Shown here: positions 1 through 64,000 of the stretch, in pieces
Numbering within the stretch: the stretch's first letter is position 1
How the letters are laid out: every line of letters begins with the position of its first letter
DNA from: Chthonomonas sp.
Lineage (GTDB): Bacteria > Armatimonadota > Fimbriimonadia > Fimbriimonadales > Fimbriimonadaceae
Length of the DNA stretch: 64,000 bases
Direction of reading: 5' to 3'
Assembly: GCA_016788425.1 (NCBI GenBank)
Contig: JAEURQ010000002.1
Location: 372,001 to 436,000 of the forward strand
Translations under genes and position numbers: made by a program
The notes under the pieces: model-generated
Seen by the model: the letters and a program-made list of their open reading frames with translations, nothing else
Told to the model about the DNA's origin: nothing
The model's database searches: none

Positions 1-1848
1 GTGAACTCGCGGCTCGTGATTTTGCCGCCGAGCTACAGCAAGCCGGGAGTTAAAGGCGATGGCACCATCACCACCGAGGTTGTGTCCCACGATCAGGCGT
101 TGCCCTCGCTCAATTACGACCAAGGCAAGGTTCGGCTGACCCTGAAGGGCCGCTCCAACGACGTCGAAAAGGTGGCCGCCGTGGTGGGCGGAAAGGCGTT
201 CCCGATGACCGTCGCGACCGCGGACGACATCTTCACGACCTACGAGGTCAAGATTCCCTGGGATCGCAAGTCCGAACTCAAGTACCAGTTCCGCATGACC
301 GACGGCCCCAAGGTGGTGACCTTAGCCAAAGATGGCTTCGGTGGCACCGTGCCATTCCTCATCTCGCCGAAAACCTTCACTCCGTTTATGGTTCCTTCCT
401 GGGTTGAAAAAACCGTCTTCTACCAAATCTTCCCCGACCGCTTTGAGAATGGCTCCAAGGCGAACGACCCCAAGGATACGGAGGACTGGAAGAAGGGCGT
501 GCCGACCTACTCGAACTGGTTTGGCGGCGATGCCGAAGGCATCCGCCAACGCATTCCTTATTTACAAGGGCTCGGCGTCAACAGCATCTACATTAACCCA
601 GTCATGCTCGGCAACAGCAATCACCGGTACGACCCCTGCGATTTTTATAAGATTGACCCGCCATTTGGGACAAATGACGAGTTTATCAACCTGACGAGGG
701 AATTGAAGAAGGCGGGCATCAAGACCGTGCTCGACCAGATTTTTGATCACGTCGGCATCAAGTTCCCGCAGTTCCTCGATCTCCTGAAGAACCAAGAAAA
801 GTCGAAGTATAAGGATTGGTTCTTTGTCAAATCCTGGCCGGTCGAAGTCCGACCGAATCCGCCCTACGAAGGCTGGTGGGGCACTGAGTACATGCCCAAG
901 GTGAACATGAACAACCCCGAAGTGCGGGAGTACATGTTCAGTTCGATCGCCTTTTGGATGAGCCGCGCCGAGCTGGCGGGCTGGCGCATGGACGTGGCCA
1001 ACGAAGTGCCAATGGAGTTTTGGCGCGAGTTCCGCAAGTACGTCAAGAAGATTGACAAGGACGCCTACCTGGTTGGCGAGGTGTGGTACAACGCCGCACC
1101 TTGGCTGGGCGGCGATCAGTGGGACGCGAGCATGAACTATCCGTTCCGCGACCAGGCTGTCCGGTTTATCGCGCAGAGCAACATCAGTGCGAGCCAGTTT
1201 GCCAACGGGCTCATGCAGGTGTATCACTTCACCGCTCCGCAAGTCGCTCGCAACCAGCTCAATCTGCTGAGCAGCCACGATACCGAACGATTTATTCACC
1301 TGGCGGGAGGCAACCGCCAACTCCAAATGCTGGGCGCCACGCTCCAAATGACCTGGGTGGGTGCCCCGAGCATCTACTACGGCGAGGAGTTGGGGATGCC
1401 TGGCGGCAAAGATCCGGACAATCGGCGACCGATGATGTGGGACGAGGCGAAGCCGAGCAACGAGATCTACAGCCACTATCGCAAGCTCATTGCCCTGCGA
1501 ACGCGCAGCGCCGTGCTTGCCTCCGGCGAGCCGGTGATCCTCTCGGCCGACGACGCCAAGAAATCCATGGCGTACGCCCGGGTTCTCGGGAATGAGGCGA
1601 TCGTGACCGTGCTCAACCGCTCTGACCAACCGCAAACCTTAGACATCTCGCTCAGCAAACTGCCCGAGGCGGCCCGCCGAGCGATGGGTGCGAGCCCCCG
1701 CGAATTTTTCACCGGAAACAGTGTTTCTATACAATCAGCGAATAAGCTACGAGTAACGGTTCCGCCGCTCTCCGCCGCCCTCGTTGGGACCCCCGGCTCC
1801 GGGTTGGAGTCAAAGCAATCCGTACCTCCCCATCGTGGAGGAGAATAA
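1..1848 (+). CDS. GH13 alpha-amylase family glycosidase (cyclomaltodextrinase/neopullulanase-like), 5' end possibly cut
   Basis: This is an alpha-glucan hydrolase that cleaves alpha-1,4 (and perhaps alpha-1,6) links in maltodextrins. Residues 1-125 form a beta-rich N-terminal domain like that of cyclomaltodextrinases. The (beta/alpha)8 catalytic domain starts at [10 protein letters not shown]. The three GH13 carboxylates are visible: nucleophile D331 in GWRMDVANE, acid/base E360 in LVGEVWYN and transition-state D427 in [10 protein letters not shown]-terminal beta domain follows. The frame is open from the first base of the window (a GTG), so the true start, perhaps with a signal peptide, may lie upstream. 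The pseudopilin gene begins 3 nt after the stop, suggesting cotranscription. The exact substrate cannot be fixed from sequence. Confidence 0.9.
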
Positions 1849-1850
1849 TC

Positions 1851-2732
1851 ATGACAAGTCAACGCAGACTGGGCTTCACGCTCATTGAACTTCTCGTAGT
1901 CATCGCGATCATCGCGATCTTGGCGGCGATCCTTTTCCCGGTGTTCACCCAGGCGAAGCAAGCCGCTAAGAAGATCGTTGCGCTCAGCAACATGAAGCAG
2001 ATCGGGTTGGCCTCCACGCTGTACTCGAACGATAACGACGACACCGTGGCACCGAAGCTGCGCATCGGCTTTACCGGCGTCAACGGTCCCGATCCTTACA
2101 ACGCGATGTCGACTGACCGCATTCTGCAGCAGTACGCCAAGAACTACACAGTGTTCGCGAGTCCGTCCGACTCGGGTCGAAGCTATCCGACTCCGTTTGG
2201 CAATCTCCGCCGCACGGTGGCCGTGGCCTCGAACTACTTCATCAGCACTCAAGTGCGACCAGGCTACTGGGCCGGTTTCACGGGCAAGAGCCCGCGCACG
2301 GAATCCTCGGTGCCGCAACCGGCCGACACCATCGCATTCGGCGAGCGCCGCATGTGCCCGGACGATCCCAATCCGTGGAACAAGGACAACTGGTTCTACT
2401 GCATCCAGCTGAACAACACCCGATCGGCGGACGAACTGCTCTCGACGGAGCCGGCGGCTCCGTACGGCGAAGTCATGACCAAGGTCTATGGCGGCGGCTC
2501 GAACTTCGCGTTCGCCGATGGCCACGCGAAATACCACAAGATGAACGGTAGCCACACCTATAATGGCGCTAGCCGACTGTGGGGCTTCAAGTTCACCGGC
2601 TACCGCGAATCGCCGCGCTGGCAAGACAACCCGAACAACAACGCTCCGGATCCCTACTGGCATGCCGGTTTGAGCTGCCTTGACTCGGGCTGGCCGACGA
2701 CCGAAGGAGATTGCCCGATTCCGGGTGAATGA
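1851..2732 (+). CDS. Type II secretion/type IV pilus-like pseudopilin (DUF1559-type)
   Basis: A class III signal peptide with the prepilin peptidase site precedes a hydrophobic helix ([10 protein letters not shown] at residues 9-18, with the +5 Glu). The basic leader is MTSQRRLG. Cleavage after G9 and N-methylation of F10 are expected. The C-terminal globular domain ends with an [10 protein letters not shown] segment, matching the DG part of the H-X9-DG motif, although the His usually found ten residues earlier is absent. A GGAG ribosome binding site lies 8-9 nt before ATG 1851. Proteins of this class are abundant in Armatimonadota and Planctomycetes and are presumed to form extracellular pseudopilus-like structures. 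A second copy lies at 52291-53130. Confidence 0.9.
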
Positions 2733-3010
2733 TGAAGCAAGAACTGCCTAAGGGCGCAGTCATTGCGATCATCGTGGCCGTGGCGCTGGTCGTGCTCGGA
2801 GGAGCGTACATGCTCTCCGGACGCGCGGGTGCCTCGGCGGAGGACCGCAAGTTGGAAGAGATGCAGGGCGCGGCCGCGCGCCAACAATACTCAGGGTACG
2901 AAAGCTCCTCGGGTGGCGCTGGCGGCGAAGCCGGTGCTCAAGGTGGGCCTCCGCAAAGCGGTGAAGGTGCGGCTCAGGCTGCCAACCCGTCCGGCAAGCC
3001 CGGCGGGTAG
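2729..3010 (+). CDS. Small single-pass membrane protein with Gly/Ser-rich tail
   Basis: This is a 93-residue protein of unknown function. Residues 8-31 ([20 protein letters not shown]) form one transmembrane helix, followed by a short charged segment ([16 protein letters not shown]) and a low-complexity Gly/Ser/Ala tail. The start ATG overlaps the stop of the upstream pseudopilin by 4 nt, so translation is probably coupled and the two products may work together. The gene ends just before a strong terminator. I do not recognise a family. Its position directly behind a pseudopilin is the only functional hint. Confidence 0.72.
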
Positions 3011-3029
3011 TCGTCCTCGTCCAACAAGA

Positions 3030-3059
3030 AAGAGCCCCGATCTTAGGATCGGGGCTCTT
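3030..3059 (+). terminator. Bidirectional intrinsic terminator
   Basis: A perfect 13-bp stem (3030-3042 with 3047-3059) has a TTAG loop. It lies between the convergent small membrane protein (+) and murA (-). A-rich DNA on the left side gives a short U run for minus-strand transcripts. Confidence 0.8.
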
Positions 3060-3078
3060 CTATGTGTGCGGGTTGGGG

Positions 3079-4347
3079 TTAGACGCCGGCTTCGGCCGTG
3101 GCCACGCGCTCGACGTTGCCGCCCAGGCTATTGAGCAGGGCCTCAAAGTTCATGTAGCCGCGATCAATAAAGTGGATATTGCGGACGATGGTCTCGCCTT
3201 CGGCGGCGAGTCCCGCCAGAACCAGAGCCGCGCCCGCGCGCAGGTCGCTGGATTCCACCACCGCGCCATCGAGGCTTTCGACGCCCTCGATCTGGGTGAG
3301 GCGTCCCACCACGCTCATCTTCGCGCCCATGCGATTGAGCTCGCTGACGTGGCCAGTCCGGCTTTCGTAAATCGTTTCCTCGATGGAGCTTTGCCCCTTA
3401 GCGAGGGCGAGCACTGCGGCCATCGGCTGCTGAATGTCGGTGGCAAACCCCGGGTACGGCATCGTCTTGATCTTGATGCCTTCGAGACGGCTGGGGGCGG
3501 CGACCGAAACCCAGTCGAAACCTTCTTCGCATTCGGCACCGGCTTCGCGGAGCTTGTTAATCAGCGCAATCTGGTGGTCGGGCATGATGCCGCGCGCCGT
3601 GACCTTGCCGCGAGTGATGGCTCCCGCCAAAAGGAAGGTGCCCGCTTGGAGCCGGTCTTCGGGAACACGGAACGTGCAACCGTGCAGACGGTCCACACCG
3701 ATGATGGAAACAGTGGGGGTACCCGCGCCCTCAATGCGGGCCCCCATTGCGGTCAGGAATTCGGCAAGCTGCACGATCTCGGGTTCGCAGGCAGCGTTTT
3801 GGATCACGGTCACGCCCTCCGCGAGGGTGGCCGTACTCATCAGGTGTTGGGTCGCCCCGGCGCTGGGGAAGTCAAGGTAAATCTCAGTGCCGCGGAGGCG
3901 ATCGACTTCGGCGATGTAGTTGCCGCCATCGAGGTCAATCTTCGCGCCCATCATGGCGAGGCCCTTCAGGTGGAAGTCCACCGGCCGAGCACCGATCTTG
4001 CATCCGCCGGGGGCAGGCAGGGTCACTTGGCCGAGTCGAGCCAGGAGCGAACCGATGATGTAAAAGCTGGTGCGGATCGGGCGGACGATGTCTTCTTCGA
4101 CAATCGCCGGTTGCAGCGTGGTGCAGTCAATATCCAGGTTATCTCCACGCCATTCGAACTTCGCGCCGAAGCGGCTCAAAAGTTCAAGTTTGATGTGGAT
4201 ATCCGATACATTCGGAACGTTGGTGAGGGTTGTTACCCCGCGCCCCAACATGACGGCGGAAAGAATCGCCAGCGCGGCATTCTTACTCCCCGGAACAATA
4301 ACATCTCCCACCAAGGGAGCCCCACCCTGAATCTTTAGTACATGCAT
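3079..4347 (-). CDS. murA: UDP-N-acetylglucosamine 1-carboxyvinyltransferase
   Basis: The product transfers enolpyruvate from PEP to UDP-GlcNAc, the first committed step of peptidoglycan synthesis, in the cytoplasm. It shows the EPSP-synthase fold signature with PGSKNAA near the N-terminus (catalytic Lys) and the PxGGCKIGARPVD loop holding the catalytic, fosfomycin-reactive Cys (residue 116 from this start). I chose ATG 4347 (MHVLKIQGG) because it matches the usual MurA N-terminus; an in-frame ATG five codons upstream at 4362 is possible. The length of 422 aa is typical. It is the only essential cell-wall gene in this stretch and lies downstream of the DUF948-like gene on the same strand. Confidence 0.96.
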   Translation of the reverse strand: MHVLKIQGGAPLVGDVIVPGSKNAALAILSAVMLGRGVTTLTNVPNVSDIHIKLELLSRFGAKFEWRGDNLDIDCTTLQPAIVEEDIVRPIRTSFYIIGSLLARLGQVTLPAPGGCKIGARPVDFHLKGLAMMGAKIDLDGGNYIAEVDRLRGTEIYLDFPSAGATQHLMSTATLAEGVTVIQNAACEPEIVQLAEFLTAMGARIEGAGTPTVSIIGVDRLHGCTFRVPEDRLQAGTFLLAGAITRGKVTARGIMPDHQIALINKLREAGAECEEGFDWVSVAAPSRLEGIKIKTMPYPGFATDIQQPMAAVLALAKGQSSIEETIYESRTGHVSELNRMGAKMSVVGRLTQIEGVESLDGAVVESSDLRAGAALVLAGLAAEGETIVRNIHFIDRGYMNFEALLNSLGGNVERVATAEAGV

Positions 4348-4458
4348 GCTGAGACCGTCCATCCGTGGACTTCAGAAGAAGCATCTCCTGAAGTCAGCAT
4401 TTTACCGGGAAAGACGCGAAAACTGCGAACTTCGATGCAAAAAAGCTAGTGTTTTCGA

Positions 4459-4842
4459 CTACTTTCGGCGGGCTCTCAAAAACTGTCGGGCGACCAACGC
4501 GACGGTGATCGCGGAGCCGATGATCTCGGCCTTGCCGGCGATCGCGCGGGTGACGATCGAGATGTTGTCCATCACGCCGTGCGCGGTGCTGCCAATGGCT
4601 TTGCTCGACTCGGAAACATTGCCCACGAGCGAGGAGACCCGACCGCCGATTTCGTCAACTTTCACGGCTAAGAGTTCAATCTTTTTCGTGATCTGCTTAA
4701 TCGCGCCAATCAGGTAGATCGCCACCACGAGTAGCGCGATCAGCAGCAGGATGCTGAGTCCGAAGAACGCTCCGGAAAGATTCAACCACCACTCTGGAAT
4801 TTGCTGCGGCATGAGATTAGTGTACTTGACCACCTGAGCCAC
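4459..4842 (-). CDS. DUF948-like membrane protein
   Basis: This is a protein of about 117-127 aa. One transmembrane helix near the N-terminus (FFGLSILLLIALLVVAIYLIG) is followed by an amphipathic region rich in Lys, Ile and Val that resembles DUF948/apolipoprotein-like helices, and a basic C-terminus (RARRK). The annotated start is a GTG at 4842; an ATG at 4812 (MPQQIPEWW) is equally plausible, and neither has a clear ribosome binding site. It is divergent from cheW with under 50 bp between them. The family is of unknown function, often a membrane-anchored coiled-coil protein. Confidence 0.65.
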   Translation of the reverse strand: MAQVVKYTNLMPQQIPEWWLNLSGAFFGLSILLLIALLVVAIYLIGAIKQITKKIELLAVKVDEIGGRVSSLVGNVSESSKAIGSTAHGVMDNISIVTRAIAGKAEIIGSAITVALVARQFLRARRK

Positions 4843-4889
4843 GGCGATGCGCTTGCCGACAATTGAGAGGGCAAGGCAGGGAACTCGCG

Positions 4890-5333
4890 ATGGAAACCGT
4901 GGTCAACATTTCTGAAACTCAGCAAACAATCGTCTTTCAACTGGAAAACGAATTCTACGGGGTGGACATTTTCCGGGTGAACGAGATCATTCGCTTACGA
5001 GAGATAACGCCCATCCCGGGCACCGAGGCGCATATTCGTGGCTTGGTGAATCTGCGGGGCAAGACCATTCCCGTGATTGACCTGAAAGCCCGTTTCGGCA
5101 TGGGCAGCTGCGCGGAAGCCGCCAGCACCCGCATTATCGTTTTGGATAGCGACGACGGCAACGTCGGCATTTTGGTGGACGCGGTCCGCGAGGTGTTGAC
5201 CTTGGCCACCGACGACATTGAGCAGGCCCCGGCCCTCGTCACTGACCTTGACAACGAGTTTGTCCGCGGCGTGGCCAAGAGCGCCAACACGCTCATCACC
5301 TTGCTCAACATCGATCAGGCGCTCGCCGCCTAA
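4890..5333 (+). CDS. cheW: Chemotaxis adaptor protein CheW
   Basis: CheW is a cytoplasmic SH3-like scaffold that couples chemoreceptors to the kinase CheA. The whole 147-aa product is one CheW domain, with the typical FYGVDIFRVNEIIR start, IRGLVNLRGKTIPVIDLKARF core and LVDAVREVL strand. I chose ATG 4890 (METVVN); an upstream TTG at 4863 only extends it by nine poorly conserved residues. An AGGCAGGGA stretch precedes the ATG. cheA follows 14 nt downstream, so the two are almost certainly one operon. Confidence 0.95.
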   Translation: METVVNISETQQTIVFQLENEFYGVDIFRVNEIIRLREITPIPGTEAHIRGLVNLRGKTIPVIDLKARFGMGSCAEAASTRIIVLDSDDGNVGILVDAVREVLTLATDDIEQAPALVTDLDNEFVRGVAKSANTLITLLNIDQALAA

Positions 5334-5347
5334 CCCAGTTTTCATTT

Positions 5348-7339
5348 ATGAGCGCCGAACTCGACATGAGTCAATATCTCGATTTGTTCCTCCAGGAAGC
5401 GGGGGAGCAACTAGAGATTCTTGAACAAGAGACGCTGAACCTCGAAGACGACCCCTCGGTGGAGCGTCTTCAGCTGATTTTCCGGGCGGCGCACACCATC
5501 AAAGGCAGCAGTCGGGCGATGGGCTTTGCCAACTACGCGGGCCTTACCCACGAGATGGAGAACCTGCTGGACCAGCTGCGCAACGGCGTGCTGAAGGTCT
5601 GCACCGAGATTACGGATGCGCTGCTCCAGTGCATCGACACGCTCAAGTCCATGTCCGAGGGCATTGCCGCCGGCACCGGCGATCAGGTGGAATGCGGGCC
5701 ACTGATCCTTGCCTTGCAAAAGATTTCCACGGGGTCTGCGGCGGTGAACGCGCCTCCGGCTGGCTCAGGCTCACTCACCGAAGAGCAACTTGAAACGCTG
5801 AAGCTCGCCAAGTCGACCGGCTCCCTTTTTCATGGCGTGTTCGACCTGGCGCCGGACTGCGTGATGAAGTACGTCCGCGCGTTTATGGCGATTAGCGCGA
5901 TTCAGGCGCACGGCGAAATCGTGTTGGCGGTGCCCAACGAAGACGAATTGGAAGCAGAAGAATTTGGCGATCGCTTTGAAGTGTGGTTCCAATACGCGGA
6001 CGACCTCAACGCCCTGACCGAGCATATTCGCGGGATTTCGGAGGTCGCCAGCGCAAGTATCGGCGAGTACGATTTTGCGCCCGCACCCACGGTCATGCTG
6101 TTGGCGGCGGAACCTGCCGTCCCCGCGGAGGCCCCAAAACCCGAAGCGAAGAAGACGGAGACAAACCAGACCGTCCGCGTGGACGTGGCTCGGCTGGATG
6201 CGCTGATGAACCTGGTGGGCGAACTCGTGATTGATCGCACGCGGATCGCTCAAATCGGGAACGAACTCGCCGGCAAGTACCACGATGCCAACATTGACGC
6301 CCTCAGCGAGACTGTGGGCCACATCGCGCGAATCACCACCGACCTGCAGGAGCAGATTATGAAGGCGCGGATGCTGCCGATTGACACCGTGTTTAACCGC
6401 TTCCCGCGGGTCGTGCGCGACCTCGCGCAGAAGCTCGGCAAGGAGATTAAGCTCGAACTCGTCGGCAAGGAAACCGAGCTCGACCGCAGCGTCATCGAGG
6501 TCATCGGCGACCCGCTGCTGCACATTCTGCGAAACTGCGTGGACCACGGCGTCGAGATGCCCGAGTTTCGCTCCGCAGCGGGCAAGCCCGCTACCGGCAC
6601 GATCACGGTCAGCGCGCGTCACCAAGAAAATCATATTGTCATCGAGATTCGGGACGATGGCGCGGGCATTAACCTGGCCCGCGTGAAAGAAAAGGCCGTG
6701 GCGAATGGCATGATGACCAAGGACGCGGCTGACAAGATGCCCGACAAGGAAGCCTTCCAGCTTATCTTTGCGAGCGGTCTGAGCACTGCCCAACAAGTGA
6801 GCGACGTTTCCGGTCGTGGCGTGGGAATGGACATTGTGCGGTCCAACATTGTCAAACTGGGCGGCATCATTGATATCGATTCCGAGGTTGGTAAGGGGTC
6901 TAAGTTCACACTGCGATTGCCGCTCACGCTCGCCATCATTCGCGGTTTGCTCGTTGATATCTGCGCGAGCACGTATGTGATCCCGCTCGGCAGTGTCGTC
7001 GAGACGCTGTTCCTCGATTCCAACGAGTTTCAGCGGGTCAATAACAAGCCGGTTACTGTCATCCGTGGAGCAACAACACCGCTCGTGGATCTGACTAAGA
7101 AATTTTCACCTAGTAAAAAGAACAGTAAAGATTCGAGCGAATCTTCCTATGCTGTTATTGTGGGCCTTGCGGAACAACGAATTGGTTTGTTGGTGGATGA
7201 ACTCATCGGCGAACAAGAAGTTGTGATTAAGTCCCTCAGCCGACACTGCGGGGAAGCCCCCGGAGTTTCGGGTGCAACGATTTTGGGGGATGGCAACGTC
7301 GCGATGATTCTCGATGTCAGCGCCCTACTTGCAAGTTAA
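5348..7339 (+). CDS. cheA: Chemotaxis histidine kinase CheA
   Basis: CheA is the autophosphorylating kinase of the chemotaxis array. Domain order: Hpt (residues 1-105, phospho-acceptor H49 in AAHTIKGSSR), a P2-like domain (about 150-245), a dimerisation helix pair (about 270-340), HATPase_c (N box DPLLHILRNCVDHG near 388, G1 DDGAGIN near 436, G2 GRGVGMDIV near 490), and a C-terminal CheW-like domain (520-663). The length of 663 aa is normal for a single-Hpt CheA. No receiver domain is fused. No cheY, cheB, cheR or receptor gene is present in the window, so partners must be elsewhere. It is followed by, and nearly overlaps, an HDOD gene. Confidence 0.96.
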   Translation: MSAELDMSQYLDLFLQEAGEQLEILEQETLNLEDDPSVERLQLIFRAAHTIKGSSRAMGFANYAGLTHEMENLLDQLRNGVLKVCTEITDALLQCIDTLKSMSEGIAAGTGDQVECGPLILALQKISTGSAAVNAPPAGSGSLTEEQLETLKLAKSTGSLFHGVFDLAPDCVMKYVRAFMAISAIQAHGEIVLAVPNEDELEAEEFGDRFEVWFQYADDLNALTEHIRGISEVASASIGEYDFAPAPTVMLLAAEPAVPAEAPKPEAKKTETNQTVRVDVARLDALMNLVGELVIDRTRIAQIGNELAGKYHDANIDALSETVGHIARITTDLQEQIMKARMLPIDTVFNRFPRVVRDLAQKLGKEIKLELVGKETELDRSVIEVIGDPLLHILRNCVDHGVEMPEFRSAAGKPATGTITVSARHQENHIVIEIRDDGAGINLARVKEKAVANGMMTKDAADKMPDKEAFQLIFASGLSTAQQVSDVSGRGVGMDIVRSNIVKLGGIIDIDSEVGKGSKFTLRLPLTLAIIRGLLVDICASTYVIPLGSVVETLFLDSNEFQRVNNKPVTVIRGATTPLVDLTKKFSPSKKNSKDSSESSYAVIVGLAEQRIGLLVDELIGEQEVVIKSLSRHCGEAPGVSGATILGDGNVAMILDVSALLAS

Positions 7340-7343
7340 AGAA

Positions 7344-8222
7344 ATGGAACAGACACGACAAAGCGCAATTCAGGCAACGATGGAAAAGGCGATGGGTGAC
7401 CTTCCGCCGCTTCCAACGATCGTGACCAAGGTTCTCCAAATTACGGGGGACGTGAATGGTAACGCCTCCGACCTGGAACGCTACGTGTCGATGGACCAAT
7501 CGCTCTCGTCCAAGATGCTGCGGGTTGTGAACTCGCCCTACTTTGGCATCGCCGGACAGATTTCGAGCATCAGCCACAGCATCGTCATTCTGGGCTTTAA
7601 CCAGATTCGCAACCTTGTGCTTTCGGTCGGGGCCAGCGCGATGTTCGCTTCGGACAACGAGCGCGCTCAACCGGTGCACCTGGACTTCTGGCGTCACTCC
7701 ATGGCCACCGCGACGTGCGCCACGGCGATTGCCAAGCACAAGAAGTTCGCCGTTAAGGAGCTTGAACTCACCTTCGTCACGAGCATGATCGCCAACGTCG
7801 GCGCATTGTTCTTGCTGAAGCACCTCACGCTTCCGTACCTGCAAGTGTACGATCGCTGGGATCAGCACCGACAAGTACCGCTCAGCCATTTTGAGAACGC
7901 CGTCTTCGGCATGACCCACGCGGATGTGGCGGAAAAGCTTTGCCAGCAGTGGAACTTGCCCGACGAAATCGCGGCTTCGCTGAAGCAGCATGAAGGGCCG
8001 TTTGAGAATACCGATAACCCGGTGGCACTCGCACTTCACCTGGCCGATCGCTTGGCGACGATGGTGATTTCGGGTCAAGAACTCAAGGGGCAGATTTTTG
8101 GGGCAGATGAGTCGGCAGTTGCTTGGCTCGACGCCGAAATCGAACAGATCGAACTGTTTAAGGCTGAGGCGAAGGTCAAGCTCGAAGACAGTAACGACAT
8201 GCTCGATTCGCTAGCCGCTTAA
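7344..8222 (+). CDS. HDOD domain protein
   Basis: HDOD proteins are catalytically inactive relatives of HD-GYP phosphodiesterases, often acting as signalling scaffolds in motility and stress control. The domain spans residues 15-220, with LPPLPTIVTKVLQ, the SLSSKMLRVVNSPYFG helix and the ISHSIVILGFNQIRNLVLS segment. The metal-binding HD pair is not apparent. I placed the start at ATG 7344, just after the cheA stop; an in-frame ATG at 7314 would overlap cheA by 26 nt. Its position between cheA and fliD suggests a role in motility signalling. Confidence 0.88.
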   Translation: MEQTRQSAIQATMEKAMGDLPPLPTIVTKVLQITGDVNGNASDLERYVSMDQSLSSKMLRVVNSPYFGIAGQISSISHSIVILGFNQIRNLVLSVGASAMFASDNERAQPVHLDFWRHSMATATCATAIAKHKKFAVKELELTFVTSMIANVGALFLLKHLTLPYLQVYDRWDQHRQVPLSHFENAVFGMTHADVAEKLCQQWNLPDEIAASLKQHEGPFENTDNPVALALHLADRLATMVISGQELKGQIFGADESAVAWLDAEIEQIELFKAEAKVKLEDSNDMLDSLAA

Positions 8223-8224
8223 TT

Positions 8225-8254
8225 GCGAGCTAGCGTTTCTACTAGCAAGTTTTT
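8225..8254 (+). terminator. Possible weak terminator after the che operon
   Basis: A 5-bp GCTAG/CTAGC stem (8229-8233 with 8242-8246) is followed by AAG and five T. The stem is short, so termination would be partial. Confidence 0.3.
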
Positions 8255-8317
8255 GTGAGAGGTAGGGAAAAGAGCGAATGGGATAGGACTTCCCACGCAA
8301 CATGACGAGGTCAAGGA

Positions 8318-10627
8318 ATGAGCATTGGATCCAGCAGTGGAATAAGCTTTTCGGGATTGGCGAGCGGGATTGACTCCAGCTCGATCATTTCCCAGTACAT
8401 GCGTATCGAGAACCTAGCGGTTACTCGGGTGCAGAACCGTCAAAATGCGATTAAGCAGCAGCTTAGCGCGTTCGGGCAGTTCAAGTCGCAACTGCGCGGC
8501 CTCAGCAACTCCATTGGGCAATTGGCTACGGCGTTCAACCTCGTCCAGGGTTCGGCTACGATCGCCGATAGCGACATCGCCAAGATCGAGAATTCTTCCA
8601 ACGCGGCGGCCGGTAACTTTTCGCTCCGCGTCAACAAGCTTGCGCAGTCGCACAAGCTGACTTCCGATGCCAAGGCCACGGACGTGGCGCTCGGCTACAA
8701 CGGCTCGTTCAAGATCAACGACAAAACGGTTGTGGTCACGGCGAGCGACACCATGGCGAACATCGCCACCAAGATTCAATCGGCGGGTGCCTCCGCCTCG
8801 GCCACCGTCATCAACAACGGGACGGGCTCCAGCTATCTTTCGCTGACGGCCGGAAGCTCGGGCGTGGATAACGCCATGCGCCTAGAAGATACGCAGGGCG
8901 ACATTCTGGAAAAGCTCGGCATTTTGGAGCGCACGGGTGGCACGACGACGACCACTACGCGAATCTCGGGCGAGTCCATCGTCGCCGTTGACAAGGACGC
9001 AAGTTTCGCCAAACTGTTCGGAATTCCAACCGACGGCGACCCCGCGAGCGTGCCTACGTTCAACGCCAACTTGGTTCTGAAAGGGATTGACCCGGTGAAA
9101 TTCCGCCAGCAAAATGATGCTGATTCCAAGCAGACGCTCACCATCAACGGGCAAAGCGTCACCTACAAAATGTCCGACTCGCTGAGCACGCTTAGCGATG
9201 CAATCTATGAGGCCACCGGCATCAAGCCGACGATCGAAAACACGCCCGGCGGCGCGAAGCTGAACCTTGGCGTGCCGAACGCCGACATCACCGATACCGG
9301 CGGCATTTTCAACGCCGTTCAAACGACGAGCGAGACCGGCGTCACCAAGCGGATCAAGTCATCCGCCGTGGTTCTGGCGGCCCAAGATGCTGAGGCCCTC
9401 GTGGATGGCATTCTCGTCAAGAGCGCTTCCAACAAGCTCGAAAAGGCGGTCAATGGCCTTTCGATCACGCTGCTGAAAGCCGACCCCGCGAAGGAAACTC
9501 AGGTCACCATCAGTAAGTCGTTTGAGCAAACCAAGGGCATGGTGACGAGCTTCGTTGACAATTTCAACGGCATGGCCGAGTTCATCTCGCAAGCCACCCA
9601 GTTTGACAAGGAAACCTACGCGACGGCGGCCCTGTTTGGCAACGCGGTGATCTCGCAAATCGAAGGCGAAATGAACGGCCTCGTGACCAAGGTTGTGCCC
9701 GGACTGACCGGAAAGTACCGCTCGCTCGTGGACCTTGGCATCACCAGCGATGGCGGCGGCAAGATTAAGGTGGACCAAAGCAAGCTCGCCGACGCGCTGG
9801 AAACCAATCCCGACGCGGTGAAGAAGATTTTCCAGGCCACGGCCGATGTCACCGGCGACGGCTTCTCGTTCGTCAGTTCGACCGACAAAAGCAAGGTCAC
9901 GGGCAGTGCGTGGAACGTGAACATCACGCAAGCCGCGCAAAAGGCTTCCCGCACCGTGGGCAACTTCGATCCGACTGGAGCGGGCGCCACGATTCGCCTG
10001 AACGGTGGCGGACTGAGTTCGGAGGTTTCGCTGAGTGTGGCCGCCGGAACGAGCAAGGCCGACATGGTCCGCGCGATCAACGCCGACACCCGCCTGAACG
10101 CCTTGTTCGAGGCTTCGGTGACGGCCAACGGCGAACTCAAGATTGAATCCAAGCGTTTCGGCGCGTCGGGCAACTTCACCTGGACGCCAAGCTGGACGGG
10201 CACGCAAAGCAGCGTCAACGGACAAGACGTGATGGGCACCATCAACGGCGAACCTGCCACCGGCTCGGGTCAATTTTTGACCGGCAACAAGGACAACCTG
10301 ACGACCGAGGGCGTGCAACTGATGGTTACCAGCACCACGACGGGCGCGCTCGGCACCCTGCAGTTCCAGCGCGGCATCGGCTCGCTCATGCAGCAAAGCC
10401 TGGAGAAGTTTATGGACGGCACCACCGGCCTGCTGACTTCCAACGAAAAGGGGCTTCAACAACAAATTGATGACTTCGACAAGCAGATCGTGACGTTGCA
10501 AGAGCGCGCGAAGGCAAAAGAAGCGGTGCTGAAGTCCAAGTTCGACGCGATGGAGCGGGCGATTGCCGCCTCGCAAGCGCAGGGAAGTCGGCTGACTTCA
10601 ATCCTGGGCTCGGGTAGCAGCGGATAG
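8318..10627 (+). CDS. fliD: Flagellar hook-associated protein 2 (filament cap) FliD
   Basis: FliD caps the growing flagellar filament outside the cell and helps flagellin fold and insert. The N-terminus (ISFSGLASGIDSSSIISQYM) is the hallmark FliD_N motif. The C-terminal FliD_C domain ends in a coiled coil (GLQQQIDDFDKQIVTLQERAKAKEAVLKSKF, shown in parts) and a short tail. At 769 aa it is longer than the E. coli protein (468 aa), the extra length falling in the variable central domains. GAGG lies 7 nt before the ATG. The 3' end overlaps convergent rsmA by 30 bp. It is the only structural flagellar gene in the window. Confidence 0.93.
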   Translation: MSIGSSSGISFSGLASGIDSSSIISQYMRIENLAVTRVQNRQNAIKQQLSAFGQFKSQLRGLSNSIGQLATAFNLVQGSATIADSDIAKIENSSNAAAGNFSLRVNKLAQSHKLTSDAKATDVALGYNGSFKINDKTVVVTASDTMANIATKIQSAGASASATVINNGTGSSYLSLTAGSSGVDNAMRLEDTQGDILEKLGILERTGGTTTTTTRISGESIVAVDKDASFAKLFGIPTDGDPASVPTFNANLVLKGIDPVKFRQQNDADSKQTLTINGQSVTYKMSDSLSTLSDAIYEATGIKPTIENTPGGAKLNLGVPNADITDTGGIFNAVQTTSETGVTKRIKSSAVVLAAQDAEALVDGILVKSASNKLEKAVNGLSITLLKADPAKETQVTISKSFEQTKGMVTSFVDNFNGMAEFISQATQFDKETYATAALFGNAVISQIEGEMNGLVTKVVPGLTGKYRSLVDLGITSDGGGKIKVDQSKLADALETNPDAVKKIFQATADVTGDGFSFVSSTDKSKVTGSAWNVNITQAAQKASRTVGNFDPTGAGATIRLNGGGLSSEVSLSVAAGTSKADMVRAINADTRLNALFEASVTANGELKIESKRFGASGNFTWTPSWTGTQSSVNGQDVMGTINGEPATGSGQFLTGNKDNLTTEGVQLMVTSTTTGALGTLQFQRGIGSLMQQSLEKFMDGTTGLLTSNEKGLQQQIDDFDKQIVTLQERAKAKEAVLKSKFDAMERAIAASQAQGSRLTSILGSGSSG

Positions 10628-11401
10628 CGCTAACCAATTCGCTTCGGTGAGCTGATGCGGGCGGATCTCGGGCGAGAGCCCAACCTCGGCCACCACTTCG
10701 CGGCTCCAACCGGCGGTCCTTAAGTTGTTCGCCAGCGTCTTCCGCGGCTGCCGAAAAGCGGCCCGTACCATGCGGTAGTCCACCGGCGGCTCATCGCCGC
10801 GCGGCGTGATCACCAGCACGATGCTATCCACCTTGGGCGGGGGGAAAAAGCACCCTGCAGGCGCTTTGCACAGCCGCTGAATATGGAATTGCGCTTGCAG
10901 GTTCACCGAGACTGATCCGCGCAGGCGATCGCCGGGCGCGGCGAGAATCTTCTCCCCCACCTCGGCTTGCATCATCAGCACGCACTTTTGCACGTGGGCG
11001 CGCTGTTCGGCGAAAGCCTCGAGCAGCGGGCCGGTGATGTTGTACGGCATGTTGCTGACGATGGCGCGTGGGCTGGGCAGGCTCGCGAGCACCGGCGCGA
11101 GGTCAACGGTCAGCACGTCCTGATGCCGAATCTCGGCGTCGGGCGCGCTCTCAGCGAGCGCCGAAATGGCCACCGGGTCCACCTCATAGGCGATCACTCG
11201 GCGTCCGGCAGAAAGGGGTTGCGTGAGTACGCCCGGGCCCGGGCCGACTTCCAGCACGCCCGCCACGTCCGCGACTTCGCCGACGATGGCTTCCACCACG
11301 CGAGAGGAGATCAAAAAATGTTGGCCCCACTTTTTCTGTGGAGCCAACCCGTGGCGCTCAAGCAGAGCGCGTAGTTCTGTCGGCGAGGTGAGGTTGATCA
11401 C
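10598..11401 (-). CDS. rsmA: 16S rRNA (adenine1518/1519-N6)-dimethyltransferase
   Basis: RsmA (KsgA) dimethylates two adjacent adenines in helix 45 of 16S rRNA during small-subunit assembly. The SAM-binding motif I (VLEVGPGPGVLTQPL) and catalytic motif IV (NMPYNI, usually NLPYN) are present, and QKKWGQHFL near the N-terminus is typical. The start is a GTG at 11401, abutting the TAG of the upstream 3D-domain gene, so translation is probably coupled. The C-terminus overlaps the end of fliD. The length of 267 aa is normal. Confidence 0.95.
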   Translation of the reverse strand: MINLTSPTELRALLERHGLAPQKKWGQHFLISSRVVEAIVGEVADVAGVLEVGPGPGVLTQPLSAGRRVIAYEVDPVAISALAESAPDAEIRHQDVLTVDLAPVLASLPSPRAIVSNMPYNITGPLLEAFAEQRAHVQKCVLMMQAEVGEKILAAPGDRLRGSVSVNLQAQFHIQRLCKAPAGCFFPPPKVDSIVLVITPRGDEPPVDYRMVRAAFRQPRKTLANNLRTAGWSREVVAEVGLSPEIRPHQLTEANWLALSAATRAQD

Positions 11402-12016
11402 CTAGCGCAGAATATGAACCCGAACCTTTCGGCGACCGAAGTTATAGATCGCGCCTCGGTCGTGCATGCAAAGGTCAATCTTGTTGCCCTTGATCGCGCC
11501 TCCGGTATCGGCGGCGATGGCAAACCCATAGCCTTCTACGTAAACCTTGGTGCCGAGCTTAATGACTCGGGGATCAACGGCCACCACGCCGTACTTCGCC
11601 TTGATGCCGCTGGCGGTGAGGCCCTGAGGGCTGCCATCGGTGGGATAGTAAGCGGTCGCCGTCATCGTCATCACGCGTCCGCGATCGAACGAGCCACGGC
11701 TCGATGGATATCCGGAGGTGCCCATGAGGATAATCTCGGGCTTCGCTTCGGTGCGTTCGGTGGAGAGCAGTGTGCGAACGGACTTGCCGTTCTTTGTGCG
11801 CAGTTCGTAAACGCGCTTCACTGAGCCGGGTTGACCCTTTTGCTTGGTCAGGAGTCGGCCCTTGCCAACTTCTCGGCTGAAAACGTATTGAGTGGAAAAC
11901 GGAATCTTTGCAGATTCGATCTTCTGAATAGTTCGAGTTTCCGGTAGCGGATTCGACATTACCAGTTGGAATGTCATCACCCCTACAAGAGCACCCTTAA
12001 TCTTGCTAAGGCGCAT
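11402..12016 (-). CDS. Secreted G5-like/3D domain protein (YabE/RlpA-like)
   Basis: This is a 204-aa exported protein. An N-terminal hydrophobic segment is followed by a G5-like beta domain (about 35-95) and a C-terminal 3D domain (about 110-204) with TATAYYPTDG, VAVDPRVIKLGTKVYVEGYG, ADTGGAIKGNKIDL and the closing VRVHIL strand. The conserved Asp residues that name the 3D domain are present. 3D domains form the double-psi barrel of MltA and RlpA, so a cell-wall lytic or remodelling role is likely. It sits directly upstream of rsmA, echoing the yabE-(rnmV)-ksgA order of Firmicutes. CACAAT lies 6 nt before the ATG and could be a -10 box for a leaderless message. Confidence 0.85.
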   Translation of the reverse strand: MRLSKIKGALVGVMTFQLVMSNPLPETRTIQKIESAKIPFSTQYVFSREVGKGRLLTKQKGQPGSVKRVYELRTKNGKSVRTLLSTERTEAKPEIILMGTSGYPSSRGSFDRGRVMTMTATAYYPTDGSPQGLTASGIKAKYGVVAVDPRVIKLGTKVYVEGYGFAIAADTGGAIKGNKIDLCMHDRGAIYNFGRRKVRVHILR

Positions 12017-12122
12017 AGGCGGATTGTGTCCGTGCGTGGTCGCAACAAAGAGGATACCCCGACGGAGGTCGAGATATCCCCCAATTTTATCGGAATGCTA
12101 GACAAACTTCTGTAGGTTGAAC

Positions 12123-13433
12123 CTATTTGCCAATGCAAAAATCGTGGAAAATCCTATCCAAAATGTCCGCCGACGCGTGTTCGCCGGTGATTTCTCCCAC
12201 CGCAAACAGGGCATCGCGCAAGGCGACCGAGGCGAGGTCGTCGGGCTGATCGGACTCCAAGCAATCGATGGCCAATTGGACCCCGGCAATGGCCCGCTCC
12301 AGCAACGGTTGATGCCGCGCATTGATCGCCACATCGCTGGCGTTGGCTTGCCCGGCCAGGGCCAAGCGGATGGCATGTCTGAGATCAAGCAGACCCGCAC
12401 CGGTTGTGGCACTAACGCCGGTTTGGCCCGGTACGAGGTCAACCTTGTTCATCACCACGAGATGCGGACTCGTCAACCGCCTGATCTCCTGATGGTCCTC
12501 GGGCGACAAGCCCAGTTGCGCGTCCACCACATAGAGAATCAGGTCCGCGCCCCGGGAGGCGTCGCGCGATCGCTCGATGCCGAGCCCTTCCACGAGGTCC
12601 GCCGTTTCGCGCAGACCCGCCGTGTCGATGAGGCGGCACGGCACGCCTTCAATCTCGGTCATTTCCTCCACCGTGTCGCGCGTGGTTCCGGCCACCGGCG
12701 TCACCAGCGCGCGGTCGCGACCAAGCAGCGCGTTGAGCAGACTGCTTTTTCCCGCGTTGGGCGCACCCACCAGGGCCACCACCGCGCCTTCGCGGGACAA
12801 CCGGCCCCAGGCTGCAGTTTCCAGCAAAGTTTGGAACGCCGCAAGACTGCGCTGGAGTTTGGGCAACGCCGCAGCGCGGTCCAGAAAGCCGATCTCCTCA
12901 CTAAAATCAACGCTGGCTTCAATGGCCACGAGCACATCTTTGGCCGGAGCCATGGCATTGGCCAGCCGAGCGTGGAGATGTCCTTGCCGCACGCGATTGG
13001 CGGCGCGAAACTGGGCGTCGGTTTCAGCGTCTACGGTGTCGCGGACGGCCTCGGCTTGCGTGAGGTCCAGGCGGCCGTTCAGAAAAGCGCGGCGCGTGAA
13101 TTCGCCCGGTTCCGCGGGTCGTGCGCCTTGCCGTTCAAGGGCGTCAAGCAGCAATCCGACCGCCACCGGCGATCCGTGCACCGTCAACTCCACCGACGGA
13201 TCGCCGGTGTAGCCGCGACCCTCGGCAAAGGCCAGGGCAAGGCCCTCGTCGCCGGTGCTGAACTGCCCGAAGTACGCTCGGTGACTCTCAGGTTCGTTGG
13301 GCAACCCGGCGAACACGCCGCGCACCACCTCGAAGGCGAGCGAACCCGACACACGAATGACCGCCACCGCGGCCCGTCCGGGCGCGGTGATCGGCGCAAA
13401 GATCGTGTCGAAGTGGCCCGCCATGCCCATCAT
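12123..13433 (-). CDS. mnmE: tRNA modification GTPase MnmE
   Basis: With MnmG, MnmE installs the 5-carboxymethylaminomethyl group (or relatives) on wobble uridine 34. The N-terminal folate-binding domain (about 1-120; DTIFAPITAPGRAAVAVIRVSG) is followed by a helical domain with an inserted G domain: P-loop GAPNAGKSS, DTAGLRE and NKVDL. The invariant C-terminal CIGK motif closes the protein. The length of 436 aa is standard. The N-terminus has several nearby ATG codons (13433, 13430, 13424), and the exact start is uncertain. The start lies only 21 bp from the divergent debranching enzyme gene. Confidence 0.96.
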   Translation of the reverse strand: MMGMAGHFDTIFAPITAPGRAAVAVIRVSGSLAFEVVRGVFAGLPNEPESHRAYFGQFSTGDEGLALAFAEGRGYTGDPSVELTVHGSPVAVGLLLDALERQGARPAEPGEFTRRAFLNGRLDLTQAEAVRDTVDAETDAQFRAANRVRQGHLHARLANAMAPAKDVLVAIEASVDFSEEIGFLDRAAALPKLQRSLAAFQTLLETAAWGRLSREGAVVALVGAPNAGKSSLLNALLGRDRALVTPVAGTTRDTVEEMTEIEGVPCRLIDTAGLRETADLVEGLGIERSRDASRGADLILYVVDAQLGLSPEDHQEIRRLTSPHLVVMNKVDLVPGQTGVSATTGAGLLDLRHAIRLALAGQANASDVAINARHQPLLERAIAGVQLAIDCLESDQPDDLASVALRDALFAVGEITGEHASADILDRIFHDFCIGK

Positions 13434-13454
13434 TGTGTGCCATCATCCAAGCGT

Positions 13455-15359
13455 ATGGCGCGCTACGCCCTCGATTCCTCCGCTTGCCAAACGTTCAACA
13501 TCTCGGCCCGGCGAGAATGGCTCCGCACCAACGGAATCGGCGGCTTCGCGATGGGCACCGTCGCCGGCGTGAACACTCGTCGCTACCACGGTTTGCTTGT
13601 CGCGGCGACCGATCCGCCCGCCCACCGCGTGGTGCTGGTCCCCAACATTGACGTCGAAATTGTTTCGGGAACCGAATCAATCGGGCTCAGCGCGAATCAA
13701 TATCAAGGGGCCGTTCACCCCGAGGGTTTTGCATACCTCGATTCGTTTTCACAAGACCACGTCTTGCGGTGGGAGTACGTGTCCGGCCCGTTCCGCCTCG
13801 CTAAGGCGATCGCGATGACGGAGGGCGAAAACACCACGACGATCCGGTTCGCGAACACGGGCACCAAGGGCTACACGGTCGTCGTGCGTCCGCTTGTGAG
13901 CCACAAGTTTTATCACGCTAACTTCCGCGCGTCCGCCGAATATCCGGAGCGGCTGGACTTCGCGACCGACCAAACCATCGTCGGCAACGACGGCGTGAAC
14001 CTGCACATTCATCACGCCGAGTGGACCCGCGAGGAGGCGGTCGGTTGGTACTACCGCTTTGAGAATTTGCGCGAGGCGGATCGCGGATTGGACTCGCGGG
14101 ACGACGCGTATTGTCCTTGCGTCCTGAGTCATCACTTGTTGCCGGGGCACGAGATTCGGCTCGTGCTGAGCGACCAGCCAAACCCGACGCCCTTTGCCGA
14201 TTGGGATGAGGGCGAGTTTGTCGAGGATTTTGAGCAGCGCCTCATGTCTGCGTGCGCCAAATTCATCGTTCGCACACCGTCGCGCACTTCGGTGCTCGCG
14301 GGCTACCCCTGGTTCACTGATTGGGGACGCGACACCATGATTTCGCTGCCCGGCATTTGCCTCGAAACCGGCCAAGTTGAGGTCGCGGAGCGCATTCTGC
14401 GCGACTACGCCTCGCAGATGCGGCGTGGGCTGATCCCGAATCGCTTTGTCGAAAAAGGCGAGATTCCTGAATACAACACTGCCGACGCCACGCTTTGGTT
14501 TGTCAACAGTTGCTACCTCACGCACCTGGCCAACCCGGGCTCCGGACTGATCCGGGAGCTTTGGCCGAGTCTCAAGTCGTTCTTTGAGCACCATATGGCG
14601 GGCACCGATTTCGGGATTCGCATTGACGCCGACGGCCTGCTAACGCAAGGCGAGGAAGGCTTGCAACTCACTTGGATGGACGCCAAACTCGGCGATTGGG
14701 TGGTGACGCCGCGCCGTGGCAAGGCGGTCGAACTCAATGGACTTTGGATCAACGCGTGCCGTATCCTCGCCGCCCTCGCCGAGGGCCTTGGCGAAGACCC
14801 GGCCCCCTACGCAACTGCCGCCGACCAAGGCGAAGCGTCGTTCGAAGCCAAGTTTTGGAAGGAGTCGCTGGGCTACTACCTTGACGTGGCTGAGCCCGAC
14901 GACGCCAGCCTCCGCCCGAACCAGCTGTTCGCGATCTCGCTGCCATTCGGCCCGGCCAAAGGCGGACACGCAAAGCGGGCGCTGGCGGCGGTGCGCGAGC
15001 ATCTGCTGACGCCCGTCGGCCTGCGCACACTGGCGCCGGATTCGGTGCACTATCGTCCGCGGTTCCGCGGGCCGCTTCAGGAACTCGACGCGGCCTACCA
15101 CCAGGGCACGGTGTGGCCCTGGCTCATGGGCGCGTTCATTGAAGCGCATCTGAAGCTCGGCGGGTCTCCCGGCGAGGCCGAAGAGATTCTACGCAACGGC
15201 ATTGAGATGCTCGAAGACACCGGGATCGGCGGCATCGCCGAAGTGTACGATGGCGACGAGCCGCGCGAGGCGGCGGGTTGTCCGTGGCAGGCGTGGAGTG
15301 TGGCCGAATGGCTTCGCGCCAGTAGACTAGCTTCGAGAGCCTCCACGGTGGTAGAATAA
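13455..15359 (+). CDS. Glycogen debranching enzyme, archaeal/bacterial GDE type (amylo-alpha-1,6-glucosidase)
   Basis: This enzyme hydrolyses alpha-1,6 branch residues during glycogen breakdown. The N-terminal GDE_N domain (about 15-220) starts with EWLRTNGIGGFAMGTVAGVNTRRYHGLL. The C-terminal (alpha/alpha)6 barrel carries YPWFTDWGRDTMISLPG (D289, D293), the GTVWPWLMGAFIEAH segment and the GIAEVYDGD...GCPWQAWSVAEWLR end, all typical of the family. I chose ATG 13455, giving 634 aa; the open frame continues about 1.3 kb upstream but that part is antisense to mnmE. Together with the GH13 enzyme at 1-1848 it points to storage-glucan metabolism. Confidence 0.93.
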   Translation: MARYALDSSACQTFNISARREWLRTNGIGGFAMGTVAGVNTRRYHGLLVAATDPPAHRVVLVPNIDVEIVSGTESIGLSANQYQGAVHPEGFAYLDSFSQDHVLRWEYVSGPFRLAKAIAMTEGENTTTIRFANTGTKGYTVVVRPLVSHKFYHANFRASAEYPERLDFATDQTIVGNDGVNLHIHHAEWTREEAVGWYYRFENLREADRGLDSRDDAYCPCVLSHHLLPGHEIRLVLSDQPNPTPFADWDEGEFVEDFEQRLMSACAKFIVRTPSRTSVLAGYPWFTDWGRDTMISLPGICLETGQVEVAERILRDYASQMRRGLIPNRFVEKGEIPEYNTADATLWFVNSCYLTHLANPGSGLIRELWPSLKSFFEHHMAGTDFGIRIDADGLLTQGEEGLQLTWMDAKLGDWVVTPRRGKAVELNGLWINACRILAALAEGLGEDPAPYATAADQGEASFEAKFWKESLGYYLDVAEPDDASLRPNQLFAISLPFGPAKGGHAKRALAAVREHLLTPVGLRTLAPDSVHYRPRFRGPLQELDAAYHQGTVWPWLMGAFIEAHLKLGGSPGEAEEILRNGIEMLEDTGIGGIAEVYDGDEPREAAGCPWQAWSVAEWLRASRLASRASTVVE

Positions 15360-15371
15360 CGCTGTCTCACT

Positions 15372-15875
15372 ATGAATTCCTCGAACGAGCCAGTACGCCC
15401 GACAGCCGATGCCCTGAACGACTTTGAACTTGGTCGTTACGTTCTTTCGAACTTGGCCGCCAAGCGCGCCAAGCAGTTGAAGGACGGCGCGCCTCCCCTC
15501 GTCCGCGTGGATTCCAACAATCCGCTGACGATTGCGTTGGCTGAAATTGCCGCCGGCAAAATCCGCGCGAATCTGCCCGCCGAAAACGCACAACTCGCGG
15601 TTACGGAAGTTGCCTTCGACGACACCTTGCCGACCGAACTGGGCATCCTGCTTCCGGGCCTCGATGAAATCGAAGCCGACGGCGTGAGCGACCTGCTTGA
15701 TCACGAACTGATGGAAGAGGAAATCGCCGAAGGCGGTCTTACTCTGGACGCTCTGCTTGACGACGAAGCCGAAGTCGAAACCGTCGCTCCCGAGCACGAG
15801 GACAGCGTTTCGCTGAGCGACCTCGAAATCGAAGAAGAGCACGCCGACGACGAAAACTCGGACGACGAAGCGTAA
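15372..15875 (+). CDS. rpoZ: RNA polymerase omega subunit with long acidic tail
   Basis: Omega helps assemble beta' into the core RNA polymerase. Residues 10-64 match the omega/Rpb6 core: RPTADAL, the AAKRAKQL helix (29-36) and [14 protein letters not shown] (51-64). The remaining hundred residues are a strongly acidic, low-complexity extension ([23 protein letters not shown]) not present in typical omega of 65-100 aa. The gene lies 12 nt after the debranching enzyme and 8 nt before dnaJ, so it is probably cotranscribed with dnaJ-prmA-rsmE. Omega assignment rests on the short core only; the tail has no recognised function. Confidence 0.8.
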
Positions 15876-15883
15876 GAAGGTTG

Positions 15884-16999
15884 ATGGCGAACAAGGATCT
15901 GTACGAGGTCCTCGGCATCGGTCGAGGGGCGTCGGCGGACGAGATCCGCTCCACCTTCCGCAAGCTAGCGCGTCAATATCACCCCGACGTCAACCCCAAT
16001 AATCCCGAAGCCGAGGAAAAATTTAAGGAGATCAACGAGGCGTACAGCGTCCTCAGCGATCCCGAAAAGCGCCAAGCCTACGATCAGTACGGCAGCACCG
16101 AGGGCATGCCCCAAGGGCCGTTCTTTGGTGGTGGCGGCGGCGGGGGCTTTGGCGACATCTTCGACATGTTTTTTGGTGGCGGCGGCGGTTCGCGCCAGCG
16201 GTCAGTCGGCACGCCCGGCGACGACCTGCGCGTGGATGTTGACCTCACGCTGAAGGATGTTCTGACCAGCCAAGAGCGCAAAGTGCGATTCCGAAAGCCG
16301 GTCAAGTGCGGTACCTGCAGCGGCAACGGCACGGCCAGCGGCTCCGCGCCCGAAAAGTGCGGTAACTGCCAAGGCACCGGTCAAGTGACGCAGGTGCAAA
16401 ACACGTTCCTGGGGCAGGTGCGCACCAGCGTGCAGTGCAACGTGTGCCGCGGACAAGGCTATTCCATCAAGGACCCGTGCAAAACTTGCCGCGGTCGGGG
16501 GTTGGTGGCTGAAGATTTCGAAAAGACTATCAACGTCCCGGCAGGCGTGGAAGAGAGCCAGGTGATGCACCTGCGCGGCGAAGGTGGCCAAGGGCTGCGC
16601 GGCGGCGATGACGGCGACCTCTACATCACGCTTCACGTGGCCTCCGACGAGCGATTTGTGCGTGACGGTCGCTACCTGCAGACCGCGCTCGAAGTGACGT
16701 ATCCGCAAGCTGTCCTCGGCGACACTGTGATCATCGACGGCGTGGACGGCGACGTGGAAATCACGATCCCCGCCGGCACTCAGCCCGGAGAAGTCTTTAC
16801 CGCCAAGGGCCAAGGGTTGCCTCCGCTTCATGGCGGACCGCGCGGCGATCTTTACGTGCAGATGCAATTGAGCGTGCCCAAGAAGATCAACGAGGCCGAA
16901 GAAAAGCTCATCCGCGAGCTCGCCGAATTGCAAGGCGACAATCCTTCCGGCCCCGGTGGCGGCGGTTTCTTGGGTGGCATTTTCGGAAAGAAGAAATGA
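15884..16999 (+). CDS. dnaJ: Chaperone protein DnaJ
   Basis: DnaJ is the Hsp40 co-chaperone that stimulates DnaK ATPase and delivers substrates. The J domain (1-70) carries HPD at 33-35. A Gly/Phe-rich linker ([20 protein letters not shown]) follows, then four zinc-finger repeats ([32 protein letters not shown]) and the two C-terminal beta domains. I chose ATG 15884 over the preceding TTG because AAGAAGG lies at the right distance. dnaK and grpE are not in the window; instead dnaJ sits between rpoZ and prmA, with which it overlaps by 4 nt. Confidence 0.96.
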
Positions 17000-17841
17000 T
17001 TGAATCTTGGACTTGCGTGACGGCGACTCTGCGTGACGAGCCCGAGGATTGGGCGCCGTACCATGAGGTTTTTGCCCGACACGGCATTGACGGAACGATC
17101 GTGGAGGAGAAGCCGTGGCGCATCTCCGGGTACTGTTACGACCCCGCCGATGTCGAACTCGATGCTCTGAAGACAGCGCTTGCCGAAGCGCAAGTCGATG
17201 GCGTGCAAGTGGCCCTGGTGCCGAGCGTGGACTGGGCCGAGATGTGGAAGCAGTACTTCGTGCCGCGCCGCATCGGCGAGCGATTTGTCGTGCGTCCGAC
17301 GTGGGAAGCCTACGAGACGCAGCCGGGCGATCTCGAGATTGTGCTCGACCCCGGGCAAGCCTTCGGCACCGGCGATCACCCGACCACGCGCATGTGCCTG
17401 GAGCTCATGGAGCGAGCGGCTCTGCCCGGCGAACGCGTGGCCGACATTGGTTGTGGCAGCGGAATCCTGAGCGTTGGCGCCATGCTCCTGGGCGCGCAAT
17501 CGTGCGTCGGCGTGGATGTCGAGCGCGCTAGCGTGGAAGCTAGCCGTGAGAACGCCGAGCGCAACGGCGTGGAATGCACGTTTTTCGAGGGCATGGGGTT
17601 TCAGCCGCTCGGCGATGACGGTCCCTATGATGTGGTGCTGAGCAACATCATCAGCGCCGCGCTCATCACGCTTGCGCCGCATCTGCCGGTGTGGACCACC
17701 AATGGCGCGCGCTGGATCATGAGCGGCATTATTCAAGCGAATTGGCCAGATGTCCGCGCCGCCGCCGAGCGTCACGGATTTGCCTATCGCGAGCATCGGG
17801 AGGAAGGCGAGTGGGTCGCGGCCCTGTTCGATCGGGTTTAG
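16996..17841 (+). CDS. prmA: Ribosomal protein L11 methyltransferase
   Basis: PrmA trimethylates ribosomal protein L11. A short N-terminal L11-recognition domain precedes the SAM methyltransferase fold, with [23 protein letters not shown], motif [16 protein letters not shown] and the catalytic-region [10 protein letters not shown]. The length of 281 aa is normal. The ATG overlaps the dnaJ stop (ATGA). dnaJ-prmA-rsmE is a widespread gene order, which supports both the assignment and the operon. Confidence 0.94.
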
Positions 17842-18542
17842 CCCCGATTCGGTCGCTGCCGCGCTGCTTTTTGCCCGACAGCGACTTTAGCGGCGAGTCC
17901 TTGGAGATTCCCAAGGAGGAGTATCGCAAGTTTCACAACGTGTTGCGGTTGAGCAACGGCGACCAGGTCGCGCTCTTTCCCAACGATGGCACGGTTTGGC
18001 GCGCCGAGCTTCGCCGCTACGAGGCCGTGCTCTTAGAGCAGGAGCCCGTACTCACGGAAAGCGCGCGGCGCATCACTTTGGCGCAAGCACTCCCGAAGGC
18101 CGACAAGATCGACGAGATCATTCGCATGGGCACCGAGCTCGGCGTCGCCGAGTTCATATTGTTCAGCAGCGATCGCACGGTGGTGCAGTGGTCCGGCTCC
18201 AAGCTCGACGACAAGCTCCACCGGATGGGCTCCATCGCTCGCGAGGCGTGCGAAGTGGCTTACCGCGGCCGGTTGCCGATCATTCGGATGACGCCTAATC
18301 TGGCGAACCTGCTGAAGGAGCAGCCGGAGGCGATTGTGCTGGCCGAAACTCCCAACTTGGACCGCACGCTCAAGGCGCGCTTGAGCGCCGGCACCGACGC
18401 CACATTGGTGATTGGTCCCGAAGGCGGCTGGAGCCCCAACGAAGTCAAGACGATCGGCGATCGCGCCACAACGCTCGGGCCGCGCGTGCTTCGGGTCGTG
18501 ACCGCGGCGGTCACCGCGTGCGCCCTGGCGCTCGCCGATTAG
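17811..18542 (+). CDS. rsmE: 16S rRNA (uracil1498-N3)-methyltransferase
   Basis: RsmE is a SPOUT-family enzyme methylating U1498 of 16S rRNA. An N-terminal PUA-like segment (CFLPDSDFSGESLEIP) precedes the knotted SPOUT domain with LVIGPEGGWSPNEV and LGPRVLRVVTAAVTACAL. No ATG is available; GTG 17811 is preceded by a strong GGAGGAAGGC ribosome binding site and gives a normal 243-aa product, so the gene begins 31 bp inside prmA. The family motif usually reads LGxRILRxETA; here the Glu position is Val-Thr, a mild departure. Confidence 0.92.
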   Translation: MGRGPVRSGLAPIRSLPRCFLPDSDFSGESLEIPKEEYRKFHNVLRLSNGDQVALFPNDGTVWRAELRRYEAVLLEQEPVLTESARRITLAQALPKADKIDEIIRMGTELGVAEFILFSSDRTVVQWSGSKLDDKLHRMGSIAREACEVAYRGRLPIIRMTPNLANLLKEQPEAIVLAETPNLDRTLKARLSAGTDATLVIGPEGGWSPNEVKTIGDRATTLGPRVLRVVTAAVTACALALAD

Positions 18543-18566
18543 GTTCAAACGGGTACCCTTCACCCC

Positions 18567-19844
18567 GTGTCTGGTCGCGTAGTTCGCATTGGTTTATTGG
18601 GGTTTGGAACGGTCGGAAAGGGTGTTTTCGACATGCTCAGCGACAATCGCGAAGTCATCGAGCGGCGCGCCGGACTGCCCATCGCGATTCACCGCATCGC
18701 GATTCGCGACGAGGGCAAGGATCGCGGCATTGACCGCAAGCTGTTCACGACCGACTGCGAAGCCATTGTCAACGACCCCGAGATTGACGTCATCATCGAG
18801 GTCATCGGCGGCGTCGAACCCGCCTACGAACTCATCAAGAGTGCGCTGAGGCAAGGCAAAAGCGTGGTGACGGCCAACAAGGAACTCATGGCCAAGCACG
18901 GCTCGGAACTGCTCAACATGGCCGCCGCGCAAGACCTCGACCTGCACTTGGAAGCCGCTGTTGGCGGCGGAATTCCGCTGATTCAGCCGCTCAAGCACCA
19001 ACTCGCGGGCAACGATATTCTGCGGTTGGTCGGCATTCTCAACGGCACCACCAACTACATTCTCAGCAAAATCGAGGAGGGCGGCGATTTTGGTCAGGTG
19101 CTGGCCGAGGCGCAGGCGCTGGGCTACGCCGAAGCAGATCCGACCGCCGACGTGGACGCCTTCGACACAACCTACAAGATTTCGATTTTGGCCAGTATCG
19201 CGTTTGGTCGGCAAGTCGATCCGGCGCAGGTGTCGCGTCAGGGAATCCGGTCCATCACGCGCAAGGATGTGGAGTACGCAGAGAACCTGGGTTTTCGCAT
19301 CAAACTGGTCGGCATTGTCGAGCCGACCGGCGAGCAGGTGCGCGTGCGAGTGCACCCTGCGCTGGTGGCCGCCGACCACCCGTTGGCCTCGGTGCGCGGC
19401 GTCTACAACGCGCTCTGGGTCGAAGGCGATTTCGTGGGCAGTTTGCTGTTCTCCGGACGCGGCGCGGGCGGCGCGGCAACCGCGTCGGCGGTCGTGGGTG
19501 ACCTCATTGACATCGTCCGCAACATTGACGACGAAGGCAAGGGTTCGGCCGTGCCGTATGCCGAAGGCGGGGAAGTCGCGAGCATGGACAACCTCACGTG
19601 CCGCTACTATCTGCGAATTCGGGTGAGCGATCGCCCCAAAGTGCTGGGCGAAATCGCGCAGGTGTTCGGGCTCGAAGAAATCTCGATCAGCACCATGGAC
19701 ATGCGGGTGCTTGGCGAGGGTCAGGGCGAGATCACATTCTTGACCCACCCCGCGCGCGAGGCCAATGTCCAAGCCGCTCTCCGGGCGCTCAAGAGCGAGC
19801 CCGGAGTGCAGCAAGTGGAAAACTGCCTACGTGTGCTCGACTAG
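18567..19844 (+). CDS. hom: Homoserine dehydrogenase
   Basis: The product reduces aspartate semialdehyde to homoserine, the branch point to threonine and methionine. The N-terminal Rossmann domain has GLLGFGTVGKGVF. The catalytic domain includes TANKELMAKHG, EAAVGGGIPLIQPL, GILNGTTNYILSKIEEGG and DPTADVDAFDTTYKISILASIAF. A C-terminal ACT domain (about 345-425) implies allosteric control by threonine. The start is GTG 18567, with TACCCT 7 nt upstream that could serve as a leaderless -10. The stop codon shares a CTAG tetranucleotide with the convergent gene. Confidence 0.95.
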   Translation: MSGRVVRIGLLGFGTVGKGVFDMLSDNREVIERRAGLPIAIHRIAIRDEGKDRGIDRKLFTTDCEAIVNDPEIDVIIEVIGGVEPAYELIKSALRQGKSVVTANKELMAKHGSELLNMAAAQDLDLHLEAAVGGGIPLIQPLKHQLAGNDILRLVGILNGTTNYILSKIEEGGDFGQVLAEAQALGYAEADPTADVDAFDTTYKISILASIAFGRQVDPAQVSRQGIRSITRKDVEYAENLGFRIKLVGIVEPTGEQVRVRVHPALVAADHPLASVRGVYNALWVEGDFVGSLLFSGRGAGGAATASAVVGDLIDIVRNIDDEGKGSAVPYAEGGEVASMDNLTCRYYLRIRVSDRPKVLGEIAQVFGLEEISISTMDMRVLGEGQGEITFLTHPAREANVQAALRALKSEPGVQQVENCLRVLD

Positions 19845-20407
19845 AACCGGAAGCCGAGTTCAAACTGCCAGCCGCGGAAGACTCGCGTGCCATCGATGTA
19901 GCTGACCTCGACAAACGGGGCAATGCCCTTGGCGAGGTCGCCGTACTTGCCGCCAAGTTCGCTCAGGGTGTCGAACTTGCTGAGCATTTTGCCGATGCCG
20001 TACTGTCGCACCCAATCTTTCTTGCCGGCGAAGTCGGTGCCGCCGCGCGGTCGAGCCTCGGCGTAGCCGTAACCGGTGATGATGTACACGCCCGCACCCT
20101 TGACGCGGTTGCGGTTCACCAGCAGAAGACGATACACATCCGCGTCGGCGTCACCACCGCTTTGTTGGCGACCCGCGAACACGCCGGTGAGCGACAGACT
20201 CTGCTTGCTGCCGGTCCACGGCTGCTGCGAAATCGTCATGTCCGCGCCGAGCGAATAGCCTTTCAAGCGGACGCGGCTCGGGTTCACGCCGTCGAATTCG
20301 AATCCGTTGAACCAGCCAGCCCGCAGGCTGACGCCCTTGAGCAGCGAGTTTTGGGCGAAGGAGGGGGCGGCGACGGCCACGGCGAGACAAAGAACAGCAA
20401 GGCGCAT
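19841..20407 (-). CDS. Exported outer-membrane beta-barrel-like protein
   Basis: This is a 188-aa protein of unknown function. A clear Sec signal peptide (MRLAVLCLAVAVAAPSFA, cleavage before QN) is followed by alternating polar/hydrophobic strands with many Gly and aromatic residues (GVSLRAGWFNGFEF, GYSLGADMTI, GVYIITGYGYAEA, WQFELGFRF). The C-terminal residue is Phe, as in outer-membrane barrels recognised by BamA. About eight strands could be drawn. TAAAAT stands exactly 6 nt before the ATG, with no ribosome binding site, suggesting a leaderless transcript. It is convergent with hom and divergent from the biotin carboxylase gene. Confidence 0.75.
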   Translation of the reverse strand: MRLAVLCLAVAVAAPSFAQNSLLKGVSLRAGWFNGFEFDGVNPSRVRLKGYSLGADMTISQQPWTGSKQSLSLTGVFAGRQQSGGDADADVYRLLLVNRNRVKGAGVYIITGYGYAEARPRGGTDFAGKKDWVRQYGIGKMLSKFDTLSELGGKYGDLAKGIAPFVEVSYIDGTRVFRGWQFELGFRF

Positions 20408-20413
20408 AGGTGC

Positions 20414-20434
20414 ATTTTAGCCCCAAGGTATAAC
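20414..20434. promoter_or_regulatory. Back-to-back leaderless -10 boxes
   Basis: On the minus strand TAAAAT (20414-20419) lies 6 nt before ATG 20407. On the plus strand TATAAC (20429-20434) lies 6 nt before GTG 20441. With the whole intergenic gap only 33 bp, each transcript would start at or within a base or two of the start codon. Confidence 0.6.
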
Positions 20435-20440
20435 CCTCTG

Positions 20441-21952
20441 GTGCCCATCCGCAAACTGCTTGTTGCTAACCGAGGCGAAATTGCGCTGCGAATTTTTGCG
20501 ACGTGCCGTCGCCGCGGAATCGCGACGGTGGCCGTGGCTAGCGATGCCGACGCCCGCGCATTGCACGCGATGGGCGCGGACCAAGTGGTGGCCCTGGGCG
20601 GCAATGAGGCCGGCGAAACCTACCTGCGGATTGACAAGATCATTGACGCCTGCCGGCAAACGGGCGCCGACGCGGTTCACCCGGGATATGGGTTCCTCAG
20701 CGAGCGCGCGAACTTTGTGGATGAACTCGCGGCGGCGGGAATCACGTTCATTGGCCCGCCCGCCGAAGCCATGCGCAAACTCGGCGACAAGATCAGCGCC
20801 AAAAAGCTGGCCGTGGACCACGGAGTACCGATTACGCCGGGCTACTTTGAACCGGGTGCCACCGCTGAGCAACTCGAAGCCGCGGCGCGAGAGATCGGGT
20901 TCCCGGTGATGCTGAAGGCCAGCGCCGGCGGTGGCGGTCGCGGCATGCGCGCGGTGTTTGATCCCGCCCAATTTGCGCAAGAGCTCAAGACCAGCTCCGA
21001 CGAAGCGTTGAAGGGGTTTGGCGACGGCCAAATGATGGTCGAAAAGCTTGTGCTCAAGCCGCGCCACATCGAGGTGCAACTGATGGCCGACCAGCACGGC
21101 ACAGTCGCCGTGCTCTACGAGCGCGAATGCTCGTTGCAGCGGCGGCACCAAAAGGTCATCGAAGAAGCGCCGTCGCCGGTGATGACCGAAGTACTTTGGC
21201 AGCGCATGCGCGCGGCCGCCATCGCCCTCGCCAAAGGCGCAAACTACGTGGGCGCGGGCACCGTCGAGTTTATGCTCGACGACAGCGACGGCGAGTTCTA
21301 TTTCTTGGAAGTCAATGCCCGCTTGCAGGTGGAGCACCCTGTCACCGAGCAGATTACGGGTCTGGACTTGGTCGGCATCCAACTGGACATCGCGGAAGGA
21401 AAGCGGTTGGCAGACTTGATTCCGGCGGGGATGATCGCGGGGGATCGCGGTCTGATTCGCGGACACTCGATCGAAGCGCGCGTGGTCGCCGAAGACCCGG
21501 GTCGCGGGTTCATGCCGTCCATCGGCCCGATTCTCGCCTGGCAGGAACCTAAGGGTCCGGGCATCCGCGTGGATTCGGGCTTTGGCGCGGGGCAAACGAT
21601 TGCGCAGTACTACGACTCGATGATCGCGAAGGTGATCGCCAGTGGCCCGACTCGCGAGGCGGCCATGCGAACCCTCGCCGAGGCGCTAGAGGATTTCCAC
21701 ATCCTGGGCGTTCACACAAACATCGAGTACCTGCTCATGCTGTTGGGTCTCGGTGACTTTGCCAGTGCCAACTTTGACACCAAGTACATCGAGCGCTCGC
21801 TGAGCGAGTGGCAACCGGGCGACGAGTGGCCCGCCGGATTGCGCGAACTCGTGCAGGCCGCCAAGGGCGGCTCGGTCGGCACACCCGACAAACCCACCCC
21901 CGCCGCCTCGGTTTGGAACCTCGGCGATTCGTGGCGCGTATTCCGGAGCTAG
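20441..21952 (+). CDS. accC: Biotin carboxylase subunit of acetyl/acyl-CoA carboxylase
   Basis: This enzyme carboxylates biotin on a carrier protein with ATP and bicarbonate. The N-terminal biotin carboxylase domain (IRKLLVANRGEIALRIF) is followed by an ATP-grasp domain with KASAGGGGRGMR (near 158) and EVNARLQVEHPVTEQITGLDLV (near 288), then the biotin carboxylase C-terminal domain. The GTG 20441 start gives 503 aa. The last 50 residues resemble the region that, in acyl-CoA carboxylase alpha subunits, leads to the biotin carrier domain, but no carrier (AMKM-type) motif is present. A separate BCCP must exist elsewhere. The long open frame upstream is antisense to the barrel-like gene and not coding. 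Confidence 0.92.
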   Translation: MPIRKLLVANRGEIALRIFATCRRRGIATVAVASDADARALHAMGADQVVALGGNEAGETYLRIDKIIDACRQTGADAVHPGYGFLSERANFVDELAAAGITFIGPPAEAMRKLGDKISAKKLAVDHGVPITPGYFEPGATAEQLEAAAREIGFPVMLKASAGGGGRGMRAVFDPAQFAQELKTSSDEALKGFGDGQMMVEKLVLKPRHIEVQLMADQHGTVAVLYERECSLQRRHQKVIEEAPSPVMTEVLWQRMRAAAIALAKGANYVGAGTVEFMLDDSDGEFYFLEVNARLQVEHPVTEQITGLDLVGIQLDIAEGKRLADLIPAGMIAGDRGLIRGHSIEARVVAEDPGRGFMPSIGPILAWQEPKGPGIRVDSGFGAGQTIAQYYDSMIAKVIASGPTREAAMRTLAEALEDFHILGVHTNIEYLLMLLGLGDFASANFDTKYIERSLSEWQPGDEWPAGLRELVQAAKGGSVGTPDKPTPAASVWNLGDSWRVFRS

Positions 21953-23625
21953 TTGAGGCCCGGATACCAGCGCCACGGCTTGCGCTTGCCGAACTGCAAC
22001 TTCTCGCCGTTGAGCCGTGCGCGCACCATCGCAATCGGCATCTGATTGCCCATCAGGATCGCGTCGTGGAACGCCATCTCCTTCATGCGACCGGAGTCTA
22101 CGAGCTCGGTGCGTAGTGCCCGCAACTGCAACGCGCCGAGCATGTAGGCGGCTTGGTAGAGCGGGGGATAGTTGCCAAAAAACGAGCGTCGCACCTCGGC
22201 GGTGGCGTTCTCGCGCTCGTGCCCCACTTTCTCGACAAGCATGTCAATGCACTCTTGCGGGGTCATTTGGCCGAGGTGAAACTTCAGCGAGAAGATAATC
22301 CGAGCGCATCGGTGCATGCGCCAAAACAGCATGCCGACGCGGTCCTCGGCGTTGCGGGCGAACCCGCGATCCCACAGCATGAACTCCCAATAGAGCGCCC
22401 AACCTTCGATCCAAAACGGCGTGTCGAATGCTTCGCGGTGCGTGTTGTGCCGCTGCATGTAGAAAAACTGCAAGTGGTGGCCAGGGATCAGCTCGTGATG
22501 CACCGTCGCGCGGGCGAAGTGCGGGTTGTTGCCGCGCAGGCTCATGAGCTTGGCGTCGTGGTCCATTGTGCTCGTCGGGAAGCTCACCTGGATGAGTTCG
22601 CCACCCAAAAAGAACGGGCTTTGAAGCTGCTGCTCCGGCGACATCATGCTCATTCGCCACGTGCTTTCGGCCAGCGGCGGCACCGTCAGGAGCATGTTCT
22701 TCTTGAAATAGTCAATCGCCTCGACCGCCAGATCGCGAATGAGCTCAGGCTGCTCGCCCGGCTTCACGTAGAGGTTTTTTACCTTCTCCAGCGCCTCGGC
22801 GTTGGTCTTACATCCGAGTTCGCGCGCCGCCTTTGCCATCTCGGCCTCGCACCAAGCGAATTCTTTTTCGGCGATCTTGATGAGTTCCTCCGGCGAGTAG
22901 TCGATCATCTCCATCTCCAAGGCGGCGAGCAGGGCTTCGCGGCCAATGGGATCGCCGATGATCGTGGTCGTGTCGCCTTCCTTGAGGCCCGCTTTCTCTT
23001 GGCGGGCGGTCCGCTCGAAGTTCTCCAGGGCGGCGTTGAGGGCCTGAACCGGCTTGTCGCACCACCACGTGAAGTCGGGGTCGTAGCCCGCGTAGAACTT
23101 GGCCCAGTGGCTCAGCGACTTCTGAAGTTCGTCCGCGGCATTGGCGATTTTGATCGCGGCGGCGGGGCTCAGTTTGGCTTTCGCAAGCTTTTCGCGAGCC
23201 TTGCTGACCTCATCGGCGAGCGCATCGAGGGTCACCGCGCTGGCCCGACCGTCGGGCCGAGACATGGTCTCGCGAAGCTTCTCATCGAGCGCCAAGAGCC
23301 GATCCATAAACGGCAGGTGCGTCGCCAATTCCGCACGCTCGGCGGCGTCAATCTTCAGTTCACTGATCTGGGACTTCAGCTTGTTGTGGAGCAGCAACAC
23401 GTCGATCTGATCCTCGCGGGATAGCCGATCGAAATCCAGTTTTTCTAACGCCTTGCTCTCCGCCGCGTAGTAGGCCGAGAGGCCGCTCAGGCGCCCAGAC
23501 GAAAGGGAAGAGCCGAGTTTGCGGGTGAGCGCGGCGGAGTCCGCCTGAACGCGGCGAACAAGATCGGGAATGTTAGGCTCGGGAGGAGTGGCCATAAGAA
23601 CGAAAAGCGCGGGGATCAAGCGCAT
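21949..23625 (-). CDS. DUF885 family putative metallopeptidase
   Basis: This is a 558-aa protein with a short hydrophobic N-terminus (MRLIPALFVLMA) that may be a signal peptide. Most of the chain is alpha-helical. Near residues 374-382 is HHELIPGHH, the conserved zinc-type motif of the DUF885 family, and downstream WIEGWALYWEFMLWD supplies the expected Glu. DUF885 members are thought to be M3/M32-like peptidases of unknown substrate. The start ATG 23625 is preceded by TAGCGT at 6 nt and no ribosome binding site. Its stop overlaps the accC stop within one CTAG. Confidence 0.88.
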   Translation of the reverse strand: MRLIPALFVLMATPPEPNIPDLVRRVQADSAALTRKLGSSLSSGRLSGLSAYYAAESKALEKLDFDRLSREDQIDVLLLHNKLKSQISELKIDAAERAELATHLPFMDRLLALDEKLRETMSRPDGRASAVTLDALADEVSKAREKLAKAKLSPAAAIKIANAADELQKSLSHWAKFYAGYDPDFTWWCDKPVQALNAALENFERTARQEKAGLKEGDTTTIIGDPIGREALLAALEMEMIDYSPEELIKIAEKEFAWCEAEMAKAARELGCKTNAEALEKVKNLYVKPGEQPELIRDLAVEAIDYFKKNMLLTVPPLAESTWRMSMMSPEQQLQSPFFLGGELIQVSFPTSTMDHDAKLMSLRGNNPHFARATVHHELIPGHHLQFFYMQRHNTHREAFDTPFWIEGWALYWEFMLWDRGFARNAEDRVGMLFWRMHRCARIIFSLKFHLGQMTPQECIDMLVEKVGHERENATAEVRRSFFGNYPPLYQAAYMLGALQLRALRTELVDSGRMKEMAFHDAILMGNQMPIAMVRARLNGEKLQFGKRKPWRWYPGLN

Positions 23626-23631
23626 GCCTCT

Positions 23632-23662
23632 ACGCTACCCGCCAGCGGCGGCTCGGTACACT
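23632..23662. promoter_or_regulatory. Divergent leaderless -10 boxes for DUF885 and mpl
   Basis: Minus strand TAGCGT (23632-23637) lies 6 nt before ATG 23625. Plus strand TACACT (23657-23662) lies 8 nt before ATG 23671. There are no ribosome binding sites. Confidence 0.5.
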
Positions 23663-23670
23663 TTGGCGGC

Positions 23671-25095
23671 ATGGAAAAGCTGTTCTTCATTCGCATCGGA
23701 GGCACCGCGATGGGTGGCGTGGCGGCCGCCTGCCAGCGTCAGGGCAACCTGGTTTCGGGGAGCGAAGCCGATCTCTACGAGCCAATGAAGAGCTATCTCG
23801 CCGAGCATGGCGTGCACGTGTTTCCGAGTTTCGATCCGGCCAATCTGCTCGCCGCCCAGCCCGACCGCGTCGTTGTCGGTAACGCCGTGAGTCGCGGCAA
23901 CGAAGAGCTGGAAGTCGCGCTGGAGCATCGCCAAGGCCTGATTTCGTTGCCCGCGCTGGTCGCCGAAAAACTCATCGACCGTAACACGAGCATCGTCATC
24001 GCGGGCACCCATGGCAAAACGACGACCACCTCGATGACGGCCTGGATGCTCGAACAAGCCGGATTGGAGCCAGGTTTCCTCATCGGTGGCGTGCCGGGCA
24101 ACTTCGATGAATCGTGTCGGCCGGTCGCGCCCGCGCGGCACAACACCGAGGGCGGCTACTTCGTCACCGAAGGCGACGAATACGACTCGGCTTACTTCGA
24201 TAAGCGCAGCAAGTTTCTGCATTACCGACCCGACATCGCGGTGATCAACAACATCGAGTTCGATCACGCCGACATCTTCGAGAACCTCGACGCCGTGAAG
24301 CGGACGTTTCGGCTGTTTGCTCGGTTGGTGCCGCGCAACGGCGTGCTGCTGGCCAACGGCGACGACGTGAACGTCGCCGAGGTGGTGGCCGAGCCGGTTT
24401 GCCCGGTCGAAACCTTCGGGCTTTCGGCGGGCTGCACTTGGCGGGCCGACAACGTGACGCTGACTAGTTTCGACCTGGTGCATGAGGGTCAAACTTTGGG
24501 GCAGATTCCGCTGGTGATGCCCGGCGAGCACAACGCCGTGAACATGCTGGTGGCGTGCGTCATCGGGTTGCGGTGTGGACTCACCTTGACGCAAGTCATC
24601 GCCGGAGCCGCGTCATTCCGCCCCCCGAAACGCCGCTTGGAACTCATCGGCGAGTTTCAAGGCGCGACCGTGGTGGACGACTTTGCCCACCACCCGACCG
24701 CGATTCAGGCGACGATTACCGCGCTCGGGCAGAGCTATCCGGGGCGCAAGATTTGGGTTGCGTTCGAACCTCGGAGCAACACCACTACGCGCAACATTTT
24801 TCAGGAGGAACTCAGCGAGTGCTTCGCGGGCGCGTCCGGCGTATGCTTCGGCGCGACCGATCGCCCGTGGCGGTACAGCGAGTCCGAACGCCTGAACATG
24901 GACGCGCTAGTGGCGAGCCTGCGGGCCCAAGGCATCCACGGCATGTACGTGAGTATTGAGCAGGCGCAAGCGGGCAACTGGGGCGAGTTGATCTATGCTC
25001 AGCTGCAACAGTGGGTGCAACCGGGCGACGTCGTCGCCGTGCTGAGCAACGGGAATTTTGATGGGCTAAGGGCGCGATTGCTCGCGCCAGCCTAG
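23671..25095 (+). CDS. mpl: UDP-N-acetylmuramate:L-alanyl-gamma-D-glutamyl-meso-diaminopimelate ligase
   Basis: Mpl recycles the cell-wall tripeptide by joining it to UDP-MurNAc. The Mur-ligase layout is clear: N-terminal Rossmann-like domain (FFIRIGGTAMGGVA), central ATPase domain with GTHGKTTTTS near residue 112 and the diagnostic EGDEYDSAYFDKRSKFLHYRPD, and a C-terminal domain (VVDDFAHHPTAIQATI). MurC would lack the EYD/FDKRSKF segment. At 474 aa it is normal for Mpl. It indicates a meso-DAP peptidoglycan and a recycling pathway, consistent with lysA and murA in this window. Confidence 0.93.
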   Translation: MEKLFFIRIGGTAMGGVAAACQRQGNLVSGSEADLYEPMKSYLAEHGVHVFPSFDPANLLAAQPDRVVVGNAVSRGNEELEVALEHRQGLISLPALVAEKLIDRNTSIVIAGTHGKTTTTSMTAWMLEQAGLEPGFLIGGVPGNFDESCRPVAPARHNTEGGYFVTEGDEYDSAYFDKRSKFLHYRPDIAVINNIEFDHADIFENLDAVKRTFRLFARLVPRNGVLLANGDDVNVAEVVAEPVCPVETFGLSAGCTWRADNVTLTSFDLVHEGQTLGQIPLVMPGEHNAVNMLVACVIGLRCGLTLTQVIAGAASFRPPKRRLELIGEFQGATVVDDFAHHPTAIQATITALGQSYPGRKIWVAFEPRSNTTTRNIFQEELSECFAGASGVCFGATDRPWRYSESERLNMDALVASLRAQGIHGMYVSIEQAQAGNWGELIYAQLQQWVQPGDVVAVLSNGNFDGLRARLLAPA

Positions 25096-25106
25096 CACCA
25101 CGGTCG

Positions 25107-25598
25107 TTACGACCGGTTCAATATCCAAATGCTGTAGTTCAGTACGGAGGCAAAACTCACCCACGCAAGGTACGGGCCGAGCAGCCACGCCGCCACCCGA
25201 TCAATCTTGCCGAAACTCACCGTCATCGCGAGGATGGAGACGAGGAGAACAAGAATCTCCGCAAACGCTGTGCCCGGTTGTCGAAGCCCAAAGAAGAGCA
25301 GCGACCATGCCAGGTTTAGCAGTAAATTAGCTGCGAAGAGAACCGCCGGTGTGCCCCAGAACTTGCCGCGGAGCCACACCCGCCACGCCGCCACGGCCAT
25401 CAAAATATAGAGAGTCGTCCACACCGGGCCGAAAACCCATGAGGGCGGATTCCAGCTGGGCTTCGTCAACAGCGGAAACCATGTCTCCACCGACTGGCTC
25501 GTAAAGATGCTGCCCAAGCCACCAATCCCCAGGGTCATCACGAGAAAAGGAATCAACATCCAGTTTCGCGATGCAGGGCGCTCCGCCGCATTCATCAT
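25107..25598 (-). CDS. tspO: TspO/MBR family tryptophan-rich sensory protein
   Basis: This is a five-helix membrane protein that binds porphyrins and related ligands. Family signatures are present in order: KPSWNPPSWVFGPVWTTLYI, LNLAWSLLFFG and PYLAWVSFASVLNYSIW. The length of 163 aa is typical. It starts at a tandem ATG; GGAGAG lies 5 nt before the first, so a ribosome binding site is used. The physiological role in this organism is unknown; proposed roles elsewhere include porphyrin export or breakdown and redox/stress regulation. Confidence 0.93.
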   Translation of the reverse strand: MMNAAERPASRNWMLIPFLVMTLGIGGLGSIFTSQSVETWFPLLTKPSWNPPSWVFGPVWTTLYILMAVAAWRVWLRGKFWGTPAVLFAANLLLNLAWSLLFFGLRQPGTAFAEILVLLVSILAMTVSFGKIDRVAAWLLGPYLAWVSFASVLNYSIWILNRS

Positions 25599-25644
25599 AT
25601 TCTCTCCAACGTCTCGCGCTGGGTTTCCGGTCCGAAAAGAAGTC

Positions 25645-26730
25645 CTAGATCAGTTCATACCGTGTATTCCGGCGACGGGGCTCGTAGCCGGCGCCGGCGA
25701 TGAGTCGCTCGAACTCTTCCGTACTCAGAATGAACTTGCTGCCCGCGGCGGAAACCACGTTTTCTTCGATCATGATGCTCCCAAAATCGTTCGCCCCATA
25801 TCCAAGAGCAAGCTGCGCAATCTTCGGACCTTGCGTGAGGATCGAAACCTGCAAGTTGTCGAAGTTATCCAGGAAGATGCGAGCCACGGCGACCGTTCGC
25901 AGGTAGTCCGAGGCATCGGCTTTCACCGCGATGGGAAGCTGCGTGTCCTCAGGCTGGAAATTCCAGGCAATAAACGCGCGGAACGGGTTGCACTCGTCTT
26001 GCAGATCGCGAATGCGCGTGAGGTGCTCAATGCGGTCGTCCAGGGTCTCGACGTGGCCGTACATCATGCTCGCCGTGCTGCGAATGCCAAGTTCGGTGGC
26101 GGTGCGCATGCAAGCCAGCCACTCGTCGGTGGTGTCCTTGTAGGGCGCGATGATCTTTCGCACGCGATCAACGAGGATTTCGCCGCCCGCACCCGGAATG
26201 CTGTGTAGGCCCGCGGCCTTGAGGCGCTCCAAGCACTCGCGTAAGGTGATCTTGCTGATGTGGGCGATGTAGATAATCTCGGCCGGGCTTAGCGCGTGCA
26301 GAATGACCTGCGGGTACTCGCGCATGATGAGGCTGAATACGTGCTCGTAATAGTCAATTTTGAGCTTGGGATTGAGGCCGCCTTGGAACAGGATCTCAAT
26401 GCCGCCCTTGCTCACGGTATCGCCAACTTTGTCGAGGATTTCTTGGTCGGTGAGCGTGTATCCCTCGGTGTGGTTGGGCACTCGGTAAAACGCGCAGAAC
26501 TTGCATCGCACCCAGCATACGTTGGTGTAGTTGAGAATGCGCCCGATGATGTAGCTGACCACCTTGCCGGGGACGCGCTGTTGGCGACGGTGATTCGCTA
26601 GAGACGCGAGGTCGAGGAGGTTGGGGTGGTCGAAGAGGAAGCGCGCTTCGGCGGGGGTGATTCGCTCGTTGGCAAAGACCTTGTCGGAAATCGTGTCGAT
26701 TGTCATGGGGGCGGCTTCGGGAGTGACCAT
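25645..26730 (-). CDS. mqnC: Cyclic dehypoxanthinyl futalosine synthase (radical SAM)
   Basis: MqnC carries out the radical cyclisation step of the futalosine menaquinone pathway. The radical-SAM cluster ligands are C72, C76 and C79 (VCWVRCKFCAFYR, C-x3-C-x2-C). KFCAFYR distinguishes MqnC from MqnE. Other typical pieces are FQGGLNPKLKIDYY, LSPAEI and GLHSIPGAGGEILVDRVR. Two ATGs are possible (26730 and 26706). TAAACT lies 8 nt before the first, which may be a leaderless -10. No other mqn gene is nearby. The result implies menaquinone rather than ubiquinone. Confidence 0.93.
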   Translation of the reverse strand: MVTPEAAPMTIDTISDKVFANERITPAEARFLFDHPNLLDLASLANHRRQQRVPGKVVSYIIGRILNYTNVCWVRCKFCAFYRVPNHTEGYTLTDQEILDKVGDTVSKGGIEILFQGGLNPKLKIDYYEHVFSLIMREYPQVILHALSPAEIIYIAHISKITLRECLERLKAAGLHSIPGAGGEILVDRVRKIIAPYKDTTDEWLACMRTATELGIRSTASMMYGHVETLDDRIEHLTRIRDLQDECNPFRAFIAWNFQPEDTQLPIAVKADASDYLRTVAVARIFLDNFDNLQVSILTQGPKIAQLALGYGANDFGSIMIEENVVSAAGSKFILSTEEFERLIAGAGYEPRRRNTRYELI

Positions 26731-26864
26731 ACAAACGCAGTTTACCGAAATTTCAGTTTTTATTGAAAACTGGTTTGAAAGAGTTTGAAAATTATTGTGC
26801 AGGTTAGTGGGGTTTCTGTTACACTTGCGGGGTAGGTTCAGTTTGAACCTCAGGACATTGAACT

Positions 26865-27491
26865 ATGAGAGGTCTCACCCTACTTTTTGTCGCGTCACTC
26901 GCGGGCGCATCTTACGCCAGCATTATCAACGGCGGTTTTGAATCCCCGGCTCTGGGAAGTGGCTTGTACAACACGCTCACTCCCGCTGGCTGGTCTTCAA
27001 ATGGCACCAGCGGCGTTTGGAACATCCCAACAGGGGGATTCTTTGCGGCCGAGGCGCCCGAAGGAACCCAAATCGGTTATTCGAACGGCAGCGTTTTCGC
27101 GCAAGGCAACATCGGGATTCTTGCGGTTGACCAAGTAACCCTTTCCTGCATGGCTGGTCGACGCTCGGACACTTTCGCCGGCTCGTTCAAGATGCAACTT
27201 TGGGCCGGCGGCGCCCTAAATAGTTCGCTCGTAATGGTTGGCGGCACCCTGTTGGGTGAGGCGGCATTTGATCATACGAGCATTGCGCCCGCCACGTTCA
27301 CGCCGCTGTCGGTGGTTTACACGGCTCCTACGTCGAGCAGCCTGATTGGCCAATCGTTGACGGTTCGCTTGGAAAAGACGGTAGGTTCGCAGATGAACTT
27401 TGACGACTTCCGCATCAACGCGGTGCCCGAGCCAGGCTCCTTGGCCGCGTTGGCCATCGGCGCACTGCTTCTGCGAGCCCGCAAGAAGTAA
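26865..27491 (+). CDS. PEP-CTERM sorting domain protein
   Basis: This is a 208-aa exported protein with a signal peptide (MRGLTLLFVASLAGASYA), a beta-rich extracellular domain (INGGFESPALGSG start, typical of carbohydrate-binding-like PEP-CTERM proteins) and a C-terminal sorting tag: VPEPGSLAALAIGALLLRARKK split as VPEP motif, hydrophobic helix and basic end. An exosortase/archaeosortase-like enzyme elsewhere would process it. The upstream 130 bp is AT-rich, with a CAGTTTT-TATTG-AAAACTG inverted repeat near 26753-26772, and probably holds the promoter. CAGGA precedes the ATG. Confidence 0.88.
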   Translation: MRGLTLLFVASLAGASYASIINGGFESPALGSGLYNTLTPAGWSSNGTSGVWNIPTGGFFAAEAPEGTQIGYSNGSVFAQGNIGILAVDQVTLSCMAGRRSDTFAGSFKMQLWAGGALNSSLVMVGGTLLGEAAFDHTSIAPATFTPLSVVYTAPTSSSLIGQSLTVRLEKTVGSQMNFDDFRINAVPEPGSLAALAIGALLLRARKK

Positions 27492-27502
27492 GTCGCTTTT
27501 GG

Positions 27503-27530
27503 CGGTGGGCGAGGCCAATCTCGCCCACCG
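27503..27530 (+). terminator. GC-rich hairpin after the PEP-CTERM gene
   Basis: An 11-bp perfect stem (27503-27513 with 27520-27530) has a 6-nt loop but no T run on the plus strand. It may be a transcript-stabilising or weak termination hairpin. Confidence 0.45.
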
Positions 27531-27557
27531 TCCAAGGGTGATGTATCATTGAGGGTG

Positions 27558-28808
27558 ATGTCCCAAGGCTCGCTGCTATCCGCAGTTCACCTCGCCACGC
27601 GCCAACTTACTGGCGGCGGGAGCGTGAGCGAAACTCTCCGCGACGTGCTGGAGATTTGCATGGCGGCGGCTGGCGCCAAAAGCGGAACGATCTACCTGCA
27701 CGAAGCCGAGAAGAAGCAGCTGCTGTTCAAGCACGTTCTGCCTTCCGAAACCAAGATCAACTTCTCGAGCATTCCCGACGACTTTGGGAAGGCGGGCGAA
27801 GCGTTTCAGAACCGCAAAACCATCATCAGCGAGTTCAGCAGTGGCGACGAAGAGCGCCGCAAAATCGACGAGCAAGCCGGTACGCGAACGCAAAACATGA
27901 TCACCGTGCCGCTCATGATGTCGGGCGACGCGCCGATCGGCGTGGTGCAGCTCCTCAACAAGGCCGAGGGCCGATTCGATGAGCAAGACGCCGAAGTCCT
28001 GGAGACCGTCAGCGCGGTTAGCACCATGGCGTTCATGAACTCCAAACTGCTCGAAGAGCAGACCCGCGCCAGTCAACTCCTAGGCATGGGTCGCGTGGGC
28101 CACGACATCAAGAACATGGCGTTTACGCTCGACGCAGTTCTGAGTTTGGCCGACTTTAGCGTGGATGCCGCGAAGGAGGACATTCAAGGCGGCAACCCTG
28201 ACTCGGCGATGGAGAACATGGACCAAGTCAAGGAATCCATGGTCGAGCTCACTGGCTCCGTGGATCGCATCAAGCGCTATTCGCAGTTGATGAGCGACCT
28301 CAGCGCGGGGGCGGCCCTCAAGCCCGTGATCATCCACGCGCCGATGGCGGAGTCCATCCGCAGCAGCGTGAGCTATTTTGGCTCGATGGCGCGCAACAAC
28401 CGCGTCAAGCTGGTCGAGGAGATCGAGGAACTGGCGGCGTACCCGCACGACGAGATGTTTGTGTTTCGGGTGGTGCAGAACCTCGTGAGCAACGCCATTA
28501 AGGCGGTCGGCGAAGAAGACGAGAACCCTTACGATCAAGAGGACGAAACGCTTTGGAAGACCGTGACCGTGCGGCATTGCCTGCGCGATGGTCACCAGCT
28601 CATTGAAGTGCAAGACGACGGCCCGGGCATGCCCGAAGAGATTCGGCTGCGCATTTTGGCCGGCAACGCGGCGAGCGCGTGGAGCAACAACAGCGGCTCT
28701 GGTTGGGGCACCAAGATCGTGCTTGAACTGGCCAAGGCTTTGAACGCGCACTTGGAAATTGATTCCGAGCTTGGCGTCGGCACCACGTTCCGAATCGTGT
28801 TCGCCTAG
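27558..28808 (+). CDS. Cytosolic GAF-domain sensor histidine kinase
   Basis: Domain order: GAF (about 10-165; SGTIYLHEAEKKQLLF, MITVPLMMSGDAPIGVVQLLNK), a helical dimerisation region with GMGRVGHDIKNMAFTLDAVL (His near 182, GHDIKN instead of the common HExRTPL or HEIxNPL), and HATPase_c with N box NLVSNAIKAV and G1 DDGPGMP. There are no transmembrane helices and no receiver partner gene adjacent. The start is taken at ATG 27558, with TATCAT 8 nt upstream; a TTG at 27549 is possible. The gene ends in a CTAG shared with the convergent DinB gene. Confidence 0.88.
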   Translation: MSQGSLLSAVHLATRQLTGGGSVSETLRDVLEICMAAAGAKSGTIYLHEAEKKQLLFKHVLPSETKINFSSIPDDFGKAGEAFQNRKTIISEFSSGDEERRKIDEQAGTRTQNMITVPLMMSGDAPIGVVQLLNKAEGRFDEQDAEVLETVSAVSTMAFMNSKLLEEQTRASQLLGMGRVGHDIKNMAFTLDAVLSLADFSVDAAKEDIQGGNPDSAMENMDQVKESMVELTGSVDRIKRYSQLMSDLSAGAALKPVIIHAPMAESIRSSVSYFGSMARNNRVKLVEEIEELAAYPHDEMFVFRVVQNLVSNAIKAVGEEDENPYDQEDETLWKTVTVRHCLRDGHQLIEVQDDGPGMPEEIRLRILAGNAASAWSNNSGSGWGTKIVLELAKALNAHLEIDSELGVGTTFRIVFA

Positions 28809-29254
28809 TTTTCGATCTGCATCACGTAGCGCGCGAAGTCGGTTTCAGGGAATTCCTCCACACCGTGGGCTCGGCACAAGCCGCGCAATTCGCCTCGATG
28901 ATAGTTGCCGTGGTTGATGAGCTGCCGCACAATATCCTCGAGCGTCAGGTACATCACCTTGCCTTCGCGCTCCCAATTGATGAACGCCTCGATATCGGCC
29001 ATGGCGATGAACTCGCGCCACCGGGCATTGGTGGCGCTGAGCCAAGCCGCGGTATCGGGCTCTTCGGGCGCCTGCTCATCCTCATTCCAGCACCGACCCA
29101 ACCAGCGGTTTTGGGCCATCGCAATGTGGCGCAGGATGTCGTTCGCTTGGTCGGCAAACGGCAGATTCGGTGCGGCCGCCACCCAGAGGTCGTTCGCCCA
29201 CGCGTGGTAGGTGAACTCGCGAACGTACTCCTGGTTCCGATCAGTGCCGCTCAA
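28805..29254 (-). CDS. DinB-like four-helix metalloprotein
   Basis: This 149-aa protein has the DinB/YfiT fold pattern: HAWANDLWVAAA, a helix with ILRHIAMAQNRWLGR and the closing LINHGNYHRGELRGL segment, whose His residues would be the metal ligands. Members include thiol-dependent transferases (bacillithiol/mycothiol class) and damage-inducible proteins. The substrate is unknown here. The ATG overlaps the livG stop by 4 nt, placing it at the end of the liv operon, though no functional link is evident. Confidence 0.78.
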   Translation of the reverse strand: MSGTDRNQEYVREFTYHAWANDLWVAAAPNLPFADQANDILRHIAMAQNRWLGRCWNEDEQAPEEPDTAAWLSATNARWREFIAMADIEAFINWEREGKVMYLTLEDIVRQLINHGNYHRGELRGLCRAHGVEEFPETDFARYVMQIEN

Positions 29255-30045
29255 ACAGGCTCACCCAAGTAGGCTTCAATGACCTTCGGATCGTTGCGGA
29301 TTTCGTCCGGCACGCCGGTGGCGATCTGCTTGCCGCGGTCGAGCACCACGATGCGCTCACAAAGATTCATCACAAACTTCATGTCGTGCTCAATCAGCAG
29401 CACCGTAATCGCAAAGTCGTCGCGCAGCTTGCGCACTGTCTGCATGAGGTCTTCCGATTCCTGCGGGTTCATCCCGGCGGCCGGCTCATCCAGCAGCAAA
29501 AGCTTGGGCTGAGTGGCCATGGCGCGCGCGATTTCCAGGCGGCGCTGTTTGCCGTAGGGAAGGTCCGCGCTGCGCTCGTGGGCCAGGTTATCAAGGTTCA
29601 GCACCTTGAGCAACGCCATCGCTTCTTCGCGTTGGCGACCAGTCTCACGAATTGCCTTCGGCAGGTGCCCAAGAGCCTGAAGCAGGTTGGCGCGGTTGCG
29701 CAGGTAACCGCCGACCATCACGTTTTCGAGAACCGACAGCGACGGGAAAATGCGGATGTTTTGGAACGTCCGCGCAATGCCCATCTTCGCAATTTGGTGG
29801 GGAGCCTTTGGTTTGCGGCGACCGCCGGTCGCAGCGCTGATATTGATCGCGGTGTCCTCGAATAGCACGCTGCCCGATGTCGCCTGATACATCCCGGTGA
29901 CGAGGTTAAAGCAGGTCGTTTTGCCCGCGCCGTTCGGGCCGATCAGGCCGAAAAGCTCGCCCTGTTTGACCTGGAAAGAAACCTCGTTGACCGCGGTGAG
30001 ACCGCCAAACTTGATCGTGGCCGCTTGGAGTTCGAGAACGTTCAT
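29251..30045 (-). CDS. livG: Branched-chain amino acid ABC transporter, ATP-binding protein LivG
   Basis: This is one of the two ATPases of a HAAT-family importer. Walker [11 protein letters not shown]-loop region, signature [16 protein letters not shown], Walker [14 protein letters not shown] and a His switch ([11 protein letters not shown]) are all present. The C-terminal LivG-type extension ends EAYLGEPV. The length of 264 aa is normal. livM overlaps its start by 4 nt. The second ATPase LivF, usually next in the operon, is missing here; a DinB-like gene follows instead. Confidence 0.93.
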
Positions 30046-31220
30046 GCTGCCACCTCGTCGGCCTTGCCGCCGAAGAGGTGGCCGAGCGAGAACTCCTTGT
30101 GACCGAACACTCCTTGCGGGCGAAGCAGCATCACCACGATGAGGGTGATCGCGAGAATCGGCATCCGAAGGCTGTTGCCGTCAATCGTTTTGGCGAGCGC
30201 CGGAATCATGCTGAGTTTGCCGCCGATGAAGGTGAGCAGTACCCCGCCGAGTACGGTGAGCCCAACCCATCGGGCGCGCTTCTCGTGGACGTGCTCCATA
30301 AGCCAGCGGATCACGCTGACACAGATCACGATGCTTAGCGCCGCGCCGAGCACCGCGCCCACCGGTACTTGGCCGAGGTTGCGGAGCTGCTCGGGAATGA
30401 TGTAGAGCACAATGGCGGCGACCACTGAACCTGTGATCGAGCCGGTGCCTCCCAAAACCACCATGGTAAGGATCAAGAAACTGATATCCATCTTAAACTT
30501 ATCCGGCGTGAGGAAGCCATCAAAGTTGGCAAAGAGGGAGCCCGCCATCCCGGCAAACATTGAGCCGAGAACAAACGCGCCGACCTTGATGCGGGTGGTG
30601 TTGACTCCCATCGCGTTGGCCGCGACTTCGTCTTCCCGGACGGCGATAAACGCCAGGCCCTGCGCGTTCTGCAGCAAGTTGCGGCATACCGCGATGGTGA
30701 CAAAGGCGAGGAGCCAAATCAGCCACACGTAGTCGCGGGTCGTCGGCGTCACGTTAAAGCCGCTCGACCGGTTGTAAAGGTCCAGGTTTTGGGCGACAAT
30801 CCGGATGATTTCCCCAAAGCCGAGCGTGACCAGCGCCAGGTAGTCGCCACGAAGTCGCAGCGAAGGCAAGCCGACAATCAGCCCCATCAGCGCGGACGTT
30901 ATGCCTCCGGCGAGCATGGAGAGCACGACCTTGGTGAACAACGGCAGCGAGGCCATGTGCGGCCATACGAGCAGCCCGAGCGTGCCGCTGGTGTACGCGC
31001 CGACCATCCAGAATCCGGCGTGGCCGATGCTGAACTGACCGGTGATACCGTTGATAAGGTTGAGGCTGACGGCGAGCGTCACGTAGATGCCGCAGTAGGC
31101 GAGCAGCGTGTATAGGTAGCCGCCGCCAAACATAGACTTGCCCAGGACCTGAATCCCCAGCGCCAGCGCAATGCCGAGAACGATGGAAATCAGTCGAACG
31201 GGAAGGAAGTTGGCGCGCAT
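30042..31220 (-). CDS. livM: Branched-chain amino acid ABC transporter permease LivM
   Basis: This polytopic inner-membrane permease of 392 aa has about ten hydrophobic segments. Typical LivM sequence includes [48 protein letters not shown] and the EAA-like loop [15 protein letters not shown]. It pairs with LivH to form the channel. TAATG overlap with livH indicates coupled translation. Confidence 0.93.
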
Positions 31221-32392
31221 TAGACTTTCTCCACCGCGGCCGAACCGAGTAACCCGCCGGGTTTAAAGATGAGCACGGCGATTAAGATGACAAAGGCGGC
31301 GGCGTCCTTATAGCCGCTGTAGCCAATCCAGGTGACGAGCGATTCGGCGACACCCAACAGGAATCCGCCCAGCACGGCGCCCGGGATGTTGCCGATTCCG
31401 CCGAGCACCGCCGCGACAAACGCCTTGGTGCCGAGGAGGACGCCGGAGAACGTGGTGATGGAGGAGCCACCGATGAACGTGAAGTTCATCATCGCCCCGG
31501 CCCCGGCGAGCGCCGACCCGATCACGAACGTAAATGTGATGATCGAGTCCACGTTGATGCCCATGAGACTTGCACTTTGGAAGTCGTGAGACACTGCGCG
31601 CATCGCGCGGCCCGCCTTGGTGCGCATGACGAGCACATAAAGGAGCGCCATCAGCACGAGCGTGGTGGCGAACATGATGAGCTGTCCCTTGGGAATGCCC
31701 ACATTCACGCTTCCGCGGTTCACTGCGGCTTCGGCATCTTTCAGCTTGGTTTCGACCGCCTGAAACTCCTTCTTGGCTTCCTTTCCGGCGGGGGAAAGGT
31801 CGTAGGGGTTAGGCTCGGAGGCCTTCACCGCCAACCACTTGGTGTTAGCGGCATCGAAGAGTTGTTGCTGGGCGGCAAGGGCCTGATTCAGGTCGCCGGA
31901 AGCTGGCTTCAAGGTCACGTTCAGGTTGTCTTGGAACGGGCTGACCCGCGAGTTGATGCTCGGTACCGGGCTGGTGGGCAAGAAAATCTGGCCCGCGTAC
32001 TGAATCAATAGCGAGACACCGATCGCGGTGATGAGGCTCGCGATGCGCGGTTGCTTTCGCAGCGGGCGATAAGCAAAACGCTCAATGAGTACGCCGATGA
32101 TCGCGCAGAGCGTCATGGAGATGAGGAGCATAAGCACCAACGCCAAGATCGAGGATCCCGTGGGGTTGTCGGTCGGCGCATATCCCATGCGCCAGCTCAC
32201 AAACAGCGAGATGAATCCGCCGAGCATGAACACTTCGCCGTGAGCGAAGTTGATCAGCTTGAGGACCCCATAAACCATGGTGTAGCCCAGGGCGATGAGG
32301 GCATAGATACCCCCGTTGAGGATGCCATTCACAATCTGCTGCGGCAGAATCTGGAACGACACTTCTCCGAGAAAATGATTGAGTAGATGCAC
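31220..32392 (-). CDS. livH: Branched-chain amino acid ABC transporter permease LivH with inserted soluble domain
   Basis: This is the permease partner of LivM. The N-terminal half has IVNGILNGGIYALIALGYTMVYGVLKLINFAHGE, and the C-terminal half the usual GINVDSIITFTFVIGSALAGA and VLGGIGNIPGAVLGG. At 390 aa it is about 90 residues longer than most LivH. The extra length is a hydrophilic, helix-prone insertion at about 148-228 (DLNQALAAQQQLFDAAN, KEAKKEFQAVETKLKDAEAA) between transmembrane segments, probably facing the periplasm. The region looks like a short coiled coil that might contact the binding protein. Confidence 0.9.
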   Translation of the reverse strand: MHLLNHFLGEVSFQILPQQIVNGILNGGIYALIALGYTMVYGVLKLINFAHGEVFMLGGFISLFVSWRMGYAPTDNPTGSSILALVLMLLISMTLCAIIGVLIERFAYRPLRKQPRIASLITAIGVSLLIQYAGQIFLPTSPVPSINSRVSPFQDNLNVTLKPASGDLNQALAAQQQLFDAANTKWLAVKASEPNPYDLSPAGKEAKKEFQAVETKLKDAEAAVNRGSVNVGIPKGQLIMFATTLVLMALLYVLVMRTKAGRAMRAVSHDFQSASLMGINVDSIITFTFVIGSALAGAGAMMNFTFIGGSSITTFSGVLLGTKAFVAAVLGGIGNIPGAVLGGFLLGVAESLVTWIGYSGYKDAAAFVILIAVLIFKPGGLLGSAAVEKV

Positions 32393-32404
32393 GGTGGACT
32401 ATGA

Positions 32405-32440
32405 GTAAAAGAGCGTCCCCCGCAGGCGGGGAACGCTCTA
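32405..32440 (-). terminator. Attenuating hairpin between livJ and livH
   Basis: AGAGCGTCCCC pairs with GGGGAACGCTCT (one bulge) around a CGCAGGC loop. Read on the minus strand it is followed by TTTTAC. It would trim most transcripts after livJ, leaving more binding protein than permease. Confidence 0.6.
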
Positions 32441-32462
32441 TGTTAGCAGAGTCTGCGCCTGC

Positions 32463-33725
32463 TTAGAGATCGCCGGGCTCGTATGCCTTGCGGAAAACTT
32501 GGAAGCCTTCCGACATCGGGCGAACCTCAACCACGAGGGCGCGCTTTTCCGGGTTGCCGTTGGCACCCTTCAGAGTGATCTTGCCGCTCACGCCGGGGAA
32601 GTCCACGGTTTCGTCAATTGCCGTGATCAGGGCCTTCGAGTCCATCGTCTTGGCGCGCTTCAGCGCGTCGAGCGTCAGGGCCATCGCATCGTAGCCGAGA
32701 GCGGCCATGGTGGTGCCGGGCTCTTGGCCAAACTTCGCCTTCCACTTGTCAAGGAATGTCTTGACTTCGGGTCGAGTTTCCTTGTTGTTGTAGTGGTTGC
32801 AGAAGAAGCCGCCGAGGATCGCGTCGCCGCCGCTGGTTAGCAGCTGCGAGCTATCCCAACCGTCGCCGCCGAGCATCTTCACCTTCAGGCCGGCTTGGAC
32901 CGCTTGTTGTGCGATCGGGCCGACTTCGGTGAAGTAACCGCTCAGGAAGAGTCCGTCCGGATTCTTGGCCTTGAGCGAGGTGAGTTGCGGGCTGAATTGG
33001 GTTTGGCCGCTTTCGTAGCTTTCTTCGCCGACGATCGTGCCGCCGAGCGCCTTGAACTTTTCGCCGAAACTCTTCGAAAGATACTGGCTGTACGGCTGCT
33101 TTTGGTCCGTCATCAGGGCGACGTTCTTCAGACCAAGTTCTTCGTAGGCAAACTTAGCCATAAGCGGGCCTTGAAAGTCGTCGGTGTAGCACACGCGGAA
33201 CACGTGGTTGCCTTCGTCGGTGAGGTCGGTGCGGGTCGCACCGACGCTAATGACGGGCACGGCCTTGTCGTAGGCGACCTTCGCCATTTGAATGGTGAAG
33301 CCAGAAGCGACTTCGCCAACCAGCGCGATCACGCCGTCGCCGAGCAGCTTTTCGGCCGCGGTCTTGGCTTGTTCGGCCTTGCTTTGGCTGTCGCCGATGA
33401 GCATTTGAACCTTCTTGCCACCGATGCCGCCCGCGGCGTTGATTTCGTCAACCGCCATTTGCGCGCCGCGCGCCGAATCTTCGCCCCAAGGCTTGAGTTC
33501 GCCGGTGGACGAAGCGACGATGCCGATCTTGATGACGTCGCCTTCAACCTTCACGCCTTCCGCCGTGACGGCTTTGCGCTTCATGGTTTCGCTTCCGCCG
33601 CTGGCGGTGCTGGTACCGCCGCCCGAGGCGGTGGTTTCTTCGCCCTTGGGTCCGCAGCCAGCCATGAAGGCGCCGAAGATAGCCATCGAAGCGATCGATG
33701 TCAGAAATGTTGCATTGATTTTCAT
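32463..33725 (-). CDS. livJ: Branched-chain amino acid ABC transporter substrate-binding lipoprotein
   Basis: This is a periplasmic binding protein of the Leu/Ile/Val family (type I fold). From ATG 33725 the protein has 420 aa with a lipoprotein signal (FGAFMAGC, acylated Cys at 24), a Ser/Thr/Gly linker, then IKIGIVASSTGELKPWGEDSARGAQMAVDEINAAGGI and later YDAMALTLDALKRAKTMD. Upstream in-frame codons (to 33752) would put charged residues before the signal and are rejected. GGAGG lies 12 nt before the ATG. A good sigma70-type promoter is seen at 33780-33808. Confidence 0.92.
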   Translation of the reverse strand: MKINATFLTSIASMAIFGAFMAGCGPKGEETTASGGGTSTASGGSETMKRKAVTAEGVKVEGDVIKIGIVASSTGELKPWGEDSARGAQMAVDEINAAGGIGGKKVQMLIGDSQSKAEQAKTAAEKLLGDGVIALVGEVASGFTIQMAKVAYDKAVPVISVGATRTDLTDEGNHVFRVCYTDDFQGPLMAKFAYEELGLKNVALMTDQKQPYSQYLSKSFGEKFKALGGTIVGEESYESGQTQFSPQLTSLKAKNPDGLFLSGYFTEVGPIAQQAVQAGLKVKMLGGDGWDSSQLLTSGGDAILGGFFCNHYNNKETRPEVKTFLDKWKAKFGQEPGTTMAALGYDAMALTLDALKRAKTMDSKALITAIDETVDFPGVSGKITLKGANGNPEKRALVVEVRPMSEGFQVFRKAYEPGDL

Positions 33726-33779
33726 GCTCAGAAATTGCCTCCGCCCCCGCAAGTTTTGCCGGGGTCCCTTGACTTCGCT

Positions 33780-33838
33780 AGTATACAGAATTGCACCTTG
33801 CTTGTCTAGGTCGGCAATTCAACTGCCGACTCTATAAT
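33780..33838. promoter_or_regulatory. Divergent liv/TPR control region with inverted repeat
   Basis: Minus strand: TAGACA (33803-33808), 17-bp spacer, TATACT (33780-33785), reading into livJ. Plus strand: TATAAT at 33833-33838, 11 nt before the TPR gene ATG. Between them is the 7-bp inverted repeat GTCGGCA-N7-TGCCGAC (33810-33830), placed just upstream of the liv -35 and of the TPR -10, as expected of a shared operator. Confidence 0.6.
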
Positions 33839-33849
33839 AGAGAGTAGCA

Positions 33850-34674
33850 ATGGGGTCACCAGAAAAGTTCCTTCAACAAGCGGGCGATGCGCTTGGGGCC
33901 GATCGTTTTACCGACGCATTGGGCATTCTGGATCAGGCGTTGGAGCAGTTTCCGCAACACGCTGATGCCCACGTGCTCAAGGGGATCGCGCTCGCCGAGC
34001 TTGGTCGCAACGAGGAAGCCACCGACTCCTTCAAACGGGCTATCAATTTAGCGCCGTCCCGCTTTAAGGCGTACTACAATTTCGCGACCCATCTTTACCA
34101 AACAGGAGCGATGGCCGAGGCCGAGGACATGGCGACCAAGGCGCTGGAGCTCAACCCCACCCACGCTGACACCCGCGACCTGCTGGCCCTCATCCGCAAC
34201 GAAACGCCCGCGCCGCGCCCCGATCTTTCGGGACGGCCCTATGGTGAGGGCGAGTTCAAGGTGACGAGCTACCGCATGGGCGAGCAGTTTAAGCCGGAGC
34301 ACACGATCCCCTGGATTGCGCGCATGGGCAAGGCGTGGCCCGCCATCGGCTGGCTGTTGGCGGCGATCTCGGCCTGCACCATGGTGTTCTTCATCAAGCT
34401 GGGGGCGGATTACATCAGCTCGCCGAATATCTCCAACGCCACCAGCTTCACGAACCAACTGATGACCGGACCGCAGTACACCGCCGCGATTGTCGTTGCC
34501 TTGATCGGCTTTATCGCGACCAGCGTTTGGAGCGTATTGGACCTCATGGATCGCAGCTCCCGCGAATTTGTCTGGGTGCTGTTGCTGTGCCTCACGAGCA
34601 TTCCCGTCTGCGTCGTCACCGGATTGCAGTGGGTGACTTTGCCGCTTTATCTACTTTTTGGTCGTCGAGCCTGA
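33850..34674 (+). CDS. TPR-repeat membrane protein
   Basis: This is a 274-aa protein. Residues 1-120 contain three tetratricopeptide repeats (ADRFTDALGILDQALEQFPQ, ADAHVLKGIALAELGRNEEA, KAYYNFATHLYQTGAMAEAE). A linker leads to three hydrophobic segments (WLLAAISACTMVFFIKLG, AAIVVALIGFIATSVWSVL, FVWVLLLCLTSIPVCVV). TATAAT lies close to the ATG, leaving only a few leader nucleotides. The cytoplasmic TPR part probably binds a protein partner; the role is unknown. Its 3' end is followed within 40 bp by the aspartyl protease gene. Confidence 0.8.
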   Translation: MGSPEKFLQQAGDALGADRFTDALGILDQALEQFPQHADAHVLKGIALAELGRNEEATDSFKRAINLAPSRFKAYYNFATHLYQTGAMAEAEDMATKALELNPTHADTRDLLALIRNETPAPRPDLSGRPYGEGEFKVTSYRMGEQFKPEHTIPWIARMGKAWPAIGWLLAAISACTMVFFIKLGADYISSPNISNATSFTNQLMTGPQYTAAIVVALIGFIATSVWSVLDLMDRSSREFVWVLLLCLTSIPVCVVTGLQWVTLPLYLLFGRRA

Positions 34675-34696
34675 CGCGAAACCGCCGTTTCCGCGT

Positions 34697-34702
34697 TAGA
34701 AT
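34697..34702 (+). promoter_or_regulatory. Leaderless -10 box of the aspartyl protease gene
   Basis: TAGAAT sits 7 nt before ATG 34710 with no ribosome binding site between. Confidence 0.5.
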
Positions 34703-34709
34703 ATGTGAC

Positions 34710-35939
34710 ATGATGCTTCCGCTTCTAGCTGGAATTATTCTGGGCCAAGCCGCGCCCGCGACCAAACCCGTGAACGTCGTGCCGTTTAAGCGCGGCGAGA
34801 ACTCGATGATCATTGACGCAACGGTGAACGGTGTCAAGGGCTCGTTCATGTTTGATACCGGGTTCGCCGGGGCGTTCGTCATGGGCGATCAGTACAACAT
34901 TGGGCCGGCAACCGGCACCATTACCCTGCGCGACTTTGTCGGCGAGTTGCAAGCCAAAACCGTGAAGATGCGCAGCCTGGAAATCGGCGGCATGAAGATC
35001 AAGTGCGACGATGATATCGTGCAGCAACCCGGCGAAAACATGTCCGAATCGTACGGCGTGCACTGCGACGGCATCATGGGCCTCAGCGTATTTAAGGACC
35101 AGATTTTCGAGATCAACTTCCAAAAAAACGAGATATACTTCTATCCGAAAACCTACGATATCACCAAGAAGCCGACGGACAACAAGAAGACTTTCTTGCA
35201 AAAGATGTTGCCCATGGGCAACACCGCGATTGAGCTGCTCGTGCACACCAAGGACGAGCAAGAGTTCATCCTGACGCTTGACACCGGCAACGCGTTCTAC
35301 GCGACGACGTACCTGGAAACAATCGAGAACGCCGGTCTTTGGCCCAAGGAAAAGAAGCCCGATTTCATGAAATCCTCGTTCGTCGCGAGCGGGGAAGTGC
35401 CCAGCTTTACCACGCGCCTGGCCGACCTGCACATCTTCGGCGTCCCGGTGAAAGAGAGCTATTGGGACATCATCGCCCAGCCTTCGGGTTCGGCGGATAG
35501 CCAAGGCACGGTGGGGTTTGGCTTCCTCAGCAACTTCAACGTGACCATTGACCTCGGTCGTCGCCGCGTTTTCATGGAGATGTTCAAGGAGAACGCTCAG
35601 AACGAAGCCGAGGCCGAGTTGGGTTTGGTCGCGCTTTACGACGAAGAACTTAAGGGCGTGGTTGTGTACCGCGTTATGCCGAAGTCGCCCGCGGACAAGG
35701 CGGGCATCAAGCCGCTCGACCACATTCTCTCGCTGGACGGCGTGGAACTGCAAAAGCAGGGCTATCGCGAAATGCGCCGCTTGCTCGAGGGCGCTCCTGG
35801 ATCGAAGGTCAAGGTGATCGCTAGCCGCCAGGGTGTGGTCAAGCGCTACGAAATTGAGCGCGACTATCTGATTAACCAGATGCCGCCGCGAACTGCTGGA
35901 TCACCTGGTCAAGCATCGCCTCCGTCAGGCGGCCGGTAA
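34710..35939 (+). CDS. Exported retropepsin-like aspartyl protease with PDZ domain
   Basis: The 409-aa product has a short hydrophobic N-terminus ([14 protein letters not shown], likely signal peptide). Two retropepsin-like halves follow: [13 protein letters not shown] with D49 and [14 protein letters not shown] with D191. Single-chain fusion of two DTG halves would build a complete active site, as in pepsin. The C-terminal PDZ domain (about 305-390) shows [29 protein letters not shown]. The longer upstream open frame is antisense or out of frame to the TPR gene and is not used. The 3' end overlaps udgB by 68 bp on the opposite strand. Substrate unknown. Confidence 0.82.
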
Positions 35940-36504
35940 AGGTGTTTTGTTGGCTGGGATGGTAGCAACCCAGCACGGCGAGATCGCCGATCGAAACCAT
36001 GGCCCCGTGCGAGAATTTTGCGCGGGGCTTTACTTCGAGAATCCGCAGCGTGGATTCCCACGCAATGCCGCCCAGGCAAAGGATCGCTCGTCGAGCGGGG
36101 TGCAACACCGCCGCCCGCAGGTAGTCCGAGCAGTTGGCCATCTCCTCGCGAGTGGGCTTGTTGTCTGGCGGCGCGCAGTGGCACACCGCCGTAATGAGCG
36201 TATCGCGTAGCCCCAAGCCATCGCCTCGGTGCAGGGAAGTCGGTTGGTTCGCCAGCCCGGCGCGGTGCAATGCTCGGTAGAGCCACTCGCCGCTACGGTC
36301 GCCTGTGAACATACGCCCGGTGCGGTTGGCGCCATGGGCAGCGGGCGCGAGCCCGACAATCAGCCGCGAGGCGTCGTCCGGGCCAAAGTTGGGCACGGGC
36401 AAACCCCAGTAGACTTCCTCCGCGTAGGCGGCGCGTTTCTCGCGAGCAACCAGTTCGCACCAGGTCCGCAGGCGCGGGCAGCGTTCGCACCGAGTGACAT
36501 CCAT
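35872..36504 (-). CDS. udgB: Family 5 uracil-DNA glycosylase (UDGb type, Fe-S)
   Basis: This enzyme excises uracil and some other deaminated bases from DNA. The family 5 motif 1, [19 protein letters not shown], occupies residues 51-69, and [10 protein letters not shown] near the C-terminus is motif 3. Cys 6, 9, 110 and 125 (C-x2-C and C-x14-C) are the likely [4Fe-4S] ligands. The length of 210 aa fits. Such enzymes are common in high-GC and thermophilic bacteria. The ATG lies 15 nt downstream of a strong intrinsic terminator, so expression may depend on read-through (see the leader RNA). No ribosome binding site is evident. Confidence 0.92.
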
Positions 36505-36519
36505 GGCTTAGAGTTTGGC

Positions 36520-36632
36520 AAAAAAAAAGAGCGACCTCTTCGTGTCCCTGTTAGCTCAGGACTTGATCGTCGCTTCCTTTTCTCGAGTTCCGGTATCGAA
36601 CCTCGTTTTGTTGTCTACGGTTTCTTACGAAC
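36520..36632 (-). ncRNA. Structured leader or small RNA upstream of udgB
   Basis: The minus strand has TTGACC (36661-36666), a 17-bp spacer and TAACAA (36638-36643), predicting a start near 36632. The 113-nt RNA would contain a weak 5' hairpin, a bulged CGAG-TTC/GAACTCG hairpin, and a terminator: AGCGAC/GTCGCT outer stem plus a bulged GTCCTG/CAGGGAC inner stem followed by nine U (36520-36528). It ends 15 nt before the udgB ATG. It may be a transcription attenuator (riboswitch-like) or an independent small RNA. I do not recognise a known RNA family. Confidence 0.55.
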
Positions 36633-36637
36633 CCGTC

Positions 36638-36666
36638 TTGTTAGTTTCGGCAATTTTCAAGGTCAA
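36638..36666 (-). promoter_or_regulatory. Sigma70-type promoter of the udgB leader RNA
   Basis: TTGACC, 17-bp spacer, TAACAA, read on the minus strand. Confidence 0.55.
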
Positions 36667-36742
36667 CCTTAGGTTTTGATCAAATTTTGCCGTCTACACA
36701 TATATAAGCGTGTCTACGCCCAAAATGTTTCATCATTAATAC

Positions 36743-36748
36743 TAGAAT
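36743..36748 (+). promoter_or_regulatory. Leaderless -10 box of the FmdB-like gene
   Basis: TAGAAT lies 7 nt before ATG 36756. A second candidate pair, TTGATC (36676-36681) and CATATA (36699-36704, 17-bp spacer), lies further upstream. Confidence 0.45.
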
Positions 36749-36755
36749 CGCCGAA

Positions 36756-37055
36756 ATGCCCATTTACGAATACGAACATAAGGAAGAGTCGCTGATGTGT
36801 CCGCACCGCATTGAGGTGCTGCAATCGGTGAAAGACGACACGCTGACGCACTGTCCGGCGTGCGGCATGGAGATCAGCCGCGTCATCTCGCGCGCCTCCA
36901 TCGCCATGGGCATGGGCAACCTCATTGAGACCGCGGGTAAGAACGGGTTCACGGCCTTTAAGAAGCTAGAAAGCGGCGTGTACGAGCGCGTGGCCGGCAC
37001 CGAGGGTCCTTCGATTCTTCACCGCGACGCCGTCGATAAGCTCACCGACGACTAG
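36756..37055 (+). CDS. FmdB-like small zinc-ribbon protein with altered first knuckle
   Basis: This is a 99-aa protein starting MPIYEYEH, like the FmdB/CxxC regulatory family, whose N-terminus normally continues C-x2-CG. Here the first Cys pair is replaced by EHKEESLMCPHR, while the second knuckle (HCPACG) is intact. H8, C15 or H17 with C33/C36 could still hold zinc. The C-terminal part is helical and unrecognised. No ribosome binding site is present. The gene precedes leuD by 12 nt, but leuD has its own -10 box. FmdB proteins are of unclear function, proposed as regulators. Confidence 0.75.
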   Translation: MPIYEYEHKEESLMCPHRIEVLQSVKDDTLTHCPACGMEISRVISRASIAMGMGNLIETAGKNGFTAFKKLESGVYERVAGTEGPSILHRDAVDKLTDD

Positions 37056-37061
37056 TATAAT
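37056..37061 (+). promoter_or_regulatory. Consensus leaderless -10 box of leuD
   Basis: A perfect TATAAT lies 6 nt before ATG 37068. TCGATA at 37033-37038 is a fair -35 at 17 bp. No ribosome binding site can fit. Confidence 0.6.
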
Positions 37062-37067
37062 TGGGCC

Positions 37068-37661
37068 ATGCCTGGCCTCACGGTCCATACCGGACGACTC
37101 GCCATTTACAACGAAGACAATGTGGACACCGACCGGATTATCCCGGCGCGGTTTCTGAGCCGTGTCAGCCGAACCGGTTACGGCGAGCTTTTGTTCAGCG
37201 ATGTTCGCGGCGGCGACTTTGTGCTGGACACGCCCGAGGCGCAGGGCGCGACCGTGCTGGTCGCGGGCACCAACTTCGGCTGCGGATCCTCCCGCGAGCA
37301 CGCGGTGTGGGCGATTCAGCAGTGGGGATTCCGCGCGGTGATCGCGTTGGCGACCGCGGACTCGCCGGGCTACAGCGATATCTTCCGACAGAATTCGGCC
37401 AACTGCGGACTGCTCCTCATCGAGCTCGACCCGGCGAGTCACGCACAGCTCGTCGCGGCGGGCACGAACGCCGAGGTGACGATTGATGTCTCGGCGGAAA
37501 CGGTTAGCCTTGGCGATCAAACGTTCAGGTTCACGCTGACTCCGGCGACCAAGGACCAGATTCTAAGAGGGTTGGACCTCATCGGCAGCACCCTGGAACA
37601 CGCCGGCGCGATTGACGACTACGAGTCGCGGTCGGCGGCGTTCGTGCCCGCTCCGTTGTAG
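37068..37661 (+). CDS. leuD: 3-isopropylmalate dehydratase small subunit
   Basis: With LeuC it isomerises 2- to 3-isopropylmalate in leucine synthesis. The swivel-domain signature is complete: NVDTDRIIPARFL near the start and GTNFGCGSSREHAVWAIQQWGFRAVIA. The length of 197 aa suits the bacterial type. leuC is not adjacent, unusual for this pair. The start at ATG 37068 is fixed by the TATAAT 6 nt upstream and by the conserved N-terminus. Confidence 0.94.
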   Translation: MPGLTVHTGRLAIYNEDNVDTDRIIPARFLSRVSRTGYGELLFSDVRGGDFVLDTPEAQGATVLVAGTNFGCGSSREHAVWAIQQWGFRAVIALATADSPGYSDIFRQNSANCGLLLIELDPASHAQLVAAGTNAEVTIDVSAETVSLGDQTFRFTLTPATKDQILRGLDLIGSTLEHAGAIDDYESRSAAFVPAPL

Positions 37662-37799
37662 GGCCTTAAGGCTTATTGCGGAACCACACGCCATTCTCAC
37701 GAGTATTGTTGATGCGGAGTTAAGAACTTCGGTTTCCGACCGAACATTGGTCATGTGACTGTCGTCTATGATTCTACGTTCCTAGGAGGGAACACTCAA

Positions 37800-37976
37800 G
37801 TGGTGCACGTGATAAATCAATTGGAGCTAACGGAGGAGGAGGCCTTTAAGTTGCTGGAACTGTGTATGACCAGTCCCCAGCCGCTTGATGCCACCGCCGA
37901 AGCCGCTCTTCAGAAACTGGCACAGTACTGCGGCGCTCATGCTGAGCGTCTTGCACGACAACCCGAAACGGCTTAA
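37800..37976 (+). CDS. Small acidic protein of unknown function (58 aa)
   Basis: AGGAGG at 37784-37789, one of the best ribosome binding sites in the window, lies 10 nt before GTG 37800 (13 before GTG 37803); an upstream GTG at 37755 would place that site inside the gene. The predicted protein is helical (LTEEEAFKLLELCMTS, ATAEAALQKLAQYC) with two Cys and no signal or membrane segment. TATGAT at 37767-37772 may be its -10 box. A good terminator follows, so it forms its own transcription unit. No family recognised. Confidence 0.65.
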   Translation: MVHVINQLELTEEEAFKLLELCMTSPQPLDATAEAALQKLAQYCGAHAERLARQPETA

Positions 37977-38005
37977 CCCGGTTCAACCATCTATAGCAAT
38001 CATAC

Positions 38006-38031
38006 GGGGGCTCCAATTGGGGCCCCTTTTT
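38006..38031 (+). terminator. Intrinsic terminator of the 58-aa gene
   Basis: GGGGGCTCC pairs with GGGGCCCC over an AATT loop (one G-U), followed by five T at 38027-38031. Confidence 0.8.
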
Positions 38032-38038
38032 GTTTTGC

Positions 38039-39064
38039 CTAGCCTTCGAAGAGCGCTGGGTTTTCCGGCTTCGCCTTGGGTTCGCGCTTAAGGTGGCGAT
38101 AGCACGCGGCGGTCGCCACCCGTCCGCGCGGAGTGCGTTGCAAAAAGCCGAGCTGCATCAGGTAAGGCTCAAACACATCCTCGATGGTGCCCGAATCCTC
38201 GCCAATGGTCGCCGCGATGGTATCCAGGCCGACCGGCCCGCCATCATACTTTTCGATAATCGCCAGCAAGATGCGGTGATCCACCAGGTCGAGTCCGGCG
38301 TCGTCAATTTCCAGCGCGGTGAGCGCTCGCTGCGCGGCTTGAAGCGAAATCACGGTCTCGTCGGCGACCTCGGCGAAGTCTCGCACCCGGGCCAGCAGGC
38401 GATTGGCGATGCGCGGCGTTCCGCGGGCACGCCGCGAAATCTCAGTGGCGGCATCATCGGAAATCTGATAGCCCAAGATGCTGGACGACCGCGAGATGAT
38501 CTCATGCAGCGCTGGTTGGTCGTAGTAGTTGAAGTGCGAGACGATGCCGAAACGGTCGCGTAGCGGGCCGGTGAGGAGGCCCTGGCGCGTGGTCGCGCCG
38601 ATAATCGTAAAGCGCGGCAAGTCGAGCCGTACTGACCGCGCGGCCGGACCCTTGCCGATCATCAAGTCGATCTTAAAGTCCTCCATCGCCGGGTAGAGAA
38701 TTTCTTCGACCATCTTGCTCAGGCGGTGGATTTCGTCAATGAACAGCACCGCGCCGGGCTCGAGGTTGGTGACGATCCCCACCAGGTCGCCGGGCCGCTC
38801 CAGCGCGGGGCCGGTGGTGACGTGGAAGGGGGCATTCATTTCCGTCGCGAGAATATGCGCGATGGTGGTTTTGCCGAGTCCTGGCGGGCCATAAAGCAAC
38901 GTGTGGTCAAGCGGCTCGCCACGCCGCTGAGCCGCGGTCAGAAAGACGTTCAAGTTCTCCTTGAGCTTGGTTTGGCCAATGAACTCGCGCAGCAGTTTCG
39001 GCCGCAGCGAGAATTCGGGCGCGCGGTCCTCGGGATGCTGTTCGGGGCTGAGTTCGTCGATCAT
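38039..39064 (-). CDS. ruvB: Holliday junction branch migration helicase RuvB
   Basis: RuvB is the hexameric AAA+ motor of branch migration, loaded by RuvA. Walker [13 protein letters not shown], Walker B FIDEIHRL, sensor-type [17 protein letters not shown] and the C-terminal winged helix ([19 protein letters not shown]) are present. The length of 341 aa is normal. It lies 4 nt after ruvA; ruvC is not in the window. Confidence 0.97.
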
Positions 39065-39068
39065 CGTC

Positions 39069-39668
39069 TTACTTTCTCAAATGACGCAGAGCCGCCCGCA
39101 GTTGATCCTCCAACCCAGTGGCTTCGTCTCGCGCCGTGGCGGCGGCCAAATCGGCTTCGGCGCGGCGATAGCCCAGGTTCATCAGCGCGTCTACGAGCTC
39201 GTCGTCCACGGGACTGCTGACTTCCTTGGTGGGCTTCGGCGTCGTCGCATGACGCGCCCAAAGCTCCTCGCGCATCTTCTCGCGAAGCTCTCGCGAGATG
39301 CGCTCGGCGAGTTTCGCGCCGATGCCGGGTGTCTTAATAAGGGTGGGAATGTCCTCGTCCACGATGGCGGCCACCACGCCTTGCTCGCCGAGTGTGCCGA
39401 GTGCGGCCAAGGCGATCTTGGGTCCGCAACCGCTGACGCCGGTCAAAATGTCAAAGCAACGCCGCTGGTCGGCATTGGCGAACGCGTAAAGCGTGGTCCC
39501 GTCTTCGCGGAATATCTGCCGCACAAACAGGTCCACCGGCAGCCCGACGACACCGAGTTGCAGGAGCACCGGTTCGGGGGCTAACAGCTCGTAGCCGACG
39601 CCCTGCACATCCACCACTAGGTGGGGCGGGTTCATTTCCCAAACGGTTCCGCGCAGGCGTGCGATCAC
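39069..39668 (-). CDS. ruvA: Holliday junction DNA helicase RuvA
   Basis: RuvA forms the tetramer that binds four-way junctions. The N-terminal OB fold ([28 protein letters not shown]), helix-hairpin-helix segment ([32 protein letters not shown]) and the C-terminal RuvB-binding three-helix domain ([16 protein letters not shown]) are seen. The start is GTG 39668. The gene follows the secreted hydrolase gene by 20 bp on the same strand. Confidence 0.95.
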
Positions 39669-39688
39669 GGTGTAACGTTACCTTATGT

Positions 39689-41914
39689 CTACTTCTTTTC
39701 GTCCGCGGGCGACCAGAATCCGGTGCGCACAATGCCCTTGGTGCCGTCGCGCAGCATCTCGGGGCGGAACTCAAAGTAGTCGGCAAAATGCGCCCCGGCG
39801 GTGAAGTAGGGGAGCCGGGTCGTCGCCGTGCCACCGTAGATAATGCCCACCTGCTGACCATCGAGCCAGCGCGTGAGGACCACCGGGTTGTCGCCGAACC
39901 CGCTCGGCAGCAGGCTCCGGTCGTTGGTGATGTAGATGAGGTTGCGCTTGCGGCGGATTTCGCTGGTCAGCTCGTCACGGAACAGAACTTCGGCTCGACC
40001 GTTGGCGATGACGCGCCATTGCTCGCCGAGGTAGCGGGCAATCTGCAAATGCTCCTTGGCTTTCGGGTCGCGCTCAGGGCGGTCAATGACGAACGCGAAC
40101 TCGCGATCGAACATCGCCTTGAACCCGTGCTTGAACCTCGGCTCATCCTTGGTGTTGTCCAGCGTCCAACCCCGGCCATCGTTGCGCAAGGCGATCTCTT
40201 TCGCCCAGGGCACCGTGAGTTTGGTGCCGTCAATGTCAAGACTGATGTTTGCCTGCAGCACGAGCGCATCCGGGCGGATACGCATCGCGCTCACGTTGGT
40301 GGTTTGCCCCGAAATCTGGCCCATGTGGGGCCGCGCCACGAGTTCGACTCGGCTAACCTGGCGCACCGCTGCTTGTTGGCTCACCGTCACCCAGTGGCAA
40401 CTGTCCGACACGCCGGGATCGGCGGTCGCAAAGTCCACCTCCGTGACCTCGTTGGCGAGCGGGCGGCGATGGCGCGCGAAGAACCGGAAAAGCCGCGCAT
40501 CGTCCACGGCGTCGGCGCCGGCTTCGGGGTCGTTATCCCACCAGTGGCCGGCCCCCGGCACCAGCGCCATGTCCCAACTCTTGTGGAACTTGCCGAGCAC
40601 GTCGGCCATGGTTTTTGCCTCGCTGACCGGCACGGTTTCGTCGGCGTCGCCATGCAGAATGAACACACCATGCTGGGCGAAGTTCGACTTGAGGCCGAGG
40701 GTGTCGCTGGGCGACATCGCGGCGAGCAACGACTTTTCGATCTCGCTCGGATTGTTGTAAGTGGCCCCGCCTGCGTAGCTCCAGTAGCTCACCCAACCCG
40801 CGGCGGGCGCGATCGCGGCCCACTGGTCCGGAAAATGCGCGCCCAGCTGCCACGTGCCATGCCCGCCCATGCTGTGGCCAGTCAGATAAATCTGGCGCGG
40901 ATCGGGCTTGTAGCGGGCCTGGGCGAGTTCGAGCACTTCCAACGCATCCAGGCGACCCTGATCCTCCCAGTTGAACCCGTAAGGTCGCCGATTCGTCGGG
41001 CAAACAACCGTGCCCCACGACTTCGCCGAATAGGCTTCGGCTTGGCCGCTCGCCTCCACGCTCGCGCCGTGCAGACTCAGGAACAGGGCTTGTCCCGGCG
41101 CGGGGTTGGTGCTCGGCTGAACAGCGTAGTACTGGACCGAGCCGTCGATGCGGCTGCGGAAGGTGATCTTGTGCGGCTGGCTGGGTTTGCGCACCCGCAG
41201 GGTCAGCTCGGTGGCATCGAGCTCCCTGCTCCCGCGCATAAGGCGGACGTTGACCTTGCCGGTGGCTTCGAGCGGAATGGCGACCCCGGCCTTTACGGTG
41301 GTCATCGGCAAAACTCGGCCGACCTTGGTGCGGTGCTTTCCAGCGACAATCACGAGGTCATCCACCACATCGGCGGTGGCGTTGCGGACGATGAGCGCGG
41401 CCAAACTGGACTTGGGACCGCCCTCGACGACGTCAGGCGTGGTCGAATCACGGGGGTCCAGACTTAGCGGCTTGACGACATCCACCAAACGCCCCTGGAA
41501 TTGGCCGCGGCCCAGAGCGAAGACCAGTTCGTTCGGCCCCTTGACCAAGGGAACGGGCACGCTCACGTACCCAAACATGTAAATATCACCGCCGTGAGGC
41601 ACGCCGTTGACGTACACCATGCTGTTGCCGATGGCCTCAAGAAACATGGTTTTGTCTGCGGGCGAGTTCACCGTAAACCGCAAGTATCCGCTGCTCGTGA
41701 ACGGCCCGGAGAACGTGCCGTTGGCGGCGGCCTTCACGGCGGTCCATGCCGAGCCCTCGAAGGCTTGCCCACGCAAGAGATCAAGTTCGACCGGGTCCAT
41801 CCGCGCGGGCGTGCGTTGGTTGCCGGGAATCGTGCGCGCCATGCCCTCGGTGAGAGGAATGTCCGCCGCCCAAAGAAGCGCCGGACAGCAAAAGAGGGGC
41901 ATGAGCCATTTCAT
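39689..41914 (-). CDS. Secreted alpha/beta-hydrolase (PHB-depolymerase/esterase-like), 741 aa
   Basis: A signal peptide (MKWLMPLFCCPALLWA) is followed by about 230 residues of beta-rich sequence, then an alpha/beta-hydrolase domain beginning ALFLSLHGASVEASG. The nucleophile elbow is GHSMGGHGTW (near 345), the acid likely the Asp in HGDADETVPVSEA and the base His in VPGAGHWWDND. About 200 further residues form a C-terminal domain of unknown role. Architecture resembles esterases or prolyl-oligopeptidase-like depolymerases acting outside the cytoplasm. TAAACC lies 7 nt before the ATG. Substrate unknown. Confidence 0.85.
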   Translation of the reverse strand: MKWLMPLFCCPALLWAADIPLTEGMARTIPGNQRTPARMDPVELDLLRGQAFEGSAWTAVKAAANGTFSGPFTSSGYLRFTVNSPADKTMFLEAIGNSMVYVNGVPHGGDIYMFGYVSVPVPLVKGPNELVFALGRGQFQGRLVDVVKPLSLDPRDSTTPDVVEGGPKSSLAALIVRNATADVVDDLVIVAGKHRTKVGRVLPMTTVKAGVAIPLEATGKVNVRLMRGSRELDATELTLRVRKPSQPHKITFRSRIDGSVQYYAVQPSTNPAPGQALFLSLHGASVEASGQAEAYSAKSWGTVVCPTNRRPYGFNWEDQGRLDALEVLELAQARYKPDPRQIYLTGHSMGGHGTWQLGAHFPDQWAAIAPAAGWVSYWSYAGGATYNNPSEIEKSLLAAMSPSDTLGLKSNFAQHGVFILHGDADETVPVSEAKTMADVLGKFHKSWDMALVPGAGHWWDNDPEAGADAVDDARLFRFFARHRRPLANEVTEVDFATADPGVSDSCHWVTVSQQAAVRQVSRVELVARPHMGQISGQTTNVSAMRIRPDALVLQANISLDIDGTKLTVPWAKEIALRNDGRGWTLDNTKDEPRFKHGFKAMFDREFAFVIDRPERDPKAKEHLQIARYLGEQWRVIANGRAEVLFRDELTSEIRRKRNLIYITNDRSLLPSGFGDNPVVLTRWLDGQQVGIIYGGTATTRLPYFTAGAHFADYFEFRPEMLRDGTKGIVRTGFWSPADEKK

Positions 41915-41944
41915 GCCGTAAGGTTTACCCCGCGCAGGATTCGA

Positions 41945-42814
41945 TTACCGTTTGACGCCGTACCAGAACTGCAGCATGCTCGGGAAGCGGCGCGCCCACG
42001 CCACCTCGTTGTGCGGCGCGAATTCGTCCATCACGGCGTTGCATATGCCACCGCCCTTGCTGAGCATTTTTGTCCAAGTTTCGGTGTAAGTTTCGAACGT
42101 ACTTCTGGTTTTGGCGTCGGCTTCGTCGCCGCCCATATCCACCCAAACCCGCTGCCGCTTGATCGCGTTAGCCATGGTGTGCAAATCGTCAATCATGCGC
42201 TCGTGTTTGCCTACCCACAGACTCGGCGACACGATGCCGAGGTTCCCAAAGACCTTGGGATAAGTCAACCCAAGATAGTGGGTGATGACACCGCCGAAGC
42301 TCGACCCGCAAAGGCCGGTCTTCCGCGGATCGGTGTTCACGCGGTAGCGATCTTTGATGAATGGCATCACCTCGTCAACGAGAAAACGACCGTAATCTTC
42401 GGCCCGGCCGCCGTAAAGCGTGTCCTTGTTCTGGATGATCAGGGGCAGGTACTCGTCGCCGCGCGACATGCCTGCGTTGTCTATCCCCACGATGATGATC
42501 GGCTCGATGATGCCCGCTCGGATGAGCATCTCCGCCGACTCGTCGGCGCGCCACTCCTGGTTCGGAATGAAGCTGGTGAGGCCGCTGAACAAGTTTTGGC
42601 CGTCGTGCATATACAAAACCGGGAAGCGGCGGTTAGGCTCGCTTAAATATTGCGGCGGCACGTACACGCGCAAGGTGCGCTCGTTTTCCAGGAACGCGCT
42701 ACGAAAACCCTCGTGAAATCGCACGTCGCCAGTGAGGGTGTCGCGGCGGGCGGCTTCTTGCGCCATGCTCGCGGCGGCAATCGCCAGCAATCCCAGGCTC
42801 ACAAAACTCTTCAT
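41945..42814 (-). CDS. Secreted esterase, enterochelin-esterase/esterase D-like
   Basis: From ATG 42814 the 289-aa product has a signal peptide (MKSFVSLGLLAIAAASMA) and a PF00756-type hydrolase domain: TLRVYVPPQYL, FPVLYMHDGQNLF, nucleophile elbow GLCGSSFGGVITHY, and a late His in FAPHNEVAWARR. Upstream in-frame codons to 42913 run through the terminator hairpin and are rejected. TACACT stands 7 nt before the ATG. It lies 30 bp upstream of the larger hydrolase; the two may act on related esters such as polysaccharide acyl groups. Confidence 0.87.
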   Translation of the reverse strand: MKSFVSLGLLAIAAASMAQEAARRDTLTGDVRFHEGFRSAFLENERTLRVYVPPQYLSEPNRRFPVLYMHDGQNLFSGLTSFIPNQEWRADESAEMLIRAGIIEPIIIVGIDNAGMSRGDEYLPLIIQNKDTLYGGRAEDYGRFLVDEVMPFIKDRYRVNTDPRKTGLCGSSFGGVITHYLGLTYPKVFGNLGIVSPSLWVGKHERMIDDLHTMANAIKRQRVWVDMGGDEADAKTRSTFETYTETWTKMLSKGGGICNAVMDEFAPHNEVAWARRFPSMLQFWYGVKR

Positions 42815-42821
42815 ATCAATC

Positions 42822-42827
42822 AGTGTA
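42822..42827 (-). promoter_or_regulatory. Leaderless -10 box of the esterase gene
   Basis: TACACT (minus strand) 7 nt before ATG 42814, immediately after the rocD terminator. Confidence 0.5.
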
Positions 42828-42830
42828 ACG

Positions 42831-42859
42831 AAAAAACCGCCGGAACAATGTTCCGGCGG
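42831..42859 (-). terminator. Intrinsic terminator of rocD
   Basis: A 10-bp perfect CCGCCGGAAC/GTTCCGGCGG stem with a 3-nt loop (42837-42859) and six U on the minus-strand transcript. Confidence 0.88.
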
Positions 42860-42879
42860 CGTGAATCCTAGCAACCTAA

Positions 42880-44121
42880 CTAGGCTGTGACGGCGACCAC
42901 CGAGTTGAGGCAAACCTCAATCAGGCGGACAATTTCGTCGGTCATTTTTTCGTCGATGATGAGCGGCGGCGCAAAGCGGAAGGTGCGCGAGCGGGTCTCC
43001 TTGGTCAGCAGACCGTTGTCGAGGAATGCTTGCGAGAGTTTCTTCGTGTCGATGCCTTCCCTGACTTCGAGGCCGACGAGCAAACCGCGACCGCGAATAT
43101 CTTCGACCGCCGGATGGTTGAGACGACGAAGGCCCTCCATCATGCGCTCGCCGAGCACTTCCGAGCGGCCGGCCAAATCCTTCTCGAGCATTTCTTGCAT
43201 CGCGGCGATGGCCACCACACAGCCAAGCGGGTTGCCGCCGAACGTGGACCCGTGATCGCCAGGGACGAACACGCTGATGACCTCGCGGCTACCGGCAACG
43301 GCCGAAACGGGGAACACGCCTCCGCCCAGCGCCTTGCCAAGGCAGATGAGGTCGGGCTTCGCGTCCTCGTGCTCCCAAGCCATGCGGCGACCCGTGCGGC
43401 AGAACCCGGTTTGAATCTCGTCCCAGATCAGCAGCACGCGGTTTTCGGTGCACAGCTTGCGGAGTTCGGCCATGTAGCCGGCCGGCGGGAACAGGATGCC
43501 GCCCTCGGCTTGAATCGGCTCAAGCAGAATGGCCGCGGTGTTCGGAGTGATCGCGCGGCGGACGGCTTCGATGTCGCCAAACGGAATCGCCTTGAAGCCC
43601 GGCGTAAACGGCCCAAAGTTCGCCTTGTACTGCGCCTCGGTGCTAAAGCCGACGATCGTGATCGTGCGGCCGTGGAAGTTCTCTTCGCCGACCAGGATTT
43701 CGGCTTGACCTTCCGGAATTCCCTTGACCGTGTAGCCCCACTTGCGAGCGAGTTTCAGGGCGGTTTCCACAGCTTCGGCGCCGGTGTTCATGGGGCAGGC
43801 CATGTCCATGCCGGTGAACTCGCAGACCGACTTCAGGAACAACGCAAGTTCGCTCGTGTAAACGGCGCGGCTGGTCAGGGTCAGGGTGTCGAGTTGCTCT
43901 TTCATGGCGCTGACAATCGCCTCGCTTAGGTGGCCGTTGGCCACGGCGGAGTAGCTGCCGATGCAGTCGATGTAGCGCTTGCCGCTGCCATCCCAGGCGT
44001 ACGCGCCTTTGGCGCGCACCAGGTTGACGTGCAGCGGGTGGTAGTTATGGGCACCGTAGTGCTCGGTCATTTCGATCGCTTGAGCGTCGGAAATCGAGTT
44101 GAGTTGTTCGCGAATATTCAT
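42880..44121 (-). CDS. rocD: Ornithine aminotransferase (class III)
   Basis: This PLP enzyme interconverts ornithine and glutamate semialdehyde. From ATG 44121 (MNIREQ) the start matches other ornithine aminotransferases: TEHYGAHNYHPLHVNL, then PMNTGAEAVETALKLARKWGY, LIWDEIQTGFCRTG, PLP lysine in CLGKALGGG and GDHGSTFGGNPLGC. An ATG at 44163 would add 14 residues. With the proline dehydrogenase at 61827 it feeds glutamate semialdehyde and proline metabolism. A single glutamate-specific substrate assignment is likely but acetylornithine aminotransferase cannot be fully excluded. Confidence 0.88.
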   Translation of the reverse strand: MNIREQLNSISDAQAIEMTEHYGAHNYHPLHVNLVRAKGAYAWDGSGKRYIDCIGSYSAVANGHLSEAIVSAMKEQLDTLTLTSRAVYTSELALFLKSVCEFTGMDMACPMNTGAEAVETALKLARKWGYTVKGIPEGQAEILVGEENFHGRTITIVGFSTEAQYKANFGPFTPGFKAIPFGDIEAVRRAITPNTAAILLEPIQAEGGILFPPAGYMAELRKLCTENRVLLIWDEIQTGFCRTGRRMAWEHEDAKPDLICLGKALGGGVFPVSAVAGSREVISVFVPGDHGSTFGGNPLGCVVAIAAMQEMLEKDLAGRSEVLGERMMEGLRRLNHPAVEDIRGRGLLVGLEVREGIDTKKLSQAFLDNGLLTKETRSRTFRFAPPLIIDEKMTDEIVRLIEVCLNSVVAVTA

Positions 44122-44186
44122 GTGTTCTTGTTGCAAAAAAGGGCAGGCGGAGGCGACAGCCATCCGCAGGAGAAGGGAATCAGTCC

Positions 44187-44243
44187 CTAGCTCCAGAACA
44201 CAGTTTCGGGTTCGCCCACGATGGAAGGCATAAACTCACCCAT
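44187..44243 (-). CDS. Possible 18-aa peptide upstream of rocD
   Basis: In the 102-bp gap between the HAD gene and rocD lies ATG-to-TAG frame MGEFMPSIVGEPETVFWS. GGAAGG lies 12 nt before the ATG, rather far. It could be a leader peptide controlling rocD or chance. No homologue is known to me. Confidence 0.22.
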   Translation of the reverse strand: MGEFMPSIVGEPETVFWS

Positions 44244-44265
44244 GCTTAGAGGATACCTTCCGCAC

Positions 44266-45024
44266 CTAGGCGGGGAGCAAGTCTAGTAATTCGCGGAGGC
44301 TACCGATCACGGCCGTCGGCTCGGGCGAGTCAGGGGGCCGCTCCTCGGGTTTCGACGAGCCATCTGCGCTGGGCGCGACATCGCTCGGGCGACGAATCCA
44401 GATGGATTGCCATCCACAAGCCAGCGCCGGGCGTACATCGTGCCCGTAACTGTTGCCGACCATCAGGCAATCCTCCGGCAAACAACCGACCGCGTAGGCG
44501 GCGCGGCGGAACACTTCGGGCTCCGGCTTCCCAAAGCCAACTTCGCCTTCGATGTAGAAATGCTGGAAGTAGTGGCCGATGCCAAGCGTCGCGATTTCTT
44601 GCCGCTGAATATCGGCCGGGCCGTTGGTGATGAGGCCAAGCGGGAAGCGGTGGTACAAGTTGTCGAGCACCTCAATCGCGTCGTCGAACAACGCGAGGTT
44701 GGCGTTGCGGAGCTCACCGTAACGATCGCCAAGCTTAACCGCCAGCGTAGAGTCGTCGACGCCGAGCACCTGGAGCGTGCGCGCCATTTGCTCGTTGCGG
44801 GTCTTGCCGCCAAAGCGCAGGTAGGTTTGGTACCACTCGGTGGATTTGACTTCGGGACTGAACGAGCGAAACGCGGTCGCCCAGGCACCGATGCAGGCGT
44901 CTGCGCCTTGGTCGCCGGGGCGGAACTCGTCAAACGTGCTGCGCAGAGCCGCCTTGCTGGCGTCCCAATAGCCGCACAGCGTGTCGTCGAGATCGAAATA
45001 GATGGCTTTGATGGGAGCGATCAT
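44266..45024 (-). CDS. HAD-superfamily hydrolase (subfamily IA)
   Basis: A probable phosphatase of 252 aa. Motif I is YFDLDDTLCG, with both catalytic Asp; motif II is LGLITNG; the motif III Lys is in GFGKPEPEVF; motif IV is VGNSYGHDVRPAL. A helical cap lies between motifs I and II. The YjjG-type nucleotidases and haloacid-like phosphatases share this layout, so substrate cannot be assigned. It overlaps trpS by 4 nt and ends the lysA-M50-trpS-HAD run. Confidence 0.88.
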   Translation of the reverse strand: MIAPIKAIYFDLDDTLCGYWDASKAALRSTFDEFRPGDQGADACIGAWATAFRSFSPEVKSTEWYQTYLRFGGKTRNEQMARTLQVLGVDDSTLAVKLGDRYGELRNANLALFDDAIEVLDNLYHRFPLGLITNGPADIQRQEIATLGIGHYFQHFYIEGEVGFGKPEPEVFRRAAYAVGCLPEDCLMVGNSYGHDVRPALACGWQSIWIRRPSDVAPSADGSSKPEERPPDSPEPTAVIGSLRELLDLLPA

Positions 45025-46013
45025 GCGAGCCTCATGGCGCGGCGCACCTCATCCATCGTCTGCGCGGCGACCGCGCGGGCGCCCTCGGCACCGTTCTTCA
45101 AAATCGCTTCGATGTCGCCATCCGTCATGCTGACTCGCCGCTCGCGGAACGGTCGCAGATACTCGTTGATGATCTCGGTGAGTTCTTGCTTGCTCTTGGA
45201 GCAGCCGCGCTCGCCGCGGATATCCTCGTCCCACTTTTGCTGGTAGTCGGGGTCGTAGAGCTTGAGATACTGGCAAATGGCGCAACCCTCGGGAATGCCG
45301 GGGTCGGTCATTTTGATCTTGGTGGGCGTGGTGAACGCCGACTTAATGCGCTTGGCGGTTTCGTCGGCGGTATCGCTCAAATAGATGCAGTTGTCGTAGC
45401 TCTTCGACATCTTACGCATGTCGAGCCCGGGCACCTTCGAGCGCGACTCGTCTTGGCTGATGATGTCCTTGAACATGGGGAAGACTTCGCCAAACTTGGA
45501 GTTAAAGGAGCGCGCGATCTCGCGGCTCAGCTCAAGGTGCGGCGCCTGGTCTTTGCCCACCGGAACGCCGTAGGGCTTGTACAGCAAGATGTCGGCGCTC
45601 TGCAGCACGGGGTAGCCGAGCAGACCATAGGAAAGCGATCCCTCGTTGCCTTCGCTCGCGGCCAGGTGGTCTTTGTAGGTCGGGTTGCGTTCGAGTTTGC
45701 CCACGCTGGAGACCATGCCGAGCAGCAGGCTAAGCTCGGCGTGCTCCTTCACGTGGCTCTGAATAAAGATGTTGCAGCGGTCGGGGTCGAGACCGGCGGC
45801 GACAAAATCCTTGGCGACCTCGCGCGCGTTCTTGGCGATTTCTTGCGGTTCGGATTTCAGCTCGGTAAGGCCATGCCAGTCGGCCACCATGCAAAACATT
45901 TGGTGCTGGCTTTGAAGCTCCACCCACGGGCGTAGAGCACCTTCGTAGTTGCCGAGGTGCAAGCGCGGGTTCGTTGCCCGCATGCCGCTGAGAATTCTTG
46001 TGGGTTGGGTCAT
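45021..46013 (-). CDS. trpS: Tryptophanyl-tRNA synthetase
   Basis: A class Ic synthetase charging tRNA-Trp. The HIGH-equivalent is PRLHLGNY (residues 16-23) and KMSKS lies near residue 200 (LDMRKMSKSYDN). GYPVLQSADILLYKPYGVPVGKDQ is the typical Trp-pocket segment. The length of 330 aa is normal. It is translationally coupled to the M50 protease upstream, an order seen in several bacterial phyla. Confidence 0.95.
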   Translation of the reverse strand: MTQPTRILSGMRATNPRLHLGNYEGALRPWVELQSQHQMFCMVADWHGLTELKSEPQEIAKNAREVAKDFVAAGLDPDRCNIFIQSHVKEHAELSLLLGMVSSVGKLERNPTYKDHLAASEGNEGSLSYGLLGYPVLQSADILLYKPYGVPVGKDQAPHLELSREIARSFNSKFGEVFPMFKDIISQDESRSKVPGLDMRKMSKSYDNCIYLSDTADETAKRIKSAFTTPTKIKMTDPGIPEGCAICQYLKLYDPDYQQKWDEDIRGERGCSKSKQELTEIINEYLRPFRERRVSMTDGDIEAILKNGAEGARAVAAQTMDEVRRAMRLA

Positions 46014-46654
46014 CGTCCGAGGAGAAATGAGATTATGGCGTAGCTGGGCTTCTCCAAGAGTATGGAGAGGAGATCAAGTTTCGATACCTGCGCCATGATG
46101 ATGATGCCGAGCAACGCAAAGGTCCCCGTGAAGCGGTTCCACAGAAACCATCGTTCGCGCGTTCCGTCCGGGAGGAAAGCACCGAGAATCCAGTGTCCGT
46201 CCAGCGGTCCCAGGGGAATCAGGTTGAACAACATGAGCGAGATGTTGGCCAGGATATAGATGAATATGAACGAGCCCGCGCTGAACGCGAATGGGTCAAT
46301 ATTCTGAAAACCGATTAACCGGAAGATGACCGCGGCGATTGCGGCCTGCAAGAAGTTGCTCAGAGGGCCGGCGAGCGCTACCCACATTGAATCCCAGCGC
46401 GGATTCTTGAGATTCCGATGGTTGACCATGACGGGCTTACCCCAGCCAATTCCGAATCCCGAAAGCGAAGTAAACACGATCATGATTGCGCCGAACGGAT
46501 CAAAGTGTTTCAGCGGATTTAGGGTCACGCGCCCCATGATGCGCGGGGTCGAATCACCTTGCATATCGGCGGTGATTGCGTGGGCAAACTCGTGAATCGT
46601 GATCGCGATAAATGCGCTCACGATGAACATGATGGAAATTGGTTCTATGCTCAT
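46010..46654 (-). CDS. Site-2 protease family (M50) membrane protein
   Basis: A polytopic membrane metalloprotease of 214 aa. HEFAH at residues 21-25 is the zinc motif, and NLIPLGPLDGH supplies the third ligand (Asp). Five or six hydrophobic segments are visible. This short form lacks PDZ and CBS domains. Members of this M50 group next to trpS are common but their substrates are unknown. It overlaps lysA and trpS by 4 nt each. Confidence 0.92.
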   Translation of the reverse strand: MSIEPISIMFIVSAFIAITIHEFAHAITADMQGDSTPRIMGRVTLNPLKHFDPFGAIMIVFTSLSGFGIGWGKPVMVNHRNLKNPRWDSMWVALAGPLSNFLQAAIAAVIFRLIGFQNIDPFAFSAGSFIFIYILANISLMLFNLIPLGPLDGHWILGAFLPDGTRERWFLWNRFTGTFALLGIIIMAQVSKLDLLSILLEKPSYAIISFLLGR

Positions 46655-47940
46655 TTCGCCTCCAGATCGTGCGGCACAACTTCGCGGGAGAGCACCTGCT
46701 CCCAGGTCTCACGCGATTGGATCAGCGCAACGGAGCCGTCTTCGCGAAGGAGGACCGTGGCGGGGCGGGGGAAGCGATTGTAGTTGCTGGCCATGCTTGC
46801 GTTGTATGCGCCCGTCCCCAGGACCTGAATCAGGTCGCCGGGCCCGAGGTCGTTGGGGAGTTCTACGTCGGTGAATAGCGTATCCGTCTCGCAGTGCGAA
46901 CCCGCGATGACGAACTGCTGCGGCCTGCCGCTCTTGGAGGTCACGGGCCGCACCATATTGGTGCCGCCGTACATCACCGGCCGCGGATTGTCGCTCAGGC
47001 CGCCATCCACGATCAGGTACTCCGTCGAGGCTTGCCGCTTGCGTGTGCCGATACGGTACAGCGTGACGCCCGCCGGTCCGATCAAAGCCCGCCCCGGCTC
47101 CTGCACCAGCACCGGATCGAGCGCCGAGCCGCTCAACGCATCGCGAACGGCCTCGGCGATGGCGGCGCAGTATTCGTTAATCGGAATCGGCACCTCACCC
47201 GGGCGATATTGGATGCCGCGCCCGCCGCCGATGTTGAGCACCCGCGCCGAAAAGCCTTGGTCGCGAGCCATGCGTAGCGCGAATTCGGCCACCGTGCGCG
47301 CCGCCTGAATCTGGGCACTCGGCTCCAGCAGTTGGCTGCCTACGTGGCAGTGGAATCCGGCCAAAGGCAACCCTGCCGAATGGCAAAAGGCCACCGCGTT
47401 CTGGGCCGCGTCATCGCCGATGCTGAATCCAAATTTACTTTCGCGGTGCCCGGTCGAAATCTTCGGGTCGGTTAGCGGGTTGACCGCCGGGCTGAGCCGC
47501 AGAAGCAACTCGGGGCATGCTCCGCCGAGCTCGACGATGAGTTCCAGTTCGCGCTGATTGTCGACGATGATCTCGCGCACGCCTTGCTCGATCGCAAAGC
47601 GCAGCAACTGAGAACTCTTGTTGTTGCCGTGAAGCTGGCACTTGCCAGCGGGAATCCCCGCCGCGAGCGCGGCGCGAAACTCGCCTTCGCTCGCCACGTC
47701 AATGGTGCAGCCTTCTTGCGCCGCAATCGCCAACACCGCCAACGCTGAGTTTGCCTTGCTGGCGTAGGTGAGCTGGCAGTTGGGCCAAGCCGAACGAAAC
47801 GCCGCTATGTACTCGCGGATGCGCTCGCGAAAGGTGCGCTCATCCACGACATAAAGGGGGGTGCCGAACGCCGCGGCCAGCGAATCCCCTTGCAACTCGG
47901 TGAGTTCAAACAAGCCATCCATGGTGGCCGACGTGGACAT
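46651..47940 (-). CDS. lysA: Diaminopimelate decarboxylase
   Basis: The final step of lysine synthesis, removing CO2 from meso-DAP. From ATG 47940 (MSTSATMDGL) the PLP lysine is K62 in YASKAN; GFHCHVGSQ, LNIGGGRGIQYRPGE, EPGRALIGPAGV and the C-terminal SHCETDTLF and GTGAYNASMASNYNRFPRP complete the family set. ATG 47922 is an alternative. An extended frame upstream to 47985 is not supported. Length 429 aa. Confidence 0.94.
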   Translation of the reverse strand: MSTSATMDGLFELTELQGDSLAAAFGTPLYVVDERTFRERIREYIAAFRSAWPNCQLTYASKANSALAVLAIAAQEGCTIDVASEGEFRAALAAGIPAGKCQLHGNNKSSQLLRFAIEQGVREIIVDNQRELELIVELGGACPELLLRLSPAVNPLTDPKISTGHRESKFGFSIGDDAAQNAVAFCHSAGLPLAGFHCHVGSQLLEPSAQIQAARTVAEFALRMARDQGFSARVLNIGGGRGIQYRPGEVPIPINEYCAAIAEAVRDALSGSALDPVLVQEPGRALIGPAGVTLYRIGTRKRQASTEYLIVDGGLSDNPRPVMYGGTNMVRPVTSKSGRPQQFVIAGSHCETDTLFTDVELPNDLGPGDLIQVLGTGAYNASMASNYNRFPRPATVLLREDGSVALIQSRETWEQVLSREVVPHDLEAK

Positions 47941-48010
47941 TGACCTTATTTTGCCCGGAACCAGGTGATCTTTGGGGTCTTCCATGGAATATCGCGATTA
48001 GGTGATCGCA

Positions 48011-48613
48011 ATGAAACCTCGCGCAAACTCCGTTCTTCGGCTCGCCCTCGCGTTCTCGCTGGTGGCCACGCAAGCATTTGCCTCCGTGTTGGATGGCTAT
48101 AAGCTTCGCGAAATTCCCAACACGAAAATTTCGATTGTCGTGCCGGAAGAGATGCCGGAGCCCGAGAAACTGGAGCTCGATGACTCGGACAAGGAACTCT
48201 TCCCGAGCGGGTTGAACTACTTCTTCCCGGGCGAATCGGAAGGCATGTTCAGCATGCTGACCGTGCTCAAGAGCTCGTCGTCCATGGAGGAAGATTTCCT
48301 GAAGACGTTCGCTGAAAGCTACCTGGAGGCGCGGGCCGACGACAAGGAGATCAAGTACGTGATCAAGACCCGCGAGGCGGGGACGTTCGGCGCGTTTCGG
48401 GGCCAAGCCTTCACGGCCACGCTCGAGACCTCGGACATCAAGATGGAAGAGCAGGGGCTTGTGCTCATCGGCGATCACGAGGTGCTCGTGTATCTTGTCT
48501 CAGCGGACGTGGCCGATAAAACGGCGGTGACCGAGAAGAATAAGGCGTTCGACGACCTTCGCTACGCCGGGTCGGCGTGGGCCAAGGGCAAAGAGATCGA
48601 GATCAAGAAGTGA
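48011..48613 (+). CDS. Exported protein of unknown function
   Basis: A 200-aa product with a clear signal peptide (SVLRLALAFSLVATQAFA). The mature part is rich in charged residues, with an alternation suggesting an alpha/beta fold (ISIVVPEEMPEPEKLEL, EVLVYLVSADVADKTAV). I took ATG 48011, preceded by AGGTGA; GTG 48002 is possible. trpA follows 17 nt downstream but has its own -10-like box. No family recognised. Confidence 0.72.
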   Translation: MKPRANSVLRLALAFSLVATQAFASVLDGYKLREIPNTKISIVVPEEMPEPEKLELDDSDKELFPSGLNYFFPGESEGMFSMLTVLKSSSSMEEDFLKTFAESYLEARADDKEIKYVIKTREAGTFGAFRGQAFTATLETSDIKMEEQGLVLIGDHEVLVYLVSADVADKTAVTEKNKAFDDLRYAGSAWAKGKEIEIKK

Positions 48614-48630
48614 GCGGGTAGGCTTGACTC

Positions 48631-49431
48631 GTGCCGACGGGTCGTGAACGCCTTCAAACTACGTTTCAACAACTGTCAGCGTCCGGAAACCGGGCGCTGA
48701 TTTGTTTTGTCACCGCAGGCGACCCATCGCTGGAGCAGCTTCCCGAGATTCTGGACACGCTCACGGCCGCGGGCGCGGATGTGATTGAGGTTGGCCTGCC
48801 CTTTAGCGACCCGATCGCTGATGGCCCGGTGATTCAGGCGAGCAGTCAGCGCGCTTTGGACCGCGGCGTCACCACGGCAAAGATTCTGGATGTGCTGCGG
48901 CAAGGCGCGGGACGAGGTTGGGCGCCGATCATTCTGATGGGTTACTACAACCCGATTCTCGCGGGGGGACTCGACGCCATGGGGCAAGCCATTGCCGAGG
49001 CGGGCGTGTGCGGGACGCTGGTGAGCGATTTGCCACCGGGAACCGCGGCCGATTGGGTCGCAACAAGCGAACGTAACGGCCTGGCCAACATCTTTTTGCT
49101 CGCCCCCACCAGCACTCCGCAGCGCGTGGACGAGGTCTGCGCGGTGGCCAGCGGGTTTGTGTACTTTGTCAGTCGCACGGGCGTGACCGGAGGCGGATTG
49201 CAACTCGACGAGCGCGTGCCGGCGCTCATTGCGGCGACGAAGTCGCGCACTAACTTGCCAGCGATGATCGGGTTTGGCATCTCCCAACCTGCTGATGTGG
49301 CCGCGCTCCGAGATGTCGCGGACGGGGTGATCGTGGGATCGAGCCTCGTGAAACTGCTGGCCGACGGAGCCGCGATGGCTCGCCTGAAAGAAGAAGTTTC
49401 GAACCTAAAAGCCGCGTCTTCACCCCGTTAA
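48631..49431 (+). CDS. trpA: Tryptophan synthase alpha chain
   Basis: Cleaves indole-3-glycerol phosphate to indole and glyceraldehyde-3-phosphate. The TIM-barrel shows the catalytic pair E53 (VIEVGLPFSDPIADGPVIQ, with D64 also in this stretch), LMGYYNPIL, VSDLPPG and VSRTGVTGG. Start GTG 48631 with TAGGCT 6 nt upstream and no ribosome binding site. trpB is not adjacent, unlike most genomes. Confidence 0.95.
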   Translation: MPTGRERLQTTFQQLSASGNRALICFVTAGDPSLEQLPEILDTLTAAGADVIEVGLPFSDPIADGPVIQASSQRALDRGVTTAKILDVLRQGAGRGWAPIILMGYYNPILAGGLDAMGQAIAEAGVCGTLVSDLPPGTAADWVATSERNGLANIFLLAPTSTPQRVDEVCAVASGFVYFVSRTGVTGGGLQLDERVPALIAATKSRTNLPAMIGFGISQPADVAALRDVADGVIVGSSLVKLLADGAAMARLKEEVSNLKAASSPR

Positions 49432-49500
49432 CTACCAGTGTTTTAGGAGGCTGGTAATCGACGCAGGGGAAATCTGCGGGGCGAGCGGAACAAGCGAGAC

Positions 49501-50004
49501 ATGAGGTTTCGCCGTAGTCTAGCAGTAACGGTTTTCATGGTCGGGGTGGTTGCCGCCCAAGCGAACGCTCGCCCTGACGTTGACCTGAATCCGAATTCGC
49601 AAATGACGGTCCTGATGGACGAAGTGTTGCGTTTGACCAACGTTGAACGTGCCACGGCGGGCCTCAAACCACTTAAGCTCGACCCGACGCTGAATCGCGC
49701 CGCCTTTTGGAAGGCCGTGGACCTCTCGACGTGCAAGGTCTTCGATCACAAGGATTCGCTCGGTCGCAGCCCCAAGGATCGCATCGAGAGCTTCGGCTAC
49801 ACCGATTGGGAGCGCCTGAGCGAGAACATCGCTGGTGGCTATCTGACGGCCGACGAGGTGGTGCAGGCGTGGATGCAGAGTCCGGGTCACAAAAAGAACA
49901 TCATGGACCCGAAAGTGAACGAGATCGGCATCGCGTTCTACTTCGATAAGAGCTCACGCCACGGCTACTACTGGGTGCAAAACTTCGCGCGCCGCGCGCA
50001 GTGA
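49501..50004 (+). CDS. CAP/SCP-domain secreted protein (YkwD-like)
   Basis: A 167-aa exported protein. After a signal peptide (SLAVTVFMVGVVAAQANA) comes a bacterial CAP domain: LTNVERATAGLKPLKLDPTLNRAA, FDHKDSLGRSPKDRI, RLSENIAGGYLTADEVVQAWMQSPGHKKNI and YYWVQNFAR. The conserved His and Glu of the CAP cavity are present. Bacterial members are secreted proteins of unclear function. The 69-bp upstream gap holds two small hairpins (TACCAG/CTGGTA and CGCAG/CTGCG). Confidence 0.9.
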   Translation: MRFRRSLAVTVFMVGVVAAQANARPDVDLNPNSQMTVLMDEVLRLTNVERATAGLKPLKLDPTLNRAAFWKAVDLSTCKVFDHKDSLGRSPKDRIESFGYTDWERLSENIAGGYLTADEVVQAWMQSPGHKKNIMDPKVNEIGIAFYFDKSSRHGYYWVQNFARRAQ

Positions 50005-50032
50005 CCCTTACGTTTTTCTGAACATAGTCCCG

Positions 50033-50060
50033 GGGCGGTCTTCTGGCCGCCCTCCCTTTT
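50033..50060 (+). terminator. Intrinsic terminator after the CAP gene
   Basis: GGGCGG(TC) pairs with (GG)CCGCCC over a TTCT loop (50033-50052), then TCC and five T. It sits directly at the 3' end of convergent kdsA. Confidence 0.7.
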
Positions 50061-50884
50061 TATGTCAGGGCCGCTCGAATCGCGGCGACCCGGCTGAGCA
50101 AGGCTTCGGCTTGCGCGAGGGGCCACTGGGTAGCGGCATCGCTGAGCGCGCGGTCGGGATCGGGGTGCACTTCGATAAAGAGCGCGTCGATGCCCACCGC
50201 GGTGGCGGCGCGGGCCATGGCCGGAATCGCTTCGCGGTTCCCGCCCGTGGACGTCCCTTGACCGCCGGGGCGCTGCGCCGAGTGCGTGCCATCGAAGCAC
50301 ACCGGCACGCCGAAATTGCGCATCACTTCCAAGCCGGGCATATCCACGACCAGGTTGTTGTAGCCAAACGACGCGCCGCGCTCGCAGAGCATGATGCCGT
50401 TGGCGTCGAATTGCCGGAGCTTGTCGACGATGTTCTTGGCGTCCCAGGGGGCGAGAAACTGGCCCTTTTTGACGTTGACAGGCTTGCCGGTTTTGGCGGC
50501 CGCTTCCAAGAGGTCGCTTTGGCGGCAGAGGAACGCGGGAATCTGGAGCAGGTCCACGCTCTGAGCCACCACCGCGGCTTGCGGAGCGTCGTGGATGTCG
50601 GTCGTCGCGGGTGCGCCGACTTCGTCGGCCACGCGGCGAATCAGCTGAAGCCCTTCGTCAATCCCGAGCCCGCGCGTGCTGGAAACGCTCGTGCGATTCG
50701 CCTTGTCGAACGACGCCTTGAACACGTAGTTGAATCCGAACTTGTCGCAGATGCGGCGAAGCTCGTTGGCTACGGCAATGCAGACCTCATACGATTCGGC
50801 CATGCACGGACCGCCGATAATCGTCAGCCGGTCCGCGCCAACCTCCAGGTCGCGGACCAAAAACTTGCCCGGGGAGGGCGTCAC
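50060..50884 (-). CDS. kdsA: 3-deoxy-8-phosphooctulonate (Kdo-8-P) synthase, metal-dependent type
   Basis: Condenses arabinose-5-phosphate and PEP for LPS core synthesis, so the cell has a Kdo-containing outer membrane. [56 protein letters not shown] and [12 protein letters not shown] are diagnostic. C27 in [10 protein letters not shown] occupies the metal-ligand position found in the metal-dependent class (Asn in the E. coli enzyme). The length of 274 aa is normal. It overlaps the DsbD-N-like gene by 4 nt. Confidence 0.95.
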
Positions 50885-51378
50885 TTACTCGCCTTCTGGG
50901 CGGGCTTCACGGTCACCAACACTTCGATGACTTCCGTTTTGGGCGGGAGGCAGGTGTTTGAGTCGCAGATTTGGTGCGTGACGTTGAGTTTGAGTTTCAC
51001 CGACTTGGTGCCAGGCTTCACGCGCATCGTGACCGGGAACGCGACATCGCCTTCCCAAATGTATTCGCCGGCGTTCTTTCCGGCGACCGGCGCGGGGCTC
51101 GCCTTGCCGGGCATAAAGCGCGAGACCGCCTTGTTCGGCGTCAGCGCGACGCTCAGGAGCGTGTTGAAGTCCTCGTCGCCCTTCTTGCGGGCGGGGTTCG
51201 GACCATAGGCGTGCCAGCCTTCGGGGAGGGTCACCCGCACCATCGCCACAAAGTCCACGTTCGCGGAGATCGTTTTGGGCAGGTCAACCTTCACCTTGAC
51301 GGGAGGTCCGGCGGGCTGAGCCATCGCCATGCCGGCGAAGGCGGTAAGAGAAAGGGCCATGAGAATTTTTCTCATCAC
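50881..51378 (-). CDS. Stand-alone DsbD N-terminal-like periplasmic domain
   Basis: A 165-aa exported protein: signal peptide ([19 protein letters not shown]) then an immunoglobulin-like domain with [24 protein letters not shown] and [14 protein letters not shown]138 and C143 correspond to the redox pair of nDsbD, which passes electrons to periplasmic thiol proteins. The transmembrane and thioredoxin domains normally fused to it are absent, so it must act with a separate protein or in another role. Coupled to kdsA by a 4-nt overlap. Confidence 0.82.
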
Positions 51379-51410
51379 CCTATTTTAATGTTTTTTGGCG
51401 GGGAAAGTTC

Positions 51411-52181
51411 CTAGTTGACGAGACCGACCCACTTCTTGAGCTTGTGCACCGTCGTGTCGCGGTTCAGTTGGGCAATGGCCTGGGTCAAAGGGACTCCCTT
51501 GGGGCAGACCTTTACGCAGTTTTGGGCGTTGCCGCAACCGGTGATGCCGCGCTCGCTCGTGACAAAGTCCATACGCTCGCCTTCGAGCGACTTGCCAACC
51601 GGGTGCAGATTGAACAGCAGCACTTGACCAATCACGGCCGGTCCGGCAAAGTCGGATTTCTCGCTCACTTGCGGACACGCTTCCATGCAGCACCCGCAGG
51701 TCATGCAGCGACTGAGGGCGTAGCGGAGTTGGCGCACGTGGTCGTCTTGCGGCGGGGCCATGCCGAGGTCATACGATCCATCAATGGGCACCCACGCCTT
51801 GGCCGCGCGCAGGTTGTCGAACATCTTCGAGCGGTCCACGCACAGGTCGCGGATGACCGGGAATTTCTTCATCGGCTCGATGTCCACCAGGTAGGTGTCG
51901 CCTTCGAGCGTGGCGCAGTCTTCGAGCAACGCCGAGCAGGCTTGTCGAATGTGGCCGTTGACGTTCATGGTGCAGCTGCCACAGACTTCTTCGAGGCAGG
52001 CGGCGTCCCACACCGGCGGCGTGGTGTTTTGGCCCTCGGTCGTACGAGGATTCTTGCGGACCTCCAGCAACGCCGAGATCACGTTCATCTTGTCCTGATA
52101 CGGAATCTCGAAGGTCTCCCAGCGCGAGGGGGAGTTGGCGTCTTGCTGGCGCAGAATACGAAGCCGGACTTTGGTTGCCAT
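51411..52181 (-). CDS. sdhB: Succinate dehydrogenase/fumarate reductase iron-sulfur subunit
   Basis: Carries electrons from SdhA to quinone. Cluster ligands are all visible: CLEEVCGSCTMNVNGHIRQAC for [2Fe-2S], CMTCGCCMEACPQ for [4Fe-4S] and CGNAQNCVKVCPKG for [3Fe-4S]. The length of 256 aa is normal. sdhA and sdhC are not adjacent: upstream is a pseudopilin, downstream a DsbD-N-like gene. A weak AGGA precedes the ATG. Confidence 0.93.
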   Translation of the reverse strand: MATKVRLRILRQQDANSPSRWETFEIPYQDKMNVISALLEVRKNPRTTEGQNTTPPVWDAACLEEVCGSCTMNVNGHIRQACSALLEDCATLEGDTYLVDIEPMKKFPVIRDLCVDRSKMFDNLRAAKAWVPIDGSYDLGMAPPQDDHVRQLRYALSRCMTCGCCMEACPQVSEKSDFAGPAVIGQVLLFNLHPVGKSLEGERMDFVTSERGITGCGNAQNCVKVCPKGVPLTQAIAQLNRDTTVHKLKKWVGLVN

Positions 52182-52235
52182 AGAACTGTTTTCCTAGTCT
52201 ATCTAATTCTATGGTGCGCCGGGGCTGATCCTCAC

Positions 52236-52267
52236 AAAAAAGATGGGCTAGATTGCTCTAGCCCATC
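52236..52267 (-). terminator. Intrinsic terminator of the second pseudopilin
   Basis: A 10-bp GATGGGCTAG/CTAGCCCATC stem (52242-52267) with a 6-nt loop and six U in the minus-strand transcript. Confidence 0.88.
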
Positions 52268-52290
52268 CATCAATCGCCGAAGCGAGCTTC

Positions 52291-53130
52291 TTACTGTTGC
52301 GGAACCAGCGAGGGTTCGCCCACCAGATCGGGGATACCGTTGAGGTCGAACGGCAAGTTGTAGCAGTCCACCAGAGCGGTCGAAGTGGTGTTTTGGTTGA
52401 TCCCGGTGCCCGGCAGCTTGCCGTTGCCGTTGACAGCCTTGGCGTGACCATCGGCGTAGTTGACGATGAGTTGACCATTGTGTCGCGGCGAACCAGCAAA
52501 GTTGGCTCGGTCGAACGGAGTCGTCGGTTGGCGGTACGAGGCCAGGTAGGCTGTGGTGCCCGTGCCGAAGCTCGGATACTTGGTCGCCCACTTGTTCAGT
52601 TGACCAGCGTTGGTGTAGTCCGCGCTGTAGAACATCACGGTTTCGGCCGGAAGCGGGAGGCCGCCTTCGTTGCGAACAACGTCAAGGTCGGTTGCGCCGC
52701 CAGGGATACCCGGATCTTCGAACAGAGCGAAGTTGATGCCCAAACCAGCGAAGGTGATGCCAGCCGGCGAGACGAACGGTCCGCCCAGAGCAGCAAGCTT
52801 GGTGGCCAGAATGTCCTTCCAGTTGATTGCCTTGGGATCGCCCGGATCGCCAAAGATGTCCTTGTTCTTGCTGTAGGGTTGCAGAGCGTCGTACACCGAA
52901 ACCATTTGACGGGGAGCCGTCGGCAGGATGTATGCCGATTGCGGGTAGTTTTCATCGTTGTCGCCGATGTAAAGCTGAACCGAGAGGGCGTTTTGCTTCG
53001 CATTGCTCAGGGCGGCTGTCTTCTTGGCAGCAGCCTTGGCTTGCGTGAAAACGGGGAACAGAATTGCTGCCAGGATTGCGATGATCGCAATAACCACGAG
53101 CAGTTCAATCAGCGTAAAAGCTTTCTTCAT
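52291..53130 (-). CDS. Type II secretion/type IV pilus-like pseudopilin with H-X9-DG motif
   Basis: A 279-aa protein. The class III leader is very short (MKKA) before [13 protein letters not shown], with the conserved +5 Glu. The C-terminal domain contains RHNGQLIVNYADGHAK, an exact H-X9-DG motif, plus a C-terminal extension with one Cys. GGAG lies 5 nt before the ATG, and a sigma70-type promoter is present at 53178-53206, giving a 5' leader of about 45 nt. Own promoter and terminator make it monocistronic, and the strong signals suggest high expression. Confidence 0.92.
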   Translation of the reverse strand: MKKAFTLIELLVVIAIIAILAAILFPVFTQAKAAAKKTAALSNAKQNALSVQLYIGDNDENYPQSAYILPTAPRQMVSVYDALQPYSKNKDIFGDPGDPKAINWKDILATKLAALGGPFVSPAGITFAGLGINFALFEDPGIPGGATDLDVVRNEGGLPLPAETVMFYSADYTNAGQLNKWATKYPSFGTGTTAYLASYRQPTTPFDRANFAGSPRHNGQLIVNYADGHAKAVNGNGKLPGTGINQNTTSTALVDCYNLPFDLNGIPDLVGEPSLVPQQ

Positions 53131-53177
53131 TGAATCTCCAGAGTGTCGACGGGGGTGAGGCCCACTGACAAGCCACT

Positions 53178-53206
53178 ATGATAGCCCACAAGATGGGATT
53201 GTTCAA
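53178..53206 (-). promoter_or_regulatory. Sigma70-type promoter of the second pseudopilin
   Basis: Minus strand TTGAAC (53201-53206), 17-bp spacer, TATCAT (53178-53183). Confidence 0.65.
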
Positions 53207-53244
53207 GTGGCAAATGAGAGAGGGTCCAAATCCCCAGGTTCGTT

Positions 53245-53640
53245 CTACGCCGAAAACATTTTGTTGATCTCCGGTAACGATAACAGTTCGTCTACGACAC
53301 CTAACTCGCCCTCAAAGGAACCCAGAATGAGGGGGCGCTCGCCAATATCCTCCAGGGAAAAATGCAGGCCGTCGCCCGACCAGTGGAAAAACCCCTGCGG
53401 GCCGATTTCGATGATGCGCGCCGGTGATGCCAGTTCGGGTGCGGCCCCGGTACACATCAGCACCATTGTGGTGGGCTCGTGCTGGGCGGCGATGGCGTGG
53501 ATCCGCTCTAAATCCACCTCGGGAAACAGGCTCGCGGCGAGGTCGGGAACGCGGATGACCAGCATCTGCAAGTCGGGAAACCACACCGCGCCCCTTGGAT
53601 CAATCCAAGCTGTGTGCGGGCCAAGGGTAACGACTTCCAT
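53245..53640 (-). CDS. Cytosolic protein of unknown function (131 aa)
   Basis: No signal peptide or membrane segment. The sequence alternates strands and helices (TAWIDPRGAVWFPDLQMLVIRVPDLAAS, ARIIEIGPQGFFHWSGDGLHFSLEDIG) and ends with a short helix (LLSLPEINKMFSA). It is divergent from the LolA-like gene with 21 bp between starts; TACACC sits 6 nt before its ATG. I do not recognise a family. Confidence 0.68.
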   Translation of the reverse strand: MEVVTLGPHTAWIDPRGAVWFPDLQMLVIRVPDLAASLFPEVDLERIHAIAAQHEPTTMVLMCTGAAPELASPARIIEIGPQGFFHWSGDGLHFSLEDIGERPLILGSFEGELGVVDELLSLPEINKMFSA

Positions 53641-53661
53641 GCGAGTGGTGTAATGTTACTC

Positions 53662-54516
53662 ATGATGAAGAAGTTCGTCTTGATGAGCTTAGTTGTGATG
53701 GCCGCCGGGGGATTCGCCCAGGAAGACCCTCGGCCCGAACGTAATGCCGAGGCCACGCTGGCAACTATCCTAAAAACTTACCAAGAGGTCAAGTCTTTTC
53801 ACGTGACCGTGTGGGTCGGCAATCGCGCGGCCAGCGACCTGCCTTTCCTCTATAGTGGGTCGCAGGAACTTTGGTACGGCGGCGGCAACAAGTTTCGTTT
53901 TGAGACGATCGGCCACTTTGGAAATGGCATTCGCGCCGTAAGCGACGGCACGAAGTACATGTATGACCCGCAGACCGAAACCCCGCAAACGCGCATTGCG
54001 ATCGGCAAGGCCAAGCCCGCCGTGGCCGACATGGATTCGACCTTTGCGTTGGGCCGCACGTCGGGCAACCCGCTGCTCGCCTTTTTGGGCAAGGTGGACC
54101 TGATGGGCAAGGCTATTCCGGCGGACACGTTTATCGTCGCGGGACCGAAAGAAGACGGTCTCGAATCGGTGAGCTTCGGCACCCTCGGCGCCGGCGTGAT
54201 GAACATCTACTTTGATCCTGCCGACCCGATGAAGCTCGCTCGCCGTGTGGAATGGGATAACGAAATGGCTTGGCGCACCGCCATGAACAAGGCGGGCAAG
54301 GGCTCCGCGCCGATCGGAGGGCGCATCTACCGGTTCGACTTCTTCTATCGCAGCGTGAACAAGCCGCTCGCGGCCAACACGTTCGATGCCACCCCGCCCA
54401 AGGGTTACGCAACGATTAACATCGACGAGCGCGGCGATGGCCGACGCATTCGCATGAACGAAGGACCCGACACCTCGGGTGTGACGCGACCCGCCAAGGG
54501 CGAACAGAGTCAGTAA
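53662..54516 (+). CDS. Exported LolA-like/DUF2092-like protein
   Basis: From ATG 53662 the 284-aa product has a signal peptide (MMKKFVLMSLVVMAAGGFAQ). The mature part begins ATLATILKTYQEVKSFHVTVWVG and continues with antiparallel strands (ELWYGGGNKFRFETIG, MYDPQTETPQTRI), resembling the half-barrel fold of LolA/LolB and DUF2092 proteins that carry lipids or lipoproteins. The assignment is by pattern only. TAATGT lies 5 nt before the ATG. The tRNA follows 20 bp downstream. Confidence 0.65.
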   Translation: MMKKFVLMSLVVMAAGGFAQEDPRPERNAEATLATILKTYQEVKSFHVTVWVGNRAASDLPFLYSGSQELWYGGGNKFRFETIGHFGNGIRAVSDGTKYMYDPQTETPQTRIAIGKAKPAVADMDSTFALGRTSGNPLLAFLGKVDLMGKAIPADTFIVAGPKEDGLESVSFGTLGAGVMNIYFDPADPMKLARRVEWDNEMAWRTAMNKAGKGSAPIGGRIYRFDFFYRSVNKPLAANTFDATPPKGYATINIDERGDGRRIRMNEGPDTSGVTRPAKGEQSQ

Positions 54517-54536
54517 AGTAAACTAGCCGCCTGATC

Positions 54537-54612
54537 GGGCCTGTAGCTCAGTGGTCAGAGCAGGCGGCTCATAACCGCTTGGTCGTGGGTTCAATCCCCA
54601 CCGGGCCCACCA
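54537..54612 (+). tRNA. tRNA-Ile2 (CAT anticodon, probable lysidine substrate)
   Basis: A full cloverleaf of 76 nt with encoded CCA (54610-54612). Acceptor GGGCCTG pairs with CGGGCCC, D stem GCTC/GAGC, anticodon CAT at 54570-54572, T stem GTGGG/CCCAC. The G1-C72 pair excludes initiator tRNA. The anticodon arm and variable region (AGCAGGCG-CTCATAA-CGCTTGGTCG) match E. coli tRNA-Ile2, read by TilS, better than elongator tRNA-Met. Elongator Met remains the alternative. Its last 22 nt overlap the convergent SGNH gene. Confidence 0.9.
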
Positions 54613-55847
54613 CTTGTTTCGACCCGCGTAACGCTCACGATGACCGGTCGGCGCGCCGTGATGCGCGCGATTTCGCGCTCGATGGGCTCACTCGCCTCAT
54701 AGAGAGCTTCGCTAAGCGTGAGCGGAGCCGTCCGCCGAATGCTCTGCCAGCGATTGTGTTGCCGCTGTCCCTTCTTGTCGATGAGTCGCAGCACCTCGCG
54801 CGACCGCGCGAGCATCGGCGTTTCGAACTCGGCCAGATTGATGCCAACTTCGTAGAACTCGGCGGGGAACGTGCCAATGTCCTGTGTGTCGATATTCAGG
54901 CGATAATCGCCCTCGCGCAGATTGCGCACCCTCAAAATCTGGGAGTTGAACGTATCTTGGAACGGCCAGATTCCCGTGAAAAACTGCGTCGTGCGGTCGG
55001 TGGGGACGGGGAAGGGAAGGCACTTTTCGATTTGCCGCCAGCGCAGAGTGGTGCCCGCGAGCAACGTGACCTCGGCGTTCTTCACTTCCTTAACGGCGTG
55101 CTTCTTGGCATCAATATCAACCTCGGAGACCAGCCCGCCGCCGTTCCAATTTTTGTAGAGCAGGGCGGCCATCATCAGGTGAGCCGCAACCGAGGGATGC
55201 GTGCAGTCGGGAATGAGCGCCCGCGATGCCACAAAGTCGCGGCGCCGCGACTCGTTGAGCAAGTCGTAGAGCGGCTGATTGAAGTCTATATAGTGCGCCT
55301 TGGTGCGCTGAGCGACGGCCTGAATCACACCGCCATATCGCTGCAAGGCGTCGTTGTAATCTTTGGCAAAGGTCGAGCGTTCGCCGGTGAGCCCCTTAGT
55401 GAGATTATCGAACGGACTCGTCCGGATCAGGCTCAAGCGCACGCCGGGGTTCTCCTTTACGATCCGGGTCACGAGGTCGTCGTAGGACTCCTTAAACTTC
55501 TCTTCGAGGTACGCCGAATAGCTGACGTAGCCGCCATCGTTCATGCCGAGCATGATCGCGACATGGGTTGGCGAAAACGGGTTTACGTCGCGCTCGACGC
55601 GATCTTTGGTGCGCCCCATGGGGCCGCCCCAACTGGCCTCGCCCGGCACGGCCGCGTTGTGATAGCTGATCTTGAGTTCGGGGTGGCGGGTGCGAATGAA
55701 CACCTCAAGGAACTTGGTGTACTCGTTGGACGCGGTAATGCTGTCGCCGTAAAACACCACGCGATCGCCATCCTCGAGCGCGAACTTGCCCGCGGGTTCA
55801 ACGGGACCGCTGAAGGCAAGGGCGAAGAGGGCGACGGTGGAAAGCAA
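54591..55847 (-). CDS. Exported SGNH/GDSL-type hydrolase
   Basis: A 418-aa esterase-like protein. A hydrophobic N-terminus (LSTVALFALAFSG) precedes the SGNH domain: block I VVFYGDSITAS (S36), block III AIMLGMNDGGY and block V DCTHPSVAAH with the catalytic Asp/His. A C-terminal region of about 170 residues has no recognised fold. Start is TTG 55847, the first possible codon after an in-frame stop. The stop codon and last seven codons lie antisense in the tRNA T arm and acceptor. Likely acts on carbohydrate esters outside the cytoplasm. Confidence 0.85.
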   Translation of the reverse strand: MLSTVALFALAFSGPVEPAGKFALEDGDRVVFYGDSITASNEYTKFLEVFIRTRHPELKISYHNAAVPGEASWGGPMGRTKDRVERDVNPFSPTHVAIMLGMNDGGYVSYSAYLEEKFKESYDDLVTRIVKENPGVRLSLIRTSPFDNLTKGLTGERSTFAKDYNDALQRYGGVIQAVAQRTKAHYIDFNQPLYDLLNESRRRDFVASRALIPDCTHPSVAAHLMMAALLYKNWNGGGLVSEVDIDAKKHAVKEVKNAEVTLLAGTTLRWRQIEKCLPFPVPTDRTTQFFTGIWPFQDTFNSQILRVRNLREGDYRLNIDTQDIGTFPAEFYEVGINLAEFETPMLARSREVLRLIDKKGQRQHNRWQSIRRTAPLTLSEALYEASEPIEREIARITARRPVIVSVTRVETSGGPGGD

Positions 55848-55915
55848 ACCGATTCATTTTGGCCCGAAAGAGCGTAAGTAGACTAGGGTACAACCTTTCC
55901 ACCCGAGGATTTCTA

Positions 55916-56986
55916 TTGGCAAAATTTGCGTTTGTTGTCCATCCGATTGTCGCGAAGGATGCCGCGAAACGGTATCCGATCCTCAAGTACGTTCCGGATC
56001 GCGCGATTGAATGGCTGATCAAGCACCGCAAATCCGATGTCATGGCCCACGTCACGGGTCTGCAATCCAAGACCGGCGCGACCGCCGAGGGCATCTATAT
56101 CGGCTGCCCGCTCACGCCGGGCATGATGATGCAGCGCATGCCGCTGAATCAGGTCTACGACGAGTTGACCTATTGCACCGAGTTGGCGCACCGCGAAGGC
56201 GCGAAACTGATCGGCCTTGGCGCATTCACAAGCGTGGTCGGCGATGGCGGCATAACCGTGGAAAAGCGTTCGCCGATCCCGGTGACGACCGGGAACAGTT
56301 ACACGGTGGCGACGGCCATTGAAGGCGCGCTGCGGGCCGCCGAAATGGTAGGCGTGGACAAGGCCGCCTCGCGGCTAGCGGTGGTGGGCGCAACCGGCTC
56401 GATCGGCCGCACCTGCGCGATGGTGATGGCTCCCATGTTTCGCGATACCGTGCTGATTGGGCGCGACCTCGACCGCACGGCGGCGATCGCCGCCCAGCTT
56501 CCGAGAGCCACGGCGAGCATTGACATTAACGAGTTGCGCACGGCTGATTTGGTGGTCACCGTGACCTCGGCGGAAACCGCGATTATTGAACCGGAACATC
56601 TGCGCCGCGGCGCGATTGTTTGCGATGTTTCGCGGCCCCGCGATACGAGCGTGCGGGTGGCGAAGGAGCGGCCCGACGTGTTGGTGATTGAAGGCGGCGT
56701 GGTGAAGGTTCCGGGCAACGTGGACTTTGGCATGACATTCGGCTTTCCGCCCGGCACGGCATATGCTTGCATGAGCGAAACCATGATGCTGGCCCTGGAA
56801 GACAAGCTGGAATCGTTTACGCTTGGCAAAGAAGTTTCGGTGGAGCAGGTGGAGGAAACCAACCGCCTGGCCGCCAAGCACGGCTTTGAGGTCGCCGGGT
56901 TCCGCGCCTTTGAACGTGGCGTGGACGACGCCGCGATTGAGCGCACCCGCCAAGCGCGGATGGAGTTCGCGGGCAGTTTGGCATGA
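55916..56986 (+). CDS. Long-chain acyl-[ACP] reductase-like protein (cyanobacterial AAR family)
   Basis: A 356-aa protein with the AAR layout: N-terminal FAFVVHPIVAKDAAKRYP domain, TALGGF-like GLGAFTSVVGDGGI, TTGNSYTVATAIEGALRAAEMVG, Rossmann motif VVGATGSIGRTCA (about 156-168), GGVVKVPGNVDFGMTFG and AYACMSETMMLALE. C285 aligns with the catalytic Cys of cyanobacterial AAR, and the closing VEETNRLAAKHGFEVAG also matches. AAR reduces fatty acyl-ACP to aldehyde. Start TTG 55916 with GAGGA 6 nt upstream. No aldehyde-deformylating oxygenase gene is near, so the fate of any aldehyde is unknown. Coupled to the MlaF-type ATPase by ATGA. Confidence 0.78.
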   Translation: MAKFAFVVHPIVAKDAAKRYPILKYVPDRAIEWLIKHRKSDVMAHVTGLQSKTGATAEGIYIGCPLTPGMMMQRMPLNQVYDELTYCTELAHREGAKLIGLGAFTSVVGDGGITVEKRSPIPVTTGNSYTVATAIEGALRAAEMVGVDKAASRLAVVGATGSIGRTCAMVMAPMFRDTVLIGRDLDRTAAIAAQLPRATASIDINELRTADLVVTVTSAETAIIEPEHLRRGAIVCDVSRPRDTSVRVAKERPDVLVIEGGVVKVPGNVDFGMTFGFPPGTAYACMSETMMLALEDKLESFTLGKEVSVEQVEETNRLAAKHGFEVAGFRAFERGVDDAAIERTRQARMEFAGSLA

Positions 56987-57732
56987 GCGCACCAGCCCTG
57001 TTGGTGGACAAGGTAAGCCATAAGTTCGGCGACCGATGGGTGCTGCAGAACATTCAGCTTGAAGTGGCCGACGGCGAGATTCTCGCGATCATGGGGAGCT
57101 CGGGCGGTGGAAAATCCACCCTGCTGAAAATCATTACCGGCCTGCTGAGACCGACCGAAGGCGATGTGGTGGTGCACGGAATTTCGAGCGTGCGGCAACC
57201 CGAGGAAGCGCGCCGCGAACTGGGCTTGGTGTTTCAATCGGCGGCGCTGTTTGACTACTTGAACGTGTTTGAAAACGTGGCCTTTGGGTTGCGTCGAATC
57301 CGGGGCATGCGCGCGAGCGTGCTGACCGATCAAGTGAACGAGGCGCTCGCCAGTGTGGGCCTGCCCGATGCCGGCAAGCTTATGCCCGATGAACTCAGCG
57401 GCGGCATGAAGAAGCGCGTCGGACTCGCCCGGGCACTGGTGTTGGGGCCGAAGGTTTTGCTCTACGACGAACCGACGAGCGGCCTGGACCCCGTGACGGC
57501 TTACGCGATTGACGAACTGATTGTGGAAACCGCTCGCGAGCACAAGATCACGAGCATTGTGGTGAGCCACGACGTGAGCAGCGTGTTCCGGGTGGCGGAT
57601 CGCATTGCGTTCCTCGCGGGCGGTGCATTGACCTTTGTGGGCAACGAGTCGGAGTTCCGCGCGAGCAACGACGCCATGATTCGCGAATTGGTGGACAAGG
57701 CTCAGGCCGAAGAATTTGTGAAAAGTCAGTGA
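56983..57732 (+). CDS. MlaF-type ABC transporter ATP-binding protein
   Basis: A 249-aa ATPase of the MCE/Mla lipid-transport class. Walker A GSSGGGKST, Q-loop VFQSAALFDYLNVFENVAFGLR (typical of MlaF), signature ELSGGMKKRVGLARAL, Walker B VLLYDEPTSGLDP and switch His in VVSHDVSSVF. MlaF ATPases normally lie beside an MlaE permease and an MCE-domain MlaD; neither is adjacent here. It overlaps the acyl-ACP-reductase-like gene by 4 nt, suggesting lipid-related coupling. Confidence 0.9.
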   Translation: MSAPALLVDKVSHKFGDRWVLQNIQLEVADGEILAIMGSSGGGKSTLLKIITGLLRPTEGDVVVHGISSVRQPEEARRELGLVFQSAALFDYLNVFENVAFGLRRIRGMRASVLTDQVNEALASVGLPDAGKLMPDELSGGMKKRVGLARALVLGPKVLLYDEPTSGLDPVTAYAIDELIVETAREHKITSIVVSHDVSSVFRVADRIAFLAGGALTFVGNESEFRASNDAMIRELVDKAQAEEFVKSQ

Positions 57733-57788
57733 ACTGACGGAATGGTGGCGCGTCTTCCTCTGCGTACAAGGTACGTAGGAGAAGCACA

Positions 57789-58262
57789 ATGAAACAATTC
57801 CTGAACCTGTTTATCGTTTCGGCCATCACGTTTGTCATGGCAACTTCGGCCATCGCTCAAACCGCTGGCCCCAAGGGTCAAGGCGGCCAACCCGGCGGTC
57901 CTGGTAAGGGCGGCGACGGTCCTCGCGGCGGAATGCGCGGCGGCGGCATCAAGATGTTTGCCGACAAGCTGAACCTGACGGCCGACCAAAAGGCGAAGCT
58001 CGCCAAGCTCGACGAGGCAATGAAGGCCGAGTTTGGAAAGATGCGCAGCAGCAACCTTCCGCAAGAACAAAAGCGAGAGAAGATGCGATCGATGATGAAG
58101 TCGCACATGGAAAAGGTCCAAGCCATCCTTACGAAGGAGCAAAAGGCCAAGCTCGAGCAGCTGATGAAGGAAGCCCGCGCCAAGCGAGGCGACAAGGGTG
58201 CCCCCGGCGCCAAGGCCGGTAAAGGCGGCAAGGGTGGCAAGGGCGGCGCTCCGAAGCCCTGA
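57789..58262 (+). CDS. Exported Spy/CpxP-like LTxxQ protein
   Basis: A 157-aa secreted protein with a signal peptide (LFIVSAITFVMATSAIA), a Gly/Pro-rich linker, and a helical, Lys- and Met-rich domain with two LTxxQ-type motifs (LNLTADQKAKL and ILTKEQKAKLEQL) as in Spy/CpxP periplasmic chaperones. The C-terminus is a basic Gly-Lys tail (GKGGKGGKGG). AGGAG lies 8 nt before the ATG. It is monocistronic or at the end of the AAR/MlaF run and closed by a terminator. Chaperone function is inferred. Confidence 0.75.
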   Translation: MKQFLNLFIVSAITFVMATSAIAQTAGPKGQGGQPGGPGKGGDGPRGGMRGGGIKMFADKLNLTADQKAKLAKLDEAMKAEFGKMRSSNLPQEQKREKMRSMMKSHMEKVQAILTKEQKAKLEQLMKEARAKRGDKGAPGAKAGKGGKGGKGGAPKP

Positions 58263-58322
58263 TCTCGCTGGATCCATAAATCCCAAGCTTGGGGAACGGG
58301 AGAGAGAGGCCCGAACTCCAAA

Positions 58323-58360
58323 AAGGACCCGCTCACTTGCTGAGCGGGTTCCTTGTTTTT
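58323..58360 (+). terminator. Bidirectional intrinsic terminator
   Basis: CCCGCTCA/TGAGCGGG core stem extended by AAGGA/TTCCTT with one bulge (58323-58354), five T on the plus side and four A on the other, between the Spy-like gene and the convergent beta-helix gene. Confidence 0.85.
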
Positions 58361-61300
58361 AGGGTGCCTTGCGCTTGCGTCGTAATAGCAACGCCGCTCC
58401 GGCGAGGAGGCTGAGCACGCTGCTCGGTTCGGGCACGGCATAGACTAAGCGGATGTTGAATGGACCTCTTTCCACCGTCCAGTTCGGCGTCAAGATGTTG
58501 ACATTCCAGTTGATGATTGCATGGTTACCGCTGACATGAATGTCGTGGAAGAACCCTGGAGAATACGTCCCCCGAATCTCCATCGAGCCGCTAAAGTCAT
58601 AAGTGGTATCGGCATAGAAACCGCCGCGGAACACTGGCAAAACTCCGCTTGCATTGGGAGCAATAATGGTGTGCCCACCAATGCGAAAAACTTCGACTTT
58701 GGGACCTGTTTCTCCAATAAACTCTTGCACTCCAGAGTGACCCACGTATCGGAATGATTGACTACCTCCGATATTGAGGAATGAAACGTTGCCTCGATTA
58801 TTGACCTCGCCCTTCACCACTCCGGTAACTGCGAGTGAACCGGTCGATTCGTTTGAGAGATAGAGTTCGGTTCCGGCGCCACCGCTGAAGGTTGCCGTCC
58901 CACGATTAGATCCTGACCAAGAGCCCGAGCGCGCGGATATCTGTCCTCGATTTATCCCGGCGTAGGAAATGATTCCTTCTGTGCCCGGTCCATCTTCAGC
59001 AATCATTTGCCCGAAGTTTTCAGAAGAACCCACCGTTAGCCGCCGACTAATTACGGATCCGTGGTTTGTGCTGCCGAAAAACTCAATTGAGTTACGGGCG
59101 CTAAGGGTTGAGTAATTCGTGCTGTCTCGGAACGAAACTTCATCGACTAACATGGACCCACGGTTGACCGCCCTTGAAAACCCTAGTCTGGATCCAAAAC
59201 CTTCGGCAGTGGGTGTGCCGGTGACCGTGCCGAGAAGTTCCATGTCTCGACCAATTTCTAGGTACGACTGAAACCTGGCGTTCTGCATTCGAATCGTTCC
59301 GGATTCGGCAGACGCAGAGGTGCTCTTGCGGATAGAACTGTATCCCGACGTTTCGAGCAAGTTGGGCATCGAGTCGCTCGATCCAATGGAGATAAATCCG
59401 TGACTGAACTTGGACCCTTCCGGAATTCTTGATCGTGTAAATTCAAGAGACTTCGCGGATGAGTTATCCAAAATGAGCGGAGACTGAAAAGTCGTATCGG
59501 TAAAGTAGCCGTTCAGTACGTTTCTGATGGGGCCACCCGTCAGCGTGGAGTTCGCCATCAATACCTCCTGCCAGTATCGATTCCTCGATTGCAGATCGTC
59601 ATTATCGATAGTCAGCCCAGCTACATCTCCACTAATATGCACCCGGCTCGTTGCGTCAGTTTCAATCCTCCGTTCCAGGTTTACGAAATCGGAGCCAAAG
59701 ACGCTGACGATCGATTCGTTCTTGGCAACTGTACGAGCTGTCGGCGACATCGAAAGGATGCCGATTTCGGATCCGTCCGTAGCTTCCACATAACCATTGT
59801 TGTTGATATTGGACAGCGATCCACCGACAAGAGTCAGCTGACCGTTATTGATGACCGGAAAACTCGAGTTGCCGCTAACTTGCGAGCGATTCACCATCAT
59901 CGTACCGTTGTTCGTGAGTTGGCTTACACTAAAGGCCGACCGGAAAATGTCGAGGGTGCCGTTGTTGACAATGTTGGCAATGTGGCCTACCTCACTACCG
60001 AATGCGGGTTTAATCTGCCCGCGAATCTCCAGGCGTCCAGAATTCACAATGTTGGTGACGCGGTAAGGGTTGTTGACAATGACCTTACCGGTGGCCGAGA
60101 TCGACGAATTGAGAAAATCTGTAAAGGCCCCTTCGAGATGCAAGGCGCCGTTCACTGTCGCGTTTTTCGCGGTTAGCTTGTGAGGCACGTTCACGCGAAC
60201 ATAGTCCCCATTTTGCAAAATCGGATTGTCAAAAACGACGTGATCAAAGTCTGGGTTGTACTCTTCCCCCTGAAACACGTTAGAACCTTGGAATCGAATA
60301 TCCTCCCAAAGTGATGATCCAACAAACTTAGTGTTGCTAAAGTTTGAAATGGTTCCGCCGACCATACCTCCTCGGTATTTTGTCATCCGTCCATTTAGGA
60401 ACGTAGCGAAGTCGAGCGGTGCATTCTCTAGGTCCATCTGCCCGTAGACGCCATTTGTGTTGGTGCCGATCGCAAGGTCCATGCTCGCCTGAGGAGAAAC
60501 GTGGATGTACTGGAACTTGTCGCGTGTAGGCGAGCTTGCAACAAACTTCAGCCGCAAGTGGCTCTGCCCGTTAAGCGTGAGCATTCCGGGGTGGGCCGCG
60601 GTTGTGGTTCCTTCGTGCGTCCCAGAACCTTCGAATCGGATCTCACCGTAATTGATGAAGCTGGCCGCACTATGACTAGCGTTTGAGGTGAAAACAGCAG
60701 TACCATAGTTCTTTAAATTGTCAGAAAAGGTCTGCGCGTTGTTGACTCCGTAGTTCGTTACATTGATTCCAACTCCATTGAAGGTTCCATAATTGATTGT
60801 ACTGAGCGCGCCGGAAGAGCCGTTGAGCGTCCCACGAATTGTGAGTGTTGGGCCACTACCAGTAACATCTCCCGTCGAAGTTCCAAATAGTTCAACCGTG
60901 CTGAAGGCGATCAGGGCACCGTTGAATCCATCTTGCAGCTTAGCTGTTCCTCCGACTAGCGTACTGGTTCCCGTAAGCTGACCGCTAATCTCGGTATCGT
61001 TTTCAATCGAACCGTAGAAATTGTTGCGAGAGATTGATGAGTGAAGTGTGCGGATACCCGATCCCGCAAAGCCGAAAAATGTTGATTGGAGCGTGCCAGT
61101 TCCGGTGATCGTCGCACCGGGACTGAAGTCTATCCTCGTTGTCGCATTAACGGAGCCACCCGCGCCAAGGTCCAGATGCTTGACCGTTACATTTGACGTC
61201 GAAACATAGGACGTTGAGTTTGTCAAGTTGATTGAAGTCGCGGTGAGCCTTGCATTCGTCAAGCGGCTTCCAGCTCCAAGCGTGAGTGCTCCAACTTCGT

Positions 61301-61757
61301 ACCGCCCGGCCCCCGTAAGTTGGTTATTCTGCAAAGCATCTAGCTTTGTGGCCACGAGCAAACCCCCGATGGTTGATCGCCCGCCGCTGGTCATGGTCAG
61401 GTCGTTGAATGTATATCGCCCCGACGTCGAAAGCATTCGCAAATGGCCGGTTGCATCAACGTTCGTATGCGATGACACCGTAAGGTTCGCTAATTGAACA
61501 ACCGCGCGTGTGGACAGATTTGCGAGGAGGATCGATCCGGAATCGGTCAGGGTGATAGAGCCAGGGTTCGGGAGCAGGTAGGGGTCGTAACCGATGAAGA
61601 CGCTATCCGCGGACGTGGGAATGATCCCTCCGTCCCAGATACCGGGAGTTCGCCAACTCGCCGTCGCTGTGCCCACAAAGTACCGATCCGCGGCGAAGCC
61701 CAGCGAACCAGAGACGACCAACGCGGCCGTCGTGCCAAATCTCGAGATTGACCTCAT
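58359..61757 (-). CDS. Very large PEP-CTERM beta-helix surface protein (1132 aa)
   Basis: From ATG 61757 a signal peptide (MRSISRFGTTAALVVSGSLGFA) leads to about 1070 residues of Ser/Thr/Asn/Gly-rich, strand-forming sequence with loosely repeated turns (VNNGTLDIF, LTNNGTMMVNRSQ, NRGSMLVDEVSF, NHGSVISRRLTV), as in right-handed beta-helix adhesins or autotransporter passengers. The C-terminus is a PEP-CTERM tag (VPEPSSVLSLLAGAALLLRRKRK). GC and codon use are visibly lower than in neighbours, with more A/T-ending codons, which suggests transfer or relaxed selection. Upstream in-frame ATG 61778 is less likely. Confidence 0.82.
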   Translation of the reverse strand: MRSISRFGTTAALVVSGSLGFAADRYFVGTATASWRTPGIWDGGIIPTSADSVFIGYDPYLLPNPGSITLTDSGSILLANLSTRAVVQLANLTVSSHTNVDATGHLRMLSTSGRYTFNDLTMTSGGRSTIGGLLVATKLDALQNNQLTGAGRYEVGALTLGAGSRLTNARLTATSINLTNSTSYVSTSNVTVKHLDLGAGGSVNATTRIDFSPGATITGTGTLQSTFFGFAGSGIRTLHSSISRNNFYGSIENDTEISGQLTGTSTLVGGTAKLQDGFNGALIAFSTVELFGTSTGDVTGSGPTLTIRGTLNGSSGALSTINYGTFNGVGINVTNYGVNNAQTFSDNLKNYGTAVFTSNASHSAASFINYGEIRFEGSGTHEGTTTAAHPGMLTLNGQSHLRLKFVASSPTRDKFQYIHVSPQASMDLAIGTNTNGVYGQMDLENAPLDFATFLNGRMTKYRGGMVGGTISNFSNTKFVGSSLWEDIRFQGSNVFQGEEYNPDFDHVVFDNPILQNGDYVRVNVPHKLTAKNATVNGALHLEGAFTDFLNSSISATGKVIVNNPYRVTNIVNSGRLEIRGQIKPAFGSEVGHIANIVNNGTLDIFRSAFSVSQLTNNGTMMVNRSQVSGNSSFPVINNGQLTLVGGSLSNINNNGYVEATDGSEIGILSMSPTARTVAKNESIVSVFGSDFVNLERRIETDATSRVHISGDVAGLTIDNDDLQSRNRYWQEVLMANSTLTGGPIRNVLNGYFTDTTFQSPLILDNSSAKSLEFTRSRIPEGSKFSHGFISIGSSDSMPNLLETSGYSSIRKSTSASAESGTIRMQNARFQSYLEIGRDMELLGTVTGTPTAEGFGSRLGFSRAVNRGSMLVDEVSFRDSTNYSTLSARNSIEFFGSTNHGSVISRRLTVGSSENFGQMIAEDGPGTEGIISYAGINRGQISARSGSWSGSNRGTATFSGGAGTELYLSNESTGSLAVTGVVKGEVNNRGNVSFLNIGGSQSFRYVGHSGVQEFIGETGPKVEVFRIGGHTIIAPNASGVLPVFRGGFYADTTYDFSGSMEIRGTYSPGFFHDIHVSGNHAIINWNVNILTPNWTVERGPFNIRLVYAVPEPSSVLSLLAGAALLLRRKRKAP

Positions 61758-61826
61758 TCCACAACCCGGACACCACAAAACGCGGCATCACAAGGACACT
61801 ATATCACAGGCCTGGCAAAAATCCAA

Positions 61827-62750
61827 TTACTTCTTGAACAAAGATTTCAGAATGAACATCGCGTTCGCGGGGCGCTCGGCCAAGCGCCGCGTAAAATACG
61901 GATACCACTGGTCGCCGAACGGCACGTACACGCGCACCGGGTGGCCCTCGGCGTGCAGCGAGTTCTGCAAGTCCCGCCGAATGCCATAGAGCATCTGAAA
62001 CTCGTAGCGGCTTTTCTCAATCCCTTCGGCCACGGCGAACTCGCGCACCGCCTTAATAATCGCCTCGTCGTGGGTCGCGATAGCGGGGTAGTTCCCGCGC
62101 GCCAGCAGCATCTTGCTCATCTCCACGTACTTCGCGTCCACCTCGTTTTTCTCCGGAAACGCGACGCTCGCCGGTTCCAGGTAGGCCCCTTTCACCACGC
62201 GCACCCGCGCGCCCAGCGCAATCATCAGCTCGGTGTCGGCCAGCGAACGGTGCAAGTAACTCTGCAAAACGGTGCCGGTGTTCGGGTAATCCAGAAACAC
62301 GCGCTCGATCATGCGCACGGTGCGCTCGGTGTATTCGCTCGCCTCCATGTCAATGCGCACAAAGGTATTGGTCAGCTTCGCATGCTCCAGCACCTCGCGA
62401 TAGTTCGCCTCCGCAAAGGCTTCGCCCTGGTCCAAGCCGCACTGCGTCAACTTAATCGAAATGTTGATCATCGACGCGTAAGGCGACTGCCCAATCCGGG
62501 TGAGCATCTCCTTGTATTTCGTAATCGCGGCGCGTGATTCTTCCTCGGTGTGTGTGTTCTCGCCCAAGTAGTCCAGCGTCACTAGCAAGCCGGCTTTGCA
62601 CAGTTCTTCCGAGGCGGCGATGGATTCTTCGAGCGTGTCGCCAGCGATAAAGCGCTTGACCACGGGTCGGAAAAGGAACGATTTGCGAACCAGAGATTCG
62701 ACGGGCCGTAACTCGGCCAATTTTAAGATGAGGGTTCGTCCTAGCGCCAT
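61827..62750 (-). CDS. Proline dehydrogenase (monofunctional, FAD-dependent)
   Basis: Oxidises proline to pyrroline-5-carboxylate and passes electrons to quinone. A 307-aa TIM barrel like the Thermus and Bacillus enzymes: GLLVTLDYLGENTHT, INISIKLTQCGLDQG, FVRIDMEASEYTERT, RVVKGAYLEP, ATHDEAIIKAV and FQMLYGIRRDLQ with the closing RVYVPFGDQWYPYFTRRLAERPAN (shown in part). No P5C dehydrogenase domain is fused and none is adjacent. Links to rocD through glutamate semialdehyde. Confidence 0.94.
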   Translation of the reverse strand: MALGRTLILKLAELRPVESLVRKSFLFRPVVKRFIAGDTLEESIAASEELCKAGLLVTLDYLGENTHTEEESRAAITKYKEMLTRIGQSPYASMINISIKLTQCGLDQGEAFAEANYREVLEHAKLTNTFVRIDMEASEYTERTVRMIERVFLDYPNTGTVLQSYLHRSLADTELMIALGARVRVVKGAYLEPASVAFPEKNEVDAKYVEMSKMLLARGNYPAIATHDEAIIKAVREFAVAEGIEKSRYEFQMLYGIRRDLQNSLHAEGHPVRVYVPFGDQWYPYFTRRLAERPANAMFILKSLFKK

Positions 62751-62768
62751 TGGAGGATAGCCGAAAGT

Positions 62769-63818
62769 TTACGCGAGGACGCCTGCCTCGTGCTGTGCCA
62801 GGAAGGTGTGGAGCAACTCGGCCAGTTCGGAGTAGGTGTTGGCGGCGGTAATGCGGCCACGAATCTCCGCCGCGCCCGGTACGCCCTTAATGTACTGCGG
62901 AATCAGGCCGCGCAATGAACGGATCGCGCGCTTCTCCATGTCGGCATAATCGTCTGGGTTCACCAGCGAGACATCGCTCACGCGCGCCTCGTAGGCAATC
63001 GTGTTCAGGGCGTGCTCAAGGGCGGTTTCCACGCGTTCACTCAGAGTCGGCATCGGCGGCTCGGGCAGTCCTTGCAAGTCCGCCGATATCCGGCCCAGGG
63101 CCCACGGGTTCGAAATCGCGGCTCGCCCCACCATCACCCCGTCGCACCCGGTTTCGTCAATCAGGCGACGGGCATCGGCGGGTGTCTTCACATCGCCGTT
63201 GCCGATCAGCGGAACCGTCACCGCCTCGCGCAGGTCGCCGATTAAGCGCCAGTCCGCCTCGCCGTCGAATCCCTGTTTGGCAAATCGCGCGTGGAGGGTA
63301 ATCATCTGCGCGCCCACATCCACAAAGCGACGGGCGAGTTCGGGCGCGGCGAAACTGGAATAATCCCAGCCCGCGCGGACCTTCACCGTGACAGGGCATT
63401 TCACCGCCTTCACCACTGCCTCAACAATTTCGGTGGCTTTGTCGGGGTCTTTCAGCAGGGCTGCGCCGGAGCCCGTTCGGCACACCTTGGGCACCCAGCA
63501 CCCCATGTTGATATCAATAATGTCGGGACCAAACGACTCGGCGATGCGTGCGGTCTCGGCCATGATCTCGGGCACGGCGCCAAAAATCTGTATGCCCAGC
63601 GGACGCTCTTCCTCGCGGATTTGCATCTTCTTGAACGTCTTTTCTGCGCCGTAATGAATGGCCATCGCCGAGACAAACTCGGTGAAAACCAGGCCCGGCT
63701 GGCCGATGCGCTTGCAAATGAGGCGAAAGGGAAGACTGGTGACGTCTTCCATGGGCGCTAGAACAAGCGGTACCGGCACTCGCACATCTCGGATGGCGAA
63801 TCCCGGTACCACGTTCAT
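62769..63818 (-). CDS. dusB: tRNA-dihydrouridine synthase
   Basis: Flavoenzyme reducing uridines in tRNA D loops. LAPMEDVTSLPFRLICKRIG, FTEFVSAMAI, IQIFGAVPEIMAETA, IDINMGCWVPKVCRTGSGAALL (active-site Cys), VTVKVRAGWD, LHARFAKQGFDGEADW and GNGDVKTPADA are the DusB pattern. The usual NMGCPxKKV reads NMGCWVPKV here, a small variation beside the catalytic Cys. Length 349 aa. It lies 17 nt after the preceding minus-strand gene and is probably in its operon. Confidence 0.93.
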   Translation of the reverse strand: MNVVPGFAIRDVRVPVPLVLAPMEDVTSLPFRLICKRIGQPGLVFTEFVSAMAIHYGAEKTFKKMQIREEERPLGIQIFGAVPEIMAETARIAESFGPDIIDINMGCWVPKVCRTGSGAALLKDPDKATEIVEAVVKAVKCPVTVKVRAGWDYSSFAAPELARRFVDVGAQMITLHARFAKQGFDGEADWRLIGDLREAVTVPLIGNGDVKTPADARRLIDETGCDGVMVGRAAISNPWALGRISADLQGLPEPPMPTLSERVETALEHALNTIAYEARVSDVSLVNPDDYADMEKRAIRSLRGLIPQYIKGVPGAAEIRGRITAANTYSELAELLHTFLAQHEAGVLA

Positions 63819-63835
63819 GTTGCGCAGCGGGGAGC

Positions 63836-64000
63836 TTAGGCTTCCGTTTCGGCGGCCACTTCGGCCGGAACTTCCGCCGGAGCCTCGGCCACGACTTCTT
63901 CTTCTTCTTCTTCAACGACCTTGGCCACGGCCTTCTTGGTCGTGCGCTTCTTGGTCAAGCCGAGTTCCAGGCCGACCACGTCGCCTTGGAAGGTTGCCTT
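63836..64000 (-). CDS. C-terminal end of a protein with a Glu/Ala-rich tail (partial)
   Basis: Only the last 54 codons are in the window. The visible part is KATFQGDVVGLELGLTKKRT, then a basic patch (TKKAVAKVV), six consecutive Glu and an Ala/Glu/Pro/Val tail ending in TAA. GDVVGLELGL recalls the closing GD-x-A-x-M-x-I-x-EL strand of ribosomal protein bL17, so a ribosomal or RNA-binding protein is possible, but the fragment is too short to name. Confidence 0.6.
   Translation of the reverse strand, partial: KATFQGDVVGLELGLTKKRTTKKAVAKVVEEEEEEVVAEAPAEVPAEVAAETEA

Follow-up and report, generated by a model that had tools for sequence, protein, structure and literature searches.

A new intergenic RNA family of Fimbriimonadaceae, probably an independent small RNA gene, found mostly upstream of udgB

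The udgB-fmdB intergenic region

Does a structured RNA that ends in a strong terminator shortly before a gene control that gene, or is it a gene in its own right? This question is raised by the region upstream of udgB in the window analysed here, a stretch of 64,000 nucleotides from a genome that the homologues of its udgB assign to the family Fimbriimonadaceae (Armatimonadota). The udgB gene (35872–36504, minus strand) encodes a protein of the uracil-DNA glycosylase superfamily (PF03167, E 6.5e-28), as had been proposed in an earlier sequence-only reading. The RNA element is located between this gene, with which it shares the strand, and a divergent gene for an fmdB-type zinc-ribbon protein (36756–37055, plus strand; TIGR02605, PF09723), which is preceded by the leaderless −10 hexamer TAGAAT. 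In that same reading the element was taken for an attenuator or riboswitch of udgB, with an independent small RNA as a second option.

The divergent udgB-fmdB pair is widespread in Fimbriimonadaceae. The gap between both genes spans 251 bp in the host genome and 31–150 bp in those relatives that keep the pair without the RNA, and most udgB genes of the family have an upstream gap in which there is no room for it. On the fmdB side, two direct copies of GTCTAC on the plus strand (36691–36725) flank a TATATA sequence upstream of the gene and may represent an operator.

Structure and terminator of the RNA element

The predicted small RNA, with a length of about 116 nt, is encoded on the minus strand between 36636 and 36520, a prediction based on its fold (z = −2.2) and on nine homologues. 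Its 5′ end would lie near 36636, as judged from the putative −10 hexamer and the first hairpin, and its 3′ end falls in the T run at 36520–36528. From 36636 to 36520, the minus-strand RNA folds into three hairpins, the third of which is the terminator, with a minimum free energy (MFE) of −33 kcal/mol; 7 of 200 dinucleotide shuffles fold as well, so that the excess of stability is moderate. The three hairpins and the T9 terminator described in the sequence-only reading are thereby confirmed.

Hairpin 1 (36617–36636, minus strand) has the composition ACGG-G-UUC-GUAA-GAA-A-CCGU, with a GNRA loop and a G·A mismatch, and the same position is occupied in a genome of the same genus (G001) by GCGG-G-CC-GAAA-GG-A-CCGU. 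It is followed on the minus strand by hairpin 2 (36584–36605), predicted from the fold as CGAGGUUCGAUACCGGAACUCG. The intrinsic terminator (36520–36580, minus strand) consists of a stem, AAAAGG(A)GCGAC/GUCGCUCUUUU, which encloses a further hairpin and is followed by T9. This inner or core hairpin (36544–36562, minus strand), GUCC-UG-AGCUAA-CA-(G)-GGAC, holds a bulged purine, has its loop at 36551–36556, and is defined by columns that are invariant or covary in eight to nine genomes. The GCGAC/GUCGC part of the terminator stem leads directly into the T9 run at 36528–36520, and 15 nt separate this run from the udgB start codon (ATG at 36504). No other run of nine or more T occurs, whichever strand is read, in a 464-kb sample of the host genome (window included), from which all genome-wide statistics of this study were drawn. 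The terminator was overlooked by the promoter and terminator scanner because of its large loop; it is retained in both the MFE and the centroid folds, and the alternative pairings observed differ only in the register of a single bulged purine.

The claim that no known RNA family is represented has held. With Rfam 15 at the gathering threshold, no match was obtained in the window or in seven relatives, and the four matches that appear at E values up to 10 are all at chance level. A direct DNA similarity search for the element recovered the window itself only, and the short matches inspected elsewhere were mostly coding. In the open-licence literature, no paper was found that deals with Fimbriimonas small RNAs or with Armatimonadetes RNAs of the Hfq type.

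Homologues and covariation of the core hairpin

Comparison of the enlarged udgB-fmdB gaps revealed a shared motif, CCTGAG-N1-2-AACAGGG. Among 85 genomes of the family, eight carry it ahead of udgB, on the strand of that gene; they represent the three genera g1 (the host genome and G001), g21 (G084–G087), and g24 (G098 and G099). Another 13 motif matches in the family approximate the number obtained with a reversed-pattern control. A covariance model built from the eight copies detected a ninth one in G021, a further genome of genus g21, with an E value of 0.005 before its inclusion and 4e-6 after it. Homologues are therefore present in nine genomes of three genera, and they share a near-invariant hairpin, GYCC-UG-AG(N1-2)AA-CA-R-GGRY, whose conservation in these genomes is far from chance. 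No further convincing copy of the core pattern was found in the order and the phylum beyond g1, g21, and g24; the matches examined there lie in long stop-free frames (the one in G042 is located in pyrG) and were discarded.

The alignment of the eight sequences contains 14 invariant columns, and the inner 13 bases of the motif are nearly invariant. In the stem under the core, the sequence varies and the pairs are largely retained. The pair at the base of the core covaries, being C-G in five, U-A in two, and U-G in one of the eight sequences. The covariation score of these sequences is 0.377, versus 0.231 in shuffles, and is reached by 2 of 500 of them; with the G021 copy it is 0.364, again reached by 2 of 500 shuffles, and the score is higher than in all slid controls. 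Compensatory changes altering both sides are observed in 5 of 11 pairs, a count that comes from only nine sequences. Conservation in nine genomes of this core, the apical portion of hairpin 3, goes beyond what the sequence-only reading described.

The copies differ in several other respects. The core loop has five or six nucleotides, the motif lies 41–187 nt from udgB where both are neighbours, and the core hairpin either forms the terminator or sits upstream of it, as occurs in G084–G086 and G021, where both are separate. The T9 run is also present in G098, and T6CT3-4 takes its place in G084–G086 and G021; G087 and G099 exhibit no clear terminator. In G085 and G086 (L130 and L131), a TTGCTC sequence after the T run can pair with a GAGCAA located before the terminator hairpin. 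The 5′ halves of the RNA hardly align between genera. Judged from these sequences, the RNA family is fast-evolving and has so far been found in three genera of Fimbriimonadaceae. The tree of uracil-DNA glycosylases is too poorly resolved to date the gain of the RNA or to count its gains and losses.

A copy apart from udgB

The copy of G021 adjoins fmdB, and udgB is located 5.2 kb away. The intervening region (L245, 842–6049) contains cytochrome bc/Rieske genes, which were named by reading their sequences, and a convergent gene for a GNAT acetyltransferase, situated directly downstream of the RNA. The two parts that these genes separate, udgB on one side and the RNA with fmdB on the other, are neighbours elsewhere in the family. 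The terminator of this copy is of the same type as those of its genus mates G084–G086. Its bulged base is an A, elsewhere a G, which places the bulge within the CAGGG run; the other arrangement considered, a bulge adjoining the lower stem, is weaker and breaks in G021. In genus g24, the RNA adjoins udgB, and the 1.5 kb examined contain no fmdB; in G099, a tRNA-Arg gene is found upstream of the RNA. Since one copy is away from udgB and those of g24 have no fmdB nearby, the RNA needs neither gene.

Promoters and leaderless starts

In the 464-kb sample of the host genome, −10 hexamers cluster 12–14 nt before the called start codons, with a peak at 12–13 nt, in an estimated 30% of the genes, and Shine-Dalgarno motifs are scarce. 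The −10 profile derived from this genome is YANA(C/A)T, preceded by G/C, with no detectable −35 signal. These sequence patterns make leaderless promoters appear common in the host genome. Fimbriimonadia has a low value, 25, in a table by class that is read here as the percentage of genes with Shine-Dalgarno pairing (PMC10783764).

The udgB gene has a putative leaderless −10 of its own, CAAACT (36512–36517, minus strand), which lies 7 nt before the ATG, between the terminator and the start codon. Its score of 6.94 bits, the best for a minus-strand −10 in the intergenic region, is reached by 8% of the genes and by 0.5% of the control positions. Near-leaderless candidates precede udgB in several relatives, namely TACACT in G087, CACAAT in G085 and G086, TATGAT in G098, and a weaker TACCTT in G001; in G084 and G099, such a hexamer is at best weak.

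For the RNA itself, the promoter TTGACC-17-TAACAA had been proposed. Both hexamers are present (36666–36661 and 36643–36638, respectively), but on the genome-derived −10 profile TAACAA reaches no more than 1.0 bit, and the leaderless promoters show no −35 signal. A likelier −10 is GAAACT (36643–36648, minus strand; 4.3 bits on the same profile), which overlaps TAACAA and would place the 5′ end of the RNA at hairpin 1. This assignment is tentative because a stronger hexamer, CAAAAT (36689–36684; 6.9 bits, preceded by GG), is found further upstream. A −10-like hexamer also occurs shortly before the first hairpin in G001 and G021. By the −10 profile of the host genome, the RNA's own promoter is weak.

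An independent gene or a cis-acting element

If the udgB leader contained an attenuator or riboswitch, a signal would decide between a stop at 36520 and read-through into udgB. In favour of such a device, only 15 nt lie between the terminator and the udgB ATG, and eight of the nine copies are placed directly before udgB, on its strand. However, the RNA of G021 cannot belong to the udgB leader in that genome, as 5.2 kb separate the two and the gene that immediately follows the RNA is convergent. In addition, a putative leaderless −10 for udgB follows the terminator, the core and udgB are well apart in most relatives (about 60–190 nt), and the udgB of most relatives is preceded by a gap of 31–150 bp without such an RNA. 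Riboswitches and attenuators share with this element a structured RNA and a terminator directly before a gene, but here the RNA persists away from the gene and shows no aptamer-like conserved domain; no Rfam riboswitch matches, and the folds seen contain no antiterminator pairing, only register shifts of the bulge. On these grounds, control of udgB by attenuation, the main proposal of the sequence-only reading, is considered unlikely. Its second option, an independent small RNA, is supported by the terminator and by the copy apart from udgB.

A more modest role would be that of a terminator or insulator: a short and unstable transcript, functionless as an RNA, that serves only to halt polymerase in the fmdB-udgB gap. 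In the host genome, G098, G084–G086, and G021, the element is most conspicuous for its strong terminator, and the poor alignment of the 5′ halves between genera agrees with this proposal. It fails to account for the invariant AG(N1-2)AA loop, which a bare terminator does not need, and for the conservation of the core where it is separate from the terminator (G084–G086 and G021); moreover, with fmdB divergent, the minus strand carries no gene upstream whose transcription would have to be halted. Such a role is thus regarded as very improbable. Even less probability is given to the motif acting as DNA instead of as an RNA hairpin, namely as an operator with an imperfect CCTG...CAGG palindrome to which a udgB repressor, such as a DNA-damage regulator, would bind. 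Its palindromic character, the proximity of a DNA-repair gene, and the near invariance of the inner 13 bases are in its favour. Nevertheless, the spacer is of 5 or 6 nt, a variation badly tolerated by dimeric repressors, so that the loop length favours RNA; the flanking stem covaries as RNA does, the motif is located about 41–187 nt from udgB and inside terminated hairpins, and G021 retains it away from udgB.

Proposed function of the small RNA

According to these data, the element is probably an independent, lineage-specific small RNA gene, with a putative minus-strand −10 of its own and, at 36520, an intrinsic terminator that is strong. Intergenic small RNAs that depend on Hfq and end in intrinsic terminators constitute a known general class, with which the element shares what is probably a free-standing intergenic gene, a size of about 100–160 nt, hairpins, a GC-rich terminator, a long U tail, and the presence of hfq in the genome; it differs from them in bearing no sequence relation to Rfam families and in its host phylum, with many leaderless mRNAs. 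The host genome encodes Hfq (98 bits, E 4.6e-28), and the 3′ end of the RNA is U-rich (T9), which fits Hfq binding. The predicted RNA is probably Hfq-dependent and trans-acting. In the pathway that we propose, the RNA would be transcribed from its own −10, probably GAAACT (36648–36643), as far as the stop at 36520, Hfq would bind its U-rich 3′ end, and the conserved loop would contact a target RNA or a protein, acting in trans. The udgB mRNA would be leaderless and would start from a separate promoter immediately behind the terminator.

The strictly conserved part of the RNA is only the hairpin with the bulged purine and the AG(N1-2)AA loop, which is therefore the expected site for binding a partner. 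The iron-responsive element and the operators of phage coat proteins are bulged-base hairpins recognised by an RNA-binding protein, and like the core hairpin they combine a short conserved stem, one bulged purine, and a small conserved loop. In this case, the bulge interrupts the 3′ strand of the stem, separated from the loop by two base pairs, and the sequence is another one, so the likeness is a resemblance only. It can be speculated that the core hairpin is the docking site for an RNA-binding protein or a target RNA and that the RNA regulates leaderless mRNAs that have no 5′ UTR, although we regard this as rather doubtful. A role as CsrA sponge was rejected, as the conserved loop does not contain GGA. 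When udgB and fmdB were considered as base-pairing targets, their duplex energies were no better than those of random genes.

This RNA is of value as a defined family, for which a covariance model is ready for use, in a lineage whose genes in many cases appear to be leaderless; how an Hfq-type RNA can work when a 5′ leader is often missing thereby becomes testable. A caution also follows: where a gene has a leaderless promoter of its own, a terminator placed shortly before it does not make an attenuator. Elsewhere in the window (38006–38037), a strong hairpin that resembles a terminator (GGGGGCTCCAATTGGGGCCCC, then T4GT4) is located between a small ORF and ruvB and seems ordinary.
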